Assembly (NCBI GenBank): GCA_016234355.1
Contig: JACRFC010000036.1
Coordinates: forward strand, 1 to 33,970
Source of the DNA: Ignavibacteriales bacterium
GTDB lineage: Bacteria > Bacteroidota > Ignavibacteria > Ignavibacteriales > Melioribacteraceae
DNA: 33,970 nucleotides
Reading direction: 5' to 3'
Part shown: positions 1-33,970 of the stretch, in pieces
Layout: the number at the start of each line of letters is the position of its first letter
Position numbering within the stretch: the stretch's first letter is position 1
Translations under genes and position numbers: made by a program
The notes under the pieces: generated by a model
What the model saw: the letters and a program-made list of their open reading frames with translations, nothing else
Told to the model about the DNA's origin: nothing
Database searches by the model: none

Positions 1-1
1 A

Positions 2-1543
2 AAACCCGGTGACGTTTGTGCAATTGTTATAAGACACAATCCATATCTCTATCCGTTGTATCTTGGAATTTCCCGCGCAGGTGCTTTACCGGCTGTTCTC
101 GCTTATCCGAATCCGCGTCTTCATCCCGATAAATTTCGCCAGGGACTCGAAGGAATGTCGCAGCGTTCCGGTCTCGATTATATTTTAACCGAACGCGATC
201 TTGATCCTGCAATTCGACCTCTTATAGAAAAAGAAGGCAATACCATTAAATCCGTTTTCTTTCCGCTTGAATGGGACATAAAAAAAGAAACTGATCCTAA
301 AGTTGATGCGGAAGTTGAACAGATCGCATTATCAGTGAAAGAAACAGATCCGATATTGTTACAACATTCATCCGGCACAACAGGATTACAAAAGCCGGTT
401 GTGTTATCCCACCGTGCGATCTTAAATCACGTAAAAAATTTAGGTGATGCTCTTAAATTTTCCGAACAAGATAAAATTGCAAGCTGGCTGCCTTTGTATC
501 ACGATTTCGGATTGATCGCTTGTTTCCATATTCCTCTGGCATATGGAATTACAGCTGTTCAGATGAATCCCTTCGAATGGGTTCTAGCTCCGATACTTTT
601 ACTTGAAGTTATAACAAAAGAAAAAGCAACTTTAACCTGCCTGCCGAACTTTTCTTATAATGTTCTTGCAGAAAAAATAAATGATGAAGAGTTGGCTGAT
701 ATTTCTCTCGCCAGTTTAAGAGCTACTGTTAACTCTGCAGAACCGATACGGTATGACAGCCATCAAAAGTTTGTTTCTAAGTTTGAGAAATACGGACTCG
801 ATCCGCTCGCACTTTCTTGTTTGTACGGAATGGCGGAAGTAACATTGGCATTAACTATTCACGAACCCGGAAAACCAATAACGGAACTTTATGTTGACAG
901 AAATGAATTATCTAAAGGTGTAATGAAATTTGCCGGTAAAGATTCTGTTGTTCGCGTGTGTGTTTCATCTGGTAAACTTATCGGCGGCTGCGATGCGAGA
1001 ATAGTAGATGAAAACAGAAAAGACATTCCCGATGGATTAGTTGGTGAGGTTGCAGTTAAATCTGTTTCTATGTTCGATGGTTACCGTAACTATCCGGAGA
1101 AAACCGCAGAGGTTGTTGAGAACGGCTGGTATTTTTCCGGCGATTACGGATTTAGATACAAAGATGAATTTTTCATCATCGGAAGAAAAAAAGATTTAAT
1201 AATTGTTGCCGGAAAAAATATTTATCCCGAAGATATTGAAGATACCATTAATCAAGTTGAAGGTGTTATACCCGGCCGTGTAATTGCTTTCGGTGAAGAA
1301 GATGAAAAAATGGGAACCGAGCAAATTGCGGTTGTTGCAGAGACAAAAGCGGAAACCGAAAAAGAGAAGAATGATCTTCGCATTGCAATATTAAAAGCCG
1401 GAATGGCAATTGACGTTAACATTCATATAGTTTACTTTGTCCCGCCAAGATGGCTTATAAAAAGTTCTGCCGGCAAACCAAGCAGAAAAGCTAATAAAGA
1501 AAGAATTTTAAGCCGTGAAGACAAACAAGTTTGGAGCAGATAA
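2..1543 (+). CDS. Acyl-AMP ligase / AMP-binding enzyme, 5'-truncated by window edge
   Basis: LLQHSSGTTGLQKPVVLSH (AMP-binding P-loop), YFSGDYGFRYKDEFFIIGRKKDLIIVAGKNIYPEDIE core. Frame is open upstream of the listed TTG start to base 2 (KPGDVCAIVIRHNPYLYPLYLG...), so the gene begins outside the window. Confidence 0.9.
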   Translation, partial: KPGDVCAIVIRHNPYLYPLYLGISRAGALPAVLAYPNPRLHPDKFRQGLEGMSQRSGLDYILTERDLDPAIRPLIEKEGNTIKSVFFPLEWDIKKETDPKVDAEVEQIALSVKETDPILLQHSSGTTGLQKPVVLSHRAILNHVKNLGDALKFSEQDKIASWLPLYHDFGLIACFHIPLAYGITAVQMNPFEWVLAPILLLEVITKEKATLTCLPNFSYNVLAEKINDEELADISLASLRATVNSAEPIRYDSHQKFVSKFEKYGLDPLALSCLYGMAEVTLALTIHEPGKPITELYVDRNELSKGVMKFAGKDSVVRVCVSSGKLIGGCDARIVDENRKDIPDGLVGEVAVKSVSMFDGYRNYPEKTAEVVENGWYFSGDYGFRYKDEFFIIGRKKDLIIVAGKNIYPEDIEDTINQVEGVIPGRVIAFGEEDEKMGTEQIAVVAETKAETEKEKNDLRIAILKAGMAIDVNIHIVYFVPPRWLIKSSAGKPSRKANKERILSREDKQVWSR

Positions 1544-1776
1544 TGATCTCACAAGAATTAAAAAAAGTAATCCTTAACGAATTGAATCTTGATGATTTTG
1601 ATCTTCAAGATGAAACAATTGCACCGGAAGTCCCGGGTTGGGATTCATTGAATCATGTTAATATAATCTTAGCAGTAGAAAAATTTTTCAGTGTTAGGTT
1701 TAAAAGCTATGAAGTACTCCGTTTGAAAAACGTCGGCGATCTTCAGAAGCTGCTTGATTCAAAACTAGGCAAGTGA
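1543..1776 (+). CDS. Acyl carrier protein
   Basis: About 77 aa, GWDSLNHVNIILAVEKFF 4'-phosphopantetheine DSL motif. ATG overlaps the TAA of the ligase gene (taATG), indicating translational coupling. Confidence 0.9.
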   Translation: MISQELKKVILNELNLDDFDLQDETIAPEVPGWDSLNHVNIILAVEKFFSVRFKSYEVLRLKNVGDLQKLLDSKLGK

Positions 1777-1812
1777 TAATTCTTTAATACAAACAGATAA
1801 TTTTGTGGCCTA

Positions 1813-3312
1813 ATGTTTCAGAACATTCACTTAGAAAAAATAACCGGGCTTCTTAAGTATAAATCCGGCGATCCGCTTTTATTCAACACAAGTCTTTTTC
1901 TAATTCTATTTTTCCTCTTTCTTGTTATCTACAATCTGTTTAAGAATAACAAACGGGCTAGAATAATCTCGTTGATAGTTTTTTCCTTCTATTTCTATTA
2001 CAAGTCCACAGAATATTTCGCCGCTATTCTAATCGTTTCGGCTGTAATCAATTTCTTCTTCGGCAAATGGATTGCGGACACAGAGAACTTTTCCTTAAAA
2101 AGAATTTTTCTTGCTCTTGCTCTTATTCTTAATCTTGTTCTTCTCGGTTATTTTAAGTACACAAATTTTATATTGCAAGCAATAAGTGATTTACGCGGAA
2201 CGGAATTTAATCCGTTTCAAATATTTCTACCGATCGGAATTTCTTTCTATACATTCAAAGCGCTTACATACATCTTCGATATTTATTACGACACACTAAA
2301 GCCGACAAAGAATTTTCTCGATTTCGTTTTATATCTCTCGTTCTTTCCAAATGTTTTGATGGGACCGATAGACCGTGCGGCTGATTTTCTTCCGCAGATC
2401 AATAAAGAATCGTTCATTTCGAAAGAAGATCTCGGCAGGGCAACATTTTTAATTTGTTCAGGATTGCTGAAGACGGTTATTCTTAGCAGTTACCTTGAAG
2501 ATAATTTCATCGGAAGAATTTTTGAATTTCCTCTTCGATATACCGGCGTGGAAATTCTGATTGCGATCTATGCTTATGCAATTCGTCTTTACTGCGATTT
2601 TTCCGGTTATACTGATTTAGCAATCGGAATTTCTTTGTTCCTCGGTTTCAAGATCATGGATAATTTCAATTCTCCTTTCAAAGCAACGAGCATTGCGGAT
2701 TTCTGGAGACGCTGGCATATCTCTTTTTCAAAGTGGCTGCTTGATTATCTCTTCAAACCGGTTCAGATTTCTTTACGCAGATGGAAGATCTTTGGAAACA
2801 TAATCGGTTTGATAGTAACATTTTTTATCTGCGGTTTATGGCACGGTGCAGGATGGAATTTTATTCTTTGGGGTTTATACTTCGGTGTACTGATGTCTAT
2901 AGCTTTGTTCTTGCAGAAACCGAAAGCAAAACTTTACAACGCGCTTAGAATCAACAACACAAAATTTTTAAGATTTTTCCAGATCATCATTACTTTCCAT
3001 TTCATCGCGTTTTCATTTTTACTTTTCAGATTGAACGATTTGCAGATTGCGAAAGATATGCTCTCCCAAATTTTTGAATTCTTCCACGGTAAAGTTGCTT
3101 TACAATTTGTAGAAAAGATGCCGTTAATATTCGGACTGATTGTTATCGGATTTATATCTCATTTCTTCCCCGTTAAAATTGAAGCCGTAATTAAAAGATC
3201 AGTAACCGCGTTGCCGCTTGCCGGAAAAATAATATTGCTTGCATTAGTTATTTGGCTTGTTGCACAGTTCAAATCGGCGGATATACAGCCGTTTATTTAT
3301 TTTCAATTTTAA
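1813..3312 (+). CDS. MBOAT family membrane-bound O-acyltransferase (AlgI/DltB-like)
   Basis: Polytopic membrane protein with FLPIGISFYTFKALTYIFDIY, FFPNVLMGPIDRA, DFWRRWHISFSKWL and ICGLWHGAGWNFILWG (conserved His). Confidence 0.92.
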   Translation: MFQNIHLEKITGLLKYKSGDPLLFNTSLFLILFFLFLVIYNLFKNNKRARIISLIVFSFYFYYKSTEYFAAILIVSAVINFFFGKWIADTENFSLKRIFLALALILNLVLLGYFKYTNFILQAISDLRGTEFNPFQIFLPIGISFYTFKALTYIFDIYYDTLKPTKNFLDFVLYLSFFPNVLMGPIDRAADFLPQINKESFISKEDLGRATFLICSGLLKTVILSSYLEDNFIGRIFEFPLRYTGVEILIAIYAYAIRLYCDFSGYTDLAIGISLFLGFKIMDNFNSPFKATSIADFWRRWHISFSKWLLDYLFKPVQISLRRWKIFGNIIGLIVTFFICGLWHGAGWNFILWGLYFGVLMSIALFLQKPKAKLYNALRINNTKFLRFFQIIITFHFIAFSFLLFRLNDLQIAKDMLSQIFEFFHGKVALQFVEKMPLIFGLIVIGFISHFFPVKIEAVIKRSVTALPLAGKIILLALVIWLVAQFKSADIQPFIYFQF

Positions 3313-3919
3313 TCCACGGAAATCGTACCAGAGAGAATTGTGGGGGTATTAGTCTTAAACAACAATTCAATGGTTTATTACTTCTTACTTGTATAATACG
3401 GTTATGAAAATCGGTTCTGAATCAATACTAACTTTATACATTGATAATTAATTAAAAGATTGTAAATTAGCTCGCGAAAATTATAATATTTGAACTACAA
3501 TGGGATTTAATGAAAATGTATTTCGATTTTTATATTATCCCGAAACGAAAATTTAACACTTCTTCTCTCTATAAATAGAATCTATATTCTGTAAATATAA
3601 ATTTCTATTTCTGATCTTATTCATTTGCGAATCTCTTTTATACTCAATAGTTCCCGGCCCAACTCGAATTTGTTGTTCGTGCAGGGGGCAGGCGGTTTAT
3701 TAATAACACTTTCGAAAACTTTTAAGGAGAGTTCTATGGGGAAAAACAAAAAGTAAATTCTTTCTCTTAATGAAATTTTTTCTCGATCCTAATCTTTCAG
3801 TTGGCGAACCGGATGAGAGATTGGAGATGGTTGAAGCTCCGTGAATCTATGTGGGTCATGGAGAACTGAAGCTTTATATTAAAATTTTATTTGTAATTAA
3901 TGCATAAGGAGTTAGAGAA

Positions 3920-4666
3920 ATGAAAAAATTATTTGTTCTTGTAGTTTTTTTATTATTTATTATTGTTGGCTGCAGTAACGATGTAACAGAAAATCCAACA
4001 AGTCCACAGGCTAATTCTTCAGTAAAAAGCCAAGCCCTGCCTAAAGAAGGTAGTGATGTTAGATTGACTCACGAAAAAGTATTTCCCGAAGTTTTAAAAT
4101 TTATGGAGAAGAAGAGGAAAGAGTATGGAATAAAAGTGGATCCAAATCTTAAACCGTATAAATCAGAAAGGATCGACATCACACAAATACCGGGTATAGT
4201 TATACCCACACTGAGTGAAATTGAAAAATTATCTACCGGGAATGGTAAATATTTTTCTGGACATAATTATAGACAAATAGAAAATTCATCTCCCGTGATG
4301 GGTAAATCTTCTTCTGGGCAGAGCATTGTACAAAATGATGGAATTACACTTGACTATTATAGCTGGTGCGTGCCATACCCTAGTCCTCAAAAACCATTTT
4401 TTGAATATATGGGTTCGGCGCAGACTTCAAGTATTGAGATGGATTATATGTTTGTAGAATCTGATCATTTCTTAAATTTGGGATTTCAGGATTATGTGTG
4501 GGCGGAGGATGATTTTGTTTCATCATTAGATGTTTCTGATTGGCATAGTCAAGCACCGGAACCATATTTTTGGGAAGTTGGTGGATGGCATTATTTTGAA
4601 AGACTTTCTAATCTTCCTTGGATTCAATTCCTTGGTCAAAGCTATGCTAATGATGGTTCATATTGA
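3920..4666 (+). CDS. Hypothetical lipoprotein
   Basis: MKKLFVLVVFLLFIIVGCSND lipobox; RBS aaggag upstream. Confidence 0.75.
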   Translation: MKKLFVLVVFLLFIIVGCSNDVTENPTSPQANSSVKSQALPKEGSDVRLTHEKVFPEVLKFMEKKRKEYGIKVDPNLKPYKSERIDITQIPGIVIPTLSEIEKLSTGNGKYFSGHNYRQIENSSPVMGKSSSGQSIVQNDGITLDYYSWCVPYPSPQKPFFEYMGSAQTSSIEMDYMFVESDHFLNLGFQDYVWAEDDFVSSLDVSDWHSQAPEPYFWEVGGWHYFERLSNLPWIQFLGQSYANDGSY

Positions 4667-4711
4667 TTCCAAAGATTAAGTATTATATTAACCGGATTTC
4701 TCAAAGTGAAA

Positions 4712-4747
4712 ATAGTCCAAAAAGTTGTAGGAGACTTTTTGGACTAT
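4712..4747 (+). terminator. Strong intergenic hairpin, terminator-like
   Basis: Perfect 14-bp stem atagtccaaaaagt / actttttggactat with 8-nt loop tgtaggag. Confidence 0.7.
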
Positions 4748-4803
4748 CCTTCTATCTATCTATGACTTCACTATTTGAATAATGATTAATAGAGGTTGAT
4801 AAC

Positions 4804-6333
4804 ATGAAAAAATCTTATCCTACAATTTTTGCAGTGCTTTTGTTTGCTTTTACTTCCTTTAATACTCAGAAGGAAACTTTAGAAAACAAAAAAATTGAAT
4901 GGTCTATTCCCGTATGCATTACGAACACTGATCGTATACCGTATTCAAGCCCGATTTTTTCTGTCATTAATTCCGAATATATTATTTTTCCCTATACTGA
5001 AAGTTCTTTTCTTCCTCCTGATTATAGAAATATAAACCTCTATGTAAGAAAATTACAAAACGGAATACTTTCAGATACTATTAATTTTACAAACAGCATT
5101 TATACTGCAAGAGAACCCGTTATTAAAACCGATAGAAAAGGAATTACACATTTAATATGGGGATATAACCAAACAACTCCGACTGGATTTACCCATATTC
5201 GATCTACAGATAATTATTATTCTTTTTACAATAATAGCGTCTGGTCTACACCGGAAATTATTTTTCATAAAGATGCATTAGAAATTAACAATTCATATGA
5301 CAATCCCATATTACACTTAGATTCTCGAAATCGGTTGCATTTACTATGGAGAGTAAGAGATTCTAAAACAGGACCTCATCTTTATCTAAAAGTTGAAGAG
5401 AATTGTATGTGGAGTGAAGTAAAAGAGGTACCTTTTTTAACAGCTGATTATGATTTTGATATAGATAAGGATGATAAATTTCACATGGTAATACTCAGAC
5501 CGGAGAACAGCGGAGGATACGATGAAAACAGTGTCTATTATTGTTTTTCGACCGATTATGGAGAATCCTGGTCAAAACCGGTTTTGGTGCACAAATCCGG
5601 CTACCAAAGGGCAAGTATAGTACAGATATTATTAGATCAAAAAAATAATATCCACATAATATGGACAAAGCATCTAACCGGAAATAAATTCGGCTGTGAG
5701 GCAATCTATCATTCATATTCATCCGATGGTGTTCTCTGGTCGGAGCCTAAAAATGCAGTACCTCAATCGGTTGATGGATTTCTCTATTTCAGTGCTGCAA
5801 TAGATAAAAATAATAAAATTCATTTAGTTTATGATCTGTGGGGAGGTTTTGCTATTGGGCCGGTAAAATTATCTTATACATGCTGGGACGGTACAAGTTG
5901 GAGCGTTCCCGAAGATCTTTTCAATGATGCAGAATGGCCTTTTATGGAATTGGATAGTACCGGTTATCTTCATCTTTTATTTGTAGATGCAATGAAGGGA
6001 TATAGATATTATACCAAAACATTAAATCCTGTAATAACAAAAGTAGATGAAAAAAAAAATGACATACCGGATAAATACGGATTATATCAGAACTTTCCGA
6101 ATCCATTCAACCCGACAACAACAATAAATTACCAGTTACCCAATGATGGATTTGTAACAATTAAGGTTTACGATATGCTTAGTAAAGAAGTGGCAGTATT
6201 AGTAAATGAAAACAAGTCTGCCGGATATTACAAAATAGATTTTAATGCAAGTAAATTAACAAGCGGAGTTTACATTTACACAATCACTGCAAACAATTTC
6301 ATTCAATCAAAGAAAATGTTATTGATGAAATAA
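4804..6333 (+). CDS. Secreted sialidase/BNR-like beta-propeller protein with T9SS C-terminal sorting domain
   Basis: Signal peptide; repeated SxDGVLWSEP/STDYGESWSKP Asp-box-like motifs; C-terminus YGLYQNFPNPFNPTTTINYQL...SGVYIYTITANNFIQSKKMLLMK. Confidence 0.8.
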   Translation: MKKSYPTIFAVLLFAFTSFNTQKETLENKKIEWSIPVCITNTDRIPYSSPIFSVINSEYIIFPYTESSFLPPDYRNINLYVRKLQNGILSDTINFTNSIYTAREPVIKTDRKGITHLIWGYNQTTPTGFTHIRSTDNYYSFYNNSVWSTPEIIFHKDALEINNSYDNPILHLDSRNRLHLLWRVRDSKTGPHLYLKVEENCMWSEVKEVPFLTADYDFDIDKDDKFHMVILRPENSGGYDENSVYYCFSTDYGESWSKPVLVHKSGYQRASIVQILLDQKNNIHIIWTKHLTGNKFGCEAIYHSYSSDGVLWSEPKNAVPQSVDGFLYFSAAIDKNNKIHLVYDLWGGFAIGPVKLSYTCWDGTSWSVPEDLFNDAEWPFMELDSTGYLHLLFVDAMKGYRYYTKTLNPVITKVDEKKNDIPDKYGLYQNFPNPFNPTTTINYQLPNDGFVTIKVYDMLSKEVAVLVNENKSAGYYKIDFNASKLTSGVYIYTITANNFIQSKKMLLMK

Positions 6334-6344
6334 ATTTTCATCTC

Positions 6345-6370
6345 TAGGGGCTTAAGATCTTAAGCCCCTA
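6345..6370. terminator. 26-bp perfect palindrome, likely terminator
   Basis: TAGGGGCTTAAGATCTTAAGCCCCTA just after the 6333 stop. Confidence 0.65.
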
Positions 6371-6588
6371 CTAATAATATGAGACTTAAATAATTTACCG
6401 TCTCATATTAAACCAGGATCTCCCAACCCCAATTCCAATTTTGTTAAAGAATAAAGCTTAACCAAAGATTCCGTTCATTCGTTACTTTTTGCATAATTTT
6501 TGATAAATTGGCTTGGGAAATAATGCCCGTGAACTAATAAACAAGAATCCCCCTGAGAGGGTTATAAGTTTTTATAATTAATATAAAT

Positions 6589-9495
6589 ATGATTAAATCT
6601 CGCATACAAATATCCATTCTCATTTTAATTTTGCTTTCGCAAATTTCTTTTACACAGCAGCAAAAAGTTGATATAGGAATTTATAAGTACACAGCTCTTC
6701 TTCATATGAAAGCCGGACGTTACGGCGAAGCTATAGATCAATTGAACAAATACATCACCGCTCTGCCGCAAGAATCCGAAGGTTATAACTTGCGTGCAAC
6801 GTGTTTTGAGAAGCGCCAGCAATACGAATACGGCAGATTAGATTACAGGCGCGCAATTGCAATTGAAACGAGAGATGAAACAAAGAGAGCGGAATATGAA
6901 AAGAATCTTCAGCGGCTTCTCGATATTTGGTACCCGATACTAAACAAAAAAATTGAAGGACATTTGCGCGAGATCGCACGAGATCCAAACCAACCGTTTA
7001 ATTATCTCGAGATCGGAAAAACATATAAGCTGATGGAGACCTGGGATAAATCTGAGCAGTGGTATGATGAATACTTAAAACGCGATGATAATGCTTCGCC
7101 GGATGAAATACTCCGTTACACGGAAGTTCTTGCAAAAACCGGAAGCATTGTTAAGGGCGAAAGAATTCTTAAAAAATTTACCGACCGTTATCCAGGCGAT
7201 TGGCGTTTATGGAGCCGTTACGGTTACTTTACAATGTGGCTTGGTAAATATCAAATTGCAATAAAAGCATTCGAGACTGCGCTCGGTTTTAAACCGTTCT
7301 TCAAAGAAGCGCAGGACGGGCTCGATATGGCAACAAACAAAGCATACGTAACTCAAGAAGCTCCGCGTGCATTCGAGAAAGAATATCCGATTGACCGTTA
7401 CTATCGTGTTCTAAAAAGAAATCCGAAAGACCTCGAGACAAGATTCAAATTGGTTGATGAACTAATCCAAACAAATCGTCTTGAAGAAGCTTATAAGCAA
7501 TTACTATTTATCGGTGTAACAAAACCCGATGACTCACGCTATAAAGAGAAATGGACTTACGTTACCGACACACGTACAAAAACTTACAGAGAAAAATTAG
7601 ATAACGCTAAGGTTCGGCTTGCATCGAACCCGACAGATATAGATGCTATAAAAATGGCAGCAGAGTATTACGATTACTTAGCCGAGTACGATAGCGCAAT
7701 GGTAATGCTTGATAAATATTTCGAACAGAATCCGGATGAAAAAGATGCATCACTTCGTTTCAGATGGGCACGAATCTCTGCATGGAGCCGTGAGTTTGAT
7801 AAAGCAATTAAGATTACAGATAACCTGCTGCAAGATTATCCAAATAATTTAGATTACCAGCTTTTCCGCGCTCAAGTTTCTGTCTGGATAAACTATGATA
7901 TAGAACTAGCAAAACAATATTTAGAAAATGTTTTGAAAGCGCGTCCGGAAGATGTTCAGGCACTTGTTTCAATGGGTTCTATTAAATTGATCGAACGAGA
8001 TTTTGAAGCAGCTCTATCTTTAGCAAATAAAGCAAAAGAGATAGACGCAATAAATGAAGATGTTATAACATTGCTATCAAACATAGACTGGCACAAAATG
8101 CGAGCCGAAGAGGAAAAACTTTACGCCATTCTGGAATTGGGAAGACAAAGCGTTATTAAAAATGATTGTAAAAGTGCTCTTCCCTTTTACGAAGACTACT
8201 TATCGAAAACCGAAACGAATAATTTGATTCTGAAAGAATATGGCGACGTTCTTTTCTGTGCAAAAAATTATTCCAAAGCGCTTGATGCTTATAATAAAGT
8301 ACTCTCTGCCGGACCGAATTACAATGCTCGGTTGCAGCGAGCAAAACTATATTATGCAATGGACGATACCGCTAACGTTATTCATGAGTTTAAGGATTTA
8401 GTAAAACAAGATTCATCCAACTATGATGCAAATTTATCTTTAGGCGACTCTTATGCAAAGTTCGGCGATCCGGACTCCGCTCGGATGGTTTATAATAATC
8501 TGCTCGACTGGAAAGATATAGATTCTACACGGATATTAATAATCAAACAAAGAAAAAGCTGGCTGCCGGTTACAGACTTAGTTTCAATCTTTGAATCGTT
8601 CCCGAGCAATATTGGATTTGCACCATCAGGCTTATTTTATACTGATAATTTAAGTTTTAAAATTTTACAATATGGTGGAAGATTAGAACTTGGTGTAACA
8701 AGTTTTCTTTCTTTAGGCGTTACATACATGAAAACCTTGTTAAAGGCAGACCCGGCTGGACTAAACCAAAATATTGTAAGTTCAATATTTTTTTCGGGCG
8801 ATAAACGATTAACAACTTTAAAATGGCATGTCTTAATAAGATTATCTAAGAATTTGACTTTTGGTTATGGTTCTGGCTCGTCTAATTCTCAGGGATTGTT
8901 TGTGCGCGATGAGCAAGATGCATATGCCCGATACGAAAAAAAAGACACTCTTTCCGTAAACCTTTTTTATCAAAAATCCGACGCATCATTAATTCTATAC
9001 TCACCTTACCTACTTGACATTAGGTATTACGCACAGCTTTACAAACTAGAGGGTTATTACATTCATCGCGACGGATTAAAATTTAGCGGCCGATTCCAAT
9101 ACATTTCTGTGGAAGACAATAACGAGGGAAATGATTTTATGATTCGTATTGGCAAATATTTTTACAGGAATATGGCAGTTGGTTATGAATATGCATATAC
9201 GAATTATAAATTCAAATCATCATATTACTACTCTCCTAAAAATTATGAATCGCACAGTCTTTGGATAGACCAGTATCTTGAAAAAAGCGAGTCCATTCAA
9301 GTTTTAATTGGCGGTAAAATTGGTCAAGTACCAAAAAATAGCTTCTTAACTTTAGAAGGACATCTTGAACTGTTCTATAATGTATCAAAGAAATTTAGTG
9401 TTACCGGTAAAATGAGTTTTGGAAGCACTTCACGCGATGAATCCAGCTACCGTTATTTTTCGGGTCAACTTTCTGCTTATTGGAGTATATTCTAA
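6589..9495 (+). CDS. TPR-repeat protein with C-terminal outer-membrane beta-barrel (YaiO-like)
   Basis: Signal peptide, multiple TPR motifs over about 650 aa, then alternating amphipathic beta-barrel region ending in aromatic residue (SAYWSIF). Confidence 0.75.
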   Translation: MIKSRIQISILILILLSQISFTQQQKVDIGIYKYTALLHMKAGRYGEAIDQLNKYITALPQESEGYNLRATCFEKRQQYEYGRLDYRRAIAIETRDETKRAEYEKNLQRLLDIWYPILNKKIEGHLREIARDPNQPFNYLEIGKTYKLMETWDKSEQWYDEYLKRDDNASPDEILRYTEVLAKTGSIVKGERILKKFTDRYPGDWRLWSRYGYFTMWLGKYQIAIKAFETALGFKPFFKEAQDGLDMATNKAYVTQEAPRAFEKEYPIDRYYRVLKRNPKDLETRFKLVDELIQTNRLEEAYKQLLFIGVTKPDDSRYKEKWTYVTDTRTKTYREKLDNAKVRLASNPTDIDAIKMAAEYYDYLAEYDSAMVMLDKYFEQNPDEKDASLRFRWARISAWSREFDKAIKITDNLLQDYPNNLDYQLFRAQVSVWINYDIELAKQYLENVLKARPEDVQALVSMGSIKLIERDFEAALSLANKAKEIDAINEDVITLLSNIDWHKMRAEEEKLYAILELGRQSVIKNDCKSALPFYEDYLSKTETNNLILKEYGDVLFCAKNYSKALDAYNKVLSAGPNYNARLQRAKLYYAMDDTANVIHEFKDLVKQDSSNYDANLSLGDSYAKFGDPDSARMVYNNLLDWKDIDSTRILIIKQRKSWLPVTDLVSIFESFPSNIGFAPSGLFYTDNLSFKILQYGGRLELGVTSFLSLGVTYMKTLLKADPAGLNQNIVSSIFFSGDKRLTTLKWHVLIRLSKNLTFGYGSGSSNSQGLFVRDEQDAYARYEKKDTLSVNLFYQKSDASLILYSPYLLDIRYYAQLYKLEGYYIHRDGLKFSGRFQYISVEDNNEGNDFMIRIGKYFYRNMAVGYEYAYTNYKFKSSYYYSPKNYESHSLWIDQYLEKSESIQVLIGGKIGQVPKNSFLTLEGHLELFYNVSKKFSVTGKMSFGSTSRDESSYRYFSGQLSAYWSIF

Positions 9496-9547
9496 CCTTG
9501 CCCATTATCCAACTTTATTATTTTCTAAAAAAGTGGAAATTCTCTAA

Positions 9548-10366
9548 ATGAAAAAGAAATTATTTCTTTTAATGATCAGTTTAACAATTACACTTTGTGC
9601 TCAAGAAATAAAGTTTTTGGGTGAAGCAAAACAGGGCGGAATAATAATCGGTGAAGGCAAAGATGCAGTTAGCGCAAGTTTGAATAACACAAAACTTCAA
9701 ATTGATGAGAACGGAATTTTTCTTTTTGGATTTGATAGGGATGCTGTTGGGAAATATTTATTAAAAGTAAAATTCAAAAATAAAAAAGTTGAGACCTTTG
9801 AATACGATCTTGAAAAAAAACAATATGAAGAGCAAAAACTTAGATTGGCAAACAAGTACGTTACTCCTCCAAAGAAATTAAGAAATAGAATTCAGTTTGA
9901 AGCACAGTTAATTAAATCTGCCCGGGCAAAAGTTGGCAAAGTTAAAGATGCATTATTTATGGAAGGATTCGTTTATCCGGTTGACAGCGTTGATATACGA
10001 GCAACGTTTGGCCTTCAAAGAATATTAAACGGCAAATCAAGTAACGTTCATAACGGATTGGATTTCGGCGGAGTTGAAGGAGATTCTATCCGTGTAATTA
10101 CAAATGGCATTGTTCGCATAGCCGGAAAGGATTTTTTCTATAACGGAAATTTTGTTTTGTTAGATCACGGGCAGGGTTTAACAAGCGTTTATCTTCACAT
10201 GAGTAAAATTTTTGCAAAGGAAAATCAGAAAGTAAAAAAAGGAGAAGTGATTGGTCTTGTTGGTTCTACCGGACGTGCAACCGGTCCGCATTTACATCTT
10301 GGTGTTCAATGGTATAAAAAGCGAATTGATCCAATGAGTTTGTTAGTTCTCACTTTTAACAAATAA
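9548..10366 (+). CDS. M23 family metallopeptidase (LytM-like)
   Basis: NVHNGLDFGG...GLTSVYLHMSKI...VKKGEVIGLVGSTGRATGPHLHLGVQW with HxxxD and HLH zinc ligands. Confidence 0.9.
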   Translation: MKKKLFLLMISLTITLCAQEIKFLGEAKQGGIIIGEGKDAVSASLNNTKLQIDENGIFLFGFDRDAVGKYLLKVKFKNKKVETFEYDLEKKQYEEQKLRLANKYVTPPKKLRNRIQFEAQLIKSARAKVGKVKDALFMEGFVYPVDSVDIRATFGLQRILNGKSSNVHNGLDFGGVEGDSIRVITNGIVRIAGKDFFYNGNFVLLDHGQGLTSVYLHMSKIFAKENQKVKKGEVIGLVGSTGRATGPHLHLGVQWYKKRIDPMSLLVLTFNK

Positions 10367-10510
10367 GTCTAAAGTTTGATTATGCTATAACATTCTTTCC
10401 GATTATTATCTAACGTCTTACTACAGAAAAGATTAGCAGAGCTGCTTTCGAATCTTTGCTTTTTTTACTTTATATCAACGTTAAGATATTATAGTTCAGT
10501 TTTAAATTTC

Positions 10511-12817
10511 TTGACAGCTCATCTTTATTTGATTAACTTAATTTTAATAGAGAACAGGTCGAAAACTATTTTTGTCAACAAAAAAATATTTTTTCTGCTT
10601 TTCATTGTTTTAATATCATTCACTGAAAAAGTACACTCGCAGTCCCCGCTTGACAGCCTGGAAATTTATAATCCTTATTCGCAAGTGGATGCAATAAGAC
10701 GAATTATAAATAACCGGCTTTCAATTTTAAGTGGAGAGAATAAGACTTTAATAAATAAATACGCTTTACAAATTGAGAATGCACAAAAATCAAATTCAAT
10801 AAACGAAGAAACAACCGCATTAATAAAATCAGGCGATATATTTTTCAAATCTGCTTTATATAATATTGCATTGAATTATTACATGAGCGCTCTCGAAAAA
10901 TTTGAATTGGCAAATGATCCTGCCAATGCCGCGTTTGTTGAAATAAAAATTGGAAGGGCGTATTATTTTTATGATCTTGTCAAGTTGGCAAAGGAGTATA
11001 TAACGAAAGCATATCAAACGCTTATAAGGACTAATGATAATGAATTAATTGCTTATGCTAATTTTGCTATGGGAACTGTTGAAGACAATTCTGAAAAAAG
11101 CAGACAATACTTTAATAAAGCATTAGATATTCAAAAAAGAATAATTAGAATAAAACCTAATGATTATAATACAAAAGAAAATCTATCAGCATATTTAAAC
11201 GCTAACGGGCAAATTACACAAGCATTAAAAATTGCTGAGGAAATTAACAACAAGTGGATGATTGTACTTTTCTTAAATAATATTGGTTATGCAAAAGCTT
11301 TTGAAGGTAAATATGTTGAAGCAATTAATATTTTTAACCGATCATTAAAAATTAGTAAAGCTGCAAAATTAAAGGGGCTTCTTAAAAACACGTATGTAGA
11401 CCTATCAGTTACTTATAGGTTGATGGGCGACTGGCAAAAATCAGCTAAGTACAGAGAAATAGCAGCATTTATAGTTGAGAGCCTTTATGTAGAAGAATTC
11501 AGCATTCAAACTTCTGAAATGAGAGTGAAATACGACACGAAGAAAAAAGAACTGGAAAATGAGTTGCTGAAAAAAGAACAAATTATTATGAAGGAGAAGA
11601 TTGCCGATGAAAAATTGCTCAACTATTTTTTGATCTTTACCATAGCGGGAATATCCCTGACTACATTTTTAATTTTCTTTAGCAGAAAGAAAATAAAAAC
11701 TGCAAATAAATTGCTTGATAAACAAAAAAAAGAAATAAACGAACAAAAGAAAACTTTAGAATCTTTAAATACATCTCTGGAAAAAAGTGAAGAAAAACTG
11801 AATATTGCACAAGCTACAGCACATCTTGCAAACTGGGAATGGGATTTAACTAACGGCGAAGTATCTTTCTCAAAAGAGCTTCCCCATATCTATGGTGTTG
11901 ACGAAGAAAAAATAAAATCAAACTTCAGAGAAATAATTAGTGAAATAATACACCCGGAAGACAGAGAGCAATTCAAACGATATTTCTATGAAGATTTTAA
12001 TGAAATGAAAGATGTAGAAAGTGAATACAGAATTATCAATGATAATAAAGAAAAATGGATTAGTGCTAAAAGAATTGCTATAAGAGATGAAAATAGAAAT
12101 GTAACCAGAGTATTTGGTACAGTACAGGATATTACAGAGAGCAAAAAATCAGAAGAAGCAAGAATACAACTGGCATCACAACAATCTTTTACTAAACAAC
12201 TACTAAAATCGCAGGAAGAAGAAAGGAAAAGAATGGCCGGGGATTTACACGACAGCCTTGGACAGGATGTTCTTCTAATCAAAAACATGGCTCAGCTTGC
12301 TTTACATGGAGAAAACCTAGATCCTTTTACAATCGAGAAATTGAACCAAATCAACGACTCTACCACGGATATTATAAATATGGTGAGGGAAATATCATTT
12401 GATCTGAGACCTGCTCATCTGGAAAGATTAGGTCTTACCGAAACTATTATTTCATTAATAAACAGAATATCCGGTACTACTCGAATAAATTTTTCACATA
12501 AAATTGATAATATTAATAATTTATTACCCGGCGATGCAGAAATTAATTTTTTCCGAATTATCCAGGAAATCATAAGCAATGTTGTAAAACATTCTGACTC
12601 AAAAAATGCTGAAATAAATATTTTTAAAATGGATAATAGTATTTTAGTTGAGATAAATGATGACGGGAAAGGTCTTAAATTAAAAACACAAATAGAAACT
12701 TCCGGTGGATTTGGACTGAAAAATATTCTAAACCGGGTTGAAATACTAAACGGAGAACTCATTGTTAATTCACATGATTCAGGTGGTACAAAATTAATTA
12801 TAAAAATTCCTGTGTAA
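10511..12817 (+). CDS. Sensor histidine kinase: TPR periplasmic region, TM, PAS, HisKA_3/HATPase (NarL type)
   Basis: EEERKRMAGDLHDSLGQD H-box, PAS-like ANWEWDLTNGEVSFSKELPHIYGVDEEKI, ATP-binding INDDGKGLKLK...GGFGLKNILNRV. Start codon uncertain (TTG in ORF track; no good ATG near the hydrophobic N-terminus). Confidence 0.88.
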   Translation: MTAHLYLINLILIENRSKTIFVNKKIFFLLFIVLISFTEKVHSQSPLDSLEIYNPYSQVDAIRRIINNRLSILSGENKTLINKYALQIENAQKSNSINEETTALIKSGDIFFKSALYNIALNYYMSALEKFELANDPANAAFVEIKIGRAYYFYDLVKLAKEYITKAYQTLIRTNDNELIAYANFAMGTVEDNSEKSRQYFNKALDIQKRIIRIKPNDYNTKENLSAYLNANGQITQALKIAEEINNKWMIVLFLNNIGYAKAFEGKYVEAINIFNRSLKISKAAKLKGLLKNTYVDLSVTYRLMGDWQKSAKYREIAAFIVESLYVEEFSIQTSEMRVKYDTKKKELENELLKKEQIIMKEKIADEKLLNYFLIFTIAGISLTTFLIFFSRKKIKTANKLLDKQKKEINEQKKTLESLNTSLEKSEEKLNIAQATAHLANWEWDLTNGEVSFSKELPHIYGVDEEKIKSNFREIISEIIHPEDREQFKRYFYEDFNEMKDVESEYRIINDNKEKWISAKRIAIRDENRNVTRVFGTVQDITESKKSEEARIQLASQQSFTKQLLKSQEEERKRMAGDLHDSLGQDVLLIKNMAQLALHGENLDPFTIEKLNQINDSTTDIINMVREISFDLRPAHLERLGLTETIISLINRISGTTRINFSHKIDNINNLLPGDAEINFFRIIQEIISNVVKHSDSKNAEINIFKMDNSILVEINDDGKGLKLKTQIETSGGFGLKNILNRVEILNGELIVNSHDSGGTKLIIKIPV

Positions 12818-12822
12818 ACTAA

Positions 12823-13467
12823 ATGAATGATAAATTGAAAATATTAATTGCAGACGATCATCCTCTGTTGAGACAGGGTCTGCTTTATATTATAAATAAA
12901 AATGAAAACTTTAATATAGTTGCGGAAGCTTCAGACGGTCAGGATGCTTTGAATTTAATCAGAGAGAAAAAACCTGATATAACAATACTAGATGTACAAA
13001 TGCCAAAACTAGATGGTTTTGAAGTTGCTAAAATTATTATTAAAGAAAGGTTAGCCACTAAAATCATTTTTCTTACAATGTTTAAGGATGTAGAATTAAT
13101 TAAAAAAGTATTCGATCTTGGAATTAAAGGTTTCGTTCTGAAAGAAAATGCAGTTAATGATATAGTAAATTGTATTGAAAGTGTTTCAGAGGATAAATTC
13201 TTTATTAGCCCGCAAGCTTCCGATATACTTCTTAAGCAAAAAGAGCAAAAGAAAAAACCTGAAGATGATTTACTTACTCCTTCGGAGAAAAAAATAATAA
13301 ACCTTATTGCACAGGATAAAAGCAGCAAAGAAATTGCGGAAGAATTATTTATAAGTGTAAAGACCGTTGAAAATCATAGAAGTAATATCTGCAAAAAACT
13401 TGGAATAACCGGAAATTCTGCGTTACTCATTTATGCACTTAAAAATAAAATTTCAGAAAAAAGTTAG
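12823..13467 (+). CDS. NarL/LuxR-family response regulator
   Basis: IADDHPLLRQGL, ITILDVQMPKLDGFEVA receiver; LTPSEKKIINLIAQDKSSKEIAEELFISVKTVENHRSNICKKLGI HTH. Confidence 0.95.
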   Translation: MNDKLKILIADDHPLLRQGLLYIINKNENFNIVAEASDGQDALNLIREKKPDITILDVQMPKLDGFEVAKIIIKERLATKIIFLTMFKDVELIKKVFDLGIKGFVLKENAVNDIVNCIESVSEDKFFISPQASDILLKQKEQKKKPEDDLLTPSEKKIINLIAQDKSSKEIAEELFISVKTVENHRSNICKKLGITGNSALLIYALKNKISEKS

Positions 13468-13661
13468 ATTTAAACTCTCCTAGTGGCTAGCCCCTAAAGC
13501 TATTAAAAAATGAAGTCCCGTCCCTATTCCATTCACCTCCAAATCAAAGTAATTTATTTCAGAGATTATTAGCATTAATTCTCGGTTCCAGACTAAAACA
13601 AATTATTAGTTAGTCCGGTATTAAAAACTTTAATTATAATAATAAAACAATCGAAGGCTCC

Positions 13662-14021
13662 ATGAAAAAGCAATTCTTATTTCTTTTTGCAGTTTTAATG
13701 GCATGTGTTTCCATGAACACATTTGCTCAATCAGTACAAGATTTTACAATAGTTAACAAAACAGGGGTTGTTATTGATCAGCTTCATGTTTCTGCAGTAA
13801 ATGTCGAGCATTGGGGAGAAGATATTCTTGGTACGGAGGTTATGGAACTTGATCAAGAATGGGAAATAAAATTCCATCCTGAAGAGACGGAGTGTCTTTG
13901 GGATATTAAGATTACTGATGGTGATGGTAATGAAATTCAATGGGAAGACGTTGACCTATGCGTAACTTCCAAAATAGAGTTACACTGGGATGGAACAAAA
14001 GCTTGGATTACACTTGAATAA
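13662..14021 (+). CDS. Small secreted protein, paralogue of the next gene
   Basis: Signal peptide; QDFTIVNKTGVVIDQLHVSAVNVEHWGEDILG...WDIKITDGDGNEIQWEDVDLC...IELHWDG. Confidence 0.8.
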   Translation: MKKQFLFLFAVLMACVSMNTFAQSVQDFTIVNKTGVVIDQLHVSAVNVEHWGEDILGTEVMELDQEWEIKFHPEETECLWDIKITDGDGNEIQWEDVDLCVTSKIELHWDGTKAWITLE

Positions 14022-14075
14022 TAATTCATTGTCCTGCCGTTATGAATCCATTTTTATAATCAAGAAGAAGCTAAA

Positions 14076-14450
14076 TTGAAAAAACAATCCTCATTTCCCT
14101 TAGTTACTCTAATGTTCTGCTTTACCTGTAATTTATTTGCACAGGTAAACCAGGACTTTACGCTGGTTAATAAAACAGGTGTGGCTATTTCTAAATTCTT
14201 TGTTGCTCCTGTAACAGATTCTGAAAGCTGGGGACCAAATTTATTGGGAGATAGGATTCTAAAAAATGGTGAAACTTTAGAAATCTCTTTTAATAAAAGT
14301 AAGTTCCTGGATGACTGCGCCTGGGATATGAAAGTCAATGACAGAAAAGGGAATTCTTTGTCGTGGTATGATATTGACCTTTGTAAATACAATACAATTA
14401 CATTACACTGGGATGATAGTAAAGGTAACGGTTGGGCTGAATTTGAATAG
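14076..14450 (+). CDS. Small secreted protein, paralogue of the previous gene
   Basis: QDFTLVNKTGVAISKFFVAPVTDSESWGPNLLG...CAWDMKVNDRKGNSLSWYDIDLC...ITLHWDD; initiates at TTG. Confidence 0.78.
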   Translation: MKKQSSFPLVTLMFCFTCNLFAQVNQDFTLVNKTGVAISKFFVAPVTDSESWGPNLLGDRILKNGETLEISFNKSKFLDDCAWDMKVNDRKGNSLSWYDIDLCKYNTITLHWDDSKGNGWAEFE

Positions 14451-14476
14451 CTCTCCGGTTGAAATATTAAAGGGCT

Positions 14477-14502
14477 TGGAAAACAGGCTCTTTTTTTTAT
14501 TG
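14477..14502 (+). terminator. Hairpin plus T-tract
   Basis: aagggctt gaaaac-type loop aggctctt followed by tttttt; stem includes two G-U pairs. Confidence 0.5.
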
Positions 14503-14572
14503 AATTTTTGAATTGAATTTAAAAGTATTTATAAGAAGTTAAATAGTGATTAATTAATCAAGGAGTTTTAAT

Positions 14573-14974
14573 ATGAAAAAATTTAGCGTCTATTTATTCC
14601 TGATATTTTCATTTGTTTTTCTATTAGCGGCTTGCTCAAAATCGAGTGAAGAAAAACCTGCAAATAATTCAAACAATAGTTCCGGCAGCACTGGATCAGT
14701 TAAGGAAAAACTAACTGCAAATAAATGGAATATGATGATGAATGGACAATCGTATGGAACAATTAATTTTAATTCTGACGGCACATGCCTTAAAACAGCA
14801 GAAGGCGGAGCTATGGAAACAAACGGAATATGGAAACTTGATGGTGCTAATTTAACATTAAACTTTCCGAGTGAAGGTGAACCTTTCTCCGGTTCATTAA
14901 GTGTCAGCGGTGAAAACTTAATCGCTAAATTTATGGATGGTGCTATTACTTATACTTACACCCCGGCGAAATAA
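14573..14974 (+). CDS. Lipocalin-like lipoprotein
   Basis: Lipobox LLAACSKSS; LTANKWNMMMNGQSYGTINFNSDGTC...TNGIWKLDGANLTLNF pattern. Confidence 0.7.
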   Translation: MKKFSVYLFLIFSFVFLLAACSKSSEEKPANNSNNSSGSTGSVKEKLTANKWNMMMNGQSYGTINFNSDGTCLKTAEGGAMETNGIWKLDGANLTLNFPSEGEPFSGSLSVSGENLIAKFMDGAITYTYTPAK

Positions 14975-15005
14975 TTTATCTCTATAGGATTTAGTTGAAA
15001 GGTTT

Positions 15006-16067
15006 ATGAAAAACTCAGTCTGGAAAATTTTTATTTTTTTTATTTTCTCATTCAATCTTCTCGCTCAGAACAACAAAAATGTAACCGGATTTTATTCAGG
15101 GAACATTAACAAAAATCTGGCAATAACTTTAACGTTGAAACAATCGGGCAATGAAGTAAAGGGATATTATCACTACAATAAAAATAAAATTAATATCCGT
15201 TTACACGGCAAGATATATGATTCTGGAAATATTGAACTTGAAGAGTATGGATTTTTTGAAATAACAGGTTACTGGCACGTAAAATTAAATGGAGATCAAT
15301 TTGCGGGCACCTGGATTTCTGGTGACAAAAAACGGAACCTCCCTTTTTCATGCACCAAAATTCTAATGACCAGTTCTCCCGGCGAACCAATGAGCAGCAA
15401 TATAGCCTTTGGTGAAAAAGAAGTCGCAGTTCTGAAAAATACAGCAACAGTTCCACGTAAGCTCGCTGAAAAACTATTTAATCAAATGATTGAAGAAGGC
15501 CAAATAGATCTTGAAAATGAATACACAAAAGATGTTGTAAAAAAAGGAAAGAAAAATCCTTCGGTTCTATTTATTGGTGAAAGTGTTGATTTGAACAATG
15601 ACCAAGAGCCTGAGTTGGTTGTTTTTCCATCCAGGCTTGAAGGTGCGTGTACTTCACAAAATTGTCCTTTCTGGATATTTAAAAAGAACCGGGATAATTA
15701 TCAGCAGATATTATATGGCAATGCAGGAATTTTTGGACATAGAATATTAGATGTAAAAGGCAATAATTCTTACGATGTCGCACTGATTGAACATTCATCG
15801 ACAGTTGAACATGAGTATAATGTTTACAGGTTCAACGGAAGCGAGTATAAACTATTTAAGTGCATCACTCAAACAGCACACGAAAGTAAAAAAGGTGGTT
15901 TGAATTACACATACAAAGAACATAACTGTAATAATAATGATGCAGATCCGAAAACCGAAAATATTTTTACCGGCTCTTTTAAAGATTTTGAAGTTGGAGA
16001 TTATATCCATAATGATACTATTACTATTGAAATGATAAAATCAGTTGAGATAATAAAAAAGAAATAA
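15006..16067 (+). CDS. Secreted hypothetical protein
   Basis: Signal peptide ending in LLAQ; N-terminal VTGFYSGNINKNLAITLTLKQSGNEVKGYYHY beta-rich domain; C-terminal region of unknown function. Confidence 0.65.
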   Translation: MKNSVWKIFIFFIFSFNLLAQNNKNVTGFYSGNINKNLAITLTLKQSGNEVKGYYHYNKNKINIRLHGKIYDSGNIELEEYGFFEITGYWHVKLNGDQFAGTWISGDKKRNLPFSCTKILMTSSPGEPMSSNIAFGEKEVAVLKNTATVPRKLAEKLFNQMIEEGQIDLENEYTKDVVKKGKKNPSVLFIGESVDLNNDQEPELVVFPSRLEGACTSQNCPFWIFKKNRDNYQQILYGNAGIFGHRILDVKGNNSYDVALIEHSSTVEHEYNVYRFNGSEYKLFKCITQTAHESKKGGLNYTYKEHNCNNNDADPKTENIFTGSFKDFEVGDYIHNDTITIEMIKSVEIIKKK

Positions 16068-16167
16068 TTTATGAACTTCATTGAGATCGCTATCGTTTTT
16101 ATGAAATATAAATTACACAATAACACAAAATCATTATTATGCTAGAAATATAGCAAGGAGACTAAAG

Positions 16168-19100
16168 ATGAAAAAAAAATTGTTACTTTTCACTCTTGCA
16201 ACCGCTATTCTTTCATTCTTAATATTGCGGCCGCAATTCGATAAAACCGAAAAATCTCGGGAAGTTGGATTGAGGGAGAATGAGGAGAGAGAGGATTTTG
16301 AAGCAAGTTCCAGACAAATGTTTTTGATGCTCAGAGATCCTGCAATCAATCAGATACCTAAAAATATTTATTCTAATGAAAGGCAATTTTTAGAGTCATT
16401 TCCTCAAAGACTGTTAAAGGGACAAGCTTTAACATGGGTTGAAAGAGGACCAAACAATACAAGCGGCAGAGTTCGAGGGCTCGGAATTGATGTTCGTACA
16501 ACAACGGCTCCTAATATTACCATTATAACAGGTGCTGTTTCCGGCGGTTTATGGAAATCAACAAACAACGGTGATACTTGGTTTAAGACCACAAATAATT
16601 CTCAGCTTCATAGTGTTACATGTATGGTGCAAGATACAAGACAAGGAAGGCAGAATACATGGTATGCAGGAAGTGGTGAACAACTTGGTAACAGCGCTTC
16701 CGGAACCGGTGCTACTTATTTAGGAGATGGTATTTTCAAATCAACTGATAATGGAAATACATGGACTCCTCTTTCATCAACTCAATCTAGTAACACTAGT
16801 TCATGGAATAGTGATTGGCAATACGTATGGAGACTTGCAGTAGATAAAAATAATACTGCTCAAGATGTGGTTTATGCAGCAACAACCGGTGGTGTTTACC
16901 GTTCACAAAACGGTGGAACTTCCTGGACGAAAGTATTAGCTGCCGGTGTAAATGATGCCGTTCCACTTGATATTGCAACAACAGATGACGGAACTCTCTA
17001 TGTTGCTTCAGGATCGGTTGGCGGTGCGGGCAATACCATTAAAGGTATTCGCAAATCGACTGATGGTGGAAATACTTTTTCCGATATAACTCCAGCCACA
17101 ATGCCTGATAACTATGCACGAATAGTATTGGCAATTGCTCCTTCAAACCAAAACGTTCTTTACTTTTTAGTTCAAGGAGTAAGTGGAGCCAATAATACTC
17201 CCGCCGCTCATAGTCACCAATTATGGAGATCAGCAGATGCCGGAGCTACTTGGAATAATATAAGTTCGGTAATTCCAAGCAATACAGCTCCTGATCTTGC
17301 TAATTTCGATACGCAAGGCGGTTACGATATGATACTTAACGTTAAACCAGATAATCCGAATTTTGTAATCTTTGGAGGGGTAAGTTTATATAAAGTCCAT
17401 GATGTTACAAATGATAATATGACTCTGGCACAAAAACATATTGGCGGATATGGAGTGTCATCAAATGGCACCGCAAATGCTTTGAATGATTTTAAGAATC
17501 ATCATCCCGATCAACATTATGGGGTATTTTTACCGGGTAATAATAATATATTTTATTGCGGCAATGATGGGGGCATACACATCGCAAACGATATTACAAA
17601 AACAACCGGTATGGATGCTTTCTGGCAAGTACCCAAAAGAACCGGCTTAAATATTACACAATTATATGCAATTGCAATTGCACCAGAAGCCGGCAGCGGC
17701 TTCATAGCAGGCGGATTTCAAGACAGAGGCAATTGGATGGCAAGAGATAATAATAATCCTTCTAACTGGCAGGAAACCGGAGGCGGTGATGGAACCATTT
17801 GCGCAATCGCTCCCGATGCACTAAATACAGTTTTTCAGGCAACTACAAACGGAAATATCTTTCGTTATGCAAAATCTGATGCTTCTTCACCAGTTAATAA
17901 TAATACGCCTATGAAGCCGGATGGATCTTCTAATGTGATGTTTGTAAATCCTTATGTTCTTGATCCGAACGATGGAAACCTTCTTTATTTTACAGGGGGC
18001 CGGAACAGCACAACAAATTCTGGAATATGGAGAAATACTTCTGCTACCACAGCAACAGAAACAATTGGCTGGCAGTTTCTTACAAATTCCGAAGTGGCAA
18101 ATACTCAGGTAACAGCAATATCAACTTCAACTTCGAATAGTACGAATGTTTTGTATTATGGAACTTCTGAAGGTAAAGTTTATAGGATGAATAATGCTAA
18201 TTCAGGCGACCCCGCGAAAGTTGATATAACGGGCGCTAATTTCCCGCAAGGATATGTGAATTGTATTGCAGTCGATCCTACAAATTCAGCAAATGCAATT
18301 GTAGTCTTCAGTAATTATAATGTTGACCGGCTTTGGTATACAACTGATTCAGGAAGTTCATGGACCAGCATCTCGGGAAATCTGACGGGCGGTGTACCTT
18401 CAGTCCGTTGGGCAAAAATATTCTATGTTAATAATCAGTTGAATGTCTTTTTGGCAACCAGTACAGGAGTTTATAAGACTAATACTTTATCTGGCGGTAC
18501 AACTACTTGGTCACCGGAAGCACAAACTTCAATTGGAAATGTGGTTTGTGTAATGCTGGATTACCGTTCATCCGACAATACTCTTGTTGTTGCAACCCAT
18601 GGAAGAGGCGTGTTTGAAGCAAAAATTACTTCTGTAGCAACCGCTCCAACAAGTCCTACTAGTTTAGCGGCAACTGCAGTAAGCTCTTCTCAAATTAATT
18701 TGACATGGCAGGATAATTCGACTGATGAAACAGGATTTAAAATTGACAGAAAACAAAATCCTTCCGATGCATGGACAAACATAACAACTACTAATGCTAA
18801 CATAACTTCTTTTAGTAACACATCTTTAACTGATGGAATAAAATATTATTATAGAATTTATGCATTTAATTCTAACGGAAACTCTAATTTCTCAAACGAA
18901 GTAAATGCTGTTACTACTATGTTAGCTCCAACCAATCTAACTGTACAAACAGTAAATTCTCAAGTAACTCTTAACTGGACAGATAATTCTCAAGGTGAGG
19001 ACGGATATACGATCGAAAGAAAGCAAGGATCAACCGGACAATTTGTAAAAGTCTCAGACGTTAACAAAAATGTCTCTACTTACACTGAAACACCATTAAA

Positions 19101-19764
19101 TGATGGAACAAAATATTATTATAGAGTTTATGCATTTAATTCTAACGGAAACTCGGGTTTCTCAAACGAAGTAAATGCTGTAACACCAATGTTGGCTCCA
19201 ACCAATCTAACTGTACAAACAGTAAATTCTCAGGCAGTTCTTCATTGGACAGATAATTCTCAAAGTGAAGATGGATATACAATTGAAAGAAAAGTAGGTC
19301 AATCAGGACAGTTTGCAAAAGTGACAGATGTTAATAGTAATGCGACGACTTACACTGATGCAGCCGTTACAGCGGGACAACAATATTTTTACAGAGTAAG
19401 GGGATTTAATTCTAATATTAATTCATCTTATTCGAATGAAGCTACCGTTACGATTACAGATGTGAATGGTGAAGAAGCAATTCCTACAAGTTTTGCTCTT
19501 TATCAAAATTATCCGAATCCGTTTAATCCATCAACAACAATTAAATTTGCCGTTCCAAATACTGCACAAGTAGCTATTGATATTTATGATCTTAACGGTC
19601 AAAAAATTGCTGCCATAATGAACGAAGAAAAAGCGGCTGGTTATCATACCGTCAGTTGGAATGGAAAAAATAATAAGGGTGCTGATGTAACAAGCGGCAT
19701 TTATTTTTATACAATACGAGCTGGAAGTTTTACTGAAGTAAGAAAAATGTTATTGCTTAAGTAA
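16168..19764 (+). CDS. Large secreted protein: BNR/VPS10-like propeller, three fibronectin-III domains, T9SS sorting domain
   Basis: GGLWKSTNNGDTWFKT, GIFKSTDNGNTWTPL, GVYRSQNGGTSWTKV repeats; three FN3 units; FALYQNYPNPFNPSTTIKFAVP...SGIYFYTIRAGSFTEVRKMLLLK. Confidence 0.88.
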   Translation: MKKKLLLFTLATAILSFLILRPQFDKTEKSREVGLRENEEREDFEASSRQMFLMLRDPAINQIPKNIYSNERQFLESFPQRLLKGQALTWVERGPNNTSGRVRGLGIDVRTTTAPNITIITGAVSGGLWKSTNNGDTWFKTTNNSQLHSVTCMVQDTRQGRQNTWYAGSGEQLGNSASGTGATYLGDGIFKSTDNGNTWTPLSSTQSSNTSSWNSDWQYVWRLAVDKNNTAQDVVYAATTGGVYRSQNGGTSWTKVLAAGVNDAVPLDIATTDDGTLYVASGSVGGAGNTIKGIRKSTDGGNTFSDITPATMPDNYARIVLAIAPSNQNVLYFLVQGVSGANNTPAAHSHQLWRSADAGATWNNISSVIPSNTAPDLANFDTQGGYDMILNVKPDNPNFVIFGGVSLYKVHDVTNDNMTLAQKHIGGYGVSSNGTANALNDFKNHHPDQHYGVFLPGNNNIFYCGNDGGIHIANDITKTTGMDAFWQVPKRTGLNITQLYAIAIAPEAGSGFIAGGFQDRGNWMARDNNNPSNWQETGGGDGTICAIAPDALNTVFQATTNGNIFRYAKSDASSPVNNNTPMKPDGSSNVMFVNPYVLDPNDGNLLYFTGGRNSTTNSGIWRNTSATTATETIGWQFLTNSEVANTQVTAISTSTSNSTNVLYYGTSEGKVYRMNNANSGDPAKVDITGANFPQGYVNCIAVDPTNSANAIVVFSNYNVDRLWYTTDSGSSWTSISGNLTGGVPSVRWAKIFYVNNQLNVFLATSTGVYKTNTLSGGTTTWSPEAQTSIGNVVCVMLDYRSSDNTLVVATHGRGVFEAKITSVATAPTSPTSLAATAVSSSQINLTWQDNSTDETGFKIDRKQNPSDAWTNITTTNANITSFSNTSLTDGIKYYYRIYAFNSNGNSNFSNEVNAVTTMLAPTNLTVQTVNSQVTLNWTDNSQGEDGYTIERKQGSTGQFVKVSDVNKNVSTYTETPLNDGTKYYYRVYAFNSNGNSGFSNEVNAVTPMLAPTNLTVQTVNSQAVLHWTDNSQSEDGYTIERKVGQSGQFAKVTDVNSNATTYTDAAVTAGQQYFYRVRGFNSNINSSYSNEATVTITDVNGEEAIPTSFALYQNYPNPFNPSTTIKFAVPNTAQVAIDIYDLNGQKIAAIMNEEKAAGYHTVSWNGKNNKGADVTSGIYFYTIRAGSFTEVRKMLLLK
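18841..19440 (+). repeat. Tandem FN3-encoding repeats, 270-bp period
   Basis: aaatattattatag(a/g) recurs at 18841 and 19111, with divergent caatatttttacag at 19381; gctccaaccaatctaactgtacaaacagtaaattctca recurs at 18925 and 19195. Confidence 0.85.
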
Positions 19765-19775
19765 ATATCAAATAT

Positions 19776-19803
19776 AAAAGAATGGGGTCCGCCCCATTCT
19801 TTT
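19776..19803. terminator. Bidirectional terminator between convergent genes
   Basis: Perfect 12-bp stem aaaagaatgggg-tccg-ccccattctttt. Confidence 0.85.
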
Positions 19804-19827
19804 GTATCAACTTTTTTTATGGACACT

Positions 19828-20463
19828 TTATTGGAAAATATTTCTTAAATCATCAATTACTAAACAGTTTAGTTTTTCCAATTTCTCTTTGATTTGATGT
19901 CCGCTTGAACTTAAGATACAATCCGCACCAATCTCCGTTGCAACTTCATAATCATGTTCTGTATCGCCGAGAAAAAGCGTTTCACCTTTTCCGTTACCCA
20001 GACGCTTCATTAAATTTTTTCCAAGATGAAGTTTACCTGCAGCGTAAATATTATCAAGACCGACAATGTGAGAGAAATATTTAGTCAGACCGAAGTGTTC
20101 CACCATTTCTTCAAGTGTGTGCTGAGAATATGCAGAGAGAATTGACTGCCCGATTCCGAGTTGATTTATTTTTCCCATCACATCAATAACCCCGTCATAA
20201 ACTGTGCATTCAAATTTTCTGCGTTCGTATTCATCCATCCATCTTTTGCCGATAACCTCGAACGGTTCTTCCTCAAAATCAAATCCAAGTGCGGCATAAT
20301 AATTTTTAACGGGGATTGTGAAAACGTTTTTGTACTCTTCTTTAGTAATTGTTTTAAGCTTTTTTTCTTTTAACAGCCAGTTAATTAATTCTACGCAAAG
20401 ATCCACGTCGTTAATTATGGTTCCGTTCCAATCCCAAATTATATGCTTGTATTTTTCAATCAT
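19828..20463 (-). CDS. HAD family hydrolase (phosphoglycolate phosphatase-like)
   Basis: HIIWDWNGTIINDV motif I (DWNGT), SAYSQHTLEEM motif II region, GKGETLFLGDTEHDYEVATEIGADCI motif IV. Confidence 0.9.
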   Translation of the reverse strand: MIEKYKHIIWDWNGTIINDVDLCVELINWLLKEKKLKTITKEEYKNVFTIPVKNYYAALGFDFEEEPFEVIGKRWMDEYERRKFECTVYDGVIDVMGKINQLGIGQSILSAYSQHTLEEMVEHFGLTKYFSHIVGLDNIYAAGKLHLGKNLMKRLGNGKGETLFLGDTEHDYEVATEIGADCILSSSGHQIKEKLEKLNCLVIDDLRNIFQ

Positions 20464-20618
20464 GATAAAACAAAGTTAATAAAATTATTCTTAACTCAGA
20501 ATTTTTACATATCATTAAATAAACATTGCTTCCCTTCCCGTCAATCCCTAATTTTCACAATAGCTCATTGATTGTGTACGCTTCATTTATTATAAATCAA
20601 AATTTATGGATACTCCTT

Positions 20619-22280
20619 ATGAAACTATTTAAAAATATTTCATTCATAAAATTGATCATTATACTTCTTCTTAGTTCACAAATCTCTTTCCCCCAGCAAA
20701 CTGAAAAGAAGATCAAGAAAGAAGATATTCTCAATGCAGAAAAAATATTCGGTCTTGAATTTACCGATGCGGAAAGAGATTCTATGCAAACTGCTCTTAA
20801 TGATAATTTGGCTAAGTACAACGGAATTCACAAAGTTGAATTGCTTAACAGCATTCCTCCCGCTCTTTTATTTAATCCGATCCCTGCCGGATTTAAGTTT
20901 GATCAAAAACAGAAGCCGCTCAAATTCAGCAGCTACTCGAATGTTAAAATGCCAGGCAACATGGAAGACCTTGTCTACTACTCTATTGGAGAGCTGGCTC
21001 AATTAATCAAAACAAAAAAATTAACTTCAACCGAACTAACTAAATTCTTCTTAGAGCGTTTGAAAAAATACGGACCAAAACTTCACTGCATAATAACTTT
21101 GACAGAGGAACGTGCAATTGAAGAAGCCAAAAAAGCCGATGAAGAAATAGCAAAAGGAAAATACAAGGGATTATTGCACGGAATTCCTTTTGGTGTAAAA
21201 GATCTTCTCTCGACAAAAAAATATAAAACAACCTGGGGAGCAGAACCATTTATTGATCAACTGATTGATGAAGATGCAACAGTTATTAAAAAATTAAACG
21301 ATGCCGGCGCGGTGCTTGCAGTTAAGTTTTCTATGGGCGCTTTGGCAATGGGTGATGTTTGGTTTGGCGGAATGACAAGAAATCCGTGGGATACAACAAG
21401 AGGTTCAAGCGGTTCATCTGCGGGTTCGGCAGCGGCTGTTTCTGCTGGATTAATTCCATTTGCTATTGGAACAGAAACACTTGGATCAATTGTCTCTCCT
21501 TCTACAGTTTGCGGTGTTACAAGTCTGCGTCCGACTTACGGAAGAGTCAGCCGTTCCGGTGCAATGGCTTTAAGCTGGTCGATGGATAAGATCGGTTCTC
21601 TTTGCAGAAATACAGAAGATATCGCAATTGTTTTCAATGCTATTTACGGATTAGATGAAAAAGATCAAACTCTTTATAATGCATCTTTTAATTACACACC
21701 TAAACTTGATATTAAAAAATTGCGTGTCGGTTATCTCAAGAATGATTTTGACAAGGACTATGCGTTTCATAAAAATGATTCTCTTGCATTAAAAAAATTA
21801 GAGGAACTTGGTGTTCAGCTAATTTCTATTAAATTACCGGATATAAACGTTGATAATCTTCGCATAATACTTTCTGCTGAAGCTGGCGCCGCGTTCGATG
21901 AACTCACCCGTTCCAATAAAGACGATCTTCTTAAACGGCAGACAAAAAATGCATGGCCTAATCAGTTTAGATCCTATCGCTTCATTCCTGCTGTCGAATA
22001 TATAAATGCAAACAGAATCCGTTTTCAACTTATACAAGAAATGGAAAAGCTGTTTGATAAAGTTGATTTGTATGTTGCACCGTCATGGCAAGGCAGTAAC
22101 TTGTTAACCACAAACTTAACCGGCAATCCATGTGTAGTTCTTCCAAATGGATTTTCTCAGCACGGCACTCCAACAAGTTTTACATTCATCGGTAATTTAT
22201 TTGACGAAGCAAGATTGATCGCATTTGCAAAAATTTATCAGGATGCAACTGATCATCATAAGAAACATCCGCAATTATAA
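20619..22280 (+). CDS. Amidase-signature family hydrolase, exported
   Basis: GGMTRNPWDTTRGSSGSSAGSAAAVSAGLIPFAIGTETLGSIVSPS. ATG at 20619 gives signal peptide MKLFKNISFIKLIIILLLSSQISFPQ; the ORF track extends to 20526. Confidence 0.9.
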   Translation: MKLFKNISFIKLIIILLLSSQISFPQQTEKKIKKEDILNAEKIFGLEFTDAERDSMQTALNDNLAKYNGIHKVELLNSIPPALLFNPIPAGFKFDQKQKPLKFSSYSNVKMPGNMEDLVYYSIGELAQLIKTKKLTSTELTKFFLERLKKYGPKLHCIITLTEERAIEEAKKADEEIAKGKYKGLLHGIPFGVKDLLSTKKYKTTWGAEPFIDQLIDEDATVIKKLNDAGAVLAVKFSMGALAMGDVWFGGMTRNPWDTTRGSSGSSAGSAAAVSAGLIPFAIGTETLGSIVSPSTVCGVTSLRPTYGRVSRSGAMALSWSMDKIGSLCRNTEDIAIVFNAIYGLDEKDQTLYNASFNYTPKLDIKKLRVGYLKNDFDKDYAFHKNDSLALKKLEELGVQLISIKLPDINVDNLRIILSAEAGAAFDELTRSNKDDLLKRQTKNAWPNQFRSYRFIPAVEYINANRIRFQLIQEMEKLFDKVDLYVAPSWQGSNLLTTNLTGNPCVVLPNGFSQHGTPTSFTFIGNLFDEARLIAFAKIYQDATDHHKKHPQL

Positions 22281-22287
22281 CGTTCCT

Positions 22288-22321
22288 ACAGTAGAGACTT
22301 GATTAATCAAGTCCCTACTGT
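22288..22321. terminator. 34-bp near-perfect palindrome
   Basis: ACAGTAGAGACTTGATT/AATCAAGTCCCTACTGT, one mismatch per arm. Confidence 0.6.
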
Positions 22322-22380
22322 TAGTTTTCATATAGAAATTTTCCACTCCTCCGTTATAAAACAATTCCAGGAGGTGAAAC

Positions 22381-23130
22381 ATGAAAGTCCTTGGTTCTTA
22401 CGAAAAAGCCCGTATTTATATTGACAAACATTATCAAGAATCCGAAGAAGCAAAATTCCGTAAACGAAAAATGAATCCCGGTCCTACAATCACAATCTCC
22501 CGCGAAACCGGAATTGGCGCTGTGGCAATCTGCGAAAAATTAATTGAGTACTTTAATCATTATGCCATCGATGATTATAACGATTGGACTTACTTTGACC
22601 GTGACCTGATAGAAAAAATAATGGAAGATCATCACCTGCCCGAACATTTTCGAAAATATCTATCAGAAGAGAAACAGCACAAAATTGATTCATGGTTCGG
22701 AGAGATATTGGGAATTTCTCCTTCAAAACTTTCTCTTCTTCACAAAACCTCGCACACAATATTAAAACTTGCCGAACATGGAAACGTAATTATTGTTGGA
22801 AGAGGTGCAAACATTATAACAACAACTATTCCGAATGCTTTTCATATCAGGTTCGTTGCACCGCTAAGTTTCAGAATTGAAAATGCAATGCAGCTTTACA
22901 ATGTTGACAGGAAAACTGCAACCGATTTTATTAAGGAGAAGGACGAATCCAGAAAAAATTATATCTGGAAATATTTTCATAAAAATATTGAAGACCCGCT
23001 TCTATATCACACTGTTGTCAATACTAACCTTCTCAAGTTTGAAGAAATTGCAGAAATGATAGGACACTGTGTAATAAGACGATTTCCGGAATTCTTTACA
23101 AGCCCATTTAAGGAATTAGTTAACGAATGA
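22381..23130 (+). CDS. Cytidylate kinase-like family protein
   Basis: GPTITISRETGIGAVAICEKL P-loop-like start, WTYFDRDLIEKI, GNVIIVGRGANIIT. Confidence 0.75.
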   Translation: MKVLGSYEKARIYIDKHYQESEEAKFRKRKMNPGPTITISRETGIGAVAICEKLIEYFNHYAIDDYNDWTYFDRDLIEKIMEDHHLPEHFRKYLSEEKQHKIDSWFGEILGISPSKLSLLHKTSHTILKLAEHGNVIIVGRGANIITTTIPNAFHIRFVAPLSFRIENAMQLYNVDRKTATDFIKEKDESRKNYIWKYFHKNIEDPLLYHTVVNTNLLKFEEIAEMIGHCVIRRFPEFFTSPFKELVNE

Positions 23131-23139
23131 GAAGCTTAT

Positions 23140-23703
23140 ATGAAACAAATAAGTAAACTATTGTTTCTATCAATTCTGATTATTCCGATTTCTCAAAGCA
23201 ACATACAAAAACATATGAATAGGCAAAAGGAAAAGAAAATGGATTTCAAAATATTCAGCACCGCTTTTAAGGAAGGTGAAATGATTCCCGATAAATATAC
23301 TTGCGATGGAATCAATATTTCCCCTCTTCTCAATTGGACCGACCCGCCTGCCGGCACAAAAACTTTTGCACTTATCAATGATGATCCGGATGCGCCGATC
23401 GGTGACTGGGTTCACTGGATAGTGTTTAATATCCCGCCGGATGTTCGAGAGCTGAAAGAAGAAGCATCCTCTAAACATTTACTTCCCAAAGGTGCGGTTG
23501 AAGGGATAAATGATTTCCGAAAGAATAATTACGGTGGTCCGTGTCCGCCTTCGGGAACTCACAGATATTTCTTCAAGCTCTTCGCTTTAGATATTGTATT
23601 ACCACTCAAAGAATCTGCCGTCAAAAAACAATTGCTCGATTCGATGAAAGGGCATATTTTAGCCGAAGCAACTTTAATCGGTAAATACAAACGACAAAAA
23701 TAA
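23140..23703 (+). CDS. YbhB/YbcL family PEBP (Raf kinase inhibitor-like) protein
   Basis: YTCDGINISPLLNWTDPPAGTKTFALINDDPDAPIGDWVHWIVFNIPP...NNYGGPCPPSGTHRYFFKLFALD. Confidence 0.93.
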   Translation: MKQISKLLFLSILIIPISQSNIQKHMNRQKEKKMDFKIFSTAFKEGEMIPDKYTCDGINISPLLNWTDPPAGTKTFALINDDPDAPIGDWVHWIVFNIPPDVRELKEEASSKHLLPKGAVEGINDFRKNNYGGPCPPSGTHRYFFKLFALDIVLPLKESAVKKQLLDSMKGHILAEATLIGKYKRQK

Positions 23704-23808
23704 AGCGACACGAACAGAACAAGATCAAGAACATGATCAAGAGCAAGATTCTTGCTCATGCTTTTGATCTAACTATTTTTTCTTTCCCCAAAAAATCGGA
23801 GCTGTAAA

Positions 23809-25320
23809 ATGAAATCAAAAAAAATATCGCTCTACTCTATTCTTTTGTTGATCTCTTTTCTAATTACAAACTCTTTTGCTCAGCAGGATAAGCTTCAAAA
23901 AATTAATGAGTTTATCAACAAGGCAATGAAAGATTGGGAGATGCCCGGTTTTTCTGTCGCTATTGTAAAAAATGACTCTGTAATTTTTGCTAAAGGTTAC
24001 GGCGTTCGTAATATAAATAAAAGCGATCCGGTTGATGAAAATACTTTGTTCGTAATTGCATCGTGCAGCAAAGCTTTTACAACAGCATCTCTTGCAATTC
24101 TTGTTGATCAAGGAAAAATTAAGTGGGATGATCCTGTAACAAAATATCTTCCCGATTTTCAAATGTATGATCCATGGGTTACAAAGGAAATTACTATCCG
24201 CGATCTTACATCTCACAAAAGCGGATTAGAAACATTCAGCGGTGATTTTCTCTGGCTTAATTCAACTTACGACAGGAAAGAAGTAATTAACCGTGCACGC
24301 TACTTAAAACCGACTTCAAGTTTTCGCAGCAGGTATGGTTATCAAAATATTATGTTTATTACCGCAGCCGAAGTAATCAAAGCAGTAACCGATACTTCGT
24401 GGAGCGATTATATAAAAACTCATATACTGGAAAATTTGGAGATGAATCACACAAACACCAGCTATGAAGTTTATAACAATGACAACAACGCCGCAAATGG
24501 TCATTACAAAAAAGAAAATGTAATGAAAGTTTTTACCGATACACAGATAGATAATGCTCAAGGGGCGCTTGGTATTAATTCAAGTGCGATTGAAATGGCG
24601 CAGTGGATCCGTTTACAGCTTGGCAAAGGAAAATATAACGGTAAAAGAATTTTCAGCGAACGCCAATCTTCAGAAATGTGGTCAAATCAAACTCCAATAG
24701 GAACTTTGAATTACGGATTGGGCTGGTTTATCCGTTACTGGAACGGAAAAAGAATGTTGAACCACGGAGGCGGTATGCCCGGGATGATTTCTGATGTTAC
24801 ACTGGTTCCCGAAGAAAATTTTGGTTTTGTAATTCTTAGTAATTACGAAACCGGGATGGTTGGAGCAGTTAGAAATTACATTAGCGATCTGTTTACAAAT
24901 GCTGAACCGAAAGATTGGGAAAAATTAATGGTTGATGGTTTTGCAAAAAGACATGAAGCACAAGAAAAAGAATTTAAACGCAGAGAAGAAATACAAGCTA
25001 AAGATACAAAACCATCATTACCTCTTGAAAAATTTTCCGGAATGTATGAAGATAAAATGTACGGCAAAGCGGAAGTATCATTGAAAGACGGCAAACTGTT
25101 TTTGCAATTTCTTCCTACTCCTACTTTCCGTGGAGAACTAAATCATTACCAATATGATATGTTTTATATTGATTGGGAAGATGAATTCTTAACACGCGGC
25201 TGGGTTAAATTCGATATGAATTTCAATTCAGATATTAAGAAAATGACTTTCGAAGTTCCCAATTCACCGGATTTCATTTTTACTGAACTCCTCTTTGAAA
25301 AATTACCCGAGAAAAAATAA
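23809..25320 (+). CDS. Serine hydrolase, beta-lactamase class C-like
   Basis: VIASCSKAFTTASLAI (SxxK), RYGYQNIMF (YxN), NHGGGMPGMIS; signal peptide. Confidence 0.9.
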   Translation: MKSKKISLYSILLLISFLITNSFAQQDKLQKINEFINKAMKDWEMPGFSVAIVKNDSVIFAKGYGVRNINKSDPVDENTLFVIASCSKAFTTASLAILVDQGKIKWDDPVTKYLPDFQMYDPWVTKEITIRDLTSHKSGLETFSGDFLWLNSTYDRKEVINRARYLKPTSSFRSRYGYQNIMFITAAEVIKAVTDTSWSDYIKTHILENLEMNHTNTSYEVYNNDNNAANGHYKKENVMKVFTDTQIDNAQGALGINSSAIEMAQWIRLQLGKGKYNGKRIFSERQSSEMWSNQTPIGTLNYGLGWFIRYWNGKRMLNHGGGMPGMISDVTLVPEENFGFVILSNYETGMVGAVRNYISDLFTNAEPKDWEKLMVDGFAKRHEAQEKEFKRREEIQAKDTKPSLPLEKFSGMYEDKMYGKAEVSLKDGKLFLQFLPTPTFRGELNHYQYDMFYIDWEDEFLTRGWVKFDMNFNSDIKKMTFEVPNSPDFIFTELLFEKLPEKK

Positions 25321-25327
25321 TTTCTTA

Positions 25328-25375
25328 GCAAGCACCGGAATATTATTAGTGGATTATTTTGGTGCTTGCATTTTT
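25328..25375 (+). terminator. Terminator-like hairpin
   Basis: 9-bp stem GCAAGCACC ... GGTGCTTGC followed by attttt. Confidence 0.65.
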
Positions 25376-25487
25376 CCGGTGATAGTAATACGAATCAATT
25401 TTTAAGTTGTTTAGGTAATAATAAGAACTTAATACCATAATAATCGTCTTAATACTTACTCAAATAAAAATTAAGGAAGTCTGCTAA

Positions 25488-27266
25488 ATGAAAGATCAAA
25501 TTAGATTTTTACTCCTAACAGTTTTATTTCTTTTTGCCTCGTTAACAGAAATATCGGCACAGCAAAAATTTTATGTTAACTTAAACGATCGGGCTGACGA
25601 TCTTTTCAAAGTAACACTAGTACCCGAAAAACTTACTGAACAAAATAAAATCTATCAGTTTGCATCCACAGCTCCGGGAACATATCAGACAATGGATATC
25701 GGCAGATATGTCCGTTCGTTCAAAGCATACGATGAAACAGGAAACGAACTTGGTTCGAAGCAGATCTCAACGAATCAATGGGAACTTGAAGAACCGGTAA
25801 AGACAAAAAAAATAGTTTATACCATTGCCGAAACATGGGATACACCTGTTAAAGAACATTCAGTTTATGCAATGAGCGGAACATCTTTAGAAAATGACCA
25901 TGTGCTGGTAAACGGCCAATGTGTATTCGGATATTTTCACGGGATGCAAAAAACTCCGATCAAAATTAAATTAGATTATCCAAAAGAATGGCTTGCCGGT
26001 ACAGCATTGAATCTTGACAAAGAAGGTTTCTATGACGCACCGGATTATGATTATGTTGTTGATTCTCCGATCCTCCTTGGTAATCTTACAAAAGCAACAA
26101 CCAAAATTGAGAACACTTCGGTTGATGTATATACTTATTCTAAGACCGGCAAAGTTTCTTCGGATCAAATATTAATCTTACTCGAAGATATGCTGACAGC
26201 TACAAGTCAATTCACACAAGGGCTTCCTGTGGATCGTTATACATTTCTTTTCCATTTTGAAAATTTTTCCTCCGGTGCGTGGGAACATAATTTCAGCTCC
26301 GAATATGTTTTTAATGAATTGCCTTTAGAAGGAGCATACGCAAAAGAAATTAAATCAACTGCTGCGCACGAATTTTATCATGTTATAACTCCGTTAAATA
26401 TTCATAGCGAATTGGTTGGTAATTTCAATTTTGAAAAACCGACTATGTCTCAACATATTTGGCTATATGAAGGAGTAACAGAATGGGCTTCCGATATTCT
26501 CCAGTTACGGGATTATCTAACCTCTCTCGATGATTTCCTTGCAGAGATAAAAACAAAACTAATTATGAATGATAATTATGATCCAGCGATCTCACTTGTG
26601 GATCTCTCTCTTCATTCAACCGAAAGACAAGATCAGTATGGAAACATTTATCAAAAGGGTGCTGTTGTTGCCTGCTTGCTCGATATCCGTCTGCTCGAAC
26701 TTTCAAAAGGAAAAAAGGGATTGCGGGAAGTATTAAATCAACTTTATAAAGATTATGGTGCTAACAAAGCTTTTAGCGAAAAAGATTTTTTTGATGAATT
26801 TGTAAATCGTACTTATCCCGAGATCGCAGATTTTATCAACAGATATATTAAAGGAACAGATAAACTTCCTGTAGCAGATTATTTTGAGAACTTAGGAATC
26901 GAATACAAAGAATTTGTAGGAATAGACAGTTCAAAAATTTCTCTCGGATTCGGGATTGGATTGAAGGATAATAAATTTGTTGTTACAAAAGTTGACAACA
27001 TAACCGAAGATGGTCTTAGAACAAATGATTTTATAATAAAAGTAAATGGAGAAGAAGTAACACTTCAAAATGCACAGACAAAATTTGCTTTTATGAAGAA
27101 TATGAAAGTTGGTGATTCTTTCGTATTAACCATAGAGCGTAATGGTACCCAAAAGGAGGTTCAATGCTTTATGATACCAAAATCAATTAAACATCAATTT
27201 AAGGTTCTTGATACTGCTTCCGATCAACAGCTTGAATTACGAAGTGCCTGGATGAAAAACTTATAA
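25488..27266 (+). CDS. M61 family metallopeptidase with C-terminal PDZ domain
   Basis: AAHEFYHVITPLNIHS (HExxH), HIWLYEGVTEWASD (glutamate ligand), PDZ-like LGFGIGLKDNKFVVTKVDNITEDGLRTNDFIIKVNGEEV. Confidence 0.9.
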   Translation: MKDQIRFLLLTVLFLFASLTEISAQQKFYVNLNDRADDLFKVTLVPEKLTEQNKIYQFASTAPGTYQTMDIGRYVRSFKAYDETGNELGSKQISTNQWELEEPVKTKKIVYTIAETWDTPVKEHSVYAMSGTSLENDHVLVNGQCVFGYFHGMQKTPIKIKLDYPKEWLAGTALNLDKEGFYDAPDYDYVVDSPILLGNLTKATTKIENTSVDVYTYSKTGKVSSDQILILLEDMLTATSQFTQGLPVDRYTFLFHFENFSSGAWEHNFSSEYVFNELPLEGAYAKEIKSTAAHEFYHVITPLNIHSELVGNFNFEKPTMSQHIWLYEGVTEWASDILQLRDYLTSLDDFLAEIKTKLIMNDNYDPAISLVDLSLHSTERQDQYGNIYQKGAVVACLLDIRLLELSKGKKGLREVLNQLYKDYGANKAFSEKDFFDEFVNRTYPEIADFINRYIKGTDKLPVADYFENLGIEYKEFVGIDSSKISLGFGIGLKDNKFVVTKVDNITEDGLRTNDFIIKVNGEEVTLQNAQTKFAFMKNMKVGDSFVLTIERNGTQKEVQCFMIPKSIKHQFKVLDTASDQQLELRSAWMKNL

Positions 27267-27277
27267 GAAGTTTTTAA

Positions 27278-27308
27278 CCCTGGTGCTATTATTAACCGCC
27301 AGGGCTTT
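27278..27308 (+). terminator. Terminator-like hairpin
   Basis: CCCTGGTG...CGCCAGGG then cttttg; one wobble pair. Confidence 0.55.
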
Positions 27309-27380
27309 TGTTTTACTCCTTTATTAACATACTTTTTTCTATTAGATTTACTTCAGATAAGTAGTAGCTCGGGTAAAACA

Positions 27381-28463
27381 ATGATTCGAAAACTTCAAAT
27401 TAGAATATTACTTGTAGTTCCGGTTATTATTTCAATTCTCTCATGCTCTTCAACATCCATTCTAGATAAAGTATATCCCACTTTGAGCGACGGCAAATAC
27501 GATAGTGAGTTTCCATACAAAAATTCATCGCAGCAGCTTGAAGAGGTAAGTAATTCTATCCGATTGATCAATAGCATAGCGTTTTATGAAAGTTATGTTT
27601 TCGATCGCTATAAAAATTTTACTTTACTACAACTGAATCAAACAGATTTTGAAAAGAATGCAGTTGAGAAAGTTTATTTCAATCGTACCGCCTCCGGAAC
27701 GGGAACAATTATTTTTGCACATCAAGGTTTAGTTGCGTTGTTAACTGTTGCCCATATTGTTTCATTCCCCGATACAGTTGTTTCATATTTTGTAAATCCG
27801 GATGGGATTTCGTCTCAATTTGTCGAGAGTATTTCGATCAAATTGAAACAGACAAATTATGTTTCCGATTTCCCCGAGAGCGGAGAACTTGATGTAATTC
27901 TTAAAGATAAAAATATGGATGTGGCACTGCTTGGTAAAAAATATTCGCCAAATGAAACTAATAACATGACCGTTTTTCAATATCCATGGGGTAACTCAAC
28001 CGAGCTTGAATGGGGAAGTTTTATTTATGTTTTTGGATTCCCGATGAATTATAAAATGATCTCCAAAGGAATTGTCAGCAGTCCGGGCAAAGAAAAGCAT
28101 ATTTTTCTAATTGATGCAGTATTCAATAAAGGTTGTAGCGGAGGAATTGTTCTTGCCATACGCGATGGTGTTCCTAATTTTGAATTGGTTGGAATTGTAA
28201 AATCTGTTCCGGCTGAATTTGAAAACACTTTACGACCGCTTATTAAAGAAAGAGATCTAGAATATAACCCGATGCTTCCTTATAAAGGTGATGTGTACGT
28301 TGATAAAGAACAAGTACTGCGCATAGGCATCACAAAAGTTATTGGCATTGAAACCGTAAAAGATTTTTTAATCTCTAAAAAAAATGATTTAATAAGTATG
28401 GGATATAATTTTAAAGACCTTTTTAGTCCGACTAATCAAACCATCTTAAAACAAATTCATTGA
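27381..28463 (+). CDS. Lipoprotein with trypsin-like serine peptidase fold
   Basis: Lipobox ISILSCSS; GTGTIIFAHQGLVALLTVAHIV (His), DVALLGKK (Asp), NKGCSGGIVLAI (Ser). Confidence 0.75.
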   Translation: MIRKLQIRILLVVPVIISILSCSSTSILDKVYPTLSDGKYDSEFPYKNSSQQLEEVSNSIRLINSIAFYESYVFDRYKNFTLLQLNQTDFEKNAVEKVYFNRTASGTGTIIFAHQGLVALLTVAHIVSFPDTVVSYFVNPDGISSQFVESISIKLKQTNYVSDFPESGELDVILKDKNMDVALLGKKYSPNETNNMTVFQYPWGNSTELEWGSFIYVFGFPMNYKMISKGIVSSPGKEKHIFLIDAVFNKGCSGGIVLAIRDGVPNFELVGIVKSVPAEFENTLRPLIKERDLEYNPMLPYKGDVYVDKEQVLRIGITKVIGIETVKDFLISKKNDLISMGYNFKDLFSPTNQTILKQIH

Positions 28464-28465
28464 AG

Positions 28466-28533
28466 AGCTTTCAGCGTTCAGCTATCAGCTTAAAATTTAA
28501 TAACTGAAAGCTGATTGCTGACAGCCGATAGCT
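28466..28533. terminator. Imperfect hairpin at convergent gene ends
   Basis: 26-nt arms agctttcagcgttcagctatcagctt / aagctgattgctgacagccgatagct, six mismatches; the right arm overlaps the last bases of the minus-strand aminotransferase. Confidence 0.6.
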
Positions 28534-29842
28534 ACTCCATAACTTCTTTTATTTCACCGCGTGCTACAGATTCAATTACATCTGCGAAAAGATCTATTTC
28601 AGAAACCATTGTATAAACATTTGGTGTAATTCGTAACCCTTTGAACTCTTCAAAATTAATTACAACTACAAAGATCCTATGCTTACTTAATAAATACTCT
28701 GCAAGTTTACTTATGTTTACACCTGTAATATTAAAATTTACTATTCCTGCCCAATTAGATTCATCGTTTATATCAATCAAAAATTTAACGTTATCATATT
28801 CTTTCACCCGGTTGATCCACCGTTTATGAAGATAACGGAATCTTTCAGCTTTTCTGTCAATCCCAATTGCTTCGTTGAATGCAAGAGCTTCTGCAATTGC
28901 ATTATGATTCGCGGCCGGATGAGTTCCAATCTCTTCGAACTTGCGGATATTGTCTTCCATCTCTTTTGATGCTGCCATTAAGGGCCATACTTTTTTAATT
29001 AGATTTCTTTTAACATACAACATTCCGGTTCCGATTGGTGCGTAAGTCCATTTGTGAAGCGAAGTACCAAAATAATCGCATTCGAGATCTGCAAGAGTAT
29101 AAGGAAAATGATTGAACGAATGTGCCCCGTCAACAATAACTTCAATCCCTTTTTCATGTGCTGCTCTGCAAACATCGCGTACAGGAAGAATTTGTCCCGT
29201 TAGAAAACAAGTGTGACTTATCAAAATGATTTTGGTTTTAGTAGTGATTCCGTTTTTTAGAGCTTCAACATAATCGTCTTTATCAATTAGAGGAGTGGGA
29301 TATTTAACTTTGTTAACTTTTATACCAATTCGTCTTTCCATTTGATTAAATGTTGTTAACATGCGGGGATAGTCTTGAGTGGTTGTAAGAATTTCATCTC
29401 CGGGTTTAAAATCAATTCCTAATTGAATGATTTGCAATGACTCACTATCGTTTCTAGTAATTGCGATTTCTTCTTTATCGCATCCGAATACAACTGCTAA
29501 TTTTTCACGTACTGTTTCAACTTTCGGTTCTACATGCTGCCACATATAATATGAAGGTGCTTGGTTACAATAATCTATATAACGCTTGAAGGCATCTATA
29601 ACAACACGAGGTGAAGGAGAAACACCGCCGTTATTTAAATTTATTAGCGAACGATCAACATCAAATGCCGATTGAATTCTTCCCCAGAAGTCTTCATCAC
29701 TTGCAGAAGCAACCGGAGAAATTGAAGGATTTAATTTTTCTATTGCTTCTGTTGCACGTGCAAAGGCATCGGTTCTTAAAGCAATAAATGCCCCGCCTGT
29801 TGAAATCATAAACCTATTCAAAAATTGACGACGTGAGTACAT
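28532..29842 (-). CDS. PLP-dependent class V aminotransferase (isopenicillin-N-epimerase-like), Tat-exported
   Basis: MYSRRQFLNRFMISTGGAFIAL twin-arginine leader; VDGAHSFNHFPYTLADLECDYFGTSLHKWTYAPIGTG PLP-lysine region. Confidence 0.88.
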   Translation of the reverse strand: MYSRRQFLNRFMISTGGAFIALRTDAFARATEAIEKLNPSISPVASASDEDFWGRIQSAFDVDRSLINLNNGGVSPSPRVVIDAFKRYIDYCNQAPSYYMWQHVEPKVETVREKLAVVFGCDKEEIAITRNDSESLQIIQLGIDFKPGDEILTTTQDYPRMLTTFNQMERRIGIKVNKVKYPTPLIDKDDYVEALKNGITTKTKIILISHTCFLTGQILPVRDVCRAAHEKGIEVIVDGAHSFNHFPYTLADLECDYFGTSLHKWTYAPIGTGMLYVKRNLIKKVWPLMAASKEMEDNIRKFEEIGTHPAANHNAIAEALAFNEAIGIDRKAERFRYLHKRWINRVKEYDNVKFLIDINDESNWAGIVNFNITGVNISKLAEYLLSKHRIFVVVINFEEFKGLRITPNVYTMVSEIDLFADVIESVARGEIKEVME

Positions 29843-30104
29843 GTTAATATCTCCTTGAATTGTAGATTGGTTTAATTGAAACTATTACAAATCAACTTTC
29901 AAAAGCAATCTTAATTTATAAAAAGATACTCTTTTATTTCTACCAATTTTATCTATACAATCTTCCCTTTCTTTCGCTAATTTCTTAAAGATAAATTAAA
30001 GTAAATGCGTTGAATATACGGACGTTAACCGAAAGATTTTGCTTTATGTTAGTAGGATTATATTATATATTAAACCCGTAAAGCAGTTTAAGATGTTTTT
30101 GTAA

Positions 30105-31154
30105 ATGCAAAATCAACCAGATAAAAATCAAACGGGATTGTTTGAAGTATTTCGGCAAGAACTCAGATTAAGGAATTACAGTTACAAAACAATCAAATCT
30201 TATACAAGTTGTTTAAGAAACTTTACCAGTTATTTCCGTCCGCAGCATCCCCGCCAAATAAATGAAAACGATATTAAAAAGTATTTACTTCATCTTGCAG
30301 ATTCAAAACATCTTTCCTCTTCAACTATAAATCAGCATTTCAACGCATTGCGGTTTCTCTATGTAGATTTATATAAATCACCATTTAGAATCGGTACAAT
30401 TCCAAGGCCTAAAAAAGAAAAGAAATTACCGGATGTTCTGAATGAGGAAGAAGTGGTGAGAATTTTTAACGCGGTATCGAATTTAAAACACCGAACAATG
30501 TTGATGCTTGCCTATGCAAGCGGATTGCGGGTGAGTGAGGTTGTGAGTTTGAAGGTAGAAGACTTTGATATTGATCGTAACATGATTCATATTCGTGGGG
30601 CGAAAGGAAAGAAAGACCGTTATACATTACTGCCGGTATCACTCAAGGAAACACTGCACAGATACTGGAAGGAATACAATCTTGGAAAATCCGGCTGGTT
30701 ATTTCCAGGTGCAAAACCGAATTATCATTTAGCCGCACAAAGTATACAACATGTGTTTGAGCGTTCGGTTCGGCAAGCAGGAATTACAAAACCTGTTTCC
30801 ATGCACACATTGAGGCATTCATTTGCAACACACCTTTTGGAACATGGTACTGATTTACGGTATATTCAGGAATTGCTCGGTCACGAAAGTTCAAAGACGA
30901 CAGAAATTTACACCATGAGATATTATGTATATGTTTTCCAGAGTAAATATTTACCCGGTTGGATAATGACATTGAAGAATGGAGTGAAAAATAAAGACCA
31001 AATATCCAACGGGGTGAATAAAGGAATTTTATCTCACGGGGTAGATACTCACGTAAGTAAGCAAATCATTGGAAAAATTAAAAGCCCTCTGGATTTTATC
31101 GTAAAAGAGATAAATTCAGGGAAATATTTAGGAAAATTTAAATTAATTGAATAA
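30105..31154 (+). CDS. Tyrosine recombinase (XerC/D-like, similar to integron-integrase relatives) with 45-aa in-frame insertion near C-terminus
   Basis: LAYASGLRVSEVVSLKVEDFD (Arg), HTLRHSFATHLLEHGTDLRYIQELLGHESSKTTEIYT (HxxR, H, Tyr), followed after the insertion by THVSKQIIGKIKSPLDF. Confidence 0.92.
   Translation: MQNQPDKNQTGLFEVFRQELRLRNYSYKTIKSYTSCLRNFTSYFRPQHPRQINENDIKKYLLHLADSKHLSSSTINQHFNALRFLYVDLYKSPFRIGTIPRPKKEKKLPDVLNEEEVVRIFNAVSNLKHRTMLMLAYASGLRVSEVVSLKVEDFDIDRNMIHIRGAKGKKDRYTLLPVSLKETLHRYWKEYNLGKSGWLFPGAKPNYHLAAQSIQHVFERSVRQAGITKPVSMHTLRHSFATHLLEHGTDLRYIQELLGHESSKTTEIYTMRYYVYVFQSKYLPGWIMTLKNGVKNKDQISNGVNKGILSHGVDTHVSKQIIGKIKSPLDFIVKEINSGKYLGKFKLIE
30912..31046 (+). repeat. 135-bp palindromic in-frame insertion inside the recombinase ORF
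   Basis: Interrupts EIY|THVSKQIIGKIKSPLD. Inner arms TATTTACCCGGTTGGATA (30948-30965) / TATCCAACGGGGTGAATA (31003-31020), 16/18 complementary; outer arms CCATGAGATA (30913-30922) / TATCTCACGG (31030-31039), 9/10. Confidence 0.7.
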
Positions 31155-31168
31155 TAAACTAAAAGAAA

Positions 31169-31192
31169 TAACAATGACATATGTCGTTGTTA
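31169..31192. other. Near-perfect 24-bp palindrome at recombinase/cassette junction; candidate attI or degenerate attachment site
   Basis: TAACAATGACATATGTCGTTGTTA (one mismatched pair), 7 bp before GTTATGT cassette boundary. Confidence 0.45.
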
Positions 31193-31199
31193 CATATAG

Positions 31200-32183
31200 T
31201 TATGTGCAACGCAACTTGCGAATGAGTAAGGCCGCACGGCCAAGGACAGCTATCATGCGACTTCCTACTCTGACTTTCCTCGTGCTTGCTTTCCTGCACA
31301 CCGCGAACGGTCAAGAACCCCAGCGACTTTCGGGGCCTGATATTTCTCCGGCGGTGTGGGGAGTTCTTGAGTTACCCCATGCTCCTGGACCTCACGCGGG
31401 TGTGATCATTCTTCACGGATCATTCGGCTGGCGGCCTACGTACGCTCAATTCGCAAGAGCACTCGCAGACTCTGGGTTCGTTGCCCTCGCAATCAACTAT
31501 TTTGCAGAGACTGGTCGTGACACCGTCCCGGAACAACGACTCCAAATGCGCCCACTGTGGCAGGCGGCAATCCGCAGTGCGGCGGGTTATCTTCGCGCAC
31601 AACCGTTCGTCATTTCTGATAGTCTGGGATTGGTGGGTTTTTCCCGAGGGGCGTTTCTCGCTGTCTCAGTGGCTTCTTCCATCCCAGGGATAAAGGCCGT
31701 TGTCGATTACTTCGGTGGAATCGATACCAGCAGGCAGTCGCTTGAAGTTCAGGTTCGAGACTTCCCGCCTCTCCTTATCCTTCATGGCAATGCAGACACC
31801 ATCGTACCAGTATCACGCGCACATCAGCTGAAACAAGCAGTCATCGCTCACGGGGGTGAAGTCGAAATGTACACCTATCCTGGTGCACATCACGCATTCA
31901 ACGCGACTTTCAGTCCGAGCTACTCAGAGACAGCAGCCCTAGATTCTTTCAAACGCACGATTGAATTTCTGAGGAGGCGATTGTCAAAGGTGAACTGACA
32001 CGTGCGGCCTTACACCGAGCAACAGTTGCGCTGCGCATAACAAGCGTAAGCACGACACTCGCTCATTTGATATGGCAATGTGGAACCTCGGTTTAAAAGA
32101 TAGTTGTTCTCGTTCCACCGTTTTGCTCACGAGAAATTTGTCTTTTGATAGTTCGCAAAACGGCGGCGTTGTTTGCCGAGACG
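31200..32183 (+). mobile_element. Integron-type gene cassette 1
   Basis: Starts after G|TTATGT and ends at G|TTAGCC. The first 39 bases (31199-31237) are complementary to the stretch ending at the attC R'' box (32002-32041), including an exact 12-bp GTAAGGCCGCAC/GTGCGGCCTTAC. GC-rich relative to flanks. Confidence 0.7.
31255..31998 (+). CDS. Exported dienelactone hydrolase-family alpha/beta hydrolase
   Basis: MRLPTLTFLVLAFLHTANGQ signal; GVIILHGSFGW, LGLVGFSRGAFLA nucleophile elbow (Ser), HGNADTIVPV (Asp), YPGAHHAFN (His). ORF track start at 31147 lies outside the cassette. Confidence 0.85.
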   Translation: MRLPTLTFLVLAFLHTANGQEPQRLSGPDISPAVWGVLELPHAPGPHAGVIILHGSFGWRPTYAQFARALADSGFVALAINYFAETGRDTVPEQRLQMRPLWQAAIRSAAGYLRAQPFVISDSLGLVGFSRGAFLAVSVASSIPGIKAVVDYFGGIDTSRQSLEVQVRDFPPLLILHGNADTIVPVSRAHQLKQAVIAHGGEVEMYTYPGAHHAFNATFSPSYSETAALDSFKRTIEFLRRRLSKVN

Positions 32184-32189
32184 TTAGCC
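32035..32189 (+). other. attC-like recombination site of cassette 1
   Basis: R''-like GCATAAC (32035) to R'-like GTTAGCC (32183); internal GTGGAAC (32080-32086)/GTTCCAC (32112-32118) stem; shares CTCGCTCATTTG and GAGAAATTTGTCTTTTGATAG-like blocks with the site at 33729. Confidence 0.7.
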
Positions 32190-32245
32190 GCAATGCCAAG
32201 CTTAAATAACTTTCAACCTTTTTTCATAACTAAAGGAGTGTTCAT

Positions 32246-33694
32246 ATGAAATCACTATCATATTTTCTTCTGATTGCGATGGCTATCTTCGTCACGAGTT
32301 GGACTCAAGCGCAGCCGACTGGGCAGCTAAGTCTCTTCAGGCTCGTAAAGTCGGTTCAGGTGACGCCCGCCGGCAACCTCCTGGGCGGCGAGTTCGTCCG
32401 CATCGGCTACGTGCCCAGCAGGAACAGTATTGTCGTCACCTTCAAAGCGAAGCTTGACAAGGGGGAGGGGGGCTGTACCAACGTCCCTGGCTATAGCTTC
32501 GCCTATGGCTATGCCTACACGGAATACACCACGGACATGGTGGAGACCAACAAGGGCGTCATCACCTGTCAGGTGGGAGTTGACGTCGGGGGACTCTTTC
32601 TCGGTGACGACTTCTATTACGCAATGGCGAATTGTGTAAAGCCCGGAATCGGCAAATGCGATGTGGATGGATGGCAACTAGCCAAGTACAATGCAGTCAC
32701 GTGGGCGAGCCTGGATAGCACCTTCACCTATCCCCTCGCCACCGGGCAGGTCGCTGCCGACCCGATGCTCGCCTACGTGAACGGGAAGATCGACATCAGC
32801 TCTGTTATCGTGGGCGATCCGCCGCAGCTGGGTCCTTTTGTGAGCTACCCGTCCCACCACAATTTCTTCACAACCGACCTGAAGTTCGACAGCAACCGAA
32901 TCCTAAATGAAAAGGGGGGCGGCGCCCTCTCATCGCTCGTTGTCGTCGGCGACACAATCAATATGATCGCAGGCACCGCGATACTCGGAGACATGATTGT
33001 TATCCGGTACGATAAGAGTTGGAACCATCTCAGCACAGACACGCTCAAGAAGAAATCGGGGTGCCCAGAAGGCGCGGCATTCGACGGCAGCCGGTTCTAC
33101 GTCGCGTACCTCGATGTGCCCTGTACGACCTTCCCGTGTCCCGATAACGTGCGTCTGGCCGCTTTCGACAGGAACTGGAATCTCCTGGACGACATCGCGG
33201 TTACGAGCTTCAGTTCCTCAGACAAGAAGCAGCCGAACCGGCCTACGCTTGCCCTGCGGAACGGCCGTCTCTACGTGGCCTATGACCAAACCGAGAACGA
33301 GACATTCAATCCGCCTATCCCTCTGGACAGCGCCGACCTTCAGGTACACGTGAAGGTCTACGAGTTGACTCCTGCAACTGGAATTGTGTCGCCTGGTGGC
33401 CAATCAATTTTCCCCGATCAATTGCAACTTGAGCAGAATTATCCGAATCCTTTCAATCCCTCAACGACCATTGAGTACCAACTTCCATCACGGGCATACA
33501 TTAACATCTCTATCTACAATTCCGTCGGTCAACTTGTACGTGTTCTTTATTCAGGTGAGTCTTCAGCTGGGAATCATTCTATTGTTTGGGATTCTCGAGA
33601 CGACAGTGGCCGTTCGGTTGCAACTGGGACATACTTTTATCAAGTCAAGGTTGGCGATGCTGTCCAAACTAAGAAGGCCTTACTAATCAAATGA
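32246..33694 (+). CDS. Secreted propeller-like protein of unknown function with T9SS C-terminal sorting domain
   Basis: Signal peptide ...VTSWTQAQ; C-terminus LEQNYPNPFNPSTTIEYQLPSRAYINISIYNSVGQLVRVL...ATGTYFYQVKVGDAVQTKKALLIK; ORF preceded by aaggag. Confidence 0.8.
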   Translation: MKSLSYFLLIAMAIFVTSWTQAQPTGQLSLFRLVKSVQVTPAGNLLGGEFVRIGYVPSRNSIVVTFKAKLDKGEGGCTNVPGYSFAYGYAYTEYTTDMVETNKGVITCQVGVDVGGLFLGDDFYYAMANCVKPGIGKCDVDGWQLAKYNAVTWASLDSTFTYPLATGQVAADPMLAYVNGKIDISSVIVGDPPQLGPFVSYPSHHNFFTTDLKFDSNRILNEKGGGALSSLVVVGDTINMIAGTAILGDMIVIRYDKSWNHLSTDTLKKKSGCPEGAAFDGSRFYVAYLDVPCTTFPCPDNVRLAAFDRNWNLLDDIAVTSFSSSDKKQPNRPTLALRNGRLYVAYDQTENETFNPPIPLDSADLQVHVKVYELTPATGIVSPGGQSIFPDQLQLEQNYPNPFNPSTTIEYQLPSRAYINISIYNSVGQLVRVLYSGESSAGNHSIVWDSRDDSGRSVATGTYFYQVKVGDAVQTKKALLIK

Positions 33695-33728
33695 TTCTAA
33701 TCTTTTCTCATCTATCGCTTGGCACTGC

Positions 33729-33840
33729 GGCTAACAACACGCATTACGAGGCTCGCTCATTTGGTAAATATGAAAATTAAAGTGCTCGCTCCATTTGTTT
33801 TGCCGCAGAGAATTTGTCATTTAATAGCGACGTGTTGCGT
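33729..33840 (+). other. attC-like recombination site of cassette 2
   Basis: GGCTAAC R''-like; CAACACG/CGTGTTG L-box pair; R'-like GTTGCGT at 33834; blocks shared with the 32035 site. Alternative right end GTAACCG at 33852. Confidence 0.6.
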
Positions 33841-33970
33841 CAAAATAAAAGGTAACCGAAGCGATATTATAGGAAGTATGTGTTGATAATAAAGTTAACC
33901 GATTGTTAAAGAGATAAATCTGGAGTAATAATAATTGTTTCTTTCTTTTTTTGCTACTTTTTTTCTTTCT

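Follow-up and report, generated by a model that had tools for sequence, protein, structure and literature searches.

A probable patch-less reverse integron, with its cassettes behind the recombinase gene, in a member of the Ignavibacteriales

A 33,970-base stretch of Ignavibacteriales DNA, here called the window, very probably carries a reverse integron of a patch-less type. The window is the entire contig C172 of a host genome that is 72% complete and consists of 235 contigs. Towards its end a tyrosine recombinase gene is followed by an attI-like site and two gene cassettes, all on one strand (Table 1). The locus is assigned to a patch-less type because its layout is integron-like but its recombinase lacks the patch of the canonical integron integrases (IntI). 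The layout recurs, with other cassettes, in dozens of relatives. Behind a patch-less, Xer/IntI-like recombinase gene they have an attI-like site and a row of cassettes; every cassette contains a single attC-type site, and the 5' arm of this site pairs with the start of the same cassette. The original prediction, made from the letters of the window, was of a reverse or non-canonical integron in an Ignavibacteria-like host. The nearest named relative supports the host, and the 3' position of attI, the same-strand cassettes and the two attC sites bear out the integron. What it did not include is that the window copy is interrupted and may be dead.

Table 1. Features of the integron-like locus at the end of the window
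Feature	Position	Strand	Description
Inserted DNA	29984..33970	+	left edge 29983/29984, right edge past contig end
Tyrosine recombinase, patch-less reverse-integron group	30105..31154	+	349 aa, open frame, interrupted by 135-bp insert
GIY-YIG element remnant, 135-bp in-frame	30911..31045	+	terminal repeat ATCTCACGGGGT, starts inside catalytic Tyr codon (30909-30911)
attI-like site	31155..31205	+	palindrome AACAATGACATATGTCGTTGTTA then ATAG|TTATGT
Cassette 1	31200..32183	+	boundary to boundary
Cassette 1 gene, dienelactone-hydrolase-family protein	31258..31998	+	Pfam DLH PF01738, E 3.1e-31
attC 1	32035..32189	+	R'' GCATAAC ... R' GTTAGCC; model R1 64.7 bits, E 2.5e-14; weak pairing in the L box
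Cassette 2	32184..33838 (3' end approximate)	+	19-nt terminal inverted repeat 32183-32201 / 33717-33735, A.C at position 11
Cassette 2 gene, secreted protein with type IX secretion sorting tail	32246..33694	+	TIGR04183 38.2 bits (cut-off 23); Pfam FlgD_ig and Por_Secre_tail
attC 2	33729..33850	+	R'' GGCTAAC, R' GTT lost (CGTGTTGCGTCAAAATAAAA); model R1 38.6 bits, E 9e-8

The recombinase gene was found where it had been predicted, and all the catalytic residues of its product are there (R142, H234, R237, H260 and Y269); the insert within it had been overlooked. The only NCBIfam model that the protein matches above cut-off is NF040815 (240 bits, cut-off 220). The integron integrase model TIGR02249 scores it at 228 bits and six of its relatives at 223-242 bits, all under the curated cut-off of 265. 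When the proteins are aligned with the canonical IntI of the class, 40 columns that only the canonical proteins occupy are missing in the window and reverse-type recombinases, and 39 of these fall in the two blocks that constitute the IntI patch, or I2 domain. Every canonical IntI of the class has the patch columns, and no reverse-type recombinase does. The same gap appears in the comparison with the IntI4 structure 2a3v, where 26 residues separate the matched blocks in the window recombinase versus 66 in IntI4. The AlphaFold model of the window recombinase (mean pLDDT 80) has a core of high confidence and an uninformative insert region; its first fold match is 2a3v and the next is XerA. Judged by its sequence, the window recombinase is not a canonical IntI, the patch being absent and the TIGR02249 cut-off not reached. 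In the available text of a report on integron-like simple tyrosine recombinases (PMC8138268), the IntI insertion is described as not fully conserved, and no arrays, attI or attC are described for those recombinases.

A search of the whole class found relatives of the recombinase in 72 of 391 genomes, and canonical IntI, defined by TIGR02249 over cut-off, in 70 of the 391. Among the weaker relatives are XerA-like proteins, most of which have no array. Canonical IntI and patch-less reverse integrons occur together in four genomes (G195, G132, G080 and G189). In the trees canonical IntI form one long-branched clade (support 100/100) and the XerA-like controls another; a single reverse-type clade and a paraphyletic reverse type are not separated (31% of bootstraps).

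Directly behind the recombinase gene the window has, at the sequence level, the G|TT boundary that an attI site should provide between recombinase and first cassette. It reads G|TTATGT, with its G at 31199, 45 bases past the recombinase stop codon; cassette 2 starts at G|TTAGCC (32183), and both starts are as originally claimed. Short inverted repeats and G|TTRNNY lie roughly 25-100 bases past the recombinase stop codon in most relative loci, many of whose contigs end soon after. The homology of two relatives, L033 and L034, to the window breaks at G|TT (window 31202, L033 1310). L033 comes from Ignavibacteria bacterium RIFOXYB12, its recombinase DNA is 93% identical to that of the window, and past G|TT it continues with another cassette, which holds a SnoaL-like gene and has its own attC. 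Different cassettes at the same boundary, which the original prediction expected of related genomes, are found in L033, L034 and others; this variation of gene content at one locus is seen across relatives, not within one species. The contrary outcome, that the two cassette genes are fixed and syntenic in relatives, is not what was found: at E<=1e-30, none of the other 78 genomes searched in the family (79 with the host's own) contains a relative of the cassette-1 gene. The cassettes are also GC-rich, as had been noticed, with 0.54 in the cassette-1 gene and 0.57 in the body of the cassette-2 gene versus 0.36 in the recombinase gene and 0.35 in the first 30 kb. The cassette-2 gene itself is mixed; its body has 57% GC and its type IX sorting tail 44%, as if the tail had been joined to a foreign gene.

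Two strict scans for R''/R' duplexes missed the attC sites of the window, and a covariance model was used instead. The model, R1, was built from 11 attC sites of other genomes, with the window excluded, and finds both attC sites in the 34 kb of the window (Table 1); its next best match scores 12.9 bits. A second model, R2, built from canonical attC sites of few lineages and read on the complementary strand, finds canonical arrays and gave nothing convincing on the window. A search against Rfam gave zero matches. A failure of the attC model at 32035 and 33729, named beforehand as evidence against an integron, did not occur, and each of the two plus-strand reading frames is followed by an attC-like site as described. 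The last site, placed near 33834 by the original prediction, is real, but its exact end is uncertain because its R' GTT is lost. The window thus has a recombinase gene beside a cassette array and attC sites with R''/R' boxes and L''/L' pairing, the L pairing of attC 1 being weak. The top strands of the two window sites, when folded alone, have no excess stability (z 0.03 each); this result carries no information, since the outer arm is part of the cassette next to it.

R1 gave 88 matches in 42 relative loci, or 86 after duplicate loci were removed. All 86 lie 3' of the recombinase gene and on its strand, none being 5' and none opposite. They are spread over 24 loci, with arrays of up to 13 sites; the loci without matches mostly end within about 240 nt. 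It could be supposed that such cassettes are served by a canonical IntI encoded at another place in the genome, the adjoining recombinase being a bystander and the array a CALIN beside an Xer-like gene. Canonical IntI do occur in the class, at the frequency given above, and in 4 of the 22 array-bearing genomes. However, the other 18 have none over cut-off, which makes a canonical IntI in trans unlikely in general. The uniform position and orientation of the 86 sites, the conserved attI-like end directly behind the recombinase gene, and the failure of R1 to find a single such site in 20 canonical IntI loci also argue against a bystander, and this explanation is judged improbable.

The patch-less recombinases resemble the Xer systems in several respects. 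XerA and XerC-XerD have no patch either, they share the NF040815 match, and XerA is the second fold match. Xer, however, acts on a single chromosomal dif site, whereas reverse-type genes precede cassette arrays, and in the 17 XerA-like control loci R1 found no more than 2 sites. Two loci of this more distant control group have one reverse-type attC each (L029:3312-3492, plus strand; L024:620-764, minus strand).

The attC sites of the reverse type have a design of their own. In 52 consecutive cassettes, the start of the cassette was compared with the complement of its own end. Positions 1-10 match in 71-100% of the cassettes; the value drops to 10% at position 11 and returns to 63-85% over positions 12-17. 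In the canonical cassettes (n=nine, three loci) position 11 is paired in 100%. The reverse-type R arm therefore consists of 10 paired bases, an A.C mismatch at position 11, and a stretch in which pairing resumes. In cassette 1 of the window, the start forms 10 pairs (one a wobble) with the stretch that ends in its own R'', followed by A.C at 11 and 7 further pairs. A scan blind to position 11 found the arm signature in 16 of 26 loci of the class, with 0.38 expected from shuffles. In a phylum-wide sample of relatives with 45-54% identity it was found in 9 of 14 loci, with 0.2 expected, and seven of the nine belong to other classes. Position 11 is A.C in 24 of the 25 loci carrying the signature, and in both window cassettes. 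The deeper relatives (L184-L198, most of them from the phylum's other classes) share the arm signature, but the interiors of their attC sites are of another sequence type, which R1 misses. The L stem differs as well. Of 19 canonical sites, 17 have a one-base bulge after no more than 6 bp. Of 71 reverse-type sites, 48 run without interruption for 9-13 bp, and 11 have a one-base left bulge first. Extrahelical bases, a mark of canonical attC, are absent in most reverse-type sites.

Two further candidate differences were rejected. A long R arm is not unique to the reverse type, since in canonical sites the arm is likewise paired over about 13 bp, and without a break; the difference in the arm is the mismatch at 11 with pairing beyond it. 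Nor is the spacer asymmetry swapped: the extrahelical C lies on the other strand, and both attC types have a short spacer 5' and a long one 3'. Canonical integrons of the class (the TIGR02249 loci L105-L154) share with the reverse type G|TT, the R''/R' boxes, the unequal spacer, the tyrosine recombinase and cassettes of about 0.2-2 kb. They differ in having the patch, and in that a single extrahelical C (a G when read on the bottom strand) interrupts their attC after 6 bp. In L152, the canonical locus for which the strand was worked out, the array is divergent and lies on the 5' side of the gene.

In canonical systems the extrahelical bases set the choice of strand, and without them attC x attC recombination fails (PMC2727003); they are recognised by the I2 domain (PMC4792948). 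That patch and bulge have been lost together is a correlation, seen in a single phylum, and its meaning is inferred. The proposed mechanism is as follows. The attC of an excised cassette would fold as a single-strand hairpin with two arms of roughly 11 bp and a short asymmetric spacer, and this hairpin would resemble a dif-type duplex. The A.C mismatch and the unequal spacer may mark the strand in place of the extrahelical bases, and the patch-less recombinase would join the folded attC to attI at G|TT. A partial parallel is the attP hairpin of CTXphi, which is used by the host XerCD (PMC4792948): it too is a single strand that folds to imitate a duplex core site; it has no extrahelical bases, and no I2 domain takes part. 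CTXphi differs in that a phage hijacks the host Xer, rather than an array having its own recombinase and attI.

Four sister species, whose neighbour protein is 93-95% identical to that of the window, align with it up to 29983/29984 and then run into another gene (L169-L172). From these alignments the array is an insertion that the four sister species lack. In the host genome the gene that follows the insertion point in the sister species, a C1-family peptidase, is on contig C14 (L181), and synteny suggests that C14 adjoins the window. The window contig stops at 33970, so the array may extend further. On C14 the peptidase gene is preceded by a PemK toxin cassette (310-926), whose two ends carry a reverse-type arm signature containing two wobble pairs and A.C at 11, and which is probably the far end of the window array. 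Between the two lies a second copy of the 51-bp left flank (window 29933-29983, C14 1029-1079, 86% identity). A simple cassette insertion would not generate such a flanking direct repeat. Direct repeats of this kind occur at island integration sites, and the locus might accordingly be read as a genomic island integrated by an Xer-like recombinase, with repeats that resemble attC by chance and no integron. The E values of the two attC matches, the terminal repeats of both cassettes and the long arrays of the relatives leave this reading with very little probability. A third reverse-type attC of the host genome lies beside a HicAB pair at C111:629-757, minus strand (locus L156, model R1 40.1 bits), and no recombinase was found in the 2.3 kb around it. 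The 3' end of the recombinase gene has a 29-nt similarity to 33902-33930, which is too short to be given weight.

A patch-less reverse integron remains the preferred reading of the locus, and it is compatible with loss of function in the window copy. The 135 extra bases sit between the Tyr codon and THVSKQ, end in ATCTCACGGGGTAGA, and are missing at that place in the L033 and L034 homologues. A shorter GIY-YIG remnant occupies the same codon in the L075 recombinase gene, and full elements interrupt recombinase genes elsewhere (L033:181-458 and L087:2079-2364); the reading frame of the L033 element matches Pfam GIY-YIG. The element, with terminal repeats ACCCCGTGAGAT/ATCTCACGGGGT, is thus present in recombinase genes of four genomes, twice at the catalytic Tyr codon, and no clear target duplication was found in the four. 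It is possibly a homing-type mobile gene aimed at reverse-integron recombinases.

On balance the window copy is slightly more likely than not to be a fossil, its integrase having been inactivated when the GIY-YIG element inserted and its cassettes frozen ever since. The remnant lies directly behind the catalytic Tyr and parts it from the C-terminal helix, and XerA that has lost its C-terminal alpha-N helix cannot recombine (PMC3646895). The attC sites also give an impression of decay, the L stem of attC 1 (-7.3 kcal/mol) being among the three weakest of 71 and attC 2 having lost its R' GTT. Against this, the frame is open because the insert is a multiple of three without a stop, the catalytic residues are intact, and the modelled core is of high confidence, with the insert uninformative. 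Taken together, the parting of the Tyr from the helix and the decay of the attC sites make it more likely that the window copy is impaired than that it is active.

A reversed arrangement is known from Treponema denticola (PMC3607928, PMC7691350), where intI is transcribed towards attI, which lies 3' of the integrase gene, and the cassettes of the long chromosomal arrays point in the same direction. The comparison with Treponema in the original prediction holds for this layout; it is incomplete in that the patch is absent from the window type and the attC design differs. Treponema intI is treated as a canonical IntI with a 1266-bp gene (PMC7691350) and is set apart by that description. Compared with it, the window-type recombinase is shorter and patch-less, and its attC arm has the A.C mismatch.

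Integrons are present in Ignavibacteriae (PMC9024848), and no description of a patch-less integron with arrays was found in the open-access literature. Cassette systems of Bacteroidota may be undercounted, because tools that require the IntI domain are expected to call such arrays integrase-less. Recombination of folded attC is held to require the IntI-specific domain, whose origin has been described as a chicken-and-egg paradox (PMC4792948). It is a tentative suggestion, with the weight still against it, that patch-less reverse integrons form a phylum-wide second lineage of integrons, in which attC is a dif-like hairpin and the A.C mismatch and unequal spacer replace the extrahelical bases. 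Such a lineage may preserve a stage before the I2 domain, a missing intermediate on the question of whether domain or attC came first. Natural arrays that combine a patch-less recombinase with mostly bulge-less attC sites would show that cassette systems are possible without the domain.
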